Assembly: GCF_024343615.1 (NCBI RefSeq)
Contig: NZ_RJUB01000144.1
Coordinates: 311 to 64,310, forward strand
Length of the DNA: 64,000 bases
Origin: Ferruginibacter sp. HRS2-29
GTDB lineage: Bacteria; Bacteroidota; Bacteroidia; Chitinophagales; Chitinophagaceae
Reading direction: 5' to 3'
Part shown: in pieces, positions 1 to 64,000 of the stretch
How positions within the stretch are numbered: the first letter of the stretch is position 1
Layout: each line of letters opens with the position of its first letter
Translations under genes and position numbers: made by a program
The notes under the pieces: generated by a model
Database searches by the model: none
Told to the model about the DNA's origin: nothing
The model's input: only the letters and a program-made list of their open reading frames with translations

Positions 1-275
1 ATTACGAATTACGAATTACGAATTACGAATTACGAATTACGAATTACGAATTACGAATTACGAATTACGAATTACGAATTACGAATTACGAATTACGAAT
101 TACGAATTACGAATTACGAATTACGAATTACGAATTACGAATTACGAATTACGAATTACGAATTACGAATTACGAATTAATTTTTAGCGCCGCAAGGTAA
201 TTAGATTCCAAAGAAATTAATAAATACCAAACTGAACAAACCCATTCGTAATTCGTAATTGCCCATTTTTAATTG
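1..275. repeat. AATTACG heptamer array with inverted right arm
   Basis: Positions 1-178 are an essentially perfect tandem array of the 7-bp word AATTACG, about 25 copies, cut off by the window edge so the true length is unknown. A spacer of about 64 bp follows. Then come inverted copies of the word (TTCGTAATTCGTAATT, about 245-260) and degenerate heptads up to the pdxA stop codon at 278. The whole forms a long potential stem-loop. The spacer begins like that of the element at 57814-57946, so the two belong to one family. The function is unknown; it may act as a terminator for pdxA. Confidence 0.9.
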
Positions 276-277
276 AC

Positions 278-1378
278 TTAGTTTTCATCCAGCGCAATCT
301 TCTCATCCACCGCATTCCTCAGTACATTTGCACTCAGCTTCCTCAATGGATTGGCTTTTTGCGTAGTGATCTCCTTGCGCATATTGATGATGTCGATACA
401 TTTGTAAATGGCTTCCCTGAAAGACGATTCATCAACAGTGCCTTTGCCGGCGATATCGAAAGCGGTGCCATGATCCGGCGAAGTGCGTACCACACTTAAC
501 CCGGCAGTATAATTAACCCCTTCGCCTATGGCGAGCGATTTGAAAGGGATCAGCCCCTGGTCGTGGTACATGGCCAGCACAGCATCAAATTTTTCGTGTT
601 GCCCACGGGCAAAGAATGCATCGGCGCTGTAAGGCCCAAAGCAGAAGATGTCTTTTTTGCGGGCTTCTGTTACGGCCGGCTTGATGATCTCGATCTCTTC
701 CTTGCCGATCAATCCTTCATCACCTGCATGCGGGTTAAGCGCGAGCACGGCAATCCTGGGCTTGGTGATGCCGAAGTCTTTCTTCAGGGAATGGTTGATG
801 ATCTGCAGTTTGGTGTGAATATTTTCTTTGGTGATATATTTCGCCACATCGTGCACAGGTACATGTTCGGTCAATAAGGCGATCCGCATATTTTCCGCTA
901 CCATGAACATCACCACATCCTTTGCCTGGAAACTGTGCTTCAGGAAAGGAGTATGTCCGGTGAAATTAAATTCTGCCGATTGCACGTTCATTTTATGAAT
1001 AGGGGCGGTTACCAGCCCGTCGATCTTTCCGGCTTTCAACGCTTCGGTGGCGATGGAAAGGCTCATTACGGCATATTTTCCGCCGAGCTCGTTCAACTGG
1101 CCGGGTGTAACCGCGATCTCTTCTTCCCAGCAATTATATACATTCACCTGCTTATGGTTGATCTTCGTAGAATCTTTGGCTGCGCTGAAACTGAAGTTGA
1201 GATCGGGCAATCCTTTGCGGTAAAAGTTGATGACTTTATTATTGGCGAAAATAACCGGCGTGCAGAATTCCAGCAGCCGTGAATCGCTGAGGGTTTTTAT
1301 GATCAGTTCGATGCCTACTCCGTTTATATCTCCGCTGGTGAAACCGATGACCGGTTTGTTATCAGGTATGTTGCTCAT
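278..1378 (-). CDS. pdxA: 4-hydroxythreonine-4-phosphate dehydrogenase PdxA
   Basis: NAD-dependent, metal-dependent cytosolic enzyme of the DXP-dependent pyridoxal phosphate pathway; it oxidises 4-phosphohydroxy-L-threonine. Seen: the N-terminal segment GDINGVGIELIIK, the metal/substrate histidine regions TAPIHKMNVQ and MYHDQGLIPFK, and the C-terminal RTSPDHGTAFDIAGKG block. All are hallmarks of the family. The frame is open to 1423, but the ATG at 1378 starts directly at MSNIPDNKPVIGFTSGD and gives 366 residues, the usual size, so I use it. The gene is divergent from the T9SS protein at 1664 and its 3' end abuts the AATTACG element. Identification is secure. Confidence 0.95.
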   Translation of the reverse strand: MSNIPDNKPVIGFTSGDINGVGIELIIKTLSDSRLLEFCTPVIFANNKVINFYRKGLPDLNFSFSAAKDSTKINHKQVNVYNCWEEEIAVTPGQLNELGGKYAVMSLSIATEALKAGKIDGLVTAPIHKMNVQSAEFNFTGHTPFLKHSFQAKDVVMFMVAENMRIALLTEHVPVHDVAKYITKENIHTKLQIINHSLKKDFGITKPRIAVLALNPHAGDEGLIGKEEIEIIKPAVTEARKKDIFCFGPYSADAFFARGQHEKFDAVLAMYHDQGLIPFKSLAIGEGVNYTAGLSVVRTSPDHGTAFDIAGKGTVDESSFREAIYKCIDIINMRKEITTQKANPLRKLSANVLRNAVDEKIALDEN

Positions 1379-1432
1379 TCTTATTCTTTTCGGGCATAAA
1401 AGTACGACTTTTCGAGTTGACATCCCGCTCTC

Positions 1433-1466
1433 ATGAGTTGACTACTCGCGGGAGTTGTCAACTCAT
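1433..1466. repeat. Palindromic hairpin between divergent genes
   Basis: ATGAGTTGACTACTC is followed three bases later by a near reverse complement ending in CAACTCAT. Further GTTGAC/GTCAAC copies lie on both sides (about 1414-1482), giving nested inverted repeats. It lies in the 285-bp gap between pdxA and the gene at 1664. It could be an operator or a small repetitive extragenic palindrome. The rest of the gap, up to 1663, is AT-rich and presumably holds the promoter of the downstream gene. Confidence 0.6.
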
Positions 1467-1663
1467 GGGAGTAGTCAACCCGGAACCTCGTACTTACCCC
1501 ATTATTTACCAGCATTCAGCATAGTAATACTACTGCGCAATTTTACTATAAAAAAATAAATGTAGTTTTTTAGCCACAAATAAACAATAATATGCTAAAA
1601 ACCACGTATTTATATTATCCAAAATTCTGTGTTCAAAAATTAATAAGTCCAAATTAATAACAA

Positions 1664-4192
1664 ATGAGAAATCTTTACGTATCCATCATTCTCTGTTTGC
1701 TCTGTAACAGCAGCCAGGCGCAATGCCCGACCGGTTACACGAATCATACACTGGATTGGGATTATGCAGACTTCATGGTGTCTGATGGCGACTACAATGG
1801 TTATGTATCATTGGCGCAGGCCCAGACCCAGCGTTTTGCTTTTGGCACACAGCGCCTTACCATCACACATAATTACGCCGCAGGCAGTAATAAAGGGGAT
1901 AATACCACCAATACCGGTGAAACAGGTTCTTATGGAACCGGCGCCGATGTGAACTTCAGTGGTGATGGGACTATCACCCTTACCTTCGATGTAGCAGTGC
2001 AGAATGTGAAATTTTCGATGTATGATATAGATCGTAATCAAAGGGTAGTATTTGGAGCCACAGATGGTGCTACCCAAAGAAATATTGCACTGACGAGGTT
2101 GGGGGGAGGGTCTTCCGTGCTTACAATCAGCAACAATAACTCTACCAATGCAAGGGTGGATGCCAGTAATACTTCTGTGAATAATACAGACAACTTCGGT
2201 ACTGTAAACGTAGATATTGCCGGACCGGTAAGAACTATCACCATCACTGTAACGAACACCGGCACCAGTGCCGACTTCTGGGTTTCTGATATCACAGCCT
2301 GTACAACAGGGTCCTTCACCAATAATTATTACAACACTTCAAGGCCATTTACCGGCCAGCCAGCTTATGTATTGGCTTCACGAAACGACAGCGTGTATTA
2401 TGTGAACGTTACCAACGGCGCTTCCAAATTCCTTTTTGCGGATTATGGTCACGACAGGATCAATTCCATGGCATATGATCCATACAGGCACCTGGTATAT
2501 TATACTTACAGCCTCAGTGGCCCGGGAGGCACTATCAACCCCAATGAAAGGGCGTTGCGCCGTTATGATTACGAAAACAATACCCTGAGTGTTGTTACAA
2601 CTGATGTACGCACACTCGGGATACCGGTATTCGACCAGGGGGTCGAATCCGGAGGAGCTGCTTTTTACGATGGTAAACTTTATCTGGGAATTGAAGGTGG
2701 TACCTCCTCTAATCGCGAATCCGTGATCTGGAGGATAGACTTCAACGGTTCATACGTTCCGCAAAATCCCGCTTCACAATTGTGGGCGGTAGAAGGAACT
2801 ACGCATGACTGGTCCGATTTGGGAATCAACGATGGTATGCTGTACGACTTTGATGGTGATGCCGGAAGTGGCTTCCAGGAAGATTTTTATGTGATGAACA
2901 TGGCTACTGGTGCCAACACCAATTATAAACCTAACCCTACTACATTGGTGCCACGCCAGACAGGGGTAGATTGGAACGGTAATGTATATAATATCGGTTC
3001 GCCAAACGCAATTGCTGCGGCAACTTTACAGATGTATAATAAAACATCCGGTGTTACAGGTACGGCATATAATATCACCTTCAATGGCGTAGCCGAAGTA
3101 GGTAGCTGGGGTGATGCTGGTGAAGCTTTCAAACCGAAAACGGATTTCGGAGATGCTCCGGCGTCTTATGATCCTTCCGGTGTAGATCCTGCCACACACG
3201 AGATCGTTTCAAATCTGCGCCTCGGTAATGCGGTGGGGATCGAATTTGCGAAAAAGACATCTGCCAATGCAACAGGAGATGGCTCTGAAGAAGATGGTAT
3301 CTCCGGCACACCTGCGATCGGAACAATGATCTCGAATTTCACTTTACCGGTATCGGTATTCAACAATACAGGCACAACCGCTACATTAGCCGGCTGGATC
3401 GACCGCAACGGTAATGGTGTATATGAGGCTGTTGAAGGAACTACTATTACGGTGCCATCAAGCGCCAGCCAGCAGACTGTCAACCTTCTCTGGAATAATA
3501 TCAACGTGACCCTGCCTCCCGGAAGTACTACTTTCCTGCGTTTGAGGATCACTACCGGTACAATGACCACCGCGAACATGACCGGTTATTACGAAAACGG
3601 GGAAGTGGAAGATCATGTGATCAACGTGACATTCGTGTTGCCTGACCAGAAAGTTTCCCTGGATGCGCAAAAGACAAACAGCGATAAAGTAACACTTACC
3701 TGGAAAGTAAGCCACGAAGAAGGGTATAAAACGTATGAGCTTCAAAAAAGCAAAGATGGTTCTACCGACTGGAACGACATCCATACACGGCCTGCAACCG
3801 GCAGCCTTACAGCGCTCAACTTCAGCTTTATTGATGTATCCCCGCTGCAACCGGTTTCTTACTATCGGGTAAAGATCACCAGCAATACAGGAGCCATCAC
3901 TTATACCAACATCAGGAGAGTCGACTTCAGTACGGCCAACTCTATGACCATTTCGCCGAACCCGGCAAATAGTTATGCTGTTGTAAATATTCATGCGGCC
4001 AAGGCCGGCACCACACAATTGAACATCATCGATTTCTCCGGCCGCACCGTGCATTCGGAAAATCTGAAACTGGTTGCAGGCAGCAACGATATAAGGTTGC
4101 CCGTGATACAGAAATTGAGTGATGGTATTTACAAAGTGAGAGTGATGGTAGACAAACAGGTGATGGTATCATCGCTTGTAGTCATCAAATAA
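1664..4192 (+). CDS. Secreted GEVED-domain protein with T9SS sorting signal
   Basis: Large exported protein of unknown role, 842 residues. A signal peptide spans residues 1-20, ending near SSQAQ. Residues about 25-210 are beta-rich and Gly/Thr/Asn-rich. Residues about 225-490 look like a beta-propeller-type region with repeated DG and YDF motifs. From residue about 494 comes a GEVED-type domain, opening with DFGDAPASYDP and closing with ENGEVEDHVINV. A fibronectin-like stretch follows, and the last 75 residues form a T9SS type A sorting domain (SPNPANSYAVVNI to the end). T9SS substrates are exported across the outer membrane and anchored or released. It lies 33 bp upstream of an M14 carboxypeptidase on the same strand, probably co-transcribed. 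No catalytic motif was recognised. Confidence 0.85.
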   Translation: MRNLYVSIILCLLCNSSQAQCPTGYTNHTLDWDYADFMVSDGDYNGYVSLAQAQTQRFAFGTQRLTITHNYAAGSNKGDNTTNTGETGSYGTGADVNFSGDGTITLTFDVAVQNVKFSMYDIDRNQRVVFGATDGATQRNIALTRLGGGSSVLTISNNNSTNARVDASNTSVNNTDNFGTVNVDIAGPVRTITITVTNTGTSADFWVSDITACTTGSFTNNYYNTSRPFTGQPAYVLASRNDSVYYVNVTNGASKFLFADYGHDRINSMAYDPYRHLVYYTYSLSGPGGTINPNERALRRYDYENNTLSVVTTDVRTLGIPVFDQGVESGGAAFYDGKLYLGIEGGTSSNRESVIWRIDFNGSYVPQNPASQLWAVEGTTHDWSDLGINDGMLYDFDGDAGSGFQEDFYVMNMATGANTNYKPNPTTLVPRQTGVDWNGNVYNIGSPNAIAAATLQMYNKTSGVTGTAYNITFNGVAEVGSWGDAGEAFKPKTDFGDAPASYDPSGVDPATHEIVSNLRLGNAVGIEFAKKTSANATGDGSEEDGISGTPAIGTMISNFTLPVSVFNNTGTTATLAGWIDRNGNGVYEAVEGTTITVPSSASQQTVNLLWNNINVTLPPGSTTFLRLRITTGTMTTANMTGYYENGEVEDHVINVTFVLPDQKVSLDAQKTNSDKVTLTWKVSHEEGYKTYELQKSKDGSTDWNDIHTRPATGSLTALNFSFIDVSPLQPVSYYRVKITSNTGAITYTNIRRVDFSTANSMTISPNPANSYAVVNIHAAKAGTTQLNIIDFSGRTVHSENLKLVAGSNDIRLPVIQKLSDGIYKVRVMVDKQVMVSSLVVIK

Positions 4193-4225
4193 TACTTCCA
4201 ATAAATCCTAATAAAACCACTGTTT

Positions 4226-7021
4226 ATGAATTTCAAAAAGAAATGGCTGCTCTCGGTGTGTGCCGCCGTCCTTTGTATCTCTTCAAACGCACAGGAAAAA
4301 TATACCAAAGTAAAAATTGCCACGCCAACTCAGTCTGTAAGAAGCCTGATGATCAATTCGCTTGGTCTTGATCACTATGAAAGAGATGCTACCTCCATTA
4401 CCGCTGTCATCAACAGCAGCGAGCTGGAAGATCTGCGTCACACGGGCCAGTCTTTCGAAATATTGGTAGACGATGTAGTTAAAAATACTATCGAAAGAAA
4501 TAAGAATGCAGTACCTTCTATCGACAATGACCTCATGCCGATACAGGGTTCCAGCTGCCAGAAAATTGGTGTCATTGTGAAAACCCCTACCGCTTTTGGT
4601 ACCGGAGGTTCATTGAGGCTTGGTGCAGCAGCAGGAAATCCCGGGTACCTTACCTATGCGGAAATGTACAATGCGATGAATGCGCTTGCTACCGCAAACC
4701 CAAACCTGGTAAAGCTTTACAGCATCGGTAAATCGGATGGGGGCCTGGATATCTGGGGAGTAAAAATATCTGACAATGCCGGTTCGGATGAGAGTGAACC
4801 GGAAGTTTTATACACAGGATTGCAGCATGCAAGGGAAGCCATCGGCGGAACCAGCCTGGTCTTTTTCATGCAGTACCTGATAGAGAATTATGTTACAAAT
4901 CCTAATCCACGTATCAAAGAATTGGTTGACAGCCGGGAAATTTTTATCATACCATGCCTGAACCCCGATGGTTATACTTTTAACTACGGCGGTTCAAGCG
5001 GCTCTTATCCTACAACGGGCGGCGGACTCTGGCGCAAGAACAGGCGTAACACCGGTGGGGGCGCTTCCAACATCGGGGTGGATCTGAACAGGAACTACGG
5101 TGTTGACTGGGGTAACTGTGCAGGCGCGAGCAGTTCCTGCGGTTCTACCAACAAAACGGCGGATACTTATTTTGGTACAAGTGCGTTTTCTGAACCTGAA
5201 ACACAGGCACTGCGTGCTTTCGTTTACTCACATAGCTTCGTAAATGCGATCGATCAGCATTGCTTCGGTCCATACTATTCTCTGCCTTACGGAAGGCCTT
5301 CCCTGCACACACCATTGAACCATGCTGACTCAGCTTATTATACTTATATACCTGCTTTGATGGGTATGTACAATGGCCACAGGGCAGGTAACAGCCCCGA
5401 AACAGTGAATTACGAAGTGGCAGGTGGTATCAAGGACTGGTTGCTGATGGGCGACATCGGCGCAGGTACTGTTCCAAAAACAAAGATCTACGGGATGACC
5501 GGTGAAGCAGGTGGTGGCGAGTTCTGGGCACCCGTGGCAGAACTTATCCAGCTTTGTAAGGAAAATACCTTTCAAAACCTGCAACTGGCATACGCTGCCG
5601 GCGCTTACTTCGATCTGCAGGATAAAAACGATATCAGCATCAGCGCATACAACGGCAACTTTTCTTTCATCGTAAAAAGAGTTGGTCTTAAAAACAGCCC
5701 TTTTACAGTTTCTATCGTTCCACTGGAAAATATAGAAACGATCGGTGCACCGGTTACCGCTTCTATCCCGAATTACTATGATAGCTATACAGGAAATATC
5801 AGTTACGGATTGTCAAGCAATTTCCTGGGCGGACAAAAGATACGTTTCGTGTTGAAGCTGGAATCAGACGGCATTTCTATTGTAGATACAGTAACGAAAT
5901 TCTTCAACCCGCTTACATTGTTATCGGATGATATGGAAGGTTCGTTCGCCACCAACTGGACAGCCACCATTTCTCCTTCAGTTGCAGGCGGATGGGGCTT
6001 TACCAACCTGTCGGCTTTTGAAGGAAACAATTCCATGACCGAATCGCCGAATGGCAACTACACTGCCAGCAGCACACGTACCGTTACCTGCAAAACCACT
6101 TTCAACATGGCAGATGCTTCTACGGCATACCTCAGCTTCTGGACCAGGCACCGGGCAGAAAATTTCAGGGATAAGTTACAGGTGCAGGTAACTACCGATG
6201 GCGGTACCACCTGGTTGCCGATCTGCGGATCAAATATGGTATCGGAAGACAATACCACCAACGACGGTTCTCTCGGCGGCAAGCCTGCACTCACCGGTAT
6301 CAGGGATACCTGGACAAGGGAACTTTTTGACCTTACAGCCTTCAAAGGTACTGCAACACTGCAGTTCAGGTTCCAGTTCACTTCTGATAACGACGCCAGC
6401 GCTTTCGCTTTCGAAAAAGACGACGGGTTCTATATCGATAACGTTAAGCTGATCAAAACCGCGAAGATCACCACACTCAATGTTAAGTTTGTAAACTTCT
6501 TTGCGAAAATGCTCGCCAACAATACCGTTCAACTGGATTGGGAAGCATTTACAGATCTGAACCACTCCTATTTTGAAGTAGAAAAAGCAACTTCCGCAAA
6601 CGGTACGTATACTGTTATTGCAAAAGTGCCGGGGCTGCCTCCTTATAAATCTTATGACCTCAATCCAACTGAAGGAAATAATTTTTACAGGATCAAACAG
6701 GTGAATAAAGATGGAACTGTTACCTATAGTAAAGTGATCACGATCAACTATACAAAAGGTAAAACATCTACCATCATCTATCCGAACCCGGTAAAAGACA
6801 TACTTTCTGTAAAGATTGCCAACAGCGTGAAAAGGGAAGAGGTGGTATTGAGGTTGACCAACGTATCCGGACAAGTAGTGATGCAGCAGCCTGCGGTCAT
6901 CAAAACCGGTGAAACCGAGATCAGGATGAACCTTTCAACATTGCCGGCGCAGGTTTATTTCCTCAAAGTGGTGAACAGCAATAATGAAACGCTGAGTATT
7001 GAGAAGGTGATAAAACAATAA
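4226..7021 (+). CDS. Secreted M14 zinc carboxypeptidase, T9SS-exported
   Basis: Extracellular metallocarboxypeptidase of 931 residues. A signal peptide (1-22) and pro-region precede the M14 domain at about residues 150-470. Seen: the zinc motif HARE (H201, E204), the substrate-binding VDLNRNYGVDW, the third-ligand region SHSFVNAIDQHC, and the catalytic glutamate region GMTGEAGGGEFW near residue 427. Residues about 570-720 resemble the C-terminal beta-sandwich of immune-inhibitor-A-type proteases. Then comes a Fn3-like region, and from about 850 a T9SS sorting domain beginning IYPNPVKDILSV. It probably releases C-terminal residues from extracellular peptides. It sits 33 bp after the GEVED protein and a terminator follows. 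Confidence 0.92.
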   Translation: MNFKKKWLLSVCAAVLCISSNAQEKYTKVKIATPTQSVRSLMINSLGLDHYERDATSITAVINSSELEDLRHTGQSFEILVDDVVKNTIERNKNAVPSIDNDLMPIQGSSCQKIGVIVKTPTAFGTGGSLRLGAAAGNPGYLTYAEMYNAMNALATANPNLVKLYSIGKSDGGLDIWGVKISDNAGSDESEPEVLYTGLQHAREAIGGTSLVFFMQYLIENYVTNPNPRIKELVDSREIFIIPCLNPDGYTFNYGGSSGSYPTTGGGLWRKNRRNTGGGASNIGVDLNRNYGVDWGNCAGASSSCGSTNKTADTYFGTSAFSEPETQALRAFVYSHSFVNAIDQHCFGPYYSLPYGRPSLHTPLNHADSAYYTYIPALMGMYNGHRAGNSPETVNYEVAGGIKDWLLMGDIGAGTVPKTKIYGMTGEAGGGEFWAPVAELIQLCKENTFQNLQLAYAAGAYFDLQDKNDISISAYNGNFSFIVKRVGLKNSPFTVSIVPLENIETIGAPVTASIPNYYDSYTGNISYGLSSNFLGGQKIRFVLKLESDGISIVDTVTKFFNPLTLLSDDMEGSFATNWTATISPSVAGGWGFTNLSAFEGNNSMTESPNGNYTASSTRTVTCKTTFNMADASTAYLSFWTRHRAENFRDKLQVQVTTDGGTTWLPICGSNMVSEDNTTNDGSLGGKPALTGIRDTWTRELFDLTAFKGTATLQFRFQFTSDNDASAFAFEKDDGFYIDNVKLIKTAKITTLNVKFVNFFAKMLANNTVQLDWEAFTDLNHSYFEVEKATSANGTYTVIAKVPGLPPYKSYDLNPTEGNNFYRIKQVNKDGTVTYSKVITINYTKGKTSTIIYPNPVKDILSVKIANSVKREEVVLRLTNVSGQVVMQQPAVIKTGETEIRMNLSTLPAQVYFLKVVNSNNETLSIEKVIKQ

Positions 7022-7080
7022 GGTGGTGAATGGTGAAACATTCGAAGGTCTTCAGCTTTTCGAATAAATAATTACAACAA

Positions 7081-7110
7081 AAGGGGTGAAATTTTTTTCA
7101 CCCCTTTTTC
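7081..7110 (+). terminator. Rho-independent terminator of the M14 gene
   Basis: AAGGGGTG is paired with CACCCCTT around a short A/T loop, followed by a T-rich tail. It lies 60 bp past the carboxypeptidase stop, inside the core of the heptamer element. Confidence 0.85.
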
Positions 7111-7124
7111 TTTTCAATATTAAG

Positions 7125-7132
7125 TAGGTTTG
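7125..7132 (+). promoter_or_regulatory. Candidate -7 box of rsmA
   Basis: TAGGTTTG matches the Bacteroidota -7 consensus TAnnTTTG exactly, 52 bp upstream of the rsmA ATG. The -33 region is only T-rich, with no clean TTTG. Confidence 0.5.
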
Positions 7133-7184
7133 CATAACTATTAAAGTTCAAAGGTTTCACCATTCACTATTCACCATTCACTTC

Positions 7185-7949
7185 ATGTACACACTCAAAA
7201 AATCACTCGGCCAGCATTTCCTGAAAGACAAAGACATCATCCACAAAATTGTTGATGTGCTGAAGGAAGACGCTTTTACGCAATTGCTGGAAGTGGGCCC
7301 GGGTGGTGGTGCATTGACCAATGAGCTGATAAAGATCCCGGGTGTAGATTTCCTGGCGGTGGAACTCGATGAAGAAAAAGTGGCTTATCTGCAAAAGCAA
7401 TATCCTTCGCTGAAAGATAAGATCATCAGCCGCAGTTTTCTCGATATCGATCAGCCTTTTAAAACCACTTTCACCATCATAGGCAATTTTCCTTACAACA
7501 TTTCTACACAGATACTCTTCAAGATACTCGATTGGAAAGACGATGTGCCGGTCGTGATCGGCATGTTTCAAAAAGAAGTGGCCGAAAGGGCCGCCGCCAG
7601 GCCTGGCAGCAAAACTTATGGCGTGTTGAGTGCGTTACTGCAGCCGTATTACGAGATCGGGTATCTGTTTGATGTTCCTCCCGAAAGTTTCAATCCACCA
7701 CCAAAAGTGATGAGCGGCGTTATCCGCCTGCGGCGGAAAAAAGAAATGCTGAATGTGAAGTCGGAAAAAGCATATTGGCTGTTGGTGAAAACCGCTTTCA
7801 ACCAACGGAGAAAAACATTGCGGAACGCTACCAAAAGCCTTTTCTCGCCTGAAGTACTCACCGATGAGATTTTTATGAAAAGGGCGGAAATGCTCAGCAT
7901 AGAAGACTTTGCGGCGCTTACTTTTAAAATGACAGGATTTGGGAACTGA
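7185..7949 (+). CDS. rsmA: 16S rRNA dimethyladenosine transferase RsmA (KsgA)
   Basis: SAM-dependent methyltransferase that dimethylates two adjacent adenosines near the 3' end of 16S rRNA during small-subunit assembly. Seen: the family N-terminus KKSLGQHFL, SAM motif I LEVGPGGGALT (about residues 38-48), the acidic loop AVELDEEK, and the catalytic motif IV NFPYN. The length of 254 residues is typical. The ATG directly follows the right arm of the heptamer element. A lipoprotein gene follows after 21 bp and may be co-transcribed. Confidence 0.96.
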   Translation: MYTLKKSLGQHFLKDKDIIHKIVDVLKEDAFTQLLEVGPGGGALTNELIKIPGVDFLAVELDEEKVAYLQKQYPSLKDKIISRSFLDIDQPFKTTFTIIGNFPYNISTQILFKILDWKDDVPVVIGMFQKEVAERAAARPGSKTYGVLSALLQPYYEIGYLFDVPPESFNPPPKVMSGVIRLRRKKEMLNVKSEKAYWLLVKTAFNQRRKTLRNATKSLFSPEVLTDEIFMKRAEMLSIEDFAALTFKMTGFGN

Positions 7950-7970
7950 TTCACCTACACCTACAACCCG

Positions 7971-8801
7971 ATGAAAATACTGCCTGTTTTATTTTTGATA
8001 CTGGTATTTACAAGTTGTTATTCACCACGATACGTATACAGTCCGGCAGCGCATAATGTGCCTGTGCTGACTGCAAAAAAAGACAGCAAACTGGGAATCA
8101 ATTATTCCACAAACATTGCGCAAAGAGCAAGGAATTCCGAAGATAATCACGCCAGCACTGGGGCAGGGATAGATGTACAAGGCGCTTATGCATTCAGCAA
8201 ACATATGGCAGTACAGGCCGCTTATTACTGGCGTAAAGAAATGAATGAAGGCAATTTTACTTTTACCGCTGTTGATAATTCTATCTTACGTTACCGTCGC
8301 AATCTCACAGAAGCAGGGCTCGGTTATTATACCAAAATGAACGATAGCGGTACTTCATGGTTCCAGCTTTTTGGCGGCATGGGGGTTGGCGATTTCAGGT
8401 TTACGGACAAACCGATACCTGGTTCTGCAAACACGAATGAATTTTTTTACAAGACGAAACTCACTAAATTTTACATCCAGCCTGTAGTGATGGTTTTATA
8501 TGATAAGTCGATATCGCTCTCCTTCTCTTCAAGATTCAGTTTTCTGAAGTTTCATCATGTGCGAACCGATTATTCCTCTACGGAGTTAAACAATTATAAA
8601 CTCGACAGCATCACCCATCGTCCTGTTATTTTCTGGGAACCTGCATTTGTCAACTCTTTTGAATTCAAAAAGCTCAAAGGAGTAAAATTTGAATACCAAC
8701 TCGGATTGAGCCTGCTGATGAGCAAAAGCTTTGTAGATGCCCGTGCATTTAATTTTTCCGCCGGGGCATTCGTGGATATTCCCAAAATGCTGAGGAAATA
8801 G
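7971..8801 (+). CDS. Predicted lipoprotein, outer-membrane beta-barrel-like
   Basis: Uncharacterised 276-residue exported protein. The N-terminus has a hydrophobic stretch ending in the lipobox VFTSC, so Cys16 is likely lipidated. The remainder alternates short amphipathic strands (for example AYAFSKHMAVQAAYYWRKE and GLGYYTKMN), as in small outer-membrane porin-like proteins, and the C-terminus carries AFVDIPKMLRK. It lies 21 bp after rsmA. I do not recognise a named family and cannot assign a function. Confidence 0.75.
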   Translation: MKILPVLFLILVFTSCYSPRYVYSPAAHNVPVLTAKKDSKLGINYSTNIAQRARNSEDNHASTGAGIDVQGAYAFSKHMAVQAAYYWRKEMNEGNFTFTAVDNSILRYRRNLTEAGLGYYTKMNDSGTSWFQLFGGMGVGDFRFTDKPIPGSANTNEFFYKTKLTKFYIQPVVMVLYDKSISLSFSSRFSFLKFHHVRTDYSSTELNNYKLDSITHRPVIFWEPAFVNSFEFKKLKGVKFEYQLGLSLLMSKSFVDARAFNFSAGAFVDIPKMLRK

Positions 8802-8857
8802 TTGTTGCATGCCGGATGTTAGTTGTTAGAAGTTTATTCGGCAGCAGGAAGCCGGTC

Positions 8858-8930
8858 GTCTGTTGTCTGTTGTCTGTCGTCAGTTGTCTGTCGTCTGCCG
8901 TCTGTCGTCTGTCGTCTGTGGTCTGTGGTC
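8858..8930. repeat. GTCTGTC heptamer array upstream of icmF
   Basis: Ten consecutive 7-bp units, variants of GTCTGTC/GTCTGTT/GTCTGTG with one GTCAGTT and one GTCTGCC, fill 8858-8930. No clear inverted arm is visible here, although weak GTTGTTA heptads occur at about 8818-8835. The array ends 9 bp before the icmF -7 box, so it covers the -33 region. The repeat-number differences typical of such arrays could alter promoter spacing. Confidence 0.85.
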
Positions 8931-8939
8931 TTTTTTCTG

Positions 8940-8947
8940 TAAATTTG
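8940..8947 (+). promoter_or_regulatory. Candidate -7 box of icmF
   Basis: TAAATTTG is an exact TAnnTTTG match, 38 bp upstream of the icmF start. It sits immediately downstream of the heptamer array and a T-run. Confidence 0.55.
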
Positions 8948-8985
8948 CCTGCCCGATTGCACTATCAAAGTAAAATAAAGTTCAT

Positions 8986-11900
8986 ATGAGTTTTTCTATT
9001 CAGAATAAGGTAAGGATCGTAACGGCTGCGGCTTTGTTCGACGGTCACGATGCCGCTATCAATATCATGCGCAGGATACTGCAGAGTAAAGGCGCGGAGA
9101 TCATCCATCTCGGCCACAACAGGAGTGTAGCGGAAATTGTGGAATGTGCCATCGAGGAAGACGTTCAGGGGATTGCTATTACCAGTTACCAGGGCGGACA
9201 TGTGGAGTTTTTTAAATACATGAAAGATTTGCTGGAAGAAAACGGTTGCGGCCACATAAAAATATTCGGCGGTGGCGGTGGTACCATCCTTCCCTCGGAG
9301 ATAGAAGAGCTGCAGAATTATGGCATCACAAGAATTTATAGTCCGGACGATGGAAGAAAAATGGGCCTCGAAGGAATGATCGAAGATGTGGTGCAACAAT
9401 GTGATTTTGTATTGAACGGTACGGGTGATTACAAAACACCCATGACATTGGGCGAAGTGAAAGATGTTCGCAGGATCGCCAGAAAGATCACCAATGCGGA
9501 GAACGGAGTGGCAAATGAAACAGAAATTACAAAAGAAAATACCGAAAAAAAATCGCCTGTTCTTGGTATCACCGGAACGGGTGGCGCAGGTAAATCTTCG
9601 GTGACTGATGAGATCGTCCGCCGCTTTTTAAATGAATATGAAGACAAGACCATCGCTGTGATATCAGTCGATCCCAGCAAGAAAAAAACCGGCGGCGCTT
9701 TACTCGGCGATCGTATCCGGATGAATTCCATTTCCAACAACAGGGCCTATATGCGCAGCCTTGCTACCCGCGAAAGTGATAAGGCGCTCAGCCAGTATGT
9801 GGAAGAGGCGATCAGCATTTGCAAAGCAGATGAATACGATTTTATCATCTTGGAAAGTGCCGGTGTAGGGCAAAGCGATGCTTCGATCCTCGATTATTGC
9901 GATATCAGCATGTATGTGATGACGCCTGAATATGGCGCACCATCGCAGCTGGAAAAGATCAACATGCTTGATTATGCCGATGTGATCTGCCTGAATAAAT
10001 TTGATAAAGCCGGAGCCCTCGATGCATTGCACGATGTACGCAAACAATACAAACGTAATCATGGATTGTGGGATGCAAAGGATGGCGAACTGCCCGTAGT
10101 TGGTACCATTGCTGCGCAATTCAACGACGCGGGTGTAAATGAATTATTCGAAAGGCTGATGGAAAAAGTAGCCGAAAAGACCGGTGTGAAATTCCACGGC
10201 GATATCGAACATCACGCACATACAACTGAAACTGCCAGCCAGTCTACCATCATTCCGCCAAAGCGTGTACGTTACCTGTCGGAAATTGCCGAAACTGTCT
10301 CCGAATATGATGCGTGGGTGAAAGAACAAAGTGAGATAGCGACTAAATTATACCAGGTCGATGGTGTTGAAAACATCCTTTCGGGATTACAAACCCCAAA
10401 AGAGGTGGAAGCTGAATTAAAAAAACTAAAAAACGCTCTCGAAGAAAAACTCGATATACCTAATAAAAAACTCCTCGACAACTGGGCGGCTACCCGTGAC
10501 CGTTATAGTAAAGAATTTTATGAATTTACGGTACGAGATAAAGTGATCAGACAACCGCTTACCTACAAAAGCCTTTCCGGCAGCGTGATCTCGAAAGTAT
10601 ACCTTCCAAAATACAGCGACTGGGGAGATATTTTAAAATGGCAGTTACAGGAAAATGTTCCGGGAGAATTTCCTTTCACCGCAGGTGTGTTTCCACTCAA
10701 GCGTGAGGGTGAAGACCCTACGAGGATGTTTGCCGGTGAAGGTGGCCCCGAAAGGACGAACAGGCGTTTTCATTACGTGAGCGTTGGGCAACCTGCAAAG
10801 CGCCTCAGTACAGCATTCGACAGTGTTACGCTTTATGGCGAAGACCCTGCTTACCGTCCCGATATTTATGGAAAAGTGGGTAATAGCGGGGTGAGTATCG
10901 CTACCGTGGATGATGCGAAAAAATTGTACAGCGGTTTTGATCTGTGCGATCCCAAGACATCCGTAAGTATGACGATCAACGGTCCGGCGCCGATGCTCCT
11001 GGCATTTTTCATGAATGCAGCCATCGATCAGCAGTGTGAAAAATACATCATCGGGAATGGATTGAAAGATGAAGTGAATAAGATCATCGAGGCAAAATAC
11101 AACATCGCGGATCTGCCCAAATATGTAGGCACAGATGGAGGCCCGGTTTCGCCACTCAAAGGGGATTTTGAAGGTAATCTGCCGGAAGGTAACGACGGCC
11201 TTGGTTTGCGCCTGCTTGGCCTGAGCGGGAAAGACGTATTGCCGCCAGATGTATATGCCACAATAAAAGCGAAGGCTTTGGCTACCGTTAGAGGTACGGT
11301 ACAGGCAGATATCTTAAAAGAGGACCAAGCGCAGAATACCTGTATTTTCTCTACCGAGTTTGCATTGAAACTGATGGGTGATGTGCAGGAATATTTTATC
11401 GACCAGAAAGTGCAGAATTTTTACAGCGTAAGTATCAGCGGCTATCATATTGCTGAGGCGGGCGCCAATCCCATCACACAGCTGGCCTTTACGTTGGCCA
11501 ACGGATTTACGTATGTGGAATATTATCTCAGCCGCGGCATGAAGATCGATGATTTTGCTCCCAACCTTTCCTTCTTCTTCAGCAATGGAATGGATCCCGA
11601 ATACAGCGTGATCGGCCGTGTGGCCCGCCGTATCTGGGCGAAAGCAATGAAGAATAAATATAAAGCCAATGACCGTAGCCAGAAACTGAAATATCATATC
11701 CAGACAAGCGGCCGTTCGTTGCATGCGCAAGAGATCGATTTCAATGATATCCGTACCACACTGCAGGCGCTGTATGCGATATACGACAACTGTAATTCTC
11801 TTCATACAAACGCGTATGACGAAGCCATTACCACACCTACCGAAGAAAGTGTGCGCAGGGCGATGGCCATTCAGCTCATCATCAACCGCGAACTTGGTAC

Positions 11901-12390
11901 GGCCAAAAATGAAAACCCCAACCAGGGAGCTTTCCTTATAGAAGAACTGACCGACCTGGTAGAAGATGCTGTGATGGCGGAATTCAACAGGCTTACTGAA
12001 CGCGGGGGTGTATTGGGCGCCATGGAGCGTATGTACCAGCGCAATAAGATCCAGGAAGAAAGCCTTTATTACGAAACCTTGAAACATACCGGAGAATACC
12101 CGATCGTAGGGGTGAATACTTTTTTAAGTAAAAACGGGTCGCCGACAATATTACCAACCGAAGTGATCCGCAGTACCACAGAAGAAAAAGAATCACAGAT
12201 CAAAACACTGGAAGCATTTCATCGGCGCCATGAGGATAAAGCAGCCTCCATGCTGAAACAATTGCAAAAAGTAGCGGTGAACAATGGTAACCTTTTCGAA
12301 GAGTTGATGGAAACGGTAAAATATTGTTCCCTCGGACAGATCACCAATGCATTGTATAGTGTGGGCGGGCAATATCGCCGCAGCATGTAA
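8986..12390 (+). CDS. icmF: Fused acyl-CoA mutase / G-protein chaperone IcmF
   Basis: Adenosylcobalamin-dependent mutase of 1134 residues that carries its own GTPase chaperone. Domains in order: B12-binding (about 1-150, with the DGHDAA and GGGGG segments), a MeaB-type G domain (P-loop GTGGAGKS at 197-204), a linker, and the substrate-binding TIM barrel (about 520-1134, including [11 protein letters not shown]). This order is diagnostic of IcmF, which interconverts isobutyryl- and n-butyryl-CoA; related fusions act on other branched acyl-CoAs. The G domain gates cofactor loading. acs follows downstream but has its own terminator-separated unit. The exact substrate cannot be read from sequence by eye. 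Confidence 0.93.
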
Positions 12391-12394
12391 AAAG

Positions 12395-12428
12395 CAATTA
12401 CGAATTAAAAATTAAGAATTAAGAATAT
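12395..12428. repeat. AATTAAG-type heptads after icmF
   Basis: CAATTACGAATTAAAAATTAAGAATTAAG-like heptads begin 5 bp after the icmF stop and lead directly into a terminator hairpin. They share the 7-bp period of the other elements but have no evident inverted arm. The same layout, heptads then terminator, occurs at 36272-36324. The remaining gap to acs (about 12460-12620) shows no other clear feature. Confidence 0.6.
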
Positions 12429-12431
12429 TAG

Positions 12432-12455
12432 CACGCGTCTTCGACGCGTGTTTTC
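12432..12455 (+). terminator. Terminator of icmF
   Basis: CACGCGTC TTC GACGCGTG is a perfect 8-bp stem with a 3-nt loop, followed by TTTTC. It lies 42 bp past the icmF stop. Confidence 0.9.
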
Positions 12456-12620
12456 TTTGAACACAGACAATCATGATTTTTGCAAAAAAGGTCATAACAC
12501 ATCATAATCATCCTGAAGATCTGTGTTGCGTCCTGCGCAAACGATAGCACAATTGTATTGAATTCTTCTTTCAATAAAAAATACCATCAGATTATTGCGT
12601 AAATTGTCTTTCAAAAAAAG

Positions 12621-14564
12621 ATGGTTATGCCTTATCCTTATCAGATAAAAAGTTTGGAAGAATACAGATCCGCGTATAAAAAAAGTGTGGAAGAGCCGGA
12701 AGCTTTTTGGGCGGATATCGCCGAAAATTTTCAATGGCGCCGCAAATGGGATGAGGTATTGAACTGGAATTTCAAAGAGCCTAAGATCGAGTGGTTCAAA
12801 GGCGCAAAGTTGAACATCACTGAAAACTGTATAGATCGTTATCTCCCCGAAATGGCTGAAAAACCTGCCATTATCTGGGAGCCGAACAATCCGGAAGAAC
12901 GTACCCGTGTGGTAACGTATGCAAGGTTGCACAAGAGGGTTTGCCAGTTTGCACAGGTATTAAAAAACAATGGGGTAAAAAAAGGCGACCGTGTTTGCAT
13001 CTACATGGGAATGGTGCCGGAGCTGGCTTATGCGGTGCTGGGTTGTGCAAGGATCGGGGCCATACATAGCGTGATCTTCGGCGGGTTCAGTGCACAAAGC
13101 ATTGCCGACAGGCTGGAAGATGCGCAGGCTGAATTCATTGTAACGTGCGATGGTGCTTATCGCGGAGCAAAAGATATTCCTTTAAAAAGTGTGATCGATG
13201 ATGCTTTGATCGGAAATAAGCTGGTGAAGAAAGTGATCGTTTATACCCGTACCCGCATCCCGGTATCGATGATCAAAGGCCGCGATGTGTGGTGGGAAGA
13301 TGAAATGGAATATGCGGAAACACAGGTGGAAAAAGATGGCGTGGTCAGTTTTCCGGCAGAAGAAATGGATGCGGAAGATCCGCTGTTTATTTTATATACC
13401 TCCGGCAGCACCGGAAAACCTAAAGGTGTGGTGCATACCTGTGGTGGATATATGGTGTGGACGAATTACAGCTTTGTGAATGTTTTTCAATATCAACCCG
13501 GTGATGTGCATTTTTGTACTGCCGATATCGGCTGGATCACCGGGCATAGTTACATCGTCTATGGCCCGCTTTCGGCCGGAGCCACCAGCCTGATGTTTGA
13601 AGGGATCCCAACATGGCCTGATGCCGGAAGGTTTTGGGATATTGTCGATAAGCATAAAGTGAATATCCTGTACACCGCACCCACAGCCATCCGCAGCCTG
13701 ATCGGTTTTGGAGAAGGGCCATTAAAGGGAAAAGATCTTTCTTCTTTAAAAACTTTGGGTACGGTGGGAGAACCGATCAATGAAGAAGCCTGGCATTGGT
13801 ACGATGAAAATATCGGCCGCAAAAAATGCCCGATCGTAGATACCTGGTGGCAGACGGAAACGGGGGGCATCCTCATATCAAACCTTGCGGGTATCACACC
13901 GTCGAGGCCGGGTTGGGCTACGTTGCCTTTGCCAGGTGTGCAGCCGGTACTGGTGGATGAGAACGGTAAAGAAATTACAGAAAAAGATGAAGAAGGATTA
14001 TATAAAGGAAATCTTTGTATCAAAGCGCCCTGGCCGGGGATACTGCGTACCACTTATGGCGACCATGAAAGATGCCGGACAAATTATTTTGCTACCTACG
14101 AAAATTTATATTTCACCGGGGATGGCTGCATGAAAGATGAAGAAGGCAATTACCGCATTACCGGAAGGGTGGATGACGTATTGAATGTAAGCGGCCACCG
14201 CATCGGTCCGGCCGAAGTGGAAAACGCCATCAACATGCACACAGGCGTGGTAGAAAGTGCCGTGGTAGGCTATCCGCACGATATCAAAGGACAGGGCATT
14301 TACGCCTATGTGATCTTCAATGGCCGCGGCACCCCCGATGAACAAACCAAAAAGGATATCAACCAGACGGTTGCCCGTATCATTGGCCCGATAGCCAAAC
14401 CGGATAAGATACAGTTTGTTTCAGGCTTGCCGAAAACCCGTAGCGGAAAGATCATGCGGAGGATATTGAGAAAGATCGCCGAAGGGGAAATTAGTAATAT
14501 CGGTGATATATCAACGTTGCTCGATCCTGCTGTGGTAGATGAAATTAAAAACGGGAAAGTATAA
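12621..14564 (+). CDS. acs: Acetyl-CoA synthetase
   Basis: AMP-forming acetate:CoA ligase of 647 residues that makes acetyl-CoA from acetate, ATP and CoA in the cytosol. Seen: the ACS N-terminal domain (EAFWADIAENFQW), the ATP-binding P-loop YTSGSTGKPKGVVHT, ADIGWITGHSYIVYGPL, the adenylate motif WWQTETGG, and the C-terminal PKTRSGKIMRRILRK, whose lysine is the one acetylated in the family. The third codon is also an ATG (12627), and MPYPYQIKS may be the true start. It may act with icmF in acyl-CoA metabolism, but it is a separate transcription unit. Confidence 0.95.
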   Translation: MVMPYPYQIKSLEEYRSAYKKSVEEPEAFWADIAENFQWRRKWDEVLNWNFKEPKIEWFKGAKLNITENCIDRYLPEMAEKPAIIWEPNNPEERTRVVTYARLHKRVCQFAQVLKNNGVKKGDRVCIYMGMVPELAYAVLGCARIGAIHSVIFGGFSAQSIADRLEDAQAEFIVTCDGAYRGAKDIPLKSVIDDALIGNKLVKKVIVYTRTRIPVSMIKGRDVWWEDEMEYAETQVEKDGVVSFPAEEMDAEDPLFILYTSGSTGKPKGVVHTCGGYMVWTNYSFVNVFQYQPGDVHFCTADIGWITGHSYIVYGPLSAGATSLMFEGIPTWPDAGRFWDIVDKHKVNILYTAPTAIRSLIGFGEGPLKGKDLSSLKTLGTVGEPINEEAWHWYDENIGRKKCPIVDTWWQTETGGILISNLAGITPSRPGWATLPLPGVQPVLVDENGKEITEKDEEGLYKGNLCIKAPWPGILRTTYGDHERCRTNYFATYENLYFTGDGCMKDEEGNYRITGRVDDVLNVSGHRIGPAEVENAINMHTGVVESAVVGYPHDIKGQGIYAYVIFNGRGTPDEQTKKDINQTVARIIGPIAKPDKIQFVSGLPKTRSGKIMRRILRKIAEGEISNIGDISTLLDPAVVDEIKNGKV

Positions 14565-14722
14565 TGCGTCCCTTACCCTTTGGAATAAAAACACGGTTCG
14601 ATTGTTTTATCGTACTTATTTATGCTGTCGATAAAGAAAAAGAAAGGTAGTGAAAATTACAAATATTCCACTTTGCACTTCAGCGTCAATATTGCCAACC
14701 CGATATTACCTGCTGGCTATTG

Positions 14723-15424
14723 TCAAGCAATAACTTTCCAAAAAGGTTTTGTCTTCAGGCTTTTAGAGTCCCAATGTTTTTCATTCTTGAAATAGTGTTG
14801 TAATGCAATGCAAGTTTCTGGCTCACCTAATATATAGGCAATTCCTTTGCCTTCAAATTTAGGTAAAACTTGGATGATTTTACTTTTGACAGCATCTGCG
14901 GAAAGTGGGTTAATAATATAATAATTGAAAGGGAAACTGCCGTCAATGTCAGCAAAAATATCTTGTCGGCGATACGTATATATGAAACTGAAAGTTTTTT
15001 TGGTTTGGGGGAGGTTGCGATTGATTTCATACAAATGCGATAAAGCGGTTATGTTGCCAATCATTAAATAATAACCGGCATTATTATCTACTAAAAGTTT
15101 TCCTTTGGGTGGTTTAAAATAAATTATATCGCCTTGTTGTAGCTTTTGAATCCATGAGGCACCTTTCCCTTGTGAAAAAGTACAAATAGCAAAATCGGCA
15201 ACATTGTTAAGAGGCTCGTAATTCCAAAAAGAATATTTCCTGTCTTCACAATCAAGTTGGCTGAGCGGGTTCCCTAAAAAAATATCCACTGTAAAGCCCG
15301 CCACATATTGCATTTGGTTAAAATCATTGCTCTGGATTTTTAAATGAAAAGTATGTCCGGCAATTTGTTTCTTGTCTAAAACAATACCGCTTTGTATGAT
15401 TGAATTTTCTCTCAAAGGACTCAT
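14723..15424 (-). CDS. Siderophore-interacting (FAD-binding) reductase-like protein
   Basis: Cytosolic flavoprotein of 233 residues in the siderophore-interacting/ViuB-like family, which reduces ferric chelates to release iron using NAD(P)H and FAD. Seen: an N-terminal beta-barrel, the FAD-binding RKYSFWNYEP (R-x-Y-S type), the phosphate-binding GKGASWIQKLQQGD, and the nucleotide-binding start YYLMIGNITALSHL. The C-terminus has GEPETCIALQHYF where family members have GE-type motifs. It lies 74 bp downstream of a Crp/Fnr regulator, with its own promoter and an Fnr-like site. It is more AT-rich than its neighbours. The real substrate could be another electron acceptor. Confidence 0.8.
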   Translation of the reverse strand: MSPLRENSIIQSGIVLDKKQIAGHTFHLKIQSNDFNQMQYVAGFTVDIFLGNPLSQLDCEDRKYSFWNYEPLNNVADFAICTFSQGKGASWIQKLQQGDIIYFKPPKGKLLVDNNAGYYLMIGNITALSHLYEINRNLPQTKKTFSFIYTYRRQDIFADIDGSFPFNYYIINPLSADAVKSKIIQVLPKFEGKGIAYILGEPETCIALQHYFKNEKHWDSKSLKTKPFWKVIA

Positions 15425-15445
15425 GATTTTTAATTTTTATGAGCG

Positions 15446-15489
15446 CAAAATTCCCGATAAAAAATTACTCGGGCTTTGATCTGTATCAA
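15446..15489 (-). promoter_or_regulatory. Fnr-like site plus -7 box upstream of the SIP gene
   Basis: TTGATCTGTATCAA (15476-15489) is an exact TTGAT-N4-ATCAA Crp/Fnr-family consensus. On the minus strand a -7-like box GAATTTTG (15453-15446) follows, 30 bp from the near edge of the site to its last G. This places the site centre near -41, the class II activation position. The same spacing recurs at 16374-16417. Confidence 0.7.
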
Positions 15490-15498
15490 AAAATATAA

Positions 15499-16068
15499 TT
15501 AAATTTTTGACTTTAGCCTACTCAATGTTTCCTGCGAAATATTGAGGTAGGTAGCTACAATTTTGTTTGGCAAACGCTGCACAATTTTCGGGTTAGTGCT
15601 CAACAATTGCCTGTATCTCTCTGTTGCATCTAGCGTTAGGAACGACATTAGCCTGTTAGTATTATTTACATAAGCATTTTCCAAATAATGGCGATAAAAA
15701 TTTTCCCAGGAAGGAATTATCTCGAGCAGATGATAAAAGTCTTTGTGCGAAATGTAAAGTAAAGACGTTGGTTCTAATGCCTGAATAAATTCTAATGATG
15801 GTTCTTTTGAAATAAAACTACATAACGCTGTCGCAAAGTTATTTTCAAACGCTAAATAACGTGTTACCTCTTGTCCGTCTTCGGTAATAAAGAATATGCG
15901 TAAACAACCATTGCCAACGAAAAAAGTTCGTTGGCTGGTTTGACCGTGAATTACTAACAGCTCATTTTTCTCCACTTTCATGGGCTTGAAAAAAGAGAGG
16001 ATTTTGTCTAACTCTTCATCTTTAACTGTTATAATTCCTTTGATGTACCTGGTAAGTTGTTCTTGCAT
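15499..16068 (-). CDS. Crp/Fnr family transcriptional regulator
   Basis: DNA-binding regulator of 189 residues. An N-terminal cyclic-nucleotide-binding-type beta-roll (about 10-120, with NGCLRIFFITEDGQEVTRYLA) is followed by a dimer helix and a C-terminal winged helix with recognition segment VATYLNISQETLSRLKSKI. The four-cysteine iron-sulfur cluster of classical FNR is absent, so the ligand is unknown; haem/NO-sensing and ligand-free members exist. The frame is open to a TTG at 16089, but that codon lies in a -7 box (16087-16094), so I use the ATG at 16068. Fnr-like sites upstream of DUF2798 and of the SIP gene suggest it controls both, and possibly itself by read-through. Confidence 0.88.
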   Translation of the reverse strand: MQEQLTRYIKGIITVKDEELDKILSFFKPMKVEKNELLVIHGQTSQRTFFVGNGCLRIFFITEDGQEVTRYLAFENNFATALCSFISKEPSLEFIQALEPTSLLYISHKDFYHLLEIIPSWENFYRHYLENAYVNNTNRLMSFLTLDATERYRQLLSTNPKIVQRLPNKIVATYLNISQETLSRLKSKI

Positions 16069-16086
16069 TGTAAAATTGGGAAATAA

Positions 16087-16094
16087 CAAATTTA
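16087..16094 (-). promoter_or_regulatory. Candidate -7 box of the Crp/Fnr gene
   Basis: TAAATTTG on the minus strand matches TAnnTTTG exactly and lies about 20 bp upstream of the ATG at 16068. It is in the short gap after the DUF2798 gene and argues for the downstream ATG. Confidence 0.5.
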
Positions 16095-16112
16095 CAAAAC
16101 CAATTTTGTTTG

Positions 16113-16337
16113 TTACGATTTAGAAGTTGTTTTCTCCGCTAGTTTCCTTGCGTTTGGAATGATAATAAAAGCTGCAATATATGCAACCGGCAACATCACG
16201 CTCCATGCCTTCAGGAATTTCAAAAACCAATCTTCTCTAAAACCATAATTACGCATTAGTCCTACAAACGCCATGATCAGCGTCATTGGAATTACCACAA
16301 ATAATGTGTTGATGTACTTAAAATACTTTTTGTTCAT
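16113..16337 (-). CDS. DUF2798-type small membrane protein
   Basis: 74-residue inner-membrane protein with two hydrophobic helices (about 11-28 and 44-62) separated by a loop containing MRNYGFREDW. This matches the DUF2798 pattern of duplicated TM hairpins with a conserved polar N-terminus. The function is unknown. It is the first gene of the AT-rich block, 44 bp upstream of the Crp/Fnr gene, and has an Fnr-like site 67 bp upstream of its ATG. The context suggests a role in the same response as the SIP flavoprotein. Confidence 0.75.
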   Translation of the reverse strand: MNKKYFKYINTLFVVIPMTLIMAFVGLMRNYGFREDWFLKFLKAWSVMLPVAYIAAFIIIPNARKLAEKTTSKS

Positions 16338-16373
16338 TTTTTAAATTTTTGTTTGAATGTTTAATTGACGATG

Positions 16374-16417
16374 CAAAAGTGGGTAAATAAAAAAGCATGG
16401 TCTTTGATGTAGGTCAA
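16374..16417 (-). promoter_or_regulatory. Fnr-like site plus -7 box upstream of DUF2798
   Basis: TTGATGTAGGTCAA (16404-16417) fits TTGAT-N4-GTCAA, one base from consensus. On the minus strand the -7-like box CACTTTTG (16381-16374) lies 30 bp from the near edge of the site, exactly as at 15446-15489. Confidence 0.65.
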
Positions 16418-16528
16418 AAAAAAATAGCAGGTCGAAAATAAGGCTGTCTCTGGAAAGTTTTATAGTGGTTCATTAAGTTTGCATCAACATGCAGATGGAC
16501 GGTGATATTTGCAGCACCGCTTTAAAAA

Positions 16529-16562
16529 CAAAAGCGCCCCGAAGTATTTCGGGGCGCTTTTG
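16529..16562. terminator. Bidirectional terminator after the M16 gene
   Basis: CAAAAGCGCCCCGAA is paired with TTCGGGGCGCTTTTG around a short loop: a 15-bp stem with U-tracts on both strands. It ends the leftward M16 transcript 29 bp past its stop. Confidence 0.92.
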
Positions 16563-16590
16563 CATTTTATCTTTCCATCTTAGCGCGAGA

Positions 16591-19515
16591 TCAATATCCG
16601 AAAATCTCTTCCAGCGTCAGTTTCTTCACTTCGCCATATTTTTTCAGATCATCCTGTTTCAGATTTGATTCTGAAGCCACGATGCAGTAAGTGTAAGGCT
16701 TGTTAGCAATATTTTTGCTATGGAAAGTTTTCAGTTCATTATAACCGATGTTGTCTACCGTAGTGTAAATATTCTTACGGATATCATAATTCAACCCTTT
16801 CTGCTGTGCAGTGAGGTAATTGTAGATGATGCCATCCTGCGTGATGCGTTCGGTTTCGATATCTTTTTTGATACCGGCTTTCGCAAATTCAATATTCGCC
16901 TGCACATTCGGAAGGTCGTTCAGCAATTCGTTCATCGCCAATACTGCTTCATTGAATTTATCGGCCTGGCTGCCCACATAAGCGATCGTGTAGAACGGAT
17001 CTTCTTTTTTATCAGGCGATACAAAACTTGCAAAAGTAGAATAAGCCAGCGCCTTGCTTTCGCGGATCGTCTGGAATACCAATGCACCCATACCACCACC
17101 GAAATAATTGTTGAACATCGCTACATACGGCTCTTCTGCCGGGTTGTATGTGTTGCCATTCCTGATCCACCTTGTTTCCGCCTGCACCATTTTGTAATCG
17201 GCAAACAACACCTGGTTAGATGACTGCGTTGTTGGCGCAAACGAAGCTTTGGCCGGGGCTGCTGCAAATGCTGCCGGCAGTTTGTGGGCTTTTTTCAAAG
17301 AAGCAGTCAACGCTGCCAATGGTTTCGGGCCGTAGTACAATATCTTATGAGAATATTTGTACAGGTCGTGCAAAGTATTTACCAGTTCTTCAGAAGTGAT
17401 TTTACCCAGTTCGTCATTACTTAAAGTATAGTTGTATGGGTTTTTTGCACCAAAACGAGCGTAAGAAGTAAGGCCTCCCAAAATGGCGCCTTTGTTCAGC
17501 TTCGCATCCGTCCTGCTTTTAGCGAGCCTGGCTTTTAAAGATTTCAACGCCGTTTCATCGGCTTTACAATTTGCCAATACATTTTCAAATAACACAACCG
17601 CTTTGTCGAAGTTTTCCTGAAGGCCTTCAATGGTTACAGTTGTGTATTCTGCACCAGCACTGATGTTGAAGCTACAGGCTATCTTATAGAATTCTTTGGT
17701 GATCTCTTCAGCACTCATTTTATCAGTTCCCAGGAACTGCAGGTATTGGGCTGCAATGCCCAGTTTTTTATCATTCCAGGTGCCATAGTCGAAGCGGTAG
17801 CGCATGCGGAAAATGCTGTTATCTTTATTCTGTACATACAACACCTGTGCAGGCCCAACATTCGCTTTTTGCAGGTCTTTATTGTAATCCAGCCAAACAG
17901 GTTTTACTGCATTAGATGGCATTTTGTTGACCATCTTCACAAAATCCGATTGTTTGTTGGCATTGGTCTCTACCGGGGTGATGATCGGTTTTTCAACTTT
18001 CACCACATTGGCTTCACCTTTTCTTTTGAAAATAACCACATAATTATCCTGCAGGTATTTGTTCGCGAAAGCGATGATATCCTGTTTGGTAATTTTAGAA
18101 AGATTGTCAACATAAGCCACCTGCTTTTGCCAATCCAGTTCGTTGGTAAATGCGTCCATCAGGTCAGAAGCCCGTGAACCGTAGCTTTCCGAAGCCTGGA
18201 TCACCGTTTTCTTCTGGTTGTTGATGATAGACGTGATGAGGTTGTCGTCGAAATTTCCTTTTTTCAGGTTCTCAATTTCACCCAGCATCAATGCTTTTAC
18301 ATCTTCCAGCGATTGGTTTTGCGTAGCATTTCCACTCATGTACAGGATGCCGTAATCGATCAGGGTGAAAGCTGATGCAGATGCACGAAGCAGTTTTTGT
18401 TTCTTCACCAGGTTAAGGTCCATCAGGCCGGCTTTGCCATTGGTGAGGATCTGCCCGACAAGGTCTGCCAGCAATACATCCTTATCCTTGTTGCCTGGCA
18501 ACCTGAACCCGATGGTCACGCTTTCCGCATCCGGGCCAACCACTTCGGCTGTGACAGGTGCTGTGATAGGCGCTTCCGGCTGAAAGGCATATTTCGTTAC
18601 CGGTTTATTTTGCATGTAAGAAAAAGCGGCATCTACTTTTTTGATCATCACGTCAGGGTTAAAATCGCCGGACATGATCACCCCCATGTTGTTTGGAACA
18701 TAGTAGGTACGAAAATATTTTTCGATTTCGATCAACGATGGGTTTTTCAGATGTTCGATCGTACCGATGGTTGTCTGAAGGCCGTAGTTATGTTTTTTGA
18801 AAAGTTCTGCGAATAATTTTTCAAAGACTTTTCTGCCGTCGTTATCGAGTGTACGGTTTTTTTCTTCATACACCGCTTCCAGTTCGGTATGGAAGATCCT
18901 CAGCTGAGGGTTTCGGAAACGTTCGGCCTGTACAGCAAGGTATTTGTCGATAGAGCTTGCCGGCACATCATCCGTGTAAACTGTCTGTTCAAATGAAGTG
19001 AATGCATTCGTACCCTGTGCACCCATCGAGCTCATCATTTTATCATATTCATTCGCTATCGCAAACTTGCTGGCAACGCCGCTCACACTGTCGATGCGGT
19101 GATAGATCGCTTTGCGTTGTTCGGGATCGGTCGTTTTATTGTATTCTTCATAAAGCGCCGTGATCTTGTCCAGCTCCGGCTTTTCCTTCGACCAGTCGAG
19201 TGAACCGTATTTGTCGGTTCCTTTGAAGATCATATGTTCCAGGTAATGCGCCAGCCCGGTGTGAGTGGCGGGATCGGTTTTGCTACCGGCTTTCACCGCT
19301 ACATAACATTGTATCCGCGGGTCTTTGTTGGTCGGGCTCAAAATAACGGTCAGCCCGTTCTTGAGGGTATAAAACCTGGCTTTGTCGGGGTCATTGGTTA
19401 CATACTTATAGGTGTAACCGCCGCTGGTGGCTTCTTTCCACTCAATGGGCTTTGTTTGCGCAGTAGCGCATACAGTTGTAATGCCTAACAAAAAGGCCAT
19501 TCCTGTTTTGATCAT
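16591..19515 (-). CDS. M16 family metallopeptidase (pitrilysin-like)
   Basis: Secreted or periplasmic zinc protease of 974 residues with two M16 repeats. A signal peptide (1-19) is followed by the inverted zinc motif HYLEH (H90, E93, H94) in GLAHYLEHMIFKG; the distal glutamate lies in VYEEKNRTLDNDG. The second half (about 530-974) is the inactive partner module with the typical GGGMGALVFQTIRESKALAYS. Single-chain, two-repeat members of this family degrade peptides in a closed chamber. It is monocistronic, divergent from the hydrolase at 19625 and closed by a strong terminator. Confidence 0.93.
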   Translation of the reverse strand: MIKTGMAFLLGITTVCATAQTKPIEWKEATSGGYTYKYVTNDPDKARFYTLKNGLTVILSPTNKDPRIQCYVAVKAGSKTDPATHTGLAHYLEHMIFKGTDKYGSLDWSKEKPELDKITALYEEYNKTTDPEQRKAIYHRIDSVSGVASKFAIANEYDKMMSSMGAQGTNAFTSFEQTVYTDDVPASSIDKYLAVQAERFRNPQLRIFHTELEAVYEEKNRTLDNDGRKVFEKLFAELFKKHNYGLQTTIGTIEHLKNPSLIEIEKYFRTYYVPNNMGVIMSGDFNPDVMIKKVDAAFSYMQNKPVTKYAFQPEAPITAPVTAEVVGPDAESVTIGFRLPGNKDKDVLLADLVGQILTNGKAGLMDLNLVKKQKLLRASASAFTLIDYGILYMSGNATQNQSLEDVKALMLGEIENLKKGNFDDNLITSIINNQKKTVIQASESYGSRASDLMDAFTNELDWQKQVAYVDNLSKITKQDIIAFANKYLQDNYVVIFKRKGEANVVKVEKPIITPVETNANKQSDFVKMVNKMPSNAVKPVWLDYNKDLQKANVGPAQVLYVQNKDNSIFRMRYRFDYGTWNDKKLGIAAQYLQFLGTDKMSAEEITKEFYKIACSFNISAGAEYTTVTIEGLQENFDKAVVLFENVLANCKADETALKSLKARLAKSRTDAKLNKGAILGGLTSYARFGAKNPYNYTLSNDELGKITSEELVNTLHDLYKYSHKILYYGPKPLAALTASLKKAHKLPAAFAAAPAKASFAPTTQSSNQVLFADYKMVQAETRWIRNGNTYNPAEEPYVAMFNNYFGGGMGALVFQTIRESKALAYSTFASFVSPDKKEDPFYTIAYVGSQADKFNEAVLAMNELLNDLPNVQANIEFAKAGIKKDIETERITQDGIIYNYLTAQQKGLNYDIRKNIYTTVDNIGYNELKTFHSKNIANKPYTYCIVASESNLKQDDLKKYGEVKKLTLEEIFGY

Positions 19516-19600
19516 GTCTATATATTTTTCTGGTTATTTTACGGGGCTAAATTTAGTCATATTAATAGAACTATCTTTCAATTTTATTAAGGCTTTCGCC

Positions 19601-19608
19601 TAATTTTG
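19601..19608 (+). promoter_or_regulatory. Candidate -7 box of the alpha/beta hydrolase operon
   Basis: TAATTTTG is an exact TAnnTTTG match, 17 bp upstream of the ATG at 19625. On the other strand TAAATTTA (19548-19555) may serve the M16 gene. Confidence 0.5.
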
Positions 19609-19624
19609 AAAATATTACTTTAAG

Positions 19625-20560
19625 ATGAAAAAAACACTGCGGCGCGTTCTCAAGGTTATCCTTGTACTATTTATCCTGCTGAATATTGTGGTGATATTTC
19701 ATGCGTATAAATTCACCCATTTTTACAATTATGGGGAGGTGACGGTAAAGCCTGCCAACCAAAAGACCGGCTGGGACAAAACGAAAGAGATCCTTTTCGG
19801 TTTCAATACTGCCAAGCGGCCCGATAGTGTTCCCGCGGGCAATTTCTCTACTATCTACTTTAGTACAAAAGATAACCTTAAACTTCAGGCATGGGATTTT
19901 AAAGTGGATTCTGCAAAAGGAACCGTGGTGATGTTTCACGGACATGGCAGCAACAAAGCGGCTATATTGACCGAGGCGGAAGGCTTTCGCCACCTGGGAT
20001 ACAATACCCTGCTCGTCGATTTCAGGGCGCATGGCAACAGCGAGGGAAATACTACTACCATTGGTTACAAGGAAGCGGAAGATATAAAACTGGCGTATGA
20101 TCATGTAAAGATCTCGGGAGAAAAAAATATCATTCTCTGGGGTATATCCATGGGCGCTGCCAGCATCACGAAAGCCATGCACGATTATAAGCTGGAGCCA
20201 TCCAGGGTGATCCTCGAAATGCCTTTCGGTTCATTGCCGGATGCCGTGAGGGGGCGTATCAAAATGATGCATTTGCCGGCAGAGCCATTAAGTACGCTGC
20301 TGACATTCTGGGGTGGAACTATCCGTGGTTTCTGGGCGTATAACCTGAAACCCGAAGAATATGTGAAAGACATCAAATGCCCCGTGTTGCTGCAATGGGG
20401 AAAGAATGATCCGCGGGTGACAGAAAAAGAAACCAATGCGGTATATGCAAATATTAAAACTGCCAAAAAACTGGTGGTGTACGAAAACAGCGGCCACGAA
20501 AGCCTTTGCAAGAAAGAGCACGAAAAATGGATGGCCGAAATAACCGCATTTTTACCATAA
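19625..20560 (+). CDS. Membrane-anchored alpha/beta hydrolase
   Basis: 311-residue serine hydrolase of the BAAT/Hydrolase_4 type. One N-terminal hydrophobic segment (about 8-28) probably anchors it to the inner membrane. Seen: the oxyanion region VVMFHGHGSNKA, the nucleophile elbow GISMGA (GxSxG), the acidic-residue region LLQWGKNDPRV, and the catalytic histidine NSGHESLC. The substrate is unknown. Its stop codon overlaps the queA start by one base (TAATG), so the two genes are translationally coupled. Confidence 0.88.
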   Translation: MKKTLRRVLKVILVLFILLNIVVIFHAYKFTHFYNYGEVTVKPANQKTGWDKTKEILFGFNTAKRPDSVPAGNFSTIYFSTKDNLKLQAWDFKVDSAKGTVVMFHGHGSNKAAILTEAEGFRHLGYNTLLVDFRAHGNSEGNTTTIGYKEAEDIKLAYDHVKISGEKNIILWGISMGAASITKAMHDYKLEPSRVILEMPFGSLPDAVRGRIKMMHLPAEPLSTLLTFWGGTIRGFWAYNLKPEEYVKDIKCPVLLQWGKNDPRVTEKETNAVYANIKTAKKLVVYENSGHESLCKKEHEKWMAEITAFLP

Positions 20561-21786
20561 TGAAACCATCAGAGATCTCCATACTGGATTATACCTATGA
20601 CCTGCCGGATGACAGGGTCGCATTGCACCCGCTCGAACAAAGGGATGCGTCTAAATTACTCAGTTATAAAAAAGGAAAAATATCAGAAGATGTATTTTCC
20701 AACATCGGTGATCATTTACCCGAAGGGTGCCTGCTTGTTTTCAACAATACCAAAGTGATCAATGCACGCATCAGTTTTTTTAAAAGTACGGGGGCCCGTA
20801 TCGAGGTGTTTTGCCTGGAGCCTTACGAAAGTGTAAATGAGTACGTTACGGTGATGAGTAAAACGGGAAGTGTGAAATGGAAATGTTTTGTCGGCGGTGC
20901 CGCAAAGTGGAAAGAAGAGCGTATTCAAAAAGATATTGTTGTCAATGGAAAGCCTGTTTCACTTTATGCAGCCAGGTCTGGAAAGGAAGGAGAGGCTTAT
21001 ATTGTAGAATTTAGCTGGGAACCGGCAGATATCAGCTTTGCTGCCATTTTACAATCAGCCGGTAATGTGCCATTGCCGCCTTATATCAAACGTACCACCG
21101 ATGACGAGGATGTATCCCGCTACCAGACCATCTTTGCGGAGCATGAAGGATCCGTGGCGGCGCCTACGGCAGGGATTCATTTCACCGAAAGTATTTTTGA
21201 AAAATTAACAGCAAAAAGCATTCAGCGGTTGTTTGTTACGCTGCATGTGGGTGCCGGTACATTCAAGCCGGTAAAAGCCGAAAAGATGGAAGGGCATGAA
21301 ATGCATGCGGAATATATCGATGTGAGCAGGGGAGCTATTGAAGAATTGTTGTGTTACGAAACTGTAGCTGCTGTTGGTACCACATCCTTGCGCACGCTCG
21401 AATCTTTGTACTGGCTTGGCGTGAAAGCCTCACTGGATCCTTCAGCAAAACAACTCGACATCAGACAATGGGATGTATATGAACCTCGCCTGCGGGATAT
21501 GGCATTGCCGGCCAAAGACGCACTTACTGCTTTACTCAGCTGGATGGAGGAAAACGGGCAGTCAAACATTTTTACCCGTACACAATTGCTGATCGCACCG
21601 GGATATCGCTTCCGGATTGTCAAAATACTCATTACTAATTTTCATCAGCCACAGTCCACATTACTGTTACTCGTAGCGGCGGCCATCGGCGATGACTGGA
21701 AAAAAATGTATGCGTATGCAATGGAGAATGGGTTCAGGTTTTTGAGTTATGGGGATGGGAACGTGATTGAAGTCAATGGTGAATAG
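20560..21786 (+). CDS. queA: S-adenosylmethionine:tRNA ribosyltransferase-isomerase QueA
   Basis: Transfers and isomerises the ribose of SAM onto 7-aminomethyl-7-deazaguanine in tRNA, giving epoxyqueuosine. Seen: YDLPDDRVALHPLEQRDASKLL, the FNNTKVINARI block, TAGIHFTESIFEKL, HVGAGTFKPVK and NFHQPQSTLLLLVAA near the C-terminus, all family landmarks. The ATG at 20560 overlaps the hydrolase stop and gives 408 residues; a longer in-frame extension upstream lies inside the hydrolase and is not needed. The last residues (VNGE) and the stop are encoded by the GGTGAAT heptamer element. Confidence 0.95.
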   Translation: MKPSEISILDYTYDLPDDRVALHPLEQRDASKLLSYKKGKISEDVFSNIGDHLPEGCLLVFNNTKVINARISFFKSTGARIEVFCLEPYESVNEYVTVMSKTGSVKWKCFVGGAAKWKEERIQKDIVVNGKPVSLYAARSGKEGEAYIVEFSWEPADISFAAILQSAGNVPLPPYIKRTTDDEDVSRYQTIFAEHEGSVAAPTAGIHFTESIFEKLTAKSIQRLFVTLHVGAGTFKPVKAEKMEGHEMHAEYIDVSRGAIEELLCYETVAAVGTTSLRTLESLYWLGVKASLDPSAKQLDIRQWDVYEPRLRDMALPAKDALTALLSWMEENGQSNIFTRTQLLIAPGYRFRIVKILITNFHQPQSTLLLLVAAAIGDDWKKMYAYAMENGFRFLSYGDGNVIEVNGE

Positions 21787-22020
21787 TGAATGGTGAATGG
21801 TGAATGGTGAAATCTTCGGGGCATGTAAATTAGCTTGAATTTTATGCAATCAGGAATTTTTTAGATAACAAAAAGCGCAATCATTTCGATTGCGCTTTTT
21901 GTTATACCAGTATTAAAAACTTCTGTAAATAAAAACTTGATTTAAAAACAACCTTCGAAGGTTTCACTATTCACTATTCACTATTCACTATTCACTATTC
22001 ACTATTCACCATTCACTTAC
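21777..22020. repeat. GGTGAAT heptamer element between queA and L,D-transpeptidase
   Basis: The left arm (21777-21812) has five heptads of GGTGAAT/AGTGAAT and contains the queA stop codon. The right arm (about 21951-22018) has eight heptads of the reverse complement (ACTATTC/ACCATTC) and ends 8 bp before the transpeptidase stop. Inner ends resemble those of 7022-7184 (GTGAAA..CTTCG and CTTCGAAGGTTTCAC). A strong terminator sits in the middle. The arms differ in copy number. Confidence 0.9.
21867..21903. terminator. Bidirectional terminator between convergent genes
   Basis: AACAAAAAGCGCAATC is paired with GATTGCGCTTTTTGTT around ATTTC, an almost perfect 16-bp stem with U-tracts on both strands. 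It serves queA and the leftward L,D-transpeptidase gene. Confidence 0.92.
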
Positions 22021-22025
22021 CAATC

Positions 22026-22574
22026 CTATGGTTGAATGGTAACGTTGGTGCCTACTGGTATGTAACTGAACAGGTCCTTCATCTCCGTATATTTTACCGA
22101 CACACATCCATCGGTCCAGTTGTAAAAATTATCTACGGTCCATTCTTCTTCGGGCCGGGTGGCGTGAATTGCTATCCCATCGCCGATGCGGGCATTTTTA
22201 GGGATCAATCCCTGTGCTTTACGCTCGTTGAATCTTTTATAACTTTCGTTGGTAGGATAATCCAGGAGTAGTTCCGGGCCCCATTTCGGATGGATCTTTT
22301 TGAGGATGATCTTGAAACTGCCGGTAGGCGTACGTTTATCACCTTCCCTCATTTTGTCGCTCAGGTCTTTGCTGCCAAATACGATGGGGTAAGTGGCATA
22401 CCAGCCTTCATCGTCGAATACTTTCAATTCGTAATCGCTTTTGTCGACGATGATGTAATAAGGGTTTTCTGAAGTGCTTACTTTTTTCAGTTTGGTCGAT
22501 CGGGCGGGCATATAACCCATCAAAAGGCTCATCGGAACCAAAGCCAGCAGAGGAAGATAAAAGCGGTGTTTCAT
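22026..22574 (-). CDS. L,D-transpeptidase (YkuD family)
   Basis: 182-residue exported enzyme that can form L,D crosslinks or other transfers on peptidoglycan stem peptides. A signal peptide/anchor spans residues 1-24 (LLALVPMSLLMGYMPA). The YkuD domain spans about 38-180 with the catalytic block: histidine in GIAIHATRP and cysteine in NWTDGCVSVK (the usual SxGC is TDGC here). It also has TPTGSFKI near the domain start. It is monocistronic and transcribed towards the terminator it shares with queA. Confidence 0.88.
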   Translation of the reverse strand: MKHRFYLPLLALVPMSLLMGYMPARSTKLKKVSTSENPYYIIVDKSDYELKVFDDEGWYATYPIVFGSKDLSDKMREGDKRTPTGSFKIILKKIHPKWGPELLLDYPTNESYKRFNERKAQGLIPKNARIGDGIAIHATRPEEEWTVDNFYNWTDGCVSVKYTEMKDLFSYIPVGTNVTIQP

Positions 22575-22830
22575 TTTTCAGGAGAATTTTGCTTTGATTG
22601 TCAACGCCCGGTCACCGTTAAATATTTTATCGTGTGGGTAACATTGACAATCTGTCGTGAAAATAAATATTTTTTTATACCGGCAAGCTAAAAAAAGGTG
22701 AAAATTTTTAAATGTGGAAAGCTAGGGTACGGGTGTCGGGTGACGGGTTTGTTGATCGTGTAAAAGGCTTAACCGCGGAGAACATGAGGGAGCAGAGTTT
22801 TGGCAGAGATAAACTGAATTCTGTGAGAAC

Positions 22831-22874
22831 TTCTTCCCGTCTTCCCGGCTAATTTGTCGGGAAGACGGGAAGAA
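22831..22874. repeat. Perfect 17-bp inverted repeat
   Basis: TTCTTCCCGTCTTCCCG is followed after 10 bases by its exact reverse complement, 22858-22874. A weaker outer inverted repeat (AAAAGGC..AACCGC at about 22757 and GCGGTTGCCTTTT at about 22903) brackets it, suggesting a small compound palindromic element. It lies between the OMP terminator and the transpeptidase promoter region. The rest of 22575-22973 shows no reading frame of interest. Confidence 0.75.
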
Positions 22875-22922
22875 AAAGAATTGAGTTGATAACCCATCAG
22901 CTGCGGTTGCCTTTTCAATAAA

Positions 22923-22950
22923 AAACCCCTCGCCTGCAAGCGAAGGGTTT
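22923..22950 (-). terminator. Terminator of the sigma/anti-sigma/OMP operon
   Basis: AAACCCCTCGC is paired with GCGAAGGGTTT (one mismatch) around CTGCAA. On the minus strand the stem is followed by T-rich sequence. It lies 24 bp past the OMP gene stop. Confidence 0.85.
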
Positions 22951-22973
22951 ACCCAAAAAGTAATAAAAAACTA

Positions 22974-23858
22974 TTACCAGTTACTTAACCTGATACCAAC
23001 GGTGTATGGTTTGATATCAAGTGTATGTTCAAACATAGATTTCGGACTGTAAGAACCGTACAACCTTACCGGGCCAAGGCCAAGCTCTGCTACATAACTC
23101 AGCTTGAATCTTTCCAGGTCGTATTCGCCTTTGTTCTTTTCTTTACCACGTTCGTCGCTGCGTTGTTTGTTGCGCTGGCTGTAAAGATATCCGGCACTAA
23201 CGCCTACGCTTAAACTAACCCCTTTTTTAGAACTGGCCCTGTTGGAAGCGAAGTTCAGCATCAGCGGCACTGTGAGGTAATCGGCCGCAAGTTTGTTTTT
23301 GCTGAACGAAATGGAATCGCGGAAAATGAACGCGCCGGTTGTTTGTGCACCGCCGCTGTATGGGATCACTCCATTTTCCTTAAAGCTGATATTAGATTTA
23401 AAACGGTAGTTGTTCAACTCCAGTCCAAGTCCGTATTTCAGGTTGATATTTCTTTTCACCAGGCTCAGGCGCTGCATGAAGAACCAGATATTCACATTCA
23501 CACTTTTGCCTGTGCGTAGCTTGAAATCGTTGCCGGAAAATGCCGGAGACCCTGGCCTGTTTACAAGATACCCGCCGGGGTTGGCATAATTCGTCTGATC
23601 GTTGTAGTTAGCAAAACCAAGATCGAGAACGAAGAAATTGGTACTTACTTTTGAATTCGATCTCCTGCTGGAATAAGTGCGCTTCATTACGATGGAGCTG
23701 CTGTCATTTCCGCTGCCTCTTTTTCCTTTTTTGATGATGAGTATGTTGCCGATACGCATGGTGTCATTGCGTTCTTTAATTACTCTTACAGTGTCATTTT
23801 GGGCATACGCTACTGTGCAAAGCATTGCCATTGCTAATAAAAGTGTTAGCCTTTTCAT
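22974..23858 (-). CDS. Outer-membrane beta-barrel protein
   Basis: 294-residue protein with signal peptide (1-19, ending AYAQ), a basic Ser/Gly-rich linker (KKGKRGSGNDSSS), then alternating amphipathic strands from about residue 75 to the C-terminus (for example LKYGLGLELNNYRFKSNI and GVSLSVGVSAGYLYSQR). This is the PorT-like outer-membrane barrel pattern. The ligand is unknown. It is the last gene of an operon with an ECF sigma factor and an anti-sigma-like membrane protein, so it may be a target or sensor of that envelope response. Confidence 0.8.
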   Translation of the reverse strand: MKRLTLLLAMAMLCTVAYAQNDTVRVIKERNDTMRIGNILIIKKGKRGSGNDSSSIVMKRTYSSRRSNSKVSTNFFVLDLGFANYNDQTNYANPGGYLVNRPGSPAFSGNDFKLRTGKSVNVNIWFFMQRLSLVKRNINLKYGLGLELNNYRFKSNISFKENGVIPYSGGAQTTGAFIFRDSISFSKNKLAADYLTVPLMLNFASNRASSKKGVSLSVGVSAGYLYSQRNKQRSDERGKEKNKGEYDLERFKLSYVAELGLGPVRLYGSYSPKSMFEHTLDIKPYTVGIRLSNW

Positions 23859-23881
23859 ATACGTTGTTTTAATTGTGCTGA

Positions 23882-24979
23882 TTATTTTAGTGCGATTTCA
23901 AAGCCTGCGATCTTTAATCCGTTCCCGGTTTTGATGTTGGCTTTACGGGTAATGGTTCTTTTTATTTTTCTAAAAAATCCTGCAGCTTTTGTCCGGGAGA
24001 CGTCTTCCTCGTTCAAATACAGGATGCGGTCATCATTGGTTTCTTCGGTCAGGCTCGCTGTTGAGGCAATGCTGTTCTTCTGCACATCGAGCATATTGAT
24101 ATCCCTCAGGTCCGGTTTCTTTTGAAGGGCGCTGATGGCCATTTCTTCATTCGTTTTTTCCGGGCTTATCTTTTCTACCTGCTGGCTTTTGTGAACGGCC
24201 AGCAAAGGGGTTTCTTCAGGTATTTCTTTTTTGGTTAGCGGCAACACTTTTTCCACAGGTACTTTTACTTCTTTGTTGCTGGCCATCTGCTGCCGGGGCT
24301 TTCTTTCTTCCGCCTGTACATCGTCGGGTGTAATAGCTTTTACATCTGCTGTATTGCTGTTGGCGGTTTCAGGAGCAGTTGACGCACTGTTTTTTTGCTG
24401 GTCAACACTTTCCGTTTTTGTTGCCAGTTCGCTGCCGGAACCTTCTGTTTTAATACTGGCCGTGCCAGGGTTTGCTGTTTCTTTATTGTTGATAAAAGTG
24501 ATGGTGGCAAAAAATCCTGCGCCTATCAATACCGCAGCTACTGCCCATCTTACAAATCTTCCTGCAACCACGTTGTCTTTTTCTTTGCGGTATAGCAGGT
24601 GTTTTTGTTCAAAGATCACTTTATCATCCGCATCTAGTGTTGCCAGTTGCAGGATGTTCCATTCTTTTTGCAGGTAGGCATCTGCGCCGATAGTTTTTTG
24701 CAATGCACCTGCTTCTTCCTCATCCAGTTCCTTATCCAGCAGCATCAGCATTTTTTCTTCCATCGTATCTTCTGCAAGCGAGGTCCTGAGCAGGCTGTTT
24801 TTATCAAATACCGGCAATTCATCCGGCGTAAGCACCACATCCTGCAACTGCTGCAATTCTGCCTGCAGGTCGGGATTTTGTGCTACGAATTCTTCCACGG
24901 TTTTTCTTTCCGCTACAGACAACTCGTTGTCGATGTAGAGAAGAAAGATTGTTTCGTAATTATCGCGGTTGATGTTCAT
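23882..24979 (-). CDS. Anti-sigma factor-like transmembrane protein
   Basis: 365-residue single-pass inner-membrane protein. The cytoplasmic N-terminal half contains acidic helical repeats (IDNELSVAERKTVEEFVAQNP and LDKELDEEEAGALQKTIGA), typical of sigma-binding anti-sigma domains in Bacteroidota. One TM helix at about 145-163 (WAVAAVLIGAGFFATITF) is followed by a long periplasmic Ser/Thr/Glu-rich tail. It sits between the ECF sigma gene (26 bp upstream) and an outer-membrane protein gene, which fits a membrane-bound regulator. No catalytic motif was found. Confidence 0.8.
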   Translation of the reverse strand: MNINRDNYETIFLLYIDNELSVAERKTVEEFVAQNPDLQAELQQLQDVVLTPDELPVFDKNSLLRTSLAEDTMEEKMLMLLDKELDEEEAGALQKTIGADAYLQKEWNILQLATLDADDKVIFEQKHLLYRKEKDNVVAGRFVRWAVAAVLIGAGFFATITFINNKETANPGTASIKTEGSGSELATKTESVDQQKNSASTAPETANSNTADVKAITPDDVQAEERKPRQQMASNKEVKVPVEKVLPLTKKEIPEETPLLAVHKSQQVEKISPEKTNEEMAISALQKKPDLRDINMLDVQKNSIASTASLTEETNDDRILYLNEEDVSRTKAAGFFRKIKRTITRKANIKTGNGLKIAGFEIALK

Positions 24980-25005
24980 TTAATTAATTGTTTGACCAGG
25001 TTTCC

Positions 25006-25491
25006 TCAGATCACATTTTCCGGTTTGATGATATATGCCTTCAGCTGCAAACGGGCCCTGTGCAGGTAAACTTTCACCTGGCTCTCGTTCAGGCCGGTGA
25101 TCTCCCCGATCTCTGCATAGTTATATCCTTCGTAATCTTTCAGCATCACCAGGCTCCGTTGGGTTTCGCTCAGCTGGCTGAGGGCTTCCTGGAGGATCCT
25201 TTTGGTATTGTTCTGCTGCTGGTTTACACCTAAAGCCGTTTCTGAAAATTCATCCTTATAACTCACCCTTTTGCTCTTGCGGATATGATCGATCATCTGG
25301 TTGTAGGCGATCGTGAATAAAAAACTCTTGCTTTTTTCAGTGATCACCTGCTCCCTGTTGATCCATAGTTTTTCAAATGCCCCCTGTATAACGTCCTTTG
25401 CATCCTCTTCGTTACGAAGATTCTTCAGGATAAAGCGGTAAACATTATCCGAGTAAAGGTTCACACATTCGTTATATTCTCTTTCAGTCAT
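25006..25491 (-). CDS. ECF-type RNA polymerase sigma factor
   Basis: 161-residue sigma-70 family factor of the extracytoplasmic function group. Region 2 spans about 10-75 (YRFILKNLRNEEDAKDVIQGAFEK and SFLFTIAYNQMIDHIRK). Region 4 spans about 105-155, with the helix-turn-helix NYAEIGEITGLNESQVKVYLHRAR. It presumably directs transcription of its own operon, whose next gene encodes a membrane anti-sigma-like protein. A weak -7-like TAACTTTA occurs just upstream on the minus strand. Confidence 0.93.
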   Translation of the reverse strand: MTEREYNECVNLYSDNVYRFILKNLRNEEDAKDVIQGAFEKLWINREQVITEKSKSFLFTIAYNQMIDHIRKSKRVSYKDEFSETALGVNQQQNNTKRILQEALSQLSETQRSLVMLKDYEGYNYAEIGEITGLNESQVKVYLHRARLQLKAYIIKPENVI

Positions 25492-25584
25492 ACAGTTTGT
25501 CAGAAGCGGTAAAGTTAATCCAGATCGTTCGTTTTAGGTTATACGAATAGAAAAAAGGAAAAGTTACAGGGAATTTAAAAAAAA

Positions 25585-25800
25585 TTATGAAGGGATATGA
25601 AAAATGCCCCTGGTGATGAAATTCAGCGGGGAAGAGGCGCCCCCAGGTATATCTTTTTGTTCGGTGCATTTGCCGGCAGGATTTTCTTTGAGGCAGGAAC
25701 CCATACAGGAAGGGGGTGTTGAAGCACGTCCGTTCATCAGCAACCACGTAAATACCAATGCCAGTACTAGAAAAAGGGGGATATCTTTTTTGATCTGCAT
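25585..25800 (-). CDS. Small exported Cys-containing protein (uncertain)
   Basis: A 71-residue frame in an otherwise empty 490-bp gap. It has a convincing N-terminal hydrophobic helix after two lysines (IPLFLVLALVFTWLLMNG), followed by a short tail with three cysteines in PSCMGSCLKENPAGKC. This looks like a small secreted or membrane-tethered peptide. It ends about 94 bp upstream of the ECF sigma start on the same strand. No homologue is recognised and it could be spurious. The remainder of the gap holds the kbl promoter and leader. Confidence 0.45.
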   Translation of the reverse strand: MQIKKDIPLFLVLALVFTWLLMNGRASTPPSCMGSCLKENPAGKCTEQKDIPGGASSPLNFITRGIFHIPS

Positions 25801-25917
25801 GAGCGCTGTTTATTGGTAAAACGAAACTAAAGGTTAAATGTTACAGATTTTAGCCATTAATGTTAAAAATAACAGCTGTTTTTTAACTTATAGACGGTTT
25901 TGCTGCTTCATTGTTAC

Positions 25918-25925
25918 TAGCTTTG
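25918..25925 (+). promoter_or_regulatory. Candidate -7 box of kbl
   Basis: TAGCTTTG is an exact TAnnTTTG match. A TTTG at 25899-25902 could be a -33 element, though the 15-bp gap is shorter than usual. Transcription from here would include the paired hairpins at 25957-26046 in the leader. Confidence 0.5.
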
Positions 25926-25956
25926 TAACATATTTTTATTTATCATCCATTTAAGA

Positions 25957-26046
25957 CCGTGCCATCTCCGGAAAAAAATAACGGATGGCACGCAACAAAA
26001 CCAAAAGCACCGTGCCAGCTCATTTTAAAACGGCGGATGGCACGGT
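25957..26046 (+). promoter_or_regulatory. Two tandem hairpins in the kbl leader
   Basis: Hairpin 1 pairs CCGTGCCATCTCCG (25957-25970) with CGGATGGCACG (25982-25992). Hairpin 2 pairs CACCGTGCCAGC (26008-26019) with GGATGGCACGGT (26035-26046). The two share the same arm sequence, so alternative pairing between them is possible. They end 20 bp before the kbl ATG. This could be a leader RNA control element or a pair of DNA operators. It does not match a riboswitch I know. Confidence 0.6.
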
Positions 26047-26065
26047 TGAAAAAAAAGTCGATCAT

Positions 26066-27253
26066 ATGAATACAAAATTTGCCAGCCGTATTGGTGCCGA
26101 AGTAGAAGAGATCAAATCTGCCGGACTTTTCAAAAAAGAAAGGATCATCAGCAGCGAACAAGGCGCTGAGATCATCGTGAACGGGAATACCGTATTGAAT
26201 TTCTGCGCTAATAATTACCTGGGACTTTCTTCGCACCCAAAAGTGCTGGAAGCGGCAAAAAAATACATCGATTACCGTGGTTATGGCCTTAGCAGCGTGC
26301 GTTTCATTTGCGGTACGCAGGATATACATAAAGAATTGGAAACTAAAATTGCAGGTTTTCTCGGTACGGAAGATACCATCCTTTATGCAGCCGCCTTTGA
26401 TGCCAATGGGGGTGTATTTGAACCATTGTTCAACGAAGAAGATGCCATCATCAGCGATGCGCTCAACCATGCGTCTATCATTGATGGGGTAAGGCTTTGT
26501 AAGGCACAACGCTACCGCTACGAGCATAACAATATGGACGACCTGGAAGCCAAACTGAAAGAAAGTGCCCATCTCCGCAGCCGCATCATCGTTACCGATG
26601 GTTCGTTCAGCATGGATGGTACCATTGCGCAGCTGGATAAGATCTGCGACCTGGCCGATCAATACGATGCTATCGTAATGATCGATGAATGCCACAGCAG
26701 CGGGTTCATCGGCAAAACAGGCCGCGGCACACACGAATACCGTGGTGTAATGGGGCGTGTGGATATCATTACCGGTACGCTGGGCAAAGCCCTCGGTGGT
26801 GCCAGCGGCGGATTTACCAGCGGTAAAAAAGAGATCATCGAAATGTTGCGCCAGCGCAGCCGGCCATACCTGTTTTCAAATACGGTGGCGCCAAGTATCG
26901 TAGGAGCTTCCATAGCGGTACTGGATATGCTGAGCAGCACTACCGAACTCCGGGACAAACTCGAATACAATACAAAATATTTCCGCGAAAAAATGACCGC
27001 CGCAGGTTTTGACATAAAACCCGGCGAGCACCCGATCGTTCCCATCATGCTGTACGATGCCGTAATAGCACAAAACTTTGCGGCAAAGCTGCTCGAAGAA
27101 GGCATTTATGTGATCGGGTTCTTCTTCCCGGTTGTAGCCAAAGGCCAGGCCCGTATCCGCGTGCAATTAAGCGCAGCGCATGAACAGAAACACCTGGATA
27201 AAGCCATAGAAGCATTTACAAAAGTAGGGAAGGAGTTGGGGGTCTTGAAATGA
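26066..27253 (+). CDS. kbl: 2-amino-3-ketobutyrate CoA ligase (glycine C-acetyltransferase)
   Basis: PLP enzyme of the alpha-oxoamine synthase family; it cleaves 2-amino-3-oxobutyrate with CoA to glycine and acetyl-CoA in threonine breakdown. Seen: LFKKERIISSEQGAEI, NFCANNYLGLSSHPKV, SVRFICGTQDIHKELE, DALNHASIIDGVRLCKA and the PLP-lysine region GTLGKALGGASGG, all closely like E. coli Kbl. The frame extends up to 25985, but that part lies in the hairpin leader. The ATG at 26066 gives 395 residues, beginning where Kbl proteins begin. No threonine dehydrogenase gene is adjacent. Serine palmitoyltransferase was considered and set aside on motif match. Confidence 0.93.
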   Translation: MNTKFASRIGAEVEEIKSAGLFKKERIISSEQGAEIIVNGNTVLNFCANNYLGLSSHPKVLEAAKKYIDYRGYGLSSVRFICGTQDIHKELETKIAGFLGTEDTILYAAAFDANGGVFEPLFNEEDAIISDALNHASIIDGVRLCKAQRYRYEHNNMDDLEAKLKESAHLRSRIIVTDGSFSMDGTIAQLDKICDLADQYDAIVMIDECHSSGFIGKTGRGTHEYRGVMGRVDIITGTLGKALGGASGGFTSGKKEIIEMLRQRSRPYLFSNTVAPSIVGASIAVLDMLSSTTELRDKLEYNTKYFREKMTAAGFDIKPGEHPIVPIMLYDAVIAQNFAAKLLEEGIYVIGFFFPVVAKGQARIRVQLSAAHEQKHLDKAIEAFTKVGKELGVLK

Positions 27254-27270
27254 GGCGATCAAATGTATAA

Positions 27271-27301
27271 ACAAAGCCCCGGGATCATCCCGGGGCTTTG
27301 T
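27271..27301. terminator. Bidirectional terminator between kbl and the T9SS hydrolase
   Basis: ACAAAGCCCCGGGAT is paired with ATCCCGGGGCTTTGT, a perfect 15-bp palindrome arm pair, with T-rich flanks on both strands. It serves two convergent genes. Confidence 0.93.
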
Positions 27302-27320
27302 TGTAATATAGTATAAGGCT

Positions 27321-28799
27321 CTATTTTTTGATGACCCTAAAACTACCACTTACATAACTGCTCCCATCACCTTTGTACTGCATGATATAAGTACCTGATG
27401 AAAGTTTGGTTAAATTGAGAGAAGCGTTGACAATGCCGCTGTTGAATGATTCCTTTTGGATGGAAACCGGTCTGCCCGTAACATCCAGCATGGTAAAAGT
27501 GATCTGCTGGCGGCGGTCTGCCTGAACCTGTAAAGTGAGGATGTCCATTACAGGATTGGGATAAAGAGCGGTGATGGTGAACGTCTTTTGAGGACTTGAA
27601 AGTTTCACCACATCCGAGTATTTAATCGTCCCGTCATTGTCGGTGATCCTCAGGCGGTAAAATGATGTTCCGGAAAAAGGATAGGCATCGGTTGCCGCAT
27701 AGTTGGCACCCTGGCCTGCAGAAGCTTTGGGCAAGATAGTGTTGAATTGTACAAACGATATTCCATCCTGGCTGCGTTCGAGCGTATAGCTGCGAAGGCT
27801 TATTTCAGCGGCAGATCTCCACGAAAGTTCAGCCTTCCCATTATTCATTACACCCCTGAAGCTTACAAGGGTAACAGGCAAGATGCCGCAGGATGGTAAT
27901 GCCGGGCAGGAACGCGTTTTGGTTACGCCTGTGATAGTATTGTACGCATTGTCGAAATCATTTCCCCGCAAACAGATCCCTTTCAGGTAATAATCCAGGA
28001 ATGGCAACAGCATCGTCTGTACTTTATTGAAAACAATGGGAGTGTTGATGGAAGAACTGTTGCACCCCGAAAATACCTGCCCGGTGGCACAAATACCATT
28101 GTTGCCGGCAAATTGACAATGCAGGGCGTTCGTGATATTAATATAAAATTTACAGGAGGCAATATTATTATACATGGCCTGTTGTACTGCGGGTGCTGCA
28201 ATACAATCATTGCTTCCGCTGAATATGAGGGATGGTTTTGTTACACTCAAAGCTGCTGTGGTAGCAGAAGGATTTGTTTCGGCGGCGGCGAAATTAAATA
28301 AAACACTGATCGCACTATTATTTTGCGCAGCCGCTAAAAAGCTGGATCCGCCACCCATCGAATGACCTCCTACCGCTGCTTTTTTGATTACCCGCTGGTA
28401 AAGAAAGGAAGAGGATGAATCATTTAACGAAGTTATATAGCTGCAAAGAAATGACAGGTCGCTTCCAAACTGCCCATGAGAAGGCAAAACGCCGCCCTCC
28501 GTTGCCGGAAGGGCTACTATATACCCGTATTTCACCAGTGAATCTGCCAGCCATTGGTAAGAACCCGTTCCAATAAGAAACCCATGGCCAAAGACAATTA
28601 CCGGAAACGAGGCAGTGCCACCCGCCAGTGGCGTATTCGATCCCGCCACTGTTGCAGGATAATTGATATCAGTCTGAATAACCCGGTTGCTACGGGAAGC
28701 GTCAGTGAAGGAGACCGTCCGCTTTCCTACGGGGTATGGCTGAGCCGACAAGGATATACTAAACAGCAATACAGCCAGAAGTGTAATAAATACTTTCAT
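27321..28799 (-). CDS. Secreted alpha/beta hydrolase with T9SS sorting domain
   Basis: 492-residue exported hydrolase. The ATG at 28799 begins a clear signal peptide (MKVFITLLAVLLFSISLSAQ); an upstream in-frame extension lacks this and is discarded. The catalytic domain spans about 20-300: IVFGHGFLIGTGSYQWLAD (oxyanion region) and GGHSMGGGSSFLAA (Ser nucleophile), resembling chlorophyllase/PET-hydrolase-like lipases. A Fn3-like linker follows at about 325-410. The last 80 residues (ALYPNPVMDILTL to the end) are a T9SS sorting domain. It is probably a surface or released esterase. Substrate unknown. Confidence 0.87.
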   Translation of the reverse strand: MKVFITLLAVLLFSISLSAQPYPVGKRTVSFTDASRSNRVIQTDINYPATVAGSNTPLAGGTASFPVIVFGHGFLIGTGSYQWLADSLVKYGYIVALPATEGGVLPSHGQFGSDLSFLCSYITSLNDSSSSFLYQRVIKKAAVGGHSMGGGSSFLAAAQNNSAISVLFNFAAAETNPSATTAALSVTKPSLIFSGSNDCIAAPAVQQAMYNNIASCKFYINITNALHCQFAGNNGICATGQVFSGCNSSSINTPIVFNKVQTMLLPFLDYYLKGICLRGNDFDNAYNTITGVTKTRSCPALPSCGILPVTLVSFRGVMNNGKAELSWRSAAEISLRSYTLERSQDGISFVQFNTILPKASAGQGANYAATDAYPFSGTSFYRLRITDNDGTIKYSDVVKLSSPQKTFTITALYPNPVMDILTLQVQADRRQQITFTMLDVTGRPVSIQKESFNSGIVNASLNLTKLSSGTYIMQYKGDGSSYVSGSFRVIKK

Positions 28800-29070
28800 G
28801 AAAGTAATTTTAAAATGATAAAAAATGTGGGGAGGAGGTGGCTTTAATAAGGATGGATATGCTGTCACTTCAATAATAAAGCCGTGTATAGCTTTTTTGA
28901 AGAATTTATTACAAATGACAGGGATACAACTTATATCATTAAATCCTGGAAAAAAAATGTTGTTGAGGAGTAACCTGTAAAAAGTGAAAAATCTTCCACA
29001 AAATGCTCAACGGACTCCAGAAACCTGTAGCCTTCACTTCGCTGCCGAACGATTGTAAGGACTAAAATAA

Positions 29071-29129
29071 TTGATCAGGGTCAATAAAAATCAAATTTTT
29101 AGCCGGTTTATGGAAGCTAAGTTAATTTG
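29071..29129 (+). promoter_or_regulatory. Fnr-like site and candidate promoter upstream of susC-like gene
   Basis: TTGATCAGGGTCAA (29071-29084) fits TTGAT-N4-GTCAA like the site at 16404-16417. TTAATTTG (29122-29129) is the best -7-like sequence. The spacing differs from that at the other two sites, so a regulatory link is only possible. The rest of the 392-bp gap 28800-29191 is AT-rich with no recognisable gene. Confidence 0.35.
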
Positions 29130-29191
29130 TAATCAACATTTCATTAACTTATCTTTAACATACACATTTATTCACCTTAAAACTCCTTCTT

Positions 29192-32100
29192 ATGATGAAA
29201 TCAACACTTCTGTTGTTGCTGGTGTTCCTGCTATCGGGTTCTATGGCCTGGGCGCAAACCACTACCAGCGGCAAGATCACCGATTCCAAATCGGGCGCCG
29301 CCATTTCCAATGCTTCCGTTATAGTAAAAGGTACTTCTTCGGGTACTTCTACCGGCCAGGATGGTTCTTTCCGTATCGACATCCCTTCGGGTGGCGCAAC
29401 GCTTGTCATTTCTTCGCTGGGGTATACCAGCAAAGAGGTATCAGCAAGCGGAACTACTACCAATGTAACGCTTGATGCCAGCGGCACCAAAAACCTGGAT
29501 GAAGTGGTGGTGGTTGGTTTTGGTACACGTATCAAAAAAGACCTTACCGGAAATATCGCCAAAGTGAAGGGCAGCGATGTCCAGAATATGCCTGTTACCA
29601 ACCTCAACCAGGCTTTGCAGGGGCGTGCGGCCGGTGTGTTTGTAGAAGCCAACAGCGGTAAAGTAGGAGAAGGGGTGAAAGTGTTGATCAGGGGTTCCGG
29701 ATCGATTTCGGCCTCCAATAGCCCACTATATGTCATCGACGGTATTCCTATCAGTAATAACTCTTACTCAGGAAGCCCTATTTCCGATATCAACTTCAAC
29801 GACGTTGAATCATTCGACATTTTAAAAGATGCCTCTGCTGCCGCCATTTATGGTTCCAGGGCGGCCAATGGAGTAGTGCTCATCACCACTAAAAAAGGAC
29901 GCTCCGGGAAAACCAATTTCCAGGTGAATTCACAATATGGTGTCAACAAGCCTACACATTACCGCGGGTTCCTGAATGCGCCCGAATATGTTGCCCTGTT
30001 GAGAGAAGCCGCAATCAACAGCGATAATCTCGATGGTATAGATCCGCTGGATCCGGCACAATACCCTGATTCCTGGCTGGAATTTGCCGAGGGCAGGCTG
30101 GATCGTTATTCGGGCTGGTCAGACTGGAGGACCAACCAGACCAATACCAACTGGGAAAAGAAAGCATTTGATCCCGATGCCATGACTTCCGCATTGGATA
30201 TTTCTGCTTCCGGAGGTACCGACCGTACAAAATATTATCTCAGCCTTTCCTATCTTAACCAGGATGGTATCCTGATAGGTAACAGGCTTAAACGCCTTTC
30301 TTCGAGGATCAATCTCGAGCAGGCAGTTTCTGACAAATTCAAGATCGGGTTGAATATGAGCTTGTCGCAAACGAGCGCCGGCCGTGTACAGGTAGACAAT
30401 GAATTTGCTACGCCAATGCAGATAGTGGCCCTGAGCCCGGTGACGCCTTTCTACGACCAGGATGGTAATTTATCTACCCTGCCGGTTACCACCTACAACA
30501 ACCCATACATCGATTACGCCGAAGGTAAATTCAAAGCTGTTATCTACAGGAATATCGGGAATATCTTCGGACAATATAATTTCAGCCGGTCACTTTCTTT
30601 CCGGACCGAATTTGGGGTGGATATACAAAACCAGAACGATGATCAGTTCTATGGCCCTAACACTACCTATGGTACAGGTAGTAATGGTTACGGCGAATCA
30701 GATTGGTTCCGCGGGCTGACTTACAACACCAATAACTATTTTACTTTCAAAAAGAATTTTTCACAAAAGCACGACCTGGAAGCGGTGGCAGGTATGTCGT
30801 TCCAGGATTACAATTCTGAATTTGCCAATGTATATGGGGAGCAGTTCCCTAACCAGCAGTTGCAAAAACTGGCGAGTGCGGGGTTAATAAAAGGCGGTAC
30901 TTCCAGGGAATCTAATTCTACGTTCCTTTCTTATTTCGCCAGGGCGAATTATAAATTCAATAACCGCTACCTCGTTACTTTGAGCGGACGGGTGGATGGC
31001 TCTTCTGTATTTGGCAACGACAACCGTTATGGTTTTTTCCCGGCGGCATCTCTTGGCTGGATCGTTTCTGAAGAAAATTTCATGCAGGGGCAAAAATTGC
31101 TCAGTTTCCTTAAACTCCGTGGTAGCTGGGGACTTACCGGCAACGCAGATGGTTTTGGCGATTTCGCTTCCCGCGGATTGTGGGGAGGTGTAGCGTATAA
31201 CGGAACCGGTGGGCTGGCTTCCACCCAGCTGGCAAATCCTGATCTTAAATGGGAAAAATCCAACCAGTTGGATTTCGGTATCGACTTCGGATTTTTCAAC
31301 AACAGGATCAGTGGTGAGATCGATGTGTACAAACGCAAAACCGAAGACCTGATCTATAGCGTTCCCGTTCCGGGAAATACCGGTTATTCCAACAAACTGG
31401 TGAACCTGGGAGCAATGGAAAACAAAGGGCTTGAGATCGTATTGAATTCGGATAATGTAAGCACCAGGAATTTCAAATGGAGCAGCAACCTGAACCTTGC
31501 CTTCAATAAAAATAAGATCACCAAGCTGGATGGCGATCAGACTTTGATTGCGGGTAACGATGGCCGTTATCTTAACTCACTTATCGTTGGCGAATCTATC
31601 GGCGTATTTTACGGGCCTAAGTTTGCCGGGGCAGATCCTGCCAATGGCGATGCGCTGTATTATTTGCAGGATGGGAAAACCACGACCAATGATTATAATG
31701 CAGCCGGGAACTTCATCGTCGGTAACCCTAATCCCAAGCTGATCGCCGGTTTTGGAAACAGCTTCAGCTACAAAGGTTTTGAGCTGAATGTATTGTTCCA
31801 GGGAGTATTCGGCAACCAGATACAGAATGGCGCCGGTGGTTTCATGAGTGCAAGTTTTGACTGGTTCGATAACCAGACAAGAGACCAGCTTGACAGGTGG
31901 CAGAAACCTGGTGATATCACCCAGGTACCTCAGCTTCGCCTTGGCGGGGGAAATGGTATTTCTGCTTCCAGCAGGTATGTGGAAGATGGTGATTATGTAC
32001 GCCTGAAAAGTGTTACACTGGCTTACAATTTTCCTGCATCGCTCATCCGCAGGGCAAAACTTACCAGCGCCAAATTCTATGTTACCGGTGTAAACCTTCT

Positions 32101-32236
32101 CACTTTTACCGATTACAAAGGTTGGGATCCGGAAGTGAATACCGATTACAGGGCAGGCAACAGGAACCAGGGAAGCGATTTTTACGCTGCTCCGCAGATA
32201 AAGAATTTTTCTGTAGGGCTCAACCTTGGTTTCTAA
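29192..32236 (+). CDS. SusC/RagA family TonB-dependent outer-membrane transporter
   Basis: 1014-residue outer-membrane importer. A signal peptide spans 1-22 (ending AWAQ; the second ATG at 29195 is an equal candidate start). A carboxypeptidase-regulatory-like beta-sandwich (about 25-100) carries GKITDSKSGAAISNASVIVKG, then the TonB-box-like segment LDEVVVVGFGT. The plug has SPLYVIDGIPISNNS and the SusC signature LKDASAAAIYGSRAANG. The barrel extends to a C-terminal phenylalanine (VGLNLGF). It works with the SusD-like lipoprotein encoded 28 bp downstream to capture and import an oligomeric nutrient using TonB energy. No glycosidase is near, so the substrate may not be a glycan. Confidence 0.95.
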   Translation: MMKSTLLLLLVFLLSGSMAWAQTTTSGKITDSKSGAAISNASVIVKGTSSGTSTGQDGSFRIDIPSGGATLVISSLGYTSKEVSASGTTTNVTLDASGTKNLDEVVVVGFGTRIKKDLTGNIAKVKGSDVQNMPVTNLNQALQGRAAGVFVEANSGKVGEGVKVLIRGSGSISASNSPLYVIDGIPISNNSYSGSPISDINFNDVESFDILKDASAAAIYGSRAANGVVLITTKKGRSGKTNFQVNSQYGVNKPTHYRGFLNAPEYVALLREAAINSDNLDGIDPLDPAQYPDSWLEFAEGRLDRYSGWSDWRTNQTNTNWEKKAFDPDAMTSALDISASGGTDRTKYYLSLSYLNQDGILIGNRLKRLSSRINLEQAVSDKFKIGLNMSLSQTSAGRVQVDNEFATPMQIVALSPVTPFYDQDGNLSTLPVTTYNNPYIDYAEGKFKAVIYRNIGNIFGQYNFSRSLSFRTEFGVDIQNQNDDQFYGPNTTYGTGSNGYGESDWFRGLTYNTNNYFTFKKNFSQKHDLEAVAGMSFQDYNSEFANVYGEQFPNQQLQKLASAGLIKGGTSRESNSTFLSYFARANYKFNNRYLVTLSGRVDGSSVFGNDNRYGFFPAASLGWIVSEENFMQGQKLLSFLKLRGSWGLTGNADGFGDFASRGLWGGVAYNGTGGLASTQLANPDLKWEKSNQLDFGIDFGFFNNRISGEIDVYKRKTEDLIYSVPVPGNTGYSNKLVNLGAMENKGLEIVLNSDNVSTRNFKWSSNLNLAFNKNKITKLDGDQTLIAGNDGRYLNSLIVGESIGVFYGPKFAGADPANGDALYYLQDGKTTTNDYNAAGNFIVGNPNPKLIAGFGNSFSYKGFELNVLFQGVFGNQIQNGAGGFMSASFDWFDNQTRDQLDRWQKPGDITQVPQLRLGGGNGISASSRYVEDGDYVRLKSVTLAYNFPASLIRRAKLTSAKFYVTGVNLLTFTDYKGWDPEVNTDYRAGNRNQGSDFYAAPQIKNFSVGLNLGF

Positions 32237-32264
32237 TTTAATTATCCAATTTAATTTTACAACA

Positions 32265-33608
32265 ATGAAAAAATTATCGATCTATATAATAAGCGCCGCC
32301 CTGCTGGTCACCGGTTGTTCAAAAAAATTAGATGTACAGCCAACACAGAGCGTAGATGAAGAATTTGTATTCACTTCCGATGCCAATATTAAAGCAGCGC
32401 TCAATGGTACATATGATGTAGTATCCGGCGCTTCCCTGCTGGGTGGCGATGTACAGATGTACTCCGAATTGCTTGGTGCAGGCGATGAGATCACCTGGGT
32501 GGGAACGTTCAATCAGCCGGATGAGATTTACCGGAAGGAAATCCTTACCAACAACAGTTTCATATCAGATACTTACCTGCAAGGATACCGGGCCATCAAT
32601 ATCTGTAACAACATCCTGGCAAATATCAATACCGTAAATCCGGCAGACCGCGACAGGGTGAAAGGGCAGGCCCTTTTTCTCCGCGGGCTCGTATATTTTG
32701 AGCTGGTGGAATTGTTTGCAAAACCATACAGCGCCGGCAATGTGGGCACAAACCCCGGGCTTCAGATAATCCTCACACCAACGGTGAATGGTGAAGTGAC
32801 AGCAGCGAACAGGGTTGCCCGCAGCAGTGTACAGGACACGTATGCACAGGTGGTCGCGGATCTTGTTGCCGCCAAACCGATCATTGGTGGCGAAGTGGGC
32901 GAGTATGGCAGTGAATATGCCGTATCGGCCATATTATCGAGGGTGTATCTGCAAATGGGTAACTATGCAGGGGCACGCGATGAAGCCAATAATGTGATTG
33001 AAAATTCAGGAGCTGAACTGGAAACTGATTATGCGAAAGTGTTCAACAATACCTCTGCTTCCAAAGAAGATATCTATGTGCTGCCGGTGACAGCGCAGGA
33101 TGGCTCGAATGATCTGCAGGTTTATTTCTCCATTACCGATTATGGGGCACGCGATGGCGATATCGAGATCAATGAAGATCACATCGATCTATATGATGCA
33201 TCTGATGCCCGTGGGGCATTATTCTATCTCGATGGAAGCGATATCTACCGCAGTGGAAAATGGAAATTCCAGTACAGGTTCTTACCGGTTGTCCGCCTCG
33301 GCGAAATGTACCTTACAAGGGCTGAAGCCAATTTCAGGCTGGGTACATCCATTGGAGCCACTCCCGCACAGGATATGCTTGCCATACGCAGCAGGGCAGG
33401 TCTTGGAGCGGTAGCTACTAACCTGGCAAACATCCGTTACGAACGCCGGCTCGAGCTGGCGCATGAAGGACAACGTATCCAGGATATCAAAAGGTTCCAG
33501 GAATCTATTGATGGGTTCTCTTACGATGCCAACGAACTCGTATTCCCTATTCCGCTCCGCGAAATAAATGCTGGTGGCGGGGTATTGACACAGAACCCAG
33601 GGTATTAA
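32265..33608 (+). CDS. SusD/RagB family outer-membrane lipoprotein
   Basis: 447-residue nutrient-binding lipoprotein that caps the adjacent SusC-like channel. The ATG at 32265 starts MKKLSIYIISAALLVTGC, with lipobox VTGC; an in-frame extension upstream overlaps susC and is rejected. Helical TPR-like repeats follow (YRAINICNNILANINTV, QALFLRGLVYFELVELF), and the C-terminal half shows the SusD landmarks RLGEMYLTRAEANFRLG and RYERRLELAHEGQRIQDIKR. It is on the short side for the family. A terminator closes this two-gene unit. Confidence 0.93.
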   Translation: MKKLSIYIISAALLVTGCSKKLDVQPTQSVDEEFVFTSDANIKAALNGTYDVVSGASLLGGDVQMYSELLGAGDEITWVGTFNQPDEIYRKEILTNNSFISDTYLQGYRAINICNNILANINTVNPADRDRVKGQALFLRGLVYFELVELFAKPYSAGNVGTNPGLQIILTPTVNGEVTAANRVARSSVQDTYAQVVADLVAAKPIIGGEVGEYGSEYAVSAILSRVYLQMGNYAGARDEANNVIENSGAELETDYAKVFNNTSASKEDIYVLPVTAQDGSNDLQVYFSITDYGARDGDIEINEDHIDLYDASDARGALFYLDGSDIYRSGKWKFQYRFLPVVRLGEMYLTRAEANFRLGTSIGATPAQDMLAIRSRAGLGAVATNLANIRYERRLELAHEGQRIQDIKRFQESIDGFSYDANELVFPIPLREINAGGGVLTQNPGY

Positions 33609-33664
33609 ATAAGGTCGGCTACCCTTAAAGCGGTCACTCCGCCAAACGTTGGCCGACCCATTAC

Positions 33665-33701
33665 AAAAGTCAGGTAGTTTGAAAAAATTACCTGACTTTT
33701 G
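33665..33701 (+). terminator. Terminator of the SusC/SusD unit
   Basis: AAAAGTCAGGTA is paired with TACCTGACTTTTG around a 12-nt A-rich loop, followed by T-rich sequence. A second, longer-range inverted repeat (GGTCGGC at 33613, GCCGACC at 33652) lies between it and the susD stop. Confidence 0.85.
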
Positions 33702-33733
33702 CTTTTCCATTATTAACTCCTAAATGATCCATT

Positions 33734-36271
33734 GTGAAAAAAATCCTGTTGCTTTCCGCGGCACTTGTTATCACTTTAATTTCTGTAGCACAATTAAAAT
33801 CACCGGAAGAATTTCTTGGTTATAAGATCGGCAGCAGGTACACGCCACATTATAAAGTGGTCAGTTATTTTCAATATGTGGCGCAGGCGGCATCCGCAAA
33901 TGTAAAATTGCAGCAGTATGGAGAAACGAACGAACATCGTCCGTTATATCTTGCCTTCGTTGCCTCGCAGGAGAACATGGCGAACCTCGAAAATATCCGC
34001 CTCAACAATCTTCGGCTGGCCAATGTGGCAAAGGATAGGATGATGCCGTCGGAAACCGCACCGGCCATCGTCTGGCTGAGTTATAATGTGCACGGCAATG
34101 AAACATCTTCTTCGGAAGCGGCCATGCTCACGGTGTTTGCGTTAGCAGATCCGTCAAACGCCCAGTCGAAAGAATGGCTGAAAAATACGGTAGTGGTCAT
34201 CGATCCATGCCTCAATCCCGATGGAAGGGAACGTTATATCAACTGGTTCAATTCCGTAGTGGGGAAGGATTACAACCCGGCAAGGATCGCCCGCGAACAC
34301 AGGGAACCGTGGCCGGGAGGAAGAAGCAATCATTACAATTTCGATCTTAACCGCGACTGGTCGTGGCAGACACAGGTGGAAAGCCGCCAGCGCATTGCGC
34401 AATACAACCAATGGCTGCCGCAGGTACATGTGGATTTTCATGAGCAAGGCCCTAACCAGCCCTATTATTTTGCGCCGGCAGCGCAGCCTTATCACGAAGT
34501 GATCACCAAATGGCAAAGGGATTTCCAGGAGTCTATCGGAAAAAATCACGCGAAATATTTTGATAAGAACGGATGGCTGTATTTTACCAAAGAGATCTTC
34601 GATCTTTTGTACCCTTCTTACGGAGATACCTACCCGATCTACAACGGCTCCATCGGCATGACCTACGAACAAGGCGGCGGCCCGGCAGGCGGACTGGGCA
34701 TAGATACCGACGAAGGCGATACGCTCACTTTATATGATCGTGCCATCCATCACTACACAACAGGAATGAGCACGGTAGAAATTGCTTCGCAAAATGCTGC
34801 GGAACTTGTAAAACAATACCGCAGATTTTTTAATGAAGCTGTGAGTGGCAATATCGGCGAATACAAATCATATGTGATAAAAAATAATCCTGAAGATGCA
34901 CAACGTTTGGCGGCATTAATGGAACTACTGGATAAAAACGGCATCCAGTATGGCACCACGGGCACCGGCACCGGGAGAGGGTACAGCTACCAGCAAAAGA
35001 AAGAAATGGCATTCAACTTTGCCGCAGGCGACCTGGTGGTTTCTTCTGCACAACCTAAAGCTGCATTGGTAAAAGTTTTATTTGAACCGGAAACCAAACT
35101 GGTCGATTCTGCTACGTATGACATCACTGCATGGGCAATGCCTTATGTATATGGACTTACGGGTTATGCCAGCAAATTGGTAGTAAGCACAGGTACAGGT
35201 AAAGTGCTGCCCGATTTTACCGACAACCTTCCGCAGGATGCCTATGGTTATGTGATCCGCTGGGATGGGGTTGCCTCTGCAAAAGTGATGGCGCAGTTGC
35301 TGGCAAAAGGAGTGAAGGTTCGTTTTGCAGAAACGGGTTTCAAAGCAAACGGGCAAGCTTATGGCAATGGGTCGCTCATCATCGTGAAGAAAGCCAATGA
35401 ACGTTTTGGAAATACTTTATGGAAAGTGGTGAGTGATGTTTGCAATGCCAATAAGGTTAAGATGAATATGGTCAATACCGGCATGGTAGAAAAAGGATAC
35501 GACTTTGGAAGTTATTATGTACACCCGATGAATGCCGTTCGTGTGGCGATGCTGACGGGTGAAGGCACCAATGAAAATGCGGCAGGTGAGATCTGGAATT
35601 TCTTCGACAATGAATTGAAATATAAACTCACGCTCATCAATGCCAATGATGTGAGCCGTATCCGCTGGAGCGATATAGACGTGCTCATCCTGCCGGACGG
35701 ACGATACAAATTTTTGAGCGACAAAGATCAGGCAGAGCAATTCCGTCAGTGGATCGATAACGGCGGAAGAGTGGTTGCTCTGGAAAATGCAGTTTCGCAA
35801 TTGTCCAAACAGGATTGGAGCCTGCTGAAATCGAAGAACGAGCCGGATTCCAATGCAGATGCTAAAGACAAGGATAAAGATCCGTACGAAGCCATCAGGC
35901 AGTTTGATTGCAGGGAAAGGAACATGTTGTCGTACAGCACACCCGGGGCCATCTTCAAAGTGGATGTAGATAATACACATCCGCTGATGTTCGGTTATCC
36001 GAAATATTATTACACGCTTAAAATGGACAATAAGGTTTACGAATTCATGAAAGAAGGCGGCTGGAATGTAGGGGTGATGCGTAAAGAAAATCAACTGGCG
36101 GGATATGTCGGGTACAAGCTCAACCCGAAATTAAAAGACGGTTTACTCTTCGGCGTACAGGAACTCGGCGACGGAACCGTTACTTATATAACCGATAATG
36201 TGATGTTCCGAAATTTCTGGGAGAATGGAAAACTGATGTTGTGTAATGCGGTGTTTATGGTAGGACAGTAA
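33734..36271 (+). CDS. M14 family zinc carboxypeptidase with amidotransferase-like tail
   Basis: 845-residue secreted metallopeptidase, signal peptide 1-19 (ending SVAQ). It begins with GTG; no in-frame ATG occurs near. The M14 domain spans about 45-400: zinc motif NVHGNETSSSE, NPDGRERY, substrate-binding FDLNRDWSW, third-ligand DFHEQGPNQ, and catalytic glutamate in GMTYEQGGG. The C-terminal half contains a glutamine-amidotransferase-like fold (VLILPDGRYKFL, DNGGRVVALE) without a recognised active site. It follows the SusC/SusD pair after a terminator and could supply peptides to it, which is inference from position only. Confidence 0.9.
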   Translation: MKKILLLSAALVITLISVAQLKSPEEFLGYKIGSRYTPHYKVVSYFQYVAQAASANVKLQQYGETNEHRPLYLAFVASQENMANLENIRLNNLRLANVAKDRMMPSETAPAIVWLSYNVHGNETSSSEAAMLTVFALADPSNAQSKEWLKNTVVVIDPCLNPDGRERYINWFNSVVGKDYNPARIAREHREPWPGGRSNHYNFDLNRDWSWQTQVESRQRIAQYNQWLPQVHVDFHEQGPNQPYYFAPAAQPYHEVITKWQRDFQESIGKNHAKYFDKNGWLYFTKEIFDLLYPSYGDTYPIYNGSIGMTYEQGGGPAGGLGIDTDEGDTLTLYDRAIHHYTTGMSTVEIASQNAAELVKQYRRFFNEAVSGNIGEYKSYVIKNNPEDAQRLAALMELLDKNGIQYGTTGTGTGRGYSYQQKKEMAFNFAAGDLVVSSAQPKAALVKVLFEPETKLVDSATYDITAWAMPYVYGLTGYASKLVVSTGTGKVLPDFTDNLPQDAYGYVIRWDGVASAKVMAQLLAKGVKVRFAETGFKANGQAYGNGSLIIVKKANERFGNTLWKVVSDVCNANKVKMNMVNTGMVEKGYDFGSYYVHPMNAVRVAMLTGEGTNENAAGEIWNFFDNELKYKLTLINANDVSRIRWSDIDVLILPDGRYKFLSDKDQAEQFRQWIDNGGRVVALENAVSQLSKQDWSLLKSKNEPDSNADAKDKDKDPYEAIRQFDCRERNMLSYSTPGAIFKVDVDNTHPLMFGYPKYYYTLKMDNKVYEFMKEGGWNVGVMRKENQLAGYVGYKLNPKLKDGLLFGVQELGDGTVTYITDNVMFRNFWENGKLMLCNAVFMVGQ

Positions 36272-36300
36272 TCAATTAATAATTAACAATTAAGAATAGG
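36272..36300. repeat. AATTAAC-type heptads after the M14 gene
   Basis: Heptads AATTAAT, AATTAAC, AATTAAG begin immediately after the stop codon and lead into a terminator, the same arrangement as after icmF (12395-12455). Confidence 0.6.
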
Positions 36301-36355
36301 AATGCGCCTGTGGCGCATTCTTTTAAAAAATGGCTCGTATTGCGAGCCATTTTTC
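36301..36355 (+). terminator. Double terminator after the M14 peptidase
   Basis: The first stem is AATGCGCC TGT GGCGCATT followed by CTTTT (36301-36324). The second is AAAATGGCTCG TATT GCGAGCCATTTTT (36327-36355). Both have U-tracts on the + strand; the second also reads on the other strand. Confidence 0.88.
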
Positions 36356-36435
36356 GTTGAGTTGAAGTTGAGAACGTACTATGCGTAAGTTCTTTAATAA
36401 AGTTACGATTATTTACCGCAGAGACCGGGAGTTAA

Positions 36436-36477
36436 AGCATTTTCGCGGAGAAGAAAATTTATCTCTGCGAAAATGCT
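36436..36477. repeat. Inverted repeat, CGCAGAG type
   Basis: AGCATTTTCGCGGAGA pairs with TCTCTGCGAAAATGCT (one mismatch) across 10 bp, with further GCAGAGA/TCTCTG partial copies outside (36417-36497). It is an extragenic palindrome close to the 3' end of the next gene and may also help end that leftward transcript. Confidence 0.65.
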
Positions 36478-36522
36478 GCTTTCTCTGACTTTCTGCCGTC
36501 AAACGAGAGGTCGTTCTTTTCA

Positions 36523-37917
36523 TTATTTGATTATTTTACCGGGAAAATATTTATTCATTAATGCTTCTACAGATGACAGATGCCTGTTAATGATAAAAAG
36601 TTTTGTATTGTCCTTTAGTGTAAAAACCCGGATGAATTCTTTTGTAAGATCTGGTGTACTATTTTTTAATTCATCAAAACTATTCTTTGCAATAGCATAA
36701 ACTTCTTTGTGCCGTGAAGAAATAACCAGCACTTTTGTTACCGGCATTTCTTTTGCCCTGTCTATTTCTTGCTGGCTTACCGGGCTTCCGGTTCTGTTGT
36801 TGGAATAAAAGCGGTAATTTTTTCTGAAATAGGCAATATCATCCCGGTTGTCTGATATAATATACCGGTACATAAAAAGATGCGCCAGTTCTTTATTCCA
36901 GTCTCCAAATTTTGTATCGTACGTTTTTACATACGTTTTTACAAAAGCTTCATCGATAGGTTTTTCTTCTTCCACATATTTTTTTAGCAAGGCGTAAGTT
37001 TCTTTCGCCATGCCCGTAATATATTTATTCGCGTACCAATCCTCTTCATCTATCTTTCCATTTATCTTTTCCATGAGATAGCCATTGCCGAGGCCGGTAG
37101 CCAGTACTTCATTCAGCAACAACAACGCATACTGGCTGTTAGGCGAATGGGTATCACGGAACCATTTTGTAATATCTTTTTTTAAAGAAAGCGATTGGTT
37201 GTCGTACAGTATATGATAAATTTCGTGCATCGCCACGCTGAAAAAAGAAGTAAAATCCTTCAAATTGACGGGTGGCTCGCAAATGGCTACATTGATAAAT
37301 GCCCTGGCACCAAGATTGCCTTTTTCGTATGACGGCAAAAGGCAGATGTCAAAGGGAATGGTGGGGTCCCACAAAACATCATAAAAAGCTATGCCCTTAT
37401 CAAAAAAATCAGCGAATTTATTATTGTCAACATATTCCTGCAGGCTATTTTGTTGTTGGGTAAATGAAGCTTTATTAGGTTCGAAAACCAGTTCGCGATA
37501 TATGGAGGTAAAAATTTCGATTGTTTTTGAAAAGGCAACAAGATCCTCGTTGGGTATTATTCCCGCAGACTTTTCTTTAAATTCTTCTATCGACTGGCTG
37601 ATCGCGAGATTCTTTTCTATAAAATCACGCGACATAAAACCTACTTTCAGGGGCGAAGGATATTGGGCAAACGGGTAGGAGTAATCAATCCGGATTTGCG
37701 AAAAATCTTCGATCATTTTGAGGGCACCGGCGGTATTGTATAATGATTTTTCGAAAATGGTTTTCAGGTCATTGTCGGGATAGCCAGAGCTTATTTTTGT
37801 AAGGAAATCGTAAGTGGCATACAATTCAGAATAGTGCACTTTGAATTTTACGCTGTGTTGTGCAGACAAACAAAACGAATTGGCAAAAAAAACGATCAGG
37901 AGAATAACTCTTAGCAT
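36523..37917 (-). CDS. Secreted protein with HExxH zinc-protease motif
   Basis: 464-residue exported protein, signal peptide 1-19 (LIVFFANSFCLSAQ). The helical body contains HEIYH near residue 230, in SVAMHEIYHILYDNQ, a canonical zincin motif. A conserved-looking acidic segment NEVLATGLGNGYL follows about 45 residues later and could supply the third ligand. It resembles the putative Zn-dependent proteases grouped in DUF5700-like families; that assignment is from memory of the motif only. It is monocistronic. Substrate unknown. Confidence 0.72.
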   Translation of the reverse strand: MLRVILLIVFFANSFCLSAQHSVKFKVHYSELYATYDFLTKISSGYPDNDLKTIFEKSLYNTAGALKMIEDFSQIRIDYSYPFAQYPSPLKVGFMSRDFIEKNLAISQSIEEFKEKSAGIIPNEDLVAFSKTIEIFTSIYRELVFEPNKASFTQQQNSLQEYVDNNKFADFFDKGIAFYDVLWDPTIPFDICLLPSYEKGNLGARAFINVAICEPPVNLKDFTSFFSVAMHEIYHILYDNQSLSLKKDITKWFRDTHSPNSQYALLLLNEVLATGLGNGYLMEKINGKIDEEDWYANKYITGMAKETYALLKKYVEEEKPIDEAFVKTYVKTYDTKFGDWNKELAHLFMYRYIISDNRDDIAYFRKNYRFYSNNRTGSPVSQQEIDRAKEMPVTKVLVISSRHKEVYAIAKNSFDELKNSTPDLTKEFIRVFTLKDNTKLFIINRHLSSVEALMNKYFPGKIIK

Positions 37918-38042
37918 GTTAGAAGATTTGGTATTGCAACAAATGCAATGTACGAAAAGCTTCCTATATGGAATGGTTAAGGATTTCCTATTTTTTAAAG
38001 GTAGTAAACTTACTTGCGGTGTGATCTTTTATGAAGGTAACA

Positions 38043-38078
38043 ATAACAGAAAGTCTCCCCAGGGAGACTTTCTGTTAT
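38043..38078. terminator. Hairpin terminator after the DUF6607 gene
   Basis: ATAACAGAAAGTCTCCC is paired with GGGAGACTTTCTGTTAT around a 2-base CA loop, an almost perfect palindrome 19 bp past the DUF6607 stop. It is in the gap where the HExxH gene starts in the same direction. Confidence 0.85.
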
Positions 38079-38096
38079 AATATTTGAACCTGAAAC

Positions 38097-39035
38097 TTAT
38101 TTCGCCTGCGCTACAGTTTCATCATCATGCCCCAGGAATTTCCCGATGTTGGCTTTGATAGAAGCATCAATATCTTCGGGTTTTATTTTGCCTGTGCGGT
38201 AGTCTGCAGCAAGAGCATACAGGTATTCGTGTAATACTTTACCATCCACTTTTGTTTTCAATTCGATGGTACTGTTTTTTGCTACGTAATCAGCCCAGAT
38301 CAATCTTACTTTTGTCCAGTAAGCCTTGTTCTTTTCCCAATAAGCCAATGCCGGTGCACATTTGGAGCTGTCGATCCTTTTGTAGGAGTTGATACCTTTT
38401 TCAGCAACCAGCAATTTTTCCGTATTCCCGCTGCGAAGGATCTTCTGGTTGTCCTGCTCGTGCAGGTAACCATCTTTGGTGATAGAGATCCTGTTGGTGC
38501 GCCTTAAGATATTGTAATCGCTCCTTACAGAATATTCCCTTCTTGGCAGAGGAGCATCGGTGGTATTGGTCCATACATTTTTGCCGTCTACAGTCAGCCA
38601 TGGAGCAGTGCCCTGATAACGCGGCTCATCGCTCACTTCCCATACTGATTGAGTCCAGGTGCCTTTTACAGTTGATGCAGGCAATTTTTCTTTTTTCCAG
38701 GTCTTGTTTCCTTTGTAAGAAAAAATTTCATTGGCTTCGTATGTCCAGTCTTCACGCCAGTGCTTTACGATCATGGAATCAGTGATCACCAGCAAATGCT
38801 GCATCACGATCTTTTTATCACTTACTTCTACCGGGAAAACCAGCTCGGTTCCGCCACTGATCTCTTCACGGTTATGATATTTGTAAGATGGGTCAGGCGA
38901 AAATGTTTCCGCATATTTGAATTCCACATCGAAGCATCCACAAAGCTTTTCTACCTGTGGTTTGTCTTTTACGGCCTGGGCGCTGGCGGAAGCTGCCAAA
39001 ACTACTCCCAGTATCAATCCTGCTATCTTTCTCAT
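38097..39035 (-). CDS. DUF6607 family exported protein
   Basis: 312-residue protein with signal peptide (ATG at 39035, MRKIAGLILGVVLAASASAQ); the upstream in-frame extension lacks this and is not used. Conserved-looking blocks are KLCGCFDVEFKYAETF, HWREDWTYE, WTQSVWEVSDEPRYQG, and a C-terminal EYLYALAADYRTGKI. I believe it belongs to DUF6607, whose function is not established. It lies 137 bp downstream of hmuY on the same strand, separated by a terminator, so any part in haem handling is inference. Confidence 0.7.
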   Translation of the reverse strand: MRKIAGLILGVVLAASASAQAVKDKPQVEKLCGCFDVEFKYAETFSPDPSYKYHNREEISGGTELVFPVEVSDKKIVMQHLLVITDSMIVKHWREDWTYEANEIFSYKGNKTWKKEKLPASTVKGTWTQSVWEVSDEPRYQGTAPWLTVDGKNVWTNTTDAPLPRREYSVRSDYNILRRTNRISITKDGYLHEQDNQKILRSGNTEKLLVAEKGINSYKRIDSSKCAPALAYWEKNKAYWTKVRLIWADYVAKNSTIELKTKVDGKVLHEYLYALAADYRTGKIKPEDIDASIKANIGKFLGHDDETVAQAK

Positions 39036-39122
39036 TGAAACTTGTTTTTTAGTTGAATGCAAAGCAACGCAATCTGACATTGACATGACTTTCCTAACGG
39101 GAAAACGGTTTACGCGAAAAGG

Positions 39123-39153
39123 AAAAAGCTCCGCAAACCTGCAGAGCTTTTTT
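39123..39153. terminator. Terminator between hmuY and DUF6607
   Basis: AAAAAGCTC is paired with GAGCTTTTT around a 12-nt loop, 20 bp past the hmuY stop, with U-tracts on both strands. It may only attenuate read-through into DUF6607. Confidence 0.75.
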
Positions 39154-39172
39154 GTGATATATTGTTCAGCTA

Positions 39173-40573
39173 TTATCCTTTCTTAACAAGTGCATATTCA
39201 AATGCCGGGTAACCCCTTTCGCCGCCTTGCGTAAGCGCAGTGAAACGAAGTTTGTAATAATTATTTTCACCATCTTTTATAATGTAAAAGCGGTCTGTAC
39301 GTACTGCCGGAGCGCTCGATGGGCCACCACCTGCACGCCAGTCTGAACCGATGTTAACCTGTGAGTTAGATAGTACGAGGCCTGTAAGATCGGCTTCTCC
39401 AAATGCTTCATAAGTTTTAGTGGCCGTCATTACCCTTACTGTGCTGGTATTGCGGTTCTGGATGATCATATCCTGGAACAGATACGGTACGGCACCTCCA
39501 CCAAAGTCTGTCATGTTGGAAAAATAAGACCAGGCGATATCCCATTTTTCTTTAGCTGGTTCTACCGCTACTGCCCCGTTTTCAAACGAAGCGTAATTGA
39601 AAAAATACGCAGTTGTCTTCGGGATATCTATTGAAGTAAAAGTAGCAGAAGCAATATCAGCGTGTTGTAAAGTATAACCGCCGGAAGCATTCCGGATCAC
39701 ACGGATCTTTTTCCAACCCCTTGCAGGAGCAGGGTTTCCAACACCGGTACCACGGTTTACGATGTATACTTTGTTGTCAGTTGCGGTAGCAGAGATAGCA
39801 GCGATCGCTGTTTTTGTCAGGTCGCCTGTTGGGTAATCGATGTATGCCAGTGACTGTGTGGTTGGTGCGGTCTGATTGAAGAATACGTCTGCAGAGAAAC
39901 CCAGTGTATCAGCAGCGGTAACGGTAGTAAGGTCATTCTTGTTGATCTGTTTTGCCATCATAGCAGTAGATGAATTGAGGATAACCCTCCAGTCGTCAGC
40001 GCCGCTGTAAAAACCAAGGTCCCATTTGGTACGCAATACGCTTTCCTGTGCATTGGCGCTAAGATCAAAGAAAACTTTATTGCCATAAGTGGCACCACCG
40101 CCATTACCTACGGTTGAAGCCCCTGTAGAAGTAATTTTGGAAAAGCTTAAAGTGAATTCATTCGTAGAACCGATCAATACCGGAGTACCGGAAGAGATGA
40201 TCTTGAAAGTAACTTTTTCACTTCCGCTGTAAGCAGCGCCTGCAGATTTGGTTAAAGTAAAGCTGGCTTCGCTGCTGCCGCTTAATATTGTTACCGGAAT
40301 ATTCCCAGAAACCGCCGCAGGGCTTGTGGTGTAATTAACCGCACCTGTAAAACCTGTGGGAGTAACGCTTATCACTAAAGGAATGTCCCTGTCTGTTGCT
40401 CTTGATAACTGCACTTTCACGGTGATGCTGTTGGTACCTTCATCGATACCCTGCAGAGCAGCGGTAAATTGTACCAGGTTGTCCGGCAAAGGAGCATCTT
40501 CTTTTCTACATGCGGAGAATACCAGCACAGCAGAGAGCGCCAGCATAAATAATTTTGTCAGTTGTTGTTTCAT
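39173..40573 (-). CDS. hmuY: HmuY family lipoprotein (haem-binding)
   Basis: 466-residue outer-surface lipoprotein; lipobox LVFSAC at about 17-22. The N-terminal third is an Ig-like beta module. The HmuY domain begins near residue 155, with the family landmarks TKWDLGFYSG, EKWDIAWSYF, FYIIKDGENNYYKLRFTAL and GERGYPAFEYALV at the end. HmuY proteins take haem from host or environmental haemoproteins and pass it to a TonB-dependent receptor. The receptor gene lies 53 bp upstream on the same strand, so the two form a haem-uptake operon. It is larger than the Porphyromonas prototype because of the extra N-terminal module. Confidence 0.88.
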   Translation of the reverse strand: MKQQLTKLFMLALSAVLVFSACRKEDAPLPDNLVQFTAALQGIDEGTNSITVKVQLSRATDRDIPLVISVTPTGFTGAVNYTTSPAAVSGNIPVTILSGSSEASFTLTKSAGAAYSGSEKVTFKIISSGTPVLIGSTNEFTLSFSKITSTGASTVGNGGGATYGNKVFFDLSANAQESVLRTKWDLGFYSGADDWRVILNSSTAMMAKQINKNDLTTVTAADTLGFSADVFFNQTAPTTQSLAYIDYPTGDLTKTAIAAISATATDNKVYIVNRGTGVGNPAPARGWKKIRVIRNASGGYTLQHADIASATFTSIDIPKTTAYFFNYASFENGAVAVEPAKEKWDIAWSYFSNMTDFGGGAVPYLFQDMIIQNRNTSTVRVMTATKTYEAFGEADLTGLVLSNSQVNIGSDWRAGGGPSSAPAVRTDRFYIIKDGENNYYKLRFTALTQGGERGYPAFEYALVKKG

Positions 40574-40626
40574 TGATTCTGTTTTAGTGGGATAAAATAT
40601 ATTGATTTGCTAATGAGGACGAATGA

Positions 40627-42639
40627 TTATTTGCTCCGGTTGAATGTCAGTCCTGCGAAATAAGAACGGCCATAACCTACCGAGCTGTAGCTGCCGGCCG
40701 TATGTGCGCCCCCCGAAACTGCGCTGCTCAGGATATTCGTTACATCAAACAGGTTGCGCACACCTGCATTGAGCGTAAACATTCCGAATAGTTTTTTATT
40801 CACCGTAAGATCGGCAGTATGGTAGCCCTCGGTTTCGGAAAGAACGATAACGTTGTTATTATCCGTTACATATTGCGGCAGTTTGCCCGTGAATTTGTAA
40901 AAAAGGTTGGCGTTGAGCCCTATCTTGGTGAAGTTGTATCCAACTGTCGCGTTGATCTCAGAAGCATATTTGAATTCAGGCAAAGATTTATCTTCTTCCC
41001 TCAGTTGGTTGTACCTGCCGGTGTGAGAATAACCCAATGCAGCAGTGAGGTTTTTGTTGTGCAACTCAACACCGGCTGTTCCACCAACCGTTTTAAATTT
41101 GTAAGCATTGATGTATTTGAATACAGAAGGATTGTTGACATCCAGCGCAATCGTGATATTGTCATTCACTTCATTATAAAAACCGCTCAAAGTAGCAGTC
41201 AATGAATAATCTTTATCAAGCCTTTTCTGCCAGCTGAGTGAACCGGTGTAACTGTTGGAATTTTCAGCTTTCAGATCAGGGTTACCGAGAATATTGTGGT
41301 TGGCATCATTGAAATCGAAATACAGTTCCCGGATAGATGGGGCCCTGAAGCCTCTTGCATATGCCAGGCGCAGGTCAAGGTCTTTGTTGAGCACGATCTT
41401 TGTGTTCAGGCTTGGAACCACTGGCGGCGCATCGTAGTCTGAGTTGTGGATGAAACGCAATCCCGGCCTGATGTTCAGCCAGCTCAATGGTTTTATTTCC
41501 GAGGTGATGAAGAACGCGTAATCTTCAATTGATTGTTTGCCATCTTTTACACGATCGCCTTCGCCGCTTTCAAGATTGATATCTACACCCGGTTGAAAAG
41601 AAATGAATTGTGATGGGGTATACACTACCGATCCGCGGAAAATGCCGCCATCAGTAGTGTTGAGGCTGTGCAGCCCGGGAGCCGTTGCTACCCGCACATC
41701 GCCGTTCGGATAATATAAAGTAGAATATACCTGGCGGGTGAAATGGGTATAAGAAGCCAAAGCATTTGCTACCAGCTTTGAATTGAAGGTATACGTACCC
41801 TGAACCTGGTGCATCGCCCTGTCGGTGATATAATCCTGGTCTACCGCAGGATTGTTATTTTCTGGATTGGCCGGGTTGTTGATGATCTCATCCAGTCCGT
41901 CGAAACGATAATAAACATTCAGTCCGCCTTTCCGGTAGCCGATCACGCCGTTGCCGGTGACCTGGTCTTTTTTGTGCCAGAGCAATTCCCTTCCGATAGC
42001 GGTATCTTTCCATCCCAGGAAAAGATTGCGGCCGACAGCGCCACTGAAATACCAGTTTTTGTAATTGTAACTCGCCCCAAGATATTGGTTGTGGATGCCA
42101 CGGTTGAAATCATATTCTTTTCCTACCGTTTCTTCCTGAACCCTTGCAGTCACAGAAAATTTACTGCGGCCCGGTTTTTTGGTGATGATATTGATAACAC
42201 CTGCCAATGCATCGGCTCCATAGATCACCGACATTGGTCCTTCCACTATTTCAATCCGTTCGATCGTATTTATATCTAGCTGGTTGATGTTGATCTCGTT
42301 GCCGGTTCCCTGGCGGCCGATAAATGGTACACCATCCAGCAGGATCTTTACATTTTGTCCGGAGAGGCCCATCATAGTAATACCGGCACCACCGGTAGCC
42401 GGATCCTGCGACCATTGAATATTCAATTGTTTGTTCAGCACATCCTGTACATTGGCAGGGGCCTGGCGCAGGATCTGCTCGTGAGAGATCACCCTTACCT
42501 GGTATACCGAACTTTTCAGGCTTTGTGGCTTGTATTGCCCGGTAACGATCACTTCTCCGAGCTTTTTCACAGTAGTATCTTCCTGTGCAAATGCATTCCC
42601 TGCAAACAAACCTGCCAGTACAAAACCGATTATTTTCAT
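40627..42639 (-). CDS. TonB-dependent receptor (HmuR-like)
   Basis: 670-residue outer-membrane receptor. The ATG at 42639 starts the signal peptide MKIIGFVLAGLFAGNAFAQ; the longer upstream frame is discarded. A TonB box-like segment KKLGEVIVTGQYK precedes the plug (about 40-150: GVPFIGRQG, IERIEIVEGPMSVIYGADA, GVINIITKKPG). A 22-strand barrel follows with FRAPSIRELYFDF and ends GLTFNRSK. Adjacency to hmuY suggests haem or haem-protein as ligand. A -7-like CACATTTG lies 66 bp upstream, overlapped by an AGTGTCA element. Confidence 0.9.
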   Translation of the reverse strand: MKIIGFVLAGLFAGNAFAQEDTTVKKLGEVIVTGQYKPQSLKSSVYQVRVISHEQILRQAPANVQDVLNKQLNIQWSQDPATGGAGITMMGLSGQNVKILLDGVPFIGRQGTGNEININQLDINTIERIEIVEGPMSVIYGADALAGVINIITKKPGRSKFSVTARVQEETVGKEYDFNRGIHNQYLGASYNYKNWYFSGAVGRNLFLGWKDTAIGRELLWHKKDQVTGNGVIGYRKGGLNVYYRFDGLDEIINNPANPENNNPAVDQDYITDRAMHQVQGTYTFNSKLVANALASYTHFTRQVYSTLYYPNGDVRVATAPGLHSLNTTDGGIFRGSVVYTPSQFISFQPGVDINLESGEGDRVKDGKQSIEDYAFFITSEIKPLSWLNIRPGLRFIHNSDYDAPPVVPSLNTKIVLNKDLDLRLAYARGFRAPSIRELYFDFNDANHNILGNPDLKAENSNSYTGSLSWQKRLDKDYSLTATLSGFYNEVNDNITIALDVNNPSVFKYINAYKFKTVGGTAGVELHNKNLTAALGYSHTGRYNQLREEDKSLPEFKYASEINATVGYNFTKIGLNANLFYKFTGKLPQYVTDNNNVIVLSETEGYHTADLTVNKKLFGMFTLNAGVRNLFDVTNILSSAVSGGAHTAGSYSSVGYGRSYFAGLTFNRSK

Positions 42640-42703
42640 ATCATTAATTTTGGAAATAAATTGCTGCGATTGGTAATCGCCACTCTGCAGCTTTTGAATT
42701 TGT

Positions 42704-42803
42704 GCAAATGTGACACTTAATGAAAGGAGTTGCTTTACAATATGGAAAAAGCATTTACGAGAAGAGTAAATAGAACTTTTTTTGTTGACAGTGTCATGAC
42801 ACT
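42704..42803. promoter_or_regulatory. AGTGTCATGACACT palindrome and half-site in divergent promoter region
   Basis: AGTGTCATGACACT (42790-42803) is a perfect 14-bp palindrome 20 bp upstream of the GNAT gene. A second copy of its half, TGACACTT (42711-42718), overlaps the -7-like box CACATTTG (minus strand, 42711-42704) of the receptor gene. This is the layout expected of a dimeric regulator acting on the divergent pair. The regulator is unknown; iron or haem control is inference. Confidence 0.5.
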
Positions 42804-42822
42804 TCACTGATAATTATAAGTT

Positions 42823-43344
42823 ATGGTAAACCTGTTATCTACACAAAGATTGACATTACGGAAGTTGACAACTGATGATGCACCATTTATCCTGGGGTTG
42901 CTCAATACCCCGGGATTTTTAAGATTCATCGGCGACCGCAAAGTGAGATCGGTAAAAGATGCGGAAACATATCTCATCAATGGCCCGTTGCGTAGCTATC
43001 ATGAAAATGATTTCGGCCTCTGGCTTTTTTTATTGAAAAGCGGCGAACCGGTGGGTATGTGCGGATTGATACGGCGCGAAGGATTGGCGGATGTGGATAT
43101 CGGCTTTGCCATGATGCCTGCGTTTGAAGGAAAAGGTTATGCCTTCGAGATCGCTTCGGCGGTAATGGAATATGGCAGAAAAAAATTCGCGTTGAAACGT
43201 ATTGTGGCGATCACCACAGAAGACAATGAACAATCTATCCGGTTGCTCAAAAAGCTTGGGCTCATATTTGAAGAATTCATTTACCTGCCAAATGATGAGG
43301 AAAAGCTGATGTTGTTTGGGAACAGAAAAATAATGGATAATTGA
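42823..43344 (+). CDS. GNAT family N-acetyltransferase (RimJ/RimL type)
   Basis: 173-residue acetyl-CoA-dependent acetyltransferase. Seen: the start STQRLTLRKLTTDDAPFIL, DIGFAMMPAFEGKGYAFE, where the acetyl-CoA pyrophosphate loop is the GKGYA segment, and RIVAITTEDNEQSIRLLKKLGL. The acceptor is unknown (RimJ/RimL relatives modify protein N-termini or small amines). The last residues MDN and the stop are encoded by the GGATAAT heptamer element. Divergent from the haem receptor gene. Confidence 0.88.
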   Translation: MVNLLSTQRLTLRKLTTDDAPFILGLLNTPGFLRFIGDRKVRSVKDAETYLINGPLRSYHENDFGLWLFLLKSGEPVGMCGLIRREGLADVDIGFAMMPAFEGKGYAFEIASAVMEYGRKKFALKRIVAITTEDNEQSIRLLKKLGLIFEEFIYLPNDEEKLMLFGNRKIMDN

Positions 43345-43432
43345 TAACGTTTTCGATCGAAAGGACTATCGATAATTTATTACAGTTTTCAGGGGAAAAC
43401 ATTATCCATTATCCATTCTCTCATTATCCATT
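43329..43432. repeat. GGATAAT heptamer element between GNAT and lutB
   Basis: The left arm ATAATGGATAATTGATAAC (from 43330) contains the GNAT stop codon. The right arm has ATTATCCATTATCCATT from 43401 and a second stretch at 43420-43432. Inner ends pair as GTTTTC/GAAAAC. The core of about 52 bp resembles that of the element at 52099-52222. The right arm runs into the lutB -7 box. Confidence 0.88.
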
Positions 43433-43439
43433 ACTTTTG
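43432..43439 (+). promoter_or_regulatory. Candidate -7 box of lutB
   Basis: TACTTTTG matches TAnnTTTG exactly, 20 bp upstream of the lutB ATG. Its first bases are the last bases of the heptamer arm. Confidence 0.5.
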
Positions 43440-43459
43440 CTTACACAATTTCACCTTGG

Positions 43460-44836
43460 ATGTCAGAGAATTCAGAAACATTTTTAGCCAAGAGCACTAT
43501 CCGGGCGGCTGATATGCAGCACCGCAAAACGATCAATTTCAATATTGGCCGTTACAATGCCGTTGTGCCGCAAGGCAAGCAGCAATTTGACGATGTGCAC
43601 CTGGCGCGGGAGCGTGCGAAAAATATCAAGTGGCGGGCGATTGAAACACTGGATCAGCAACTGGAAGAGTTTGAACTCAATTTCAGCAAGCGGGGCGGTA
43701 AAGTGATCTGGGCGGAAACCACGGAGCAGGCCATTGAAGAGATCATACGCATCTGCAAAGAAAAAAACTGCAAGACGCTGGTGAAAAGCAAAAGCATGGC
43801 TACGGAGGAAATACACCTCAATGCGGCCATGGAAAAAAATGGCATCGAAAGTGTGGAAACGGATCTCGGCGAATACATTCAGCAACTCGATGGTGAGCCA
43901 CCCTATCATATCGTAACGCCGGCCATGCACAAAAGCAAGGAAGATGTGGCGAAACTTTTCCATGAGAAATTAGGAACACCGATCAATTATACACCTGCAG
44001 AACTAACCCAGGTGGCCCGGCAGATACTGCGGGAAAAATACGTACAGGCCGAAGTGGGTGTTACCGGCGCCAATTTCATCATCAGCGATATCGGTGGTAT
44101 AGCCGTAACCGAAAACGAAGGTAATGCCCGCCTGAGCTGCGCTTTCCCAAAAACACATATCGTGGTGGTGGGCATTGAAAAAATGATACCTTCTGTGACC
44201 GACCTGGCCTTGTTTTGGCCATTGCTGAGCACGTTTGGTACGGGGCAGAAAATAACAGTTTACAATAGCATCATCACCGGCCCGAGGCAGGAAAATGAGA
44301 CCGATGGCCCGGAAGAAATGTATGTGATACTGCTCGACAACGGGCGCACGAATATTTTACAAAATCCTGTCCAACGCGAAAGCCTTTATTGTATCCGCTG
44401 CGGCGCCTGCCTCAACGCTTGTCCGGTGTATAAAAATATCGGCGGTCATACTTACGGTACCACTTACAGTGGCCCGATCGGGAGCGTGATCACGCCCAAC
44501 CTGAAAGGGATGGAAGATTTCAGGCACCTGAGTTATGCGTCCTCTCTTTGCGGAAACTGCACGGAAGTATGTGCGGTGAAGATCAACCTGCATGAGCTGC
44601 TGCTCGATAACAGGAAGGAAGCGGTGGAAGAAGGATTGACCAGTTTTGCAGAACGTGCGGCATGGAAAATGTGGAAACTGGCAAGCCTCAAAAGAGGGAT
44701 AATGAACCTGGGCAGCGGCCCGTTGAAGAACAAAGTGGTGAACGGATTGTTTAAAGATTGGAACAAACACAGAGCCAACCTCGATTTCAGCAAGAAAACC
44801 TTCAACCAGATGTGGAAGGAACGATATAAAAAATAA
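43460..44836 (+). CDS. lutB: LutB-type iron-sulfur lactate oxidation protein
   Basis: 458-residue protein of the LutB/LldF family, one subunit of the LutABC L-lactate oxidation complex. The N-terminal LUD domain spans about 60-290 (TLVKSKSMATEEI, VGVTGANFIISDIGGIAVTENEG). The C-terminal domain has two 4Fe-4S motifs, CIRCGACLNACPVY and CGNCTEVCAVKI, and ends in the family tail FNQMWKERYK. lutA and lutC are not adjacent in this window, so they must be elsewhere or absent. A deacetylase-like gene follows after 8 bp. Confidence 0.9.
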   Translation: MSENSETFLAKSTIRAADMQHRKTINFNIGRYNAVVPQGKQQFDDVHLARERAKNIKWRAIETLDQQLEEFELNFSKRGGKVIWAETTEQAIEEIIRICKEKNCKTLVKSKSMATEEIHLNAAMEKNGIESVETDLGEYIQQLDGEPPYHIVTPAMHKSKEDVAKLFHEKLGTPINYTPAELTQVARQILREKYVQAEVGVTGANFIISDIGGIAVTENEGNARLSCAFPKTHIVVVGIEKMIPSVTDLALFWPLLSTFGTGQKITVYNSIITGPRQENETDGPEEMYVILLDNGRTNILQNPVQRESLYCIRCGACLNACPVYKNIGGHTYGTTYSGPIGSVITPNLKGMEDFRHLSYASSLCGNCTEVCAVKINLHELLLDNRKEAVEEGLTSFAERAAWKMWKLASLKRGIMNLGSGPLKNKVVNGLFKDWNKHRANLDFSKKTFNQMWKERYKK

Positions 44837-44844
44837 TACCGCAC

Positions 44845-46131
44845 ATGCTATTGATCTACAGTGCTGTCACTTCTTACCGGTTGCAATATATCTGCCAGTT
44901 CATTTTTAAGGAGCAACTGGGGATCACTTACAGCCTTACCCTCGACGCGGATGGCTTTGCAGCACACGATGGGCCCAAGGTCAATTACAGCAAAGCGATA
45001 TTTGCCAACAATGGTTTTGCCATTAGGAATACAGGTCTTCTTTTTGAAACAGGAGTAAAGGCGCAAGCCATCGAATGTTTTGAAGCGAATGGTAATAAAG
45101 CGTTTTTCAAAATTGAGGACAGCGATTTTCCATTTGATATTTTTGCGGCATCATTTTATCTGCTCAGCCGTTATGAAGAATATCTTCCCCACACAAAAGA
45201 TATGTACGGGAGATATGCACATGAAAATTCATTGGCGTTTAAAGAAGGTTTTTTAAACAAGCCACTGGTGAATTTCTGGATACAGGATTTTGCGAAAGCG
45301 TTGCATACGAAATTCCCTGCCATCAGTTTTCAATTTCCTGAATTCAGCTTTACTCCTACTTACGATATTGATATCGCCTATTCTTATCGCAATAAAGGAT
45401 TGCTGCGCAATCTTGGCGGTTTCATCAAATCGCCTTCAATGGAAAGAGTGAATGTATTGCTGCGGCTAAAGAAAGATCCCTACGATGCGTATGATTTTCT
45501 GGATAATCTTCACCGGTCGTATGGACTACAACCAGTTTATTTTTTCCTGGTAGCTACTTCGCAAGGTGAATACGATAAGAACCTTTCGCCATATGCTTAT
45601 GCCATGTGGCAACTGATGCGGCAGCACGCAAAAAAATACCGGGTCGGTATTCATCCTTCATGGAGAAGTTTTGAAAAGCCGGAATTGATAAAAAAAGAAA
45701 AACGTATTGTAGAAACTGCGGGCAAAATGGAAGTGAATTTGTCACGACAGCATTACATAAAACTGGCATTACCCGATACTTTTCGCCATCTGCTCGATGC
45801 AGGGATCACTCATGAACATAGTATGGGCTACGGCAGCATCAACGGTTTCAGGGCATCGGTAGCATCGTCGTTCAATTGGTACGATCTTGATGCCGAACAG
45901 GTGACAAGGCTCAGGTTGCATCCGTTTTGTTTCATGGATGCGAACAGTTTTTTTGAACAGAAACAACAGGCCGCCGAGTCGTATGATGAACTGCAATATT
46001 ACTACGATGCCTGCAAAGCCGCCAATGGCCGGCTGATCACGATATTTCACAATAATTTTTTAGGGACTTCCAGGCAATTTGATGGCTGGCGCGAAATGTA
46101 CCAGCGGTTTATAACTCAGCTTCCGCGATGA
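44845..46131 (+). CDS. Polysaccharide deacetylase family protein
   Basis: 428-residue protein with a NodB-like catalytic region in its second half: the metal/active-site segment FTPTYDIDIAYSYR at about 170-185, the HPSW segment (VGIHPSWRSF), and the C-terminal IFHNNFLG. The N-terminal 160 residues form a domain often found ahead of such cores in Bacteroidota. The substrate is probably a surface or cell-wall polysaccharide; no signal peptide is visible. It starts 8 bp after lutB, so they are likely co-transcribed, although no shared function is apparent. Its 3' end overlaps the convergent EamA gene by 23 bp. Confidence 0.8.
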   Translation: MLLIYSAVTSYRLQYICQFIFKEQLGITYSLTLDADGFAAHDGPKVNYSKAIFANNGFAIRNTGLLFETGVKAQAIECFEANGNKAFFKIEDSDFPFDIFAASFYLLSRYEEYLPHTKDMYGRYAHENSLAFKEGFLNKPLVNFWIQDFAKALHTKFPAISFQFPEFSFTPTYDIDIAYSYRNKGLLRNLGGFIKSPSMERVNVLLRLKKDPYDAYDFLDNLHRSYGLQPVYFFLVATSQGEYDKNLSPYAYAMWQLMRQHAKKYRVGIHPSWRSFEKPELIKKEKRIVETAGKMEVNLSRQHYIKLALPDTFRHLLDAGITHEHSMGYGSINGFRASVASSFNWYDLDAEQVTRLRLHPFCFMDANSFFEQKQQAAESYDELQYYYDACKAANGRLITIFHNNFLGTSRQFDGWREMYQRFITQLPR

Positions 46132-47029
46132 TCTTTTCATTCGTTTTTTTGATGCTGTAATTTACCAGGTAAACGCCGGACAGCGTTACGATGGATCCCC
46201 ATAAGATGTTCATGGTAAGATGTTCGTTCAGCAGGAAAGAAGCTGCCAGCATGGCTACCAGCGGATTGATATATGCATACAATGAAGCGATTGCCGCGGG
46301 CAGCTTTTTCATGGAGTAAATGAATGCGATGAAAGCACCCACAGATCCCACCGCAACAAGATATGCGATGATGCCCCAGGTGTTGATGCTGATGGAAAAT
46401 ATGTTCACCGGTTTTTGCGTGGTATATGCCATGATGAATAAGATGACAGATCCGATCAGCATTTGCCAGCCTGTGCCATAATACGGATTCAGATTAGCCT
46501 TATTCCGCGAAAGAAAAACGGTACCGAGGCTCCAGGCCAGCATGGCAAAAATGGAAAGGCATAGCCCCAAAAAGAAATTAGGTCCCTGGTGTGCAAACGC
46601 GTGTTCGTAAAATACAATGGCGATGCCGGCGATGCCTAAAAAAAGCCCTATAAAAGTTATGGCTGTCATGTTTTTCTTTTTCAGAAAAACCCGTTCGATC
46701 ACCACCACGCTTAATGGATAGAGGGCGCCGATCAAAGCGCCCAGCCCGGCAGGAATATATTGTATACCCCACATGCTGAATCCATTCGCAAAAACGAACA
46801 TGAGAAATGCCATCACCAGCAGCCAGCGAAATTGCTTTGCCGTAGGCAAAGGCATTTTTTTATAAATAAGAAAAAAAGCTACCAGGAATGTACCGGCGAG
46901 GAACTGGCGTATGGAAGCCATCTGCAATGCAGGGACTTCTTTTACGCCGATCTTGCTGGCCACCCACGTAGTGCCCCACACGATGCTCGTGATGGAGAGT
47001 GCGATGTAACCTTTTCCTTTGCCGTTCAT
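46109..47029 (-). CDS. EamA/DMT family inner-membrane transporter
   Basis: 306-residue protein with ten predicted TM helices in two EamA repeats (first ALSITSIVWGTTWVASKIGV, second starting near FFLGLCLSIFAMLAWSLG). Members export amino acids, nucleosides or other metabolites by proton exchange. The substrate is not predictable here. It lies downstream of purH on the same strand with a heptamer element filling the 75-bp gap, and its 3' end overlaps the convergent deacetylase gene. Confidence 0.9.
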   Translation of the reverse strand: MNGKGKGYIALSITSIVWGTTWVASKIGVKEVPALQMASIRQFLAGTFLVAFFLIYKKMPLPTAKQFRWLLVMAFLMFVFANGFSMWGIQYIPAGLGALIGALYPLSVVVIERVFLKKKNMTAITFIGLFLGIAGIAIVFYEHAFAHQGPNFFLGLCLSIFAMLAWSLGTVFLSRNKANLNPYYGTGWQMLIGSVILFIMAYTTQKPVNIFSISINTWGIIAYLVAVGSVGAFIAFIYSMKKLPAAIASLYAYINPLVAMLAASFLLNEHLTMNILWGSIVTLSGVYLVNYSIKKTNEKIIAEAEL

Positions 47030-47104
47030 AAAATCTATGATCTGTGATGTATGATCTGAATTGTTCTATTGATCATAGATCGCAGATCATACATCATAGA
47101 TTCT
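47030..47104. repeat. GATCATA heptamer element between purH and EamA gene
   Basis: The whole 75-bp gap is built of 7-bp words: ATCTATGATCTGTGATGTATGATCTG on the left and GATCATA GATCGCA GATCATA CATCATA on the right, largely reverse complements with a short core (AATTGTTCTATT). It is the most compact element and the only one lying between genes of the same strand with both arms adjacent to coding sequence. Confidence 0.8.
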
Positions 47105-48619
47105 TTAGTGTTTAAAATGCCTCAAACCCGTGATCACCATCACCAGGCCATTGTCTTTGCAGTAAGCTATGCTGTCTGCATCGCGGATGGAGCCGCCCGG
47201 CTGGATGAATGCGCCAATGCCATTCTGGTGAGCGATCTTTACGCAGTCGTCAAACGGGAAGAACGCATCACTGCCTAATACAGCCCCATTCAGGTCTGCG
47301 CCAAATTGTTTGGCTTTTTCTATCGCCTGGCGCAGAGAATCGATGCGGCTGGTTTGTCCGCAACCTTTCCCGATCATCTGTTTGTTCTTCACCAGCGAAA
47401 TGGAATTGCTCTTCAGATGTTTGGCAATGATGTTGGCAAATACCAGGTCTTCTTTTTCAGTGGCATTGGATTCGCGGCCACCCACTTCTTTCCATTCTGC
47501 ATAATTGCCTTCATCGTTTTGCTGCAGCAACATCCCGTTCAGTAATGACTTGTATTGAATAGTTGCGGCAGGAAATTGTTTTACCTGCAACAGGATACGG
47601 TTTTTCTTTTGTTTCAACACTTCCAGTGCATCATTGTCAAATGCAGGAGCTATCAGTACTTCAAAAAACAATTCGTTGATAGCATTCGCTGTAGGCGGAT
47701 CAACTGTTTTATTGCATACCAGTACACCACCAAAAGCGCTTTCCGGGTCGCCGGCCAAGGCGGTATCCCAGGCTTCTTTCAACGTGCCGCGGATAGCTAC
47801 ACCACATACGTTATTGTGCTTGATGATGGCAAAAACGGCTTCGTCGTTTTCCTGCAGGTCTTTCGACAATTGTATCGCCGCGTCCACATCAACGAGATTG
47901 TTATAGCTGAGTTCTTTGCCATGCAGTTGAGTAAATATTTCACCGAGGTTACCAAAATAAGTCGCCGACTGATGCGGGTTTTCGCCGTAGCGTAATGTCT
48001 TGGATTCTTTATTGAATGGCGTTTCAATGCTGATGCCATTGAAATATGAAGAGATAGCCGTGTCGTATTGTGTGCACACATCAAATGCTTTGATGGCGAA
48101 TGTGCGGCGCTGAGCCAATGTGGTTTCGCCATTTTGCGAAGCCAGTATTTCTTCCAGTAAACTGTAATCTTTTTTTGCAGCAACCACTACCACAGATTGA
48201 TGGTTTTTTGCAGCCGCCCGTATCATCGATGGGCCGCCAATATCGATCTTTTCAATGATGAGGCTTTCATCTGTAGTGGACTTTACGGTTTCTTCAAACG
48301 GGTACAGGTCTACGATCACAAGATCGATCTCAGGGATTTTATATTCCGCCATTTCTGCCAGGTGGGTAGTGTCTTCCCGTTTACCAAGGATGCCCCCAAA
48401 AACGGAAGGATGCAAAGTCTTCACCCTGCCGCCCAATATGGAAGGGTAAGAGGTCAATGATTCTACAGGCACACATTTTACGCCGAGTTTTTCGATGAAA
48501 TCCTGGGTGCCGCCGGTGCTGTAAATGGTTACTCCTTGCTGGTCGAGCAGTTTTACGATATTTTCCAGGCCATCTTTGTAAAAAACAGAAATGAGGGCAG
48601 ATTTGATTTTTTGTTGCAT
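47105..48619 (-). CDS. purH: Bifunctional AICAR transformylase/IMP cyclohydrolase PurH
   Basis: Catalyses the last two steps of de novo purine synthesis (AICAR formylation with 10-formyl-THF, then ring closure to IMP). The N-terminal MGS-like cyclohydrolase domain spans about 1-190 (STGGTQDFIEKLGVKCV, GGRVKTLHPSVFGGIL). The transformylase domain spans about 195-504 (LRYGENPHQSATYFG, IKHNNVCGVA, SDAFFPFDDCV, FIQPGGSIRD). 504 residues is the usual length. Its stop codon abuts the GATCATA heptamer element. Confidence 0.96.
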   Translation of the reverse strand: MQQKIKSALISVFYKDGLENIVKLLDQQGVTIYSTGGTQDFIEKLGVKCVPVESLTSYPSILGGRVKTLHPSVFGGILGKREDTTHLAEMAEYKIPEIDLVIVDLYPFEETVKSTTDESLIIEKIDIGGPSMIRAAAKNHQSVVVVAAKKDYSLLEEILASQNGETTLAQRRTFAIKAFDVCTQYDTAISSYFNGISIETPFNKESKTLRYGENPHQSATYFGNLGEIFTQLHGKELSYNNLVDVDAAIQLSKDLQENDEAVFAIIKHNNVCGVAIRGTLKEAWDTALAGDPESAFGGVLVCNKTVDPPTANAINELFFEVLIAPAFDNDALEVLKQKKNRILLQVKQFPAATIQYKSLLNGMLLQQNDEGNYAEWKEVGGRESNATEKEDLVFANIIAKHLKSNSISLVKNKQMIGKGCGQTSRIDSLRQAIEKAKQFGADLNGAVLGSDAFFPFDDCVKIAHQNGIGAFIQPGGSIRDADSIAYCKDNGLVMVITGLRHFKH

Positions 48620-48690
48620 TGAATACCGGTTAATGATGAATGGTTAAAAAAGAAGCAGCAAACGAGGCTTTTGGTAGAGAAAACGTGCGG

Positions 48691-50796
48691 TCAGTCGGTT
48701 GTGTCGAGTATAAAAGCACCTTCATCCGCCACCGAAAAGTTCCGCAAAAGTAATTGTTCGCACTCTCTTTTCCATTGCGTTATTTTCCACAAGCTGTTAG
48801 AACCGTCAAAAACAACTACGGAAGGCCTGAAAGCATTGGTGATACCGGGTATTTTGAGCCGTGGGTTTTTTGAAATAAGCAGGATGTCGATAGGGATCCT
48901 GTTTTCCAACGGGGCAAAAGAAAGGGGGCTGTCAACGATCAGGATGCTGGATTTGCCACATTGCCACAGGTTTTTGTAATGACTGGCTTGACGCCAATTA
49001 TTCATACGGTTTTTTAAATGAAATAATACGCGGCCGGGTTTCAGGTGAAAATTCTGTAACTGCCCATCTTTGCTCAGCATACTGTCGCCGATGAAATGGT
49101 AATCCATTCCCTGAACAAGATCGATCGCCTGGCATTTCGGCACATTATAAATAATGACCTTTTGTTGTTTTTGCGCAGCAATATCAGCGGCACTGTATAC
49201 AGCTGTCATCGCCACCAGGCAGATCATCGAACCCATCAGCAGTTTTTTGTTTTTGTTCAGCCATCCTGCACAGCACAGTAACACCACTCCATAAAGCAGG
49301 TAAGTGGTTAATGCTGTTGAAAAAATATTATCCGTAACCGAATAAGGAATTGCAATGCTTTTGGTGATGAGGTAATTCATCAGTTGTATCAGCCATTCCG
49401 TTAACCGGGCGGTGATGGTGGCCAGCAATGGGATCCGGGAAAATGTCACCAATATTATTTCTATAAAAAGAATGAGTGTCGACAAAGGCACGGCCACCAG
49501 GTTGGTCAGCAGGAAAAGATTGGGGAACTGGTGAAAATAAAACAGGCAGGCAGGGAAAGTGATCAGCTGGGCGGCTATGGTAACAGCGGCCATTTCCCAG
49601 ATCTTGCTCAGCCATTTGTTTTTAATGTACCAGGCATGATAGATCGGCTTTTGCAGCCATACGATCCCATATACGGCAAGGTAACTCAATTGAAAACCTA
49701 CATCCCACAAAAAAAACGGATCATAACAAAGCAATAAAAATGCCGATGCCGCCAGCGAATTGTAAATGGATGCCTGCCGGAAATAATTTTTCCCGATGAT
49801 GATGCAGGTGAACATGACGGCGCTGCGCAAAACAGAAGCCGATGCACCGGTAAGCAACGAAAACAGCCAGAGAAAAAGCAGCACCAGCATCACTTTCAAG
49901 AGCTTAGACCTTTTTATCAACGGTGCCCTGTCCAGCAACCATACCAGCAAAATATAGATCAGCCCGAGGTGAAGCCCCGAAATGGCGATGATATGCACCA
50001 CGCCTGCATTGCTGTAGGCCTGCACCAGGTCTTTGTCGAGGTCGGCTTTATAGCCTATGAGCAAGGCTTCGGCGATACCCTGCACATTCCCTTTTTCGGG
50101 TAAATGTTTTTGCAAAGTGAAAATGATATGATCCCGTGCAGCAAAAAGCCATTGTTGAAAAACCGGCTGATTATTTTTACTTAATACACGGTAATCATTT
50201 TTTCTGAGATAGACCGTGTGATAGAGTTGCTGAAAACCTGCATACCGCCTGTAATCGAATGCACCGGGGTTGCCGGAATTTTTAATGACCTGCAAAGGTT
50301 TGGAAAAAATGATCCGGTCGCCATAAGCGATAACGGGAGCGCTGCTGTCCGATAAAAAATAGAGGATCATTTTTCCTGAAGCAGTCTGCATGGTATCGCC
50401 GGAGATCAATTGCTCCACGATGGCTTCAGCTTTCAGCGATCTCGCTTTTTGTACAGGAGGTTCGTTGATGGTTACTATGAGAGAAACGCTGTCGCGGTAA
50501 GCATTTCCATACCAGTGCAGCTGATGGCGGCCATCTTTTTGCCGGCCGATGAAAAGGGCGATGCTCATTATCACTCCATGTAGCAGCAGGCCTTGAAGCT
50601 TCCTGAATTTGTACCGTACTGAAAGTGGCAGATAATGAAATACCGCTATTGCAGCGCAGAAAAAGGAACAGCTGATCATTATTGAACTTAAGCTACACCT
50701 GGCATACCATTGCACCAATATCCCTGCGATGAGTGGCAGCAGCAAACGTATAAAAGGAGCCGTTTTCCAGAAGGGAATGACCAAAGAAATTTTCAT
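48691..50796 (-). CDS. ComEC/Rec2 family DNA-uptake channel protein
   Basis: 701-residue polytopic membrane protein of the ComEC family, which moves single-stranded DNA across the inner membrane in natural transformation. Seen: N-terminal TMs, a soluble DUF4131-type domain (about 60-190), the competence core (VVHIIAISGLHLGLIYILLV, SVLRSAVMFTCIIIGK, WDVGFQLSYLAVYGIVWL), then a C-terminal globular region. That region is short and lacks the HxHxDH metal site of metallo-beta-lactamase-type ComEC tails, so the nuclease-like part appears degenerate. I start at the ATG at 50796; an in-frame ATG at 50844 is possible. Competence in this organism is not shown. Confidence 0.88.
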   Translation of the reverse strand: MKISLVIPFWKTAPFIRLLLPLIAGILVQWYARCSLSSIMISCSFFCAAIAVFHYLPLSVRYKFRKLQGLLLHGVIMSIALFIGRQKDGRHQLHWYGNAYRDSVSLIVTINEPPVQKARSLKAEAIVEQLISGDTMQTASGKMILYFLSDSSAPVIAYGDRIIFSKPLQVIKNSGNPGAFDYRRYAGFQQLYHTVYLRKNDYRVLSKNNQPVFQQWLFAARDHIIFTLQKHLPEKGNVQGIAEALLIGYKADLDKDLVQAYSNAGVVHIIAISGLHLGLIYILLVWLLDRAPLIKRSKLLKVMLVLLFLWLFSLLTGASASVLRSAVMFTCIIIGKNYFRQASIYNSLAASAFLLLCYDPFFLWDVGFQLSYLAVYGIVWLQKPIYHAWYIKNKWLSKIWEMAAVTIAAQLITFPACLFYFHQFPNLFLLTNLVAVPLSTLILFIEIILVTFSRIPLLATITARLTEWLIQLMNYLITKSIAIPYSVTDNIFSTALTTYLLYGVVLLCCAGWLNKNKKLLMGSMICLVAMTAVYSAADIAAQKQQKVIIYNVPKCQAIDLVQGMDYHFIGDSMLSKDGQLQNFHLKPGRVLFHLKNRMNNWRQASHYKNLWQCGKSSILIVDSPLSFAPLENRIPIDILLISKNPRLKIPGITNAFRPSVVVFDGSNSLWKITQWKRECEQLLLRNFSVADEGAFILDTTD

Positions 50797-50919
50797 TCCC
50801 AAGATTAAGCTGATCGCGGGATAAAAAAAGGGGAAAAACAACAACGGATCACGCTTTTTTACTGCCTTAAAGAGTATATTTAACGGGCCTTGTCATTTAA
50901 TAAACCTAAACTCAACAAC

Positions 50920-51174
50920 ATGGGAATCTTATCATGGATCTTATTTGGTCTCATTGCCGGCGCTATCGCTAAAATGTTGCATCGGGGCGAAGATCCCGGT
51001 GGCTGGATCGTTACCATCATCGTAGGTATTGTAGGGGCTTTTGTGGGAGGAGCGATCGCAAAATATTTATTGGGCTGGAGGGATGCCATCGGCTGGAACT
51101 GGCATAGTTATGTAAGCTCAGTAGCCGGCGCCATCATCGTACTGGCGGTGTACAGGATGATGACTAAAAAATAA
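50920..51174 (+). CDS. GlsB/YeaQ/YmgE family small membrane protein
   Basis: 84-residue inner-membrane protein with three hydrophobic helices and glycine-rich transitions (GILSWILFGLIAGAIAKMLH, GGWIVTIIVGIVGAFVGGAIA, SSVAGAIIVLAVYRM), the transglycosylase-associated/GlsB pattern linked to stress responses. Its function is poorly defined. The ATG at 50920 is the family start; an in-frame extension to 50890 is unlikely. Divergent from comEC and followed by a terminator. Confidence 0.88.
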   Translation: MGILSWILFGLIAGAIAKMLHRGEDPGGWIVTIIVGIVGAFVGGAIAKYLLGWRDAIGWNWHSYVSSVAGAIIVLAVYRMMTKK

Positions 51175-51188
51175 ACAGACGATCTATT

Positions 51189-51230
51189 GCCACAGCAGCG
51201 GAGAAACAATTCATTGCTGTGGCTTTTTTT
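51189..51230 (+). terminator. Terminator of the GlsB-like gene
   Basis: GCCACAGCA pairs with TGCTGTGGC across 17 bp, followed by seven T. It lies inside an upstream extension of the next reading frame and so supports the amidase start at 51280. Confidence 0.85.
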
Positions 51231-51279
51231 GGGATGGAATGTAACTAACTTTATACTTTTTTTACCATCATCTCTTTTT

Positions 51280-52101
51280 ATGAAAAATACTTTCCTGTTC
51301 ATCGCTTCCTGTACCATGTTGTTTTTCGCCTGCGCAAAAAATCCCTATTCGGCTACCAATAAAGTGTACAGGAAAAAAGCCAGTGAATATGCGAAGAACA
51401 TCAGGTCGCAGCCGAAAGACTCTGTGGTGGCTGATTCGCTGAAATTGCCGCCATACTGGGCAGGCACCACCAATTTCGGGATGCGCAAACCCAATATGGT
51501 GATCATACATCATACGGCTCAAAACAGCTGTGAGCAAACGCTGCAGACTTTTACGCTCGAACGCACGCAGGTGAGCGCACATTATGTGATCTGCAAGGAT
51601 GGTACATTACATCATATGCTCAACGATTACCTGAGAGCATGGCATGCAGGTTCGGCAAAATGGGGCAGCAATACAGATGTCAACTCCTCGTCCATTGGTA
51701 TAGAAATAGACAATAATGGAATAGATACTTTTTCTGCTGCGCAACTCAATACGCTGATGGGCCTGCTGGCAACTTTGAAAAAAACTTACGGCATTCCCGC
51801 GATGAATTTCATCGGCCACGGCGATATTGCCCCCACACGCAAGAACGACCCTAATGTGACTTTTCCCTGGAAGAAGCTGGCTGATAAGGGATTCGGGCTC
51901 TGGTATTCAGATACAACAGGCATGGTTGTTCCACCGGATTTCAACAGCGTCTATGCGTTACGGGTAGTAGGGTATGATGTTTCAAAATTACCTTCGGCCA
52001 TACAATCTTTTCGCAGGCATTTTATTGGGGAAGAAAAAGCAGGGGAGTTGAGTGAAGCAGAGAGGAAGGTTTTGTATTCTTTGGTGCAGAAATACTTATA
52101 A
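51280..52101 (+). CDS. N-acetylmuramoyl-L-alanine amidase lipoprotein
   Basis: 273-residue peptidoglycan amidase (Amidase_2/PGRP fold). The ATG at 51280 begins a lipoprotein signal (SCTMLFFAC lipobox). The catalytic domain spans about 70-215: first zinc ligand VIIHHTAQNS, VSAHYVICKDG, NSSSIGIEIDNNG, then FIGHGDIAPTRKNDP with the second histidine. The tail of about 60 residues (VVGYDVSKLPSAIQSFRRHF) resembles the helical end found in family members. It probably cleaves muropeptides in the periplasm. It converges on the phosphoesterase gene across a heptamer element. Confidence 0.9.
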   Translation: MKNTFLFIASCTMLFFACAKNPYSATNKVYRKKASEYAKNIRSQPKDSVVADSLKLPPYWAGTTNFGMRKPNMVIIHHTAQNSCEQTLQTFTLERTQVSAHYVICKDGTLHHMLNDYLRAWHAGSAKWGSNTDVNSSSIGIEIDNNGIDTFSAAQLNTLMGLLATLKKTYGIPAMNFIGHGDIAPTRKNDPNVTFPWKKLADKGFGLWYSDTTGMVVPPDFNSVYALRVVGYDVSKLPSAIQSFRRHFIGEEKAGELSEAERKVLYSLVQKYL

Positions 52102-52222
52102 TTAATGGATAATTGATAATGGATAATGGATAATGTATTCTTTCAAGCAGGAAATTGTTTCATTATTTAACAGGCTACAGGCTGAAGATATTATCCATTA
52201 TCCATTATCAATTATCCATTAC
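52099..52222. repeat. GGATAAT heptamer element between amidase and phosphoesterase
   Basis: The left arm (52103-52140) reads TAATGGATAATTGATAATG and further GGATAAT heptads, ending GTATTC. The right arm (52183-52222) is its reverse complement with the same order of variants, including the single TTGATAA unit at the matching position, giving a nearly perfect stem of about 38 bp around a core of about 42 bp. The right arm contains the phosphoesterase stop and its last codons (SNG). The core resembles that of 43329-43432. Confidence 0.92.
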
Positions 52223-53231
52223 TCAGGTCTTTCAGCAATTCCCCGATCTCCTTTTCCTCCAGCACCATCCTTTTAGAAAACACTTCTTCATCATACCATT
52301 TTATCAGCCGGATAAATCCATCGGCGATCTCAATGCCGGTGATGTCGCCATCATCGTAGCAGCAGCAGCCTGTGTTGAAGTAAGAAGGTTTTACATCCTG
52401 CTGCGGACCTTTTACATCGATCTTGTTGGAAGGGTGATTGTAATATTTGCCGGAGGCAAAAACCGGCTGATGTGTATGCCCCGTCACAAGAATAAGATTA
52501 GTACGTTCGCTGCTCCATTCGTGCATCATTTTGTTGTGGTTATTGCGCAGCGAAAAATCTTTGCTGGGGGCATTGATGTTGAGCCGGAGAAAACGCTGCA
52601 ATGGCATCCAGATATGTGCCACGATCCAGGTGCTGAAGGCGTTGTTGTCACTCATCATATCGCCCTGGTGACCATGCGTCAGGAAAATGTCGAAAGAAAT
52701 ATCACCATGACTGCATTTCAGCACGATGCCTTCGTGTACCGGCAATGGCATCTGGAAATATTTTTTGAGCAAAAAACTTACATCCAGTTTGTTCTTCCAG
52801 ATGATGTCGTGATTGCCAAATGTCTTGTAATAACGGTCAGGCTGAAACGCAGATTCTGCGGCGAATGATCTTTCATTGGCCGGTAAAATTTCCCCTGCCT
52901 TGAACTTCCAGAGTTCTTCACTGTCGCCGAGATTGATGAAACTGTATCCTTGCTTGTAATAGTAATTCAATGCCGCCACATAGTTTGTTTCAGAGCCTTT
53001 GAAATCGTCGGCCCAGCTTTTATTTCCTTTATGCTGATCACTGAAAATGATGAACCTGTCTTTGCTGCAGGCAACCTCCATCACTTTGATGTTTTCATTT
53101 TTCGCCTCGCGGCTACTGGTGTACAATGTGGTGAGCGATTTGAATACGACTTCTTTTTTCGGGCTTGCGGCCAGTTTATTTCCCATCCACGTAAGCGGCC
53201 GCTTCAAAAGATATTGCAATACTTTTCTCAT
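52212..53231 (-). CDS. Metallophosphoesterase (calcineurin-like)
   Basis: 339-residue dimetal phosphoesterase. Seen in order: FSDQHKG (metal motif I variant of DxH), NLGDSEELW (GD motif), TFGNHDIIW (GNHD), FLTHGHQGD and VTGHTHQPVF (GHTH). All catalytic blocks are intact. The substrate is unknown; a role on a lipid or nucleotide phosphate is possible. The start codon overlaps the flippase stop by 4 bp (ATGA), so the genes are translationally coupled. The last three residues come from the heptamer repeat. Confidence 0.88.
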   Translation of the reverse strand: MRKVLQYLLKRPLTWMGNKLAASPKKEVVFKSLTTLYTSSREAKNENIKVMEVACSKDRFIIFSDQHKGNKSWADDFKGSETNYVAALNYYYKQGYSFINLGDSEELWKFKAGEILPANERSFAAESAFQPDRYYKTFGNHDIIWKNKLDVSFLLKKYFQMPLPVHEGIVLKCSHGDISFDIFLTHGHQGDMMSDNNAFSTWIVAHIWMPLQRFLRLNINAPSKDFSLRNNHNKMMHEWSSERTNLILVTGHTHQPVFASGKYYNHPSNKIDVKGPQQDVKPSYFNTGCCCYDDGDITGIEIADGFIRLIKWYDEEVFSKRMVLEEKEIGELLKDLSNG

Positions 53232-54739
53232 TTCTTACGGATGAAATATTTTCCAACATAAGGCAGTTTGGCAAACTCCTTGTGTTCTACCAGGCCAAGG
53301 AAACGACAATAAAGGAACAGTAATAAGGCGCCTGTGGCAAAGTGGAAATAGGTATTCGGGTAAATGCTGATCAATCCTTTGTGAATGAAAAACAATATCC
53401 CTACGATCACCAGGTATGCCACCAGTTTTTTCCATGCGTATGGTATGCGGTAATGCTTTTGTCCCCAGGTAAAAGATACCACCATCATGGTGCCATAACA
53501 AAGGAAAGTAGCCCATGAACAGGCTACAAAGCCATATTCAGGAATGAAGAAATAGTTTATAAGGATGGTGATGCCGGCGCCCAGCAGCGTTACCCACGCG
53601 CCATAGATGGTCTTGTTGCTGAGTTTGTACCAAACACTCAGGTTGTAATAGATGCCGAGAAATATATTCGCCATCAGCAGCACCGGCACTACGCCGAGCC
53701 CGCCCCAGTATTTGGGGCCGATGAAGTATTTCCATACCGGCACAAACAAACTTACCACCAGGAACATTACTGAAATGATGATGACAAAAAATTTCATCAC
53801 ACGGGCGTACACTTTTTGAGGGTTGACGCCTTCTGCCTGTTTGAAAAAGAAAGGCTCGGCGCTCATCTTGAAAGCCTGGATGAATAAGGTGATCAGGATA
53901 GATAATTTATAACAGGCGTTGTAAATACCTACCTGTTCTTCGCGGAATTTTTCGGTGCCGGGCAGCCACCAGCGGATCATCAGCCTGTCCATGGTTTCGT
54001 TGATCATTCCGCCCATTCCAACAAGGATCAAAGGCAGCGCATATATCATCATCTTCTTCCACAATTCCGTGTCGAATTCAAAACGCACCTGCATGATCTC
54101 ACGGAAGAGGAACAGCAGGGTGATGATGGACTGGATCAGGTTTGCCAGCAATACATAGGTTATGGGGTTAAGTTTAGGGTCATACACCAGCGATACCCAG
54201 CCGGAATGATCTGCGGCATAATGTGAAGGGCAATAACCGATGAAGAACCAGGTAAGGATCACGTTTACGATGATGCCCAGCACTTTTGCAGCAGCAAATT
54301 TTCGTGGCCTTCCTTCCTGCCGGAGGCGGGCAAACGGAATGGCCGCGAGCGTATCTGTAGCAATGATGAGTATCATCAGCTTGATGATACCGGGATATTC
54401 TTCAAGCCCGATGGATTTACCCAACAGGTCTTTGTTGAACCAGAGGATAATGGTAAATAATATCGTAGAGAAGAACAAGGAAAGCGATGCGGTACTGTAG
54501 AGCTTGGTGCTTCCTTCCTTATTTCCGGAAAAACGGAAATAAGCGGTTTCAAATCCATAAGTGAAAATGATATTGAAAATGGGTATCAAGGCATACACCA
54601 GGCCATTCTTGCCATAATCGCTGGTATTGGCCAGCGTATAAGTAAGAAAAGGAGTCAGTAAAAGATTGATCAGCTTTGCCGCGATCGTACTTCCGCCATA
54701 CCAGATTGTTTCACCCGCTAATTTTTTTATGCTGCTCAA
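53228..54739 (-). CDS. Polysaccharide/lipid flippase of the MATE-like (Wzx) superfamily
   Basis: 503-residue polytopic protein, about 14 TM helices. It starts MSSIKKLAGETIWYGGSTI, a typical N-terminus for oligosaccharide-flippase-like proteins in Bacteroidota, and contains FGFETAYFRFSGN-like (TYGFETAYFRF) and FKMSAEPFFFKQA segments. It would translocate lipid-linked saccharides or related lipids across the inner membrane. No glycosyltransferase cluster is nearby, so the cargo is open. It overlaps the phosphoesterase by 4 bp, and lies 42 bp downstream of the mbnH-like gene, possibly in the same transcript. Confidence 0.88.
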   Translation of the reverse strand: MSSIKKLAGETIWYGGSTIAAKLINLLLTPFLTYTLANTSDYGKNGLVYALIPIFNIIFTYGFETAYFRFSGNKEGSTKLYSTASLSLFFSTILFTIILWFNKDLLGKSIGLEEYPGIIKLMILIIATDTLAAIPFARLRQEGRPRKFAAAKVLGIIVNVILTWFFIGYCPSHYAADHSGWVSLVYDPKLNPITYVLLANLIQSIITLLFLFREIMQVRFEFDTELWKKMMIYALPLILVGMGGMINETMDRLMIRWWLPGTEKFREEQVGIYNACYKLSILITLFIQAFKMSAEPFFFKQAEGVNPQKVYARVMKFFVIIISVMFLVVSLFVPVWKYFIGPKYWGGLGVVPVLLMANIFLGIYYNLSVWYKLSNKTIYGAWVTLLGAGITILINYFFIPEYGFVACSWATFLCYGTMMVVSFTWGQKHYRIPYAWKKLVAYLVIVGILFFIHKGLISIYPNTYFHFATGALLLFLYCRFLGLVEHKEFAKLPYVGKYFIRKK

Positions 54740-54781
54740 TGGATCCCTAAATTTTCATCAAATTTAAATGTATAATTTGAT

Positions 54782-55846
54782 TTAGTGTTTGATTGTTATT
54801 GGTTGCGCAGGCGCAAAACGTTTATTCTTTGTAAAGCTGGTATCGGTGAGGGTATAAAGAAAATAGATCAGCTCCAGTTTTTGCCTTTCGGTAAATACGA
54901 TCGGTTTTTGAAGAATACTATCTAAGGTTGGTTGCAGATAATTGATGCCGGATGTATAATGCGTGATCACTTTATCAAGATCGTTGAAACGGCCGTCGTG
55001 CATATAAGGCACGCTGTATTGCACATTGCGCAGGCTGGGTACTTTGAATTTCAATGAATCTGACGAAAGCCCTGTGATCCGCTGCCTGCCTGCATCGCCA
55101 AACCTGTTGAGCGGAAGGCCATTGTTGTGGAAACTGTTGTCGGTAAACAAAGGTTCCCGGTGGCACGAAGAGCAATTGGCTTTATACAATGCATAGCCCG
55201 ATTCTTCTACCGGCGTAAATTTCAACGTACCGTTCTTCCATTGATCGTAACGGCTGTTGGAGCTGATGAGGCTACCGGTGAATTGCGCCAGCGCTTTTAA
55301 AATGCGTTGGCTGGTGATGGCCTTATCACCGAAAGCGGCTTTGAAATAACGGCTGTAGCTGCTGTCGGCATTGAGCTTCGCGATGATGTTCTCCAGCGTT
55401 TCCCCCATCTCGTTATGCGCAGTGATGGGGCTGAGTGGCTGCACTTCGATATGGTTTATGCCGCCATCCCAATGATAGGAAGTCATCCAGGCAAGATTTA
55501 CAAGCGACGGTGCATTGCGATCGGTGAAGGTGTTGTTGATACCATGGCTAAGATCGTGATCGTACGTGCTGAATGCTGCAAACTGCTGATGGCAGCTGCC
55601 GCAACTGGTGGCGCCGTCTTTACTGAGGTTGCCATCGTAAAATAATTTTCTTCCAAGTTCAAAGCCTTCTTCGGTCAGTTTGTTTTTTGCAAAAATATCC
55701 GAATTAGGTTTTGGCCAGCCCTTTGGTATGGAGAGTTTCAGCGGGGTAGGTTTGTATGGGCCAAAGCCATCGTCTTTAGCTGCACCAAGCAATGCTGCCA
55801 TCAGCGCTACTACAAGGGTCATCGATATGGTGACTTTGAATTTCAA
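54782..55846 (-). CDS. Di-haem peroxidase MbnH/MauG-like
   Basis: 354-residue periplasmic di-haem enzyme, signal peptide 1-22. Two c-type haem sites are visible: CGSCH at residues 82-86 and CSSCH at about 226-230. It has the CcpA/MauG arrangement, including NRFGDAGRQRITG and PSLRNVQYSVPYMHDGRF. The gene starts one base after the MbnP-family gene stops. In methanotrophs MbnH uses its haems to oxidise a tryptophan of MbnP to kynurenine, making a copper site. Gene pairing supports that role here rather than a classical H2O2-scavenging peroxidase; this is inference. Confidence 0.87.
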   Translation of the reverse strand: MKFKVTISMTLVVALMAALLGAAKDDGFGPYKPTPLKLSIPKGWPKPNSDIFAKNKLTEEGFELGRKLFYDGNLSKDGATSCGSCHQQFAAFSTYDHDLSHGINNTFTDRNAPSLVNLAWMTSYHWDGGINHIEVQPLSPITAHNEMGETLENIIAKLNADSSYSRYFKAAFGDKAITSQRILKALAQFTGSLISSNSRYDQWKNGTLKFTPVEESGYALYKANCSSCHREPLFTDNSFHNNGLPLNRFGDAGRQRITGLSSDSLKFKVPSLRNVQYSVPYMHDGRFNDLDKVITHYTSGINYLQPTLDSILQKPIVFTERQKLELIYFLYTLTDTSFTKNKRFAPAQPITIKH

Positions 55847-55847
55847 T

Positions 55848-56552
55848 TTATAAAATAGATTTTACCCGAAACATAAGAGGAAAATTATCTGCCGCCCGTT
55901 TTGCAAGTGTGCCGGGTATCACTATCACCGGGTTTGCAGAAATGGATGCTTTGTTCCAATATTTATCGAGGTCAACTTCAATTACGACCGTATGTGTTTT
56001 CTTTTGATCTATCACCAACTTTTCCGGCAGGTTGAGCGTGATGCGGCGCATCGTTTTGTTTTCGCCTTTGTAACCACCGATGTGCTGCTCAATCCGGTTG
56101 AGGTCAGCGTGAGAGCTGTCTGACTTTCCTTCCAGTTTGAACATCACGTAACCGCTGTTCCAGGTCCAGAACATATCCTTCAGCGGGTCGAGCGCTCCAT
56201 CCTGTGCCCCGCTGCAATTGAGCAGGCTGTCTACACCCAGCAAAAAGGAAAGTTGCTGATAATGACCTGCCGGTAATTTCATTTCAATACTGTCGGGCCC
56301 AAACGCATCTACGAGAAAAATATTTCTGGATGGTTTCCCCGATCCGATTTCGCTTACGTAATACCTCAATTTGGAAATCGTGTAAGGCTCACCGTTAGGA
56401 GTGCTGTAAACGCTATCGTTGCGGATGATCTTTTTTTCATTGGCGAGATGTACAAACTTCAATATCAGTTTCCCATTTTGGGCGGTAAGCTTGCCGGGCA
56501 GCGCACATATTGCGACAATGGCAAATGCCTGCAGCAATATTCTCTTAATCAT
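55848..56552 (-). CDS. MbnP family copper-binding-type protein
   Basis: 234-residue exported protein with signal peptide 1-24 (ending LTAQ) and a beta-rich body. Family landmarks seen: YTISKLRYYVSEI, PAGHYQQLSFLLGVDS, KDMFWTWNSGYVMFKLEG and HIGGYKGENKTMRRITL. In characterised MbnP a tryptophan is converted to kynurenine by the partner MbnH to give high-affinity copper binding. The WTW region here is a natural candidate but the modified residue is not determined. It overlaps the end of arfB by 8 bp and is followed immediately by the mbnH-like gene, indicating tight co-expression. Confidence 0.85.
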   Translation of the reverse strand: MIKRILLQAFAIVAICALPGKLTAQNGKLILKFVHLANEKKIIRNDSVYSTPNGEPYTISKLRYYVSEIGSGKPSRNIFLVDAFGPDSIEMKLPAGHYQQLSFLLGVDSLLNCSGAQDGALDPLKDMFWTWNSGYVMFKLEGKSDSSHADLNRIEQHIGGYKGENKTMRRITLNLPEKLVIDQKKTHTVVIEVDLDKYWNKASISANPVIVIPGTLAKRAADNFPLMFRVKSIL

Positions 56553-56946
56553 CTTTGGAGGGTTTGCGGCGGTTTTGTTTGATCGCCGAGTTTTTTTGTT
56601 TGCTTTCGAGCCGGCGAAGTTTGGCCGCTTTGCTCACTTTAGTGGCTTTACGGGCTTTTTGTACCAGCAATGCTTTTGCCACCAGCTCGTTCATTTTTTC
56701 AATCACCAGTTGTTTATTGCCCAGCTGGCTGCGCTCAGCCTGACTTTTCACCAGCAAAAAACCATCGAGATTGATCTTGTTTTTGAGCTTTTCCGATATC
56801 CTTTCCTTTTCTTCCGGCGAAAAAAGCGAAGAATTGGCCACCTGCCAATAACCTTCCACCATGGTTTCCACCTTGTTCACATTCTGGCCACCCTTGCCGC
56901 CGCTACGAGCCGTTTTAAATTTTATTTCGTAAGTTATATCGGGCAT
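56545..56946 (-). CDS. arfB: Peptidyl-tRNA hydrolase ArfB-type ribosome rescue factor
   Basis: 133-residue release-factor homologue that frees stalled ribosomes without needing a stop codon in the A site. Seen: the catalytic GGQ in RSGGKGGQNVNKVET (about residues 20-34) and a C-terminal basic tail (KLRRLESKQKNSAIKQNRRK) that enters the mRNA channel. The ATG at 56946 is used; the frame is open further up but would run into the pcrB promoter. It overlaps the mbnP-like gene by 8 bp, so expression is coupled to the MbnP/MbnH pair. Confidence 0.93.
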   Translation of the reverse strand: MPDITYEIKFKTARSGGKGGQNVNKVETMVEGYWQVANSSLFSPEEKERISEKLKNKINLDGFLLVKSQAERSQLGNKQLVIEKMNELVAKALLVQKARKATKVSKAAKLRRLESKQKNSAIKQNRRKPSKDD

Positions 56947-57034
56947 GATACCAAAATTACCAATAAAACAACCGAAATTGCCCCGTGACAACCTATTTAT
57001 GGCGTTAATATTTCGGTAAGAACAAAAAAATATA

Positions 57035-57042
57035 CATTTTTG
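57035..57042 (+). promoter_or_regulatory. Candidate -7 box of pcrB
   Basis: CATTTTTG fits nAnnTTTG and contains the TTG at 57040. Transcription would begin a few bases downstream, which argues against that TTG as start codon and for the TTG at 57067. Confidence 0.4.
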
Positions 57043-57066
57043 CAGGAAACCAAACACCACTTCAAT

Positions 57067-57819
57067 TTGAAAAATATTTATCATTCATTGAGCGAAAGGA
57101 AACAGCAGGGGAGAAAATCTTTTGCCGTACTGATCGACCCTGATAAAGTGAATGATGAGAGCATGGAGCAGCTGATCGAACTGGCGGCAGATGCCAGGGT
57201 CGACTACTTTTTCGTGGGTGGAAGCCTGGTTATTTCAAGTTATCTCGACGAATGTGTTCAGCTGATAAAAAAGCGTTGTAATATTCCCGTGATCCTGTTC
57301 CCCGGTAGTCCTTCCCAAGTGAGCAAATATGCCGATGCGTTATTATACCTGTCGCTGATCAGCGGCCGTAACCCGGAATTACTGATAGGCCAGCACGTGG
57401 TAAGCGCACCTGCGGTGAAAAAAAGCGGGTTGGAGATCATGCCAACCGGTTATATGGTGATCGATGGAGGCGCTCCCACCACCGTTTCTTACATCAGTAA
57501 TGCTTCTCCGTTACCTTCCGATAAAAACGAAATAGCGATGTGTACTGCTATGGCAGGTGAAATGCTGGGTATGCGCCTCATCTACATGGATGCGGGCAGT
57601 GGTGCCAGAAGGGCTATTTCTGAAAATATGATCGAGAAGGTAGCCTCCTGCATCGATATTCCGCTGATCGTTGGTGGCGGAATCACTACTGCCGAAAAGG
57701 CTTACCTGAACTGCAAAGCCGGTGCTGACGTGATTGTAGTAGGTAATGCGATTGAGAAGGATCCTATGCTGATAAAGGAGATCGCTGCGGCGATACACAG
57801 CGTACCGGTAATCAATTAA
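57067..57819 (+). CDS. pcrB: Heptaprenylglyceryl/geranylgeranylglyceryl phosphate synthase (PcrB/GGGPS)
   Basis: 250-residue TIM-barrel prenyltransferase that joins a polyprenyl diphosphate to sn-glycerol-1-phosphate. Seen: FAVLIDPDKV near the N-terminus, DYFFVGGSLVISSY, VILFPGSPSQVSKYADALLYLSL, IYMDAGSGA and the phosphate-binding LIVGGGITT and DVIVVGNAIEKD. No ATG is available at the 5' end. TTG at 57067 (reading MKNIYHSLSERK) fits the family start; TTG at 57040 overlaps the -7 box. Bacterial members occur widely in Bacteroidota but their product there is little studied. The gene ends in the AATTACG heptamer element. Confidence 0.9.
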   Translation: MKNIYHSLSERKQQGRKSFAVLIDPDKVNDESMEQLIELAADARVDYFFVGGSLVISSYLDECVQLIKKRCNIPVILFPGSPSQVSKYADALLYLSLISGRNPELLIGQHVVSAPAVKKSGLEIMPTGYMVIDGGAPTTVSYISNASPLPSDKNEIAMCTAMAGEMLGMRLIYMDAGSGARRAISENMIEKVASCIDIPLIVGGGITTAEKAYLNCKAGADVIVVGNAIEKDPMLIKEIAAAIHSVPVIN

Positions 57820-57946
57820 AAATTACGAATTACGAATTACGAATTGAATTTTTTGCGCTGCAAGATATTTACAAAATTTCCGGAAACATTTAATTACGGT
57901 TAGAATGAACCATTCGTAATCCGTAATTATTCATTCGTAATTATTG
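57814..57946. repeat. AATTACG heptamer element between pcrB and M28 peptidase
   Basis: The left arm (57814-57846) contains the pcrB stop and about three AATTACG heptads. The right arm (57911-57946) has the inverted words ATTCGTA/ATCCGTA and contains the peptidase stop codon. The core is 64 bp long, as in the element at 1-275, and its first 20 bases match that core at 17 positions (AATTTTTTGCGCTGCAAGAT against AATTTTTAGCGCCGCAAGGT). It therefore belongs to the same dispersed family. Confidence 0.92.
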
Positions 57947-59218
57947 CTTCTCCACCCGTGCCGGCGTCTCCTTTCCACTGATGATCCCCTTGCTGCTGAT
58001 AGCGATCGCTTTGATGATCTCCGCCATGTTAATCATATCGAGTGTTTCCACTTCATCTTCCTGGGTGTGATAGAATTTCTCTGTGTCCATTTTGGAAGTG
58101 CTGATGGTATGTGCAGGTACGCCCAAAGCCGCCAGGGTAGCATTGTCGGAGCGATAGAATAATTGTTGCTTCGGATACGGATCAGGCTCGAATTTAAAAT
58201 TGCTGCCTGCCAAATTACCCTGTAATATTTTTCCGAAATCCGATTTGTCAAACCCGGTGATGTACGCACTGTTCTTGCCCCATTGGCTTTCGGTACCGAT
58301 CATTTCGATGTTGAACATCGCGACAGCCTTATCCGCATCAATCTGTTGGGAAAAATATTGTGAACCAAAACCGCCTGATTCTTCCGCGGTGAATGCTACA
58401 AATATTAATGTGCGCTCATTGTTTTTAAGCTTGCTGAAATAATTGGCCAGCATGATCACTGCAGTGGTTCCGGCTGCATCGTCGTTGGCGCCGTTGTAGA
58501 TGGAATCGCCGGCGGCATTGGGTTTGCCGATGCCAAGATGATCGTAATGCCCTGAAAATATGACTACTTCTTCAGGTTTTGTTTTACCTGGTAAAACACC
58601 CACCACATTTGCAAGGGAAGAAGTAGTTATTTTGTGGCGGACAGTAAAACTGAATGTTTTAGGCGCTTCATCAGTCAGCACAAAAATAACCGGCGCTTTG
58701 GTTTCAAAAGTTTCGCCTTTGAGGCGTTTGAGGCGCAGGAAATTTTTAGCATAGCTGCTTCCAACAAAAATGACGGCAGGGTGATTTTTTTGAATGGCTT
58801 CGTATCCTGCTTTGACCAGGTTTAGACCCGAATCCAATACCAGTTGTATGTAACCCGATCTTTCATTGATATCAAGGAGAGAATCTCCGGTAACCGCAAT
58901 GATATTTTCCGGCAATACTGCCTGGTTATTTAGTGTTCCGCTTGCGGAAATAAGGGTCGCTTTCTGCATGGTGAAAGGCTGACGGTAACTGGTAAGCCCG
59001 TTGAGATATTTCAGCCCGCTCTTTTTAAATTCCGAAGCGATGAAATCTGCAGCCTTATCTATGGATGGCGTGAATGGTTTCCTGCCCTGCATTTCATCAG
59101 AAGCGAGGGTACGTTCAATCCTCTCCACTTCTTTCGCATTGATAAGTTTATCAATATTTTGAGCAAACGAAAAATTTGCAATAGTGAGCAAGGCTCCGGC
59201 AAGTAAAAAACCTTTCAT
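57941..59218 (-). CDS. Secreted M28 family zinc aminopeptidase
   Basis: 425-residue exported metallopeptidase, signal peptide 1-19 (ending SFAQ). A PA-domain-like insert spans about 100-200. The catalytic M28 region follows: FSGHYDHLG (first ligand), GANDDAAGTTAV (bridging aspartate), FTAEESGGFGS (catalytic and ligand glutamates), then MFNIEMIGT and FYHTQEDEVETLD with the last histidine. It releases N-terminal residues from peptides. It lies 24 bp after the LytTR regulator gene and is probably transcribed with that two-component pair. Confidence 0.92.
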   Translation of the reverse strand: MKGFLLAGALLTIANFSFAQNIDKLINAKEVERIERTLASDEMQGRKPFTPSIDKAADFIASEFKKSGLKYLNGLTSYRQPFTMQKATLISASGTLNNQAVLPENIIAVTGDSLLDINERSGYIQLVLDSGLNLVKAGYEAIQKNHPAVIFVGSSYAKNFLRLKRLKGETFETKAPVIFVLTDEAPKTFSFTVRHKITTSSLANVVGVLPGKTKPEEVVIFSGHYDHLGIGKPNAAGDSIYNGANDDAAGTTAVIMLANYFSKLKNNERTLIFVAFTAEESGGFGSQYFSQQIDADKAVAMFNIEMIGTESQWGKNSAYITGFDKSDFGKILQGNLAGSNFKFEPDPYPKQQLFYRSDNATLAALGVPAHTISTSKMDTEKFYHTQEDEVETLDMINMAEIIKAIAISSKGIISGKETPARVEKQ

Positions 59219-59242
59219 TCTTCATTTTTAATTCTTAATTGA
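59219..59242. repeat. Short heptads between LytTR regulator and M28 gene
   Basis: The 24-bp gap reads as CATTCTT CATTTTT AATTCTT AATTGA-like 7-bp words. It is too short to judge, but the period matches the longer elements. Confidence 0.4.
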
Positions 59243-59974
59243 CTACAGGCTCATCATTTCCTTGAACTTCACCGCCTGCCTTCTGCTGACTTCTATTTTT
59301 TCGCCGGCCCTGAGATCCAGCAGCAGCCCGCCATTGAAGTAAGGCTCTACTTTTTCTATCATCCTCAGGTTAACGATATGTTTACGGTTTGCCCTGAAAA
59401 ACACTTTTTCATCCAGGCGTTCTTCCAATGCATTCAGCGATTTTAAGATCAATGGTTTGTTGGTGCCGAAGAAAACTTTTGCGTAATTGCCTACGCTTTC
59501 AAATAAACGTACTTCCGATAATTTTACAAACCAGCACCGTTCGCCATCTTTTACAAAAACCTGGTCGTTCTCGCTCAGCATTCCACGGTTCACACCGGCA
59601 ATGGAAGCGGCCATTTCTTTCTCTTCTGCCAGCTGTAATTTATGTAAAGCATCTACCAGGCGCTTCGGCTCTACCGGTTTCATCAGGTAATCGAGTGCGT
59701 TCACTTCAAATGCTTTTAGGGCAAATTCATCGTAAGCCGTGGTGAAGATCACGTGTGGCGCACGGTCCAGCTCCGTGAGCATATCAAAACCGGTTTTGCC
59801 GGGCATCTGTATATCTAAAAATATGAGGTCGGGCATCAGCTGCTCGATCTTCTCGATCCCTTCGGCGGCATTGGCAGCTTCACCCACTACTTCTATTTCG
59901 GGAAAATCGGATAATAGTTTTTTTAACTCATTTCTTGCAAGCCTTTCATCATCGATAATAATAGCTTTGTGCAT
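59243..59974 (-). CDS. LytTR family response regulator
   Basis: 243-residue two-component regulator. The receiver domain (1-120) has the phosphoacceptor D54 in LIFLDIQMPG, the acidic pair DDE at the start and lysine in DYLMKPVEP. The C-terminal LytTR DNA-binding domain spans about 145-243 (KDGERCWFVKLSEVRLFESVGNY, FRANRKHIVNLRMIEKVEPYF). It is paired with the LytS-type kinase encoded 33 bp upstream. Targets are unknown; the downstream M28 peptidase gene is probably in the same transcript. Confidence 0.95.
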   Translation of the reverse strand: MHKAIIIDDERLARNELKKLLSDFPEIEVVGEAANAAEGIEKIEQLMPDLIFLDIQMPGKTGFDMLTELDRAPHVIFTTAYDEFALKAFEVNALDYLMKPVEPKRLVDALHKLQLAEEKEMAASIAGVNRGMLSENDQVFVKDGERCWFVKLSEVRLFESVGNYAKVFFGTNKPLILKSLNALEERLDEKVFFRANRKHIVNLRMIEKVEPYFNGGLLLDLRAGEKIEVSRRQAVKFKEMMSL

Positions 59975-60007
59975 GGTACAATTGAAATTTGGTCGTTAGT
60001 GAATTGG

Positions 60008-61063
60008 TTATAAGATACTGGCTACAGGCATGATCACCCTCGATTCCACCATGTTACCGTTAATGTCCTGTATCTCAAAATGTGCTTTGCCGTTGTATAA
60101 AAGATTCAGCCTGTCCTGCGTGCTTTTGATGCCGAAACCTTCCGTATTCGAATCCAGCGAACCATTGAGCCTGCCTGAATTCTGCACGGTCAGCTCGTGG
60201 TGATCGTTTTTAAAAAAAGAAGTGATGCGGATGGTTCCGCCACGTATCTGCTTGCTGATGCCATGCTTGATGGCATTTTCCACCAGGGTCTGCAGCATCA
60301 TCGGTGGTATCGGTTGTTGTAATGTGTCAGGATCTATTTCGATATCGATCTGCAGCCTTTCTTCAAAACGCATATGTTCGAGTGCGAGATAATCTTTTAC
60401 GATGTTGATCTCCTGTTGCAGCGGCACGGTTTCCTGTTTTTCGGCACGCATGCTGCTGCGCAAAATATTGCTGAGTTCGGTGATCGCGGTCCTTGCCCTT
60501 TCCGGATTTTCATCTACCAGGGCACGGATGCTGTTCAGGGCATTAAAGATGAAATGCGGATTGATATGTGATTTGATGGTTTTGAGTTCCAGTGATTTTA
60601 CCAGCGCTTCCAGCCGGAAAGTATCGAGCTCACGGTTGCGGTTTTTTTCTACATGATGATAGATGAAATAGATGAAATTCCACATCAGCATCAGCCAGAG
60701 CGCATTGAAGCTGCTGATGAAAAGGCGTTGGGCTGCTGTGTATTTTTCCGCCCGTTCAGGGTTGTATTTCAGCAGGGCATCGATCCCTTCTGAAGCCACG
60801 CCGAATATGATGGAAAAAATGAACGTGAGCAGGATGAAATGCAGCACCTGTTTTTTTAGCGATTTGTTGAGCAGCCTGAAATGGTGGATGCACAAACGCA
60901 TGACATGCGTAATGGCCAGCCCCGTGATGCAGGTGAGTATCAGGCTTTTGATATACAGGTGATCGGCTTTGCCGAAAGTCGTTACAAAAAAGATACTGAT
61001 ACCAATATTCACCGACCATCCGATGATCTGGCACCACCAGTATTTTGAGATTTTATTTAGCAT
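60008..61063 (-). CDS. LytS/YehU-type sensor histidine kinase
   Basis: 351-residue membrane sensor. Four TM helices occupy about residues 10-150, followed by the His_kinase domain with the phosphorylated histidine in INPHFIFNALNSIRAL and the HATPase region (MMLQTLVENAIKHGI, GFGIKSTQDRLNLLY). There is no periplasmic sensor domain of note, as usual for this group in Bacteroidota. It is the first gene of a leftward operon: kinase, LytTR regulator, M28 peptidase. Confidence 0.94.
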   Translation of the reverse strand: MLNKISKYWWCQIIGWSVNIGISIFFVTTFGKADHLYIKSLILTCITGLAITHVMRLCIHHFRLLNKSLKKQVLHFILLTFIFSIIFGVASEGIDALLKYNPERAEKYTAAQRLFISSFNALWLMLMWNFIYFIYHHVEKNRNRELDTFRLEALVKSLELKTIKSHINPHFIFNALNSIRALVDENPERARTAITELSNILRSSMRAEKQETVPLQQEINIVKDYLALEHMRFEERLQIDIEIDPDTLQQPIPPMMLQTLVENAIKHGISKQIRGGTIRITSFFKNDHHELTVQNSGRLNGSLDSNTEGFGIKSTQDRLNLLYNGKAHFEIQDINGNMVESRVIMPVASIL

Positions 61064-61148
61064 AATCGGCAGTAAAGCTATTTATTTAATCCTTAAAAAA
61101 CCAGCCCCTTTTATTAATGGCGAAATGGTAGGGTGAAAGGCGGTTGAA

Positions 61149-61236
61149 AGTTAGGAGTGATGAGTGATGGAATATAAGTTAACACTATTCTATAGCTTAT
61201 AACTCATAACCCATAACTTATAACTTATAACTCATT
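61149..61236. repeat. TTATAAC heptamer element upstream of ruvB
   Basis: The right array (61194-61236) has six 7-bp words TTATAAC/TCATAAC/CCATAAC and runs to 12 bp before the ruvB ATG. The left side (61149-61170) has AGTTAGG AGTGATG AGTGATG, partly complementary to the right array. A -7-like TATTTTTA follows the array just before the start codon. Confidence 0.75.
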
Positions 61237-61247
61237 ATTTTTACACC

Positions 61248-62282
61248 ATGAACCCCAATCTCAACAACGATGCTGGCCGCCTGAGTGCTGCGGATAAGGA
61301 ATTCGAGAATAACATCCGGCCGGGTGCCATCAGCCAGTTCAGCGGACAGCAACAGATCATAGAGAATCTTACGATATTCATAAAAGCCTCTAAATTAAGG
61401 GGGGAGGCATTGGATCATATCTTATTTCATGGCCCCCCGGGATTGGGAAAAACGACGTTGAGCCGCATCATCGCCAATGAAATGGGAGTGAATATCAAGG
61501 AAACCAGCGGGCCGGTGATTGAAAAACCCGGAGATCTTGCCGGATTGCTTACGAATCTCGAACCGAATGATGTATTATTCATTGATGAGATCCATCGCCT
61601 GAGTACTGTTGTGGAAGAGTACCTGTATGCAGCGATGGAGGATTACCGGATCGATATCATGATTGACAGCGGCCCCAATGCACGTACGGTACAACTGAAC
61701 CTCAACCCATTTACCCTGGTGGGTGCTACCACCCGCAGTGGATTGCTCACGGCACCTTTGCTGAGCAGGTTCGGCATCAAAAGCCGGCTGGAATATTATG
61801 ATACAGAAACGATCAGGAACATCTTATTACGCAGTTCAGGAATACTGAACACCAAAATAACCAGCGATGCCGCTATGGAAATTGCCGGCAGGAGCCGTGG
61901 CACACCTCGTATAGCCAACGGACTTCTCCGCAGGGTGCGTGACTTTGCACAGGTTATCGGCAATGGCGTAATAGACATGAGCATCACCGAGCATTCTCTC
62001 CGGGCGCTGAATGTGGATGCTTACGGCCTGGATGAAATGGATAACCGCATACTTACCACTATCATCGATAAGTTCAAAGGTGGGCCGGTGGGTATCACCA
62101 CTATTGCTACGGCAGTGGGGGAAGAGCCTGGTACGATCGAGGAAGTGTACGAACCTTTCCTCATAAAAGAAGGATTTATCATGCGTACTGCCCGGGGCCG
62201 CGAAGTGACGGAAAAAGCCTACAGGCATTTAAAAAGAGTGCCGCACATTGGCAGTAGTCAGAATAACCTGTTTTCACAATAG
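61248..62282 (+). CDS. ruvB: Holliday junction branch-migration helicase RuvB
   Basis: 344-residue AAA+ motor that drives branch migration with RuvA in recombination and repair. Seen: Walker [10 protein letters not shown] (62-70), Walker [11 protein letters not shown], sensor and arginine-finger regions ([18 protein letters not shown]), and the C-terminal winged helix ([39 protein letters not shown]). The length is typical. A 20-bp stretch near its 3' end (62233-62252) recurs exactly in the terminator at 62779-62805. Confidence 0.96.
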
Positions 62283-62478
62283 TATTCCGATCTACCTCAA
62301 CCAAACAGGCCAGGTCTTTTATTTATGGTGACTTAACCTTTCCTGTGACGGTCGGAAGAAAGTACTCTTGCCTATTTCGGCCATGGCAGTCTGACTGATA
62401 CGGTAGATATTTCGGAATTTTTCGAATATTTTCGTCCTGATGGTTTTCTGAATTTTATAAAATGCATTTTTTAGAGAG

Positions 62479-62557
62479 GGGCGTGACAGGTAAAAAATTT
62501 CTTTTTTTTTCACGTTTTTCGTGACATTTTTTTACTTTTTTCATACCTGTCACGCCC
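62479..62557. repeat. 14-bp inverted repeat with T-rich core
   Basis: GGGCGTGACAGGTA (62479-62492) and its exact reverse complement (62544-62557) flank a T-rich core that holds a smaller CACG/CGTG hairpin. Together they could form a long hairpin or a small mobile-type palindrome. It lies in the 548-bp gap between ruvB and the OmpR-type gene. Apart from this and the terminator, I see no gene in that gap. Confidence 0.7.
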
Positions 62558-62778
62558 TGTTCTTTTTTGAAATCAAAGGAACACAATTGCAATAACCCAG
62601 ACAAGTGATTGCAGCAAAAAATAAGTTGAAGATATATTCAGGGTAACTAGTGGCTAATACGATATATCATGTCAGAATTCGCCTGCCGCGAAAACCCGGC
62701 GACTGAGTACATTCTGTAATCAATAATAGTTTTTCAGGAGGTCAATACAATCAAAAATCTATCCAATAGGTTTATAAT

Positions 62779-62805
62779 AAAGAGTGCCGCACATTGGCGG
62801 CACTC
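62779..62805 (-). terminator. Terminator of the OmpR-type regulator; copy of ruvB 3' end
   Basis: GAGTGCCGC (62782-62790) pairs with GCGGCACTC (62797-62805) around ACATTG, followed on the minus strand by a TTTATTATAA tail. Bases 62779-62798 are identical to 62233-62252 inside ruvB. Confidence 0.82.
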
Positions 62806-62830
62806 AGCATACTTTATCTGGCGGGCGAAA

Positions 62831-63529
62831 TTATTCGGAAACTACCAGCCTGAAACCATTTCCGTGAATGTTCACGATCTCAAGATGGCTGTCTTCTTTT
62901 AAATATTTACGCAGCTTAGCAATGTATACGTCCATGCTGCGGCCATTGAAATAAGTATCGCTGCCCCAGATCTTTTTGAGGGCGGCTTCACGCGGCAGAA
63001 GGTCATTTTTATATTCGGCCAGCATTTTCAGCAATTCGTTTTCCTTTGGAGAAAGCGTCTGCACTTTTCCGTTCACGGTCAGTTCACGCAACCTCGGATT
63101 GAAATGATAAGAACCAAGGTCGAATTCGGCATTTACTTCTTCGCGGTGAATTTCTTCATTGCGTTTCAGGATCGCTTTTATTTTATGGAGTAATACTTCG
63201 CTGTCGAAAGGTTTGGTGATATAATCGTCCGCACCAAGCTTGTACCCCTGGATGATATCGTCTTTCATCGTTTTTGCGCTGAGGAAAAATAACGGCACAT
63301 CCGGGTTGATATCCCTGATCTCTTCCGCTACTGTAAATCCATCCATATTCGGCATCATTACATCCAGCAGGCAGATGTCAAATTTTTCTCTTTGAAATGC
63401 GGCAAGCCCCAGGCGTCCATCTCTTTCCAGTGTCACATCGTAGTCGTTCAATTCCAGGTAATTCTTCAATACCATTCCAAGGTTTGTGTCGTCTTCGCAC
63501 AATAAAATTTTGGGTTTAGCTGCTTCCAT
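62831..63529 (-). CDS. OmpR-family response regulator
   Basis: 232-residue two-component regulator. The receiver domain (1-122) has EDD at 12-14, phosphoacceptor D56 in CLLDVMMPNMDG and the lysine in DYITKPFDSE. The OmpR-type winged helix spans about 135-230 (LSPKENELLKMLAEYKNDLLPREAALKKIWG, GRSMDVYIAKLRKYL). It resembles RprY-type regulators of Bacteroidota. No kinase gene is adjacent in the window; it may lie beyond or be unlinked. It has its own terminator downstream. Confidence 0.94.
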   Translation of the reverse strand: MEAAKPKILLCEDDTNLGMVLKNYLELNDYDVTLERDGRLGLAAFQREKFDICLLDVMMPNMDGFTVAEEIRDINPDVPLFFLSAKTMKDDIIQGYKLGADDYITKPFDSEVLLHKIKAILKRNEEIHREEVNAEFDLGSYHFNPRLRELTVNGKVQTLSPKENELLKMLAEYKNDLLPREAALKKIWGSDTYFNGRSMDVYIAKLRKYLKEDSHLEIVNIHGNGFRLVVSE

Positions 63530-63638
63530 GTTCTATTAGTTTATTTACAAATAAAATTAATTCATTATTGTTACTGCTAATATAATGCCTAATTTTTTGT
63601 TAACCTTGAAATAATTAAGATTGATAATAAGGAAGAAA

Positions 63639-63805
63639 GATCACGGATTTCAAATTGATAAAGGCGATTGCACAGATTATTTGCTTCGCAAATTTTACGA
63701 CTCCAAACACATGGATATTTTTGAAACTTAAATGAATGCATTTTGTTTTTTGCGTAGCAAAAAAGAATCCGTGTAATTGCCTTTATCAATTTGAAATCCG
63801 TGATC
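63639..63805. repeat. CACGGATTT long inverted repeat
   Basis: The left arm (63639 to about 63687) starts GATCACGGATTTCAAATTGA. The right arm (about 63752-63805) is its reverse complement with only a few changes, giving arms of about 45 bp. Inner hairpins (TTTGC..GCAAA and TTTTGC..GCAAAA) lie in the middle. It resembles the CACGGATT/CACAGATT palindromes scattered between genes in other Bacteroidota. It has no coding content. It lies upstream of the OmpR-type gene. Confidence 0.88.
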
Positions 63806-63825
63806 AGGTTTTCCGTATCCCAATA

Positions 63826-63855
63826 AAAAAGCCACTCATTTCGAGTGGCTTCCTT
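63826..63855. terminator. Terminator of the partial gene at the right edge
   Basis: GCCACTC pairs with GAGTGGC around ATTTC, preceded by six A and followed by T-rich sequence, so it can act on both strands. On the minus strand it lies 17 bp past the stop of the partial gene. Confidence 0.85.
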
Positions 63856-63871
63856 TTATCTTTTGATGATC

Positions 63872-64000
63872 TTATTTAAAATCTTCTTCCGTCACACCTT
63901 CATTTACTTTGATAGAAGTGTATTTGAAGGCGATCTCCTGTTCGCCGGTATTACGTGTTACACTGAATGGAAACAGGTAATTCCCCACTTTTTTGTAGTC
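63872..64000 (-). CDS. 3' end of a LolA-like lipoprotein-sorting protein (partial)
   Basis: The last 42 codons of a leftward gene that continues beyond the window. The readable tail includes DYKKVGNYLFPF, EIAFKYTSIKVNEG and ends in VTEEDFK before a TAA. This resembles the C-terminus of outer-membrane lipoprotein-sorting (LolA-like) proteins of Bacteroidota, which often end in a Ser/Glu-Asp-Phe-Lys motif. The identification is weak because only the tail is present. A terminator follows at once. Confidence 0.5.
   Translation of the reverse strand, partial: DYKKVGNYLFPFSVTRNTGEQEIAFKYTSIKVNEGVTEEDFK

Follow-up and report, generated by a model that had tools for sequence, protein, structure and literature searches.

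Palindromes with arms of tandem heptamers of many sequences in the intergenic DNA of Ferruginibacter sp. HRS2-29

Palindromes that lie between convergent genes, with a purine-rich 5′ arm and a pyrimidine-rich 3′ arm, are familiar as bidirectional intrinsic terminators. Another class of palindrome, the REPIN, is the subject of Bertels and Rainey (2011, PMC3116915). As far as the accessible text of that paper goes, REPINs possess two inverted arms and a variable spacer, are extragenic and dispersed, and form hairpins. Tandem arrays of 7-bp units have been described in their own right. The TAACTGA heptamer repeats of Beggiatoaceae, cyanobacteria and some Bacteroidetes (MacGregor 2015, PMC4679880) are intergenic arrays near gene borders; the accessible part of that work is concerned chiefly with direct repeats of a single heptamer that precede start codons, counts one inverted case in its main genome, and also records that Gramella and A. 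sublithincola have arrays of other heptamers and that relatives without repeats have shorter spacers. The same text cites Mrazek (2007) on long simple sequence repeats of heptanucleotides, in which heptamers are the commonest longer repeat unit, and heptamer-derived satellites in bacteria are mentioned in the accessible text of PMC6749651. Heptamer direct repeats, including those of Bacteroidetes, and REPINs are therefore already known, and for heptad-armed palindromes we found no account: our searches of the open literature, which included one with six heptamer strings, yielded none from Bacteroidota.

The elements that we describe here from Ferruginibacter sp. HRS2-29 share part of their character with each of these systems. 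Like the TAACTGA arrays, as portrayed in the accessible text, they are intergenic 7-bp tandem arrays near gene borders; unlike them, they use about 30 heptamers, have inverted, paired arms and are enriched between convergent gene ends. No TAACTGA-unit array is among the units listed in our sample, in which array density is highest between convergent genes. They differ from the repeats of Mrazek (2007), as cited in PMC4679880, in that the arrays are short and occur as matched inverted pairs, and from REPINs, judged by the accessible text of PMC3116915, in that their arms are tandem heptads of many sequences for which we found no link to a RAYT. With bidirectional intrinsic terminators they have in common the palindrome between convergent genes and its purine-rich 5′ and pyrimidine-rich 3′ arms; the differences are a stem of repeated heptads and an often long core, which in some cases holds a separate terminator-like hairpin.

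Our starting point was a window, by which we mean the whole 64,000-nt stretch of DNA analysed, in which AATTACG occurs 41 times against 10.6 expected. A preliminary description had reported two AATTACG elements 57 kb apart, and both are real, with arms and cores that could be located in each. The first (1-260) adjoins a PdxA-family gene (278-1378, − strand; Pfam PF04166, E=5.4e-111). It consists of a left arm at 1-179 (+ strand), for which the count of 25.6 AATTACG copies is unreliable because the array is broken by runs of N, a core of 64 bp at 180-243 and a right arm of reverse heptads at 244-260 (− strand). The left arm starts at a scaffold gap, 20 N immediately preceding base 1 of the window, and the same AATTACG array recurs in N-separated pieces. 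Long perfect AATTACG arrays (window position 1; L198 1-330; L025 6171-6592) border on runs of N or lie close to the ends of contigs, and for this reason long copy numbers are unreliable in this assembly. The second element (57821-57942) occupies the entire spacer between convergent genes for a PcrB-family protein (57040-57819, + strand; Pfam PF01884, E=1.6e-48) and an M28 peptidase (57941-59218, − strand; Pfam PF04389, E=4.8e-37). Its left arm of 3.6 AATTACG copies (57821-57845, + strand) begins 1 nt past the pcrB stop codon (57817-57819), its core of 66 bp (57846-57911) resembles 180-243, and its right arm (57912-57942, − strand) is a set of degenerate reverse heptads, exact at 57922-57928 and 57936-57942, that overlaps the stop codon of the peptidase gene (57941-57943). 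The window gave no match to Rfam at the gathering threshold.

The AATTACG pair belongs to a large class of intergenic palindromes with heptad arms of many sequences. In a sample of 773,038 non-N bases from the assembly (5.07 Mb in 161 contigs) we counted 139 arrays of period 7 with a length of at least 17 nt, whereas each of the periods 4-6 and 8-12 yielded 0 to 14. Six of the 139 lie inside called genes, and the intergenic arrays are a median of 15 nt from the nearest gene edge (n=121). Their units comprise 30 distinct heptamers, among them AATTACG, AATTAAG, TAATGGA, ATGTATG, GTGAATR, GTCAATR and GACGACM; the arrays have a median length of just 2.7 copies, and related heptamer variants are intermingled within arms. 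In the inverted repeats of the genome, lags of 7 and 14 are prominent in convergent, tandem and divergent spacers alike. Two long single arms, at L021:4074-4166 and L021:628-682, have no clear right partner, and along them the variants shift, from ATGTATG to GTGTGAT and from GTGAATG to GTCAATG, respectively.

This repertoire is compatible with an origin in place that requires no mobility, in which slippage in 7-nt steps would build an array and template switching at a quasi-palindrome would copy one arm into the other, so that each site evolves its own matched heptamers. DNA polymerase may be prone to seven-nucleotide slippage, and an earlier survey, as reported in PMC4679880, proposed polymerase slippage for heptamers generally. 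The occurrence of about 30 heptamers in one genome, the shortness of the arrays and the mixing of related variants all speak for such an origin, as does the matching of arms at the level of the heptamer group described below. Against it stand the presence of one heptamer at very many loci and the further observations on cores and orthologous sites given below, and we consider an origin in place possible but on the doubtful side. For AATTACGAATTACG we counted 585 matches in the HRS2-29 genome and 0 for the reversed-pattern control, with 10 in the closest sibling genome and, among 35 congeners, 0 to 2 matches each, present in 2 of them.

The two arms of an element correspond to one another. In 32 of 35 two-arm elements both arms fall within a single heptamer group, a count that permutations put at 12.6 on average and 24 at most (0 of 20,000 reach the observed value). 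Arm complementarity summed over 78 array-bearing spacers is 1352, whereas 10,000 permutations averaged 878 and did not exceed 1068. Within a group, unit-by-unit matching of the arms was found in the mixed AATT group alone (0 of 20,000 permutations), a result that includes sub-family differences, and it was absent from three other groups (4,954, 12,442 and 8,891 of 20,000 permutations). The arms also have a prevailing polarity: left arms are rich in purines and right arms in pyrimidines, as seen in 103 of 121 arrays and, by majority, in 23 of the 30 heptamers; its direction is the same in all three gene arrangements. In other genomes this polarity is less marked: G261 shows it in 16 of 22 arrays, the sibling in 14 of 19, a set of 79 relatives in 7 of 10 and G154 in 3 of 3. 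A chance likeness in AT-rich intergenic DNA could draw on the fact that the cores are AT-rich and mostly unrelated; arm matching above every permutation, and reversed controls of 0 against 585 for the pattern above and of 0 against 172 for two-arm placements (several per locus), leave it a negligible probability.

The cores are a different matter from the arms. If the core is taken to run from where the left array ends up to the first ATTCG, it is 64 bp long in the first element, as had been described, and 66 bp in the pcrB/M28 element, so that the reported identity of length is approximate. The match of 17 of the first 20 core bases holds with a one-base offset, and the statement that the remainder has diverged proves too strong, since the whole cores align when gaps are allowed. 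Their gapped local alignment scores 22, a value reached in 0 of 5,000 dinucleotide shuffles (mean 10.1, maximum 19.5). When the first core is trimmed by one base, the score of the pair is 21, the highest among the 406 pairs of 29 real cores (median 9), by a thin margin over runner-up pairs at 20 and 19.5. A core motif, allowing at most three mismatches, occurs at seven places: window 180, two on C32, window 57.8 kb, C10:182212 and two on C122. The first match on C32 has the flank of window 180 and the second sits right at the contig end; the third locus, C10:182212, aligns with both reported cores. The two reported cores are probably homologous, and the common descent proposed for the pair is supported, for these two units, by core similarity and the third locus.

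Common descent of arm, core and arm is not the rule for the whole class. In the sample, core length among the 11 strict AATTACG/AATTACG elements takes the values 23, 45, 46, 50, 63, 64, 68, 72, 94, 212 and 234 bp and is thus not conserved across AATTACG loci, and most of the core sequences are unrelated to one another; cores of random length and sequence, which the preliminary description had named as the finding that would overturn its reading, are what these sampled elements display. A length-limited search of the genome for the two-arm pattern returned 172 placements (several per locus) against 0 for the reversed pattern; many of the cores are unrelated, and in the first 100 or so placements (about 20 loci) they range, by eye, from about 15 to 73 bp. 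Complementarity resides in the arms, and no more than three cores proved alignable. The recurrence of similar cores at separate loci nevertheless counts against the independent construction of each element in place.

Other similarities among cores were seen by eye. A nested inverted-repeat core of about 200 bp (GATCGCAGATT...GGGGATTGCACAGATT...) is common to L011:2662-2972, L014:3754-4014 and L019:1594-1925, and is flanked by AATTACG arms in L014 and L019 and by AATTAAG-type arms in L011. A longer phrase (about AATTCGTGTAATCCGC...AATTCGTGTAAT) is repeated in spacers beside heptad arms at L073:10021-10276 and L070:17100-17214. In the sampled elements, core edges look alike across different heptamer groups (about TTTCGGTTTG; about TCTTTCGGTTTGTAAAT); this common edge motif may be a real conserved part of the element, and may explain the near-equal scores of other core pairs.

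The closest relatives allow individual sites to be compared. By its PcrB protein, the window falls among Ferruginibacter-like Chitinophagaceae, and the closest named PcrB record, with 94% identity, comes from the metagenome-assembled 'Chitinophagales bacterium bin_231' (L079), whose genome (G059) is the sibling referred to above. Across 44 orthologous neighbouring gene pairs, a strict array is present in 13 pairs of HRS2-29 and in one, a different pair, of the sibling. At one site (window 52101-52211) the HRS2-29 palindrome has TAATGGA arms and measures 110 bp, and that of the sibling has ATGATCT arms and measures 107 bp; this is the single clear case among the 13 HRS2-29 array-bearing sites of palindromes with different heptamers at an orthologous position. 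In four congeners (L273, L274, L275, L279) the two genes are adjacent and the protein matches end 12-60 nt apart, which leaves little or no room for an element; at the remaining loci searched, the second gene was not found next to the first. To judge from these comparisons of sequence, palindromes with different heptamers would have been gained twice at this site, or gained once and then exchanged. The near absence of a spacer in the outgroups argues against an origin in place, yet these outgroups are too diverged to give the exact ends of the element, and no target-site duplication could be demonstrated. A second site, L023:6818, has AATTACG-type arms in both HRS2-29 and the sibling around different cores, an arrangement that favours an origin in place. 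At the other 11 HRS2-29 sites the sibling did not register as a lag-7 array, and in a few of them weak heptad-like traces are visible by eye (e.g. the right edges at window 21786, and at L024:9979).

The pcrB/M28 spacer itself varies among relatives: in the sibling it holds a terminator-like hairpin of the conventional kind and lacks heptads, and in some other Chitinophagaceae there are heptads of other sequence, e.g. GTGAGTG-type (L142, L146) or AAAGTCA (L154). Of 298 genomes of the order, 84 contain matches to a degenerate pattern, GTSARTR, and those with high counts are spread over several families. In HRS2-29 the pattern has 566 matches against 3 for the reversed control; elsewhere the control can be high (65 against 80 true matches in G305; 234 in G294 and 94 in G126, each with 0 true), and in such genomes the counts may reflect other heptads. 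Stretches of G261 and G154 contain arrays of other heptamers, e.g. GATGACA and GTGAGRC hairpins in G154. In 80 pcrB loci of relatives and 14 single stretches of other genomes, several of them very short, arrays are sparse, and a strong inverted repeat was found in 6 of 42 convergent spacers of relatives, compared with 36 of 70 in the HRS2-29 genome.

In HRS2-29 the elements are concentrated where genes converge. Arrays are borne by 29 of 105 convergent spacers and by 52 of 534 others (odds ratio 3.5, Fisher p=3.9e-6), and the enrichment persists when the sample is confined to 29 contig-tiling stretches (17 of 70 against 28 of 368, p=1.4e-4). Within the window, convergent sites carry the palindrome with TAATGGA-type arms (52102-52221; array runs 52115-52135 and 52190-52209) and one with GTGAATR-type arms (21775-22017; arms 21775-21811 and 21963-22017) that has a terminator-like hairpin in its core. 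Between co-directional genes lie a palindrome with GTGAATG-type arms (7022-7182), with a short left arm where the spacer begins, a terminator-like hairpin in the core and a right arm (7156-7182) directly before a start codon; a GTCGTCT-type array (8855-8931, − strand); and a right-type arm of CATTATC (43400-43433, − strand) for which a left arm is not clearly seen. An ATAACTC-type array (61199-61235, − strand) separates divergent genes.

Predicted RNA folding is strongest at the convergent positions. Relative to shuffled sequences, the median fold z of convergent spacers on the + strand is −8.9 with an array (n=26) and −4.7 without (n=36); on the − strand the gap is smaller (−6.2 and −4.9), and arrays bring a slight gain in tandem (−2.2, n=36, against −1.6, n=166) and divergent spacers (−2.4, n=10, against −1.4, n=55). 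The stable hairpin typical of intrinsic terminators at gene 3′ ends is present in the array-bearing convergent spacers (n=26). A conventional terminator is present in 7 of the 26 array-bearing convergent spacers and in 13 of the 36 that lack arrays, and we saw no mutual exclusion between the two, nor clear replacement of conventional terminators by the elements. Termination of transcription by the palindromes is a suggestion that rests on position and predicted fold, and the convergent enrichment could be mere tolerance.

If the palindromes are mobile, as we suppose, REPINs offer a precedent, being inverted doublets of REP sequences moved by a RAYT (Y1) transposase. The elements described here likewise have two inverted arms and a variable spacer, are extragenic and number in the hundreds, and the HRS2-29 genome contains three Y1_Tnp genes. 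Their arms, however, are heptad arrays of many sequences and not one conserved motif per class; no heptad palindrome lies within 260 bases on either side of the three Y1_Tnp genes, the closest arrays being at about 600 bases (L160) and about 900 bases (L159), with none in L161. Furthermore, Y1_Tnp is found in 223 of 298 genomes irrespective of arrays, and the array-rich genomes G249 and G335, with 30 and 111 GTSARTR matches, have no Y1_Tnp match. That the elements are REPINs is in our view very unlikely, and a search of HRS2-29 and the 298 genomes for Y1_Tnp did not support a RAYT as the mover. We found no mobilising enzyme and no transposase tied to the elements. Beside two of the RAYT-like Y1_Tnp genes, repeated short palindromes can be seen by eye (CGTTCCTACGGAACG, L159 1845-2105; CCATGGGTTGCTACCCATGG, L160 1241-1501); these look like ordinary REPs, not heptads.

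An account in terms of permissiveness would have loss of the palindrome-cleaving nuclease SbcCD allow long palindromes to build up by drift. The HRS2-29 genome has no SbcD above the family cut-off, and SbcD is present in 1 of 15 genomes with at least 50 GTSARTR-type matches against 97 of 283 others. Stratified by taxonomic family, however, the trend is weak, with results as extreme in 1,464 of 20,000 permutations at the threshold of 50, 3,525 at 20 and 3,829 at 10. Most genomes that lack SbcD have few or no GTSARTR-type arrays, the array-rich G318 has SbcD, and the pattern concerns one heptamer family only. As a permissive cause, loss of SbcD is thus suggested by the raw counts and not by the stratified ones, and we regard the explanation as improbable.

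We favour, tentatively and at a little below an even chance, the reading of these elements as a dispersed non-coding palindrome that is gained as a unit, whose arms change by 7-nt slippage and which acts as a bidirectional hairpin at gene ends. Each copy is a non-coding, intergenic succession of outer heptad arm, variable core and inverted heptad arm. Units of arm, core and arm would be delivered by a non-autonomous process resembling that of REPINs, or would stem from recombination among copies already present, after which the arms would lengthen and shorten in 7-nt steps through slippage during replication. With one unit repeated in both arms, the stem would remain paired whatever the register, and slippage would therefore be tolerated. 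Copies would survive best between convergent genes, where the hairpin could end or protect transcripts from both sides and no promoter would be harmed. In an extension that we think unlikely, the form would be inherited while the sequence is arbitrary: copying in 7-nt steps would rewrite both arms together, leaving a register-tolerant hairpin with an exchangeable heptamer and a fixed polarity of purine-rich 5′ and pyrimidine-rich 3′ arms.

So far, heptamer arrays have mostly been presented as direct repeats with no known purpose. If an array is often one arm of a palindrome, then heptamer arrays become slippage-tolerant hairpin stems at gene ends, and siblings that carry different heptamers at one site would offer a route to how the arms change together and to whether such hairpins set transcript ends in Bacteroidota.
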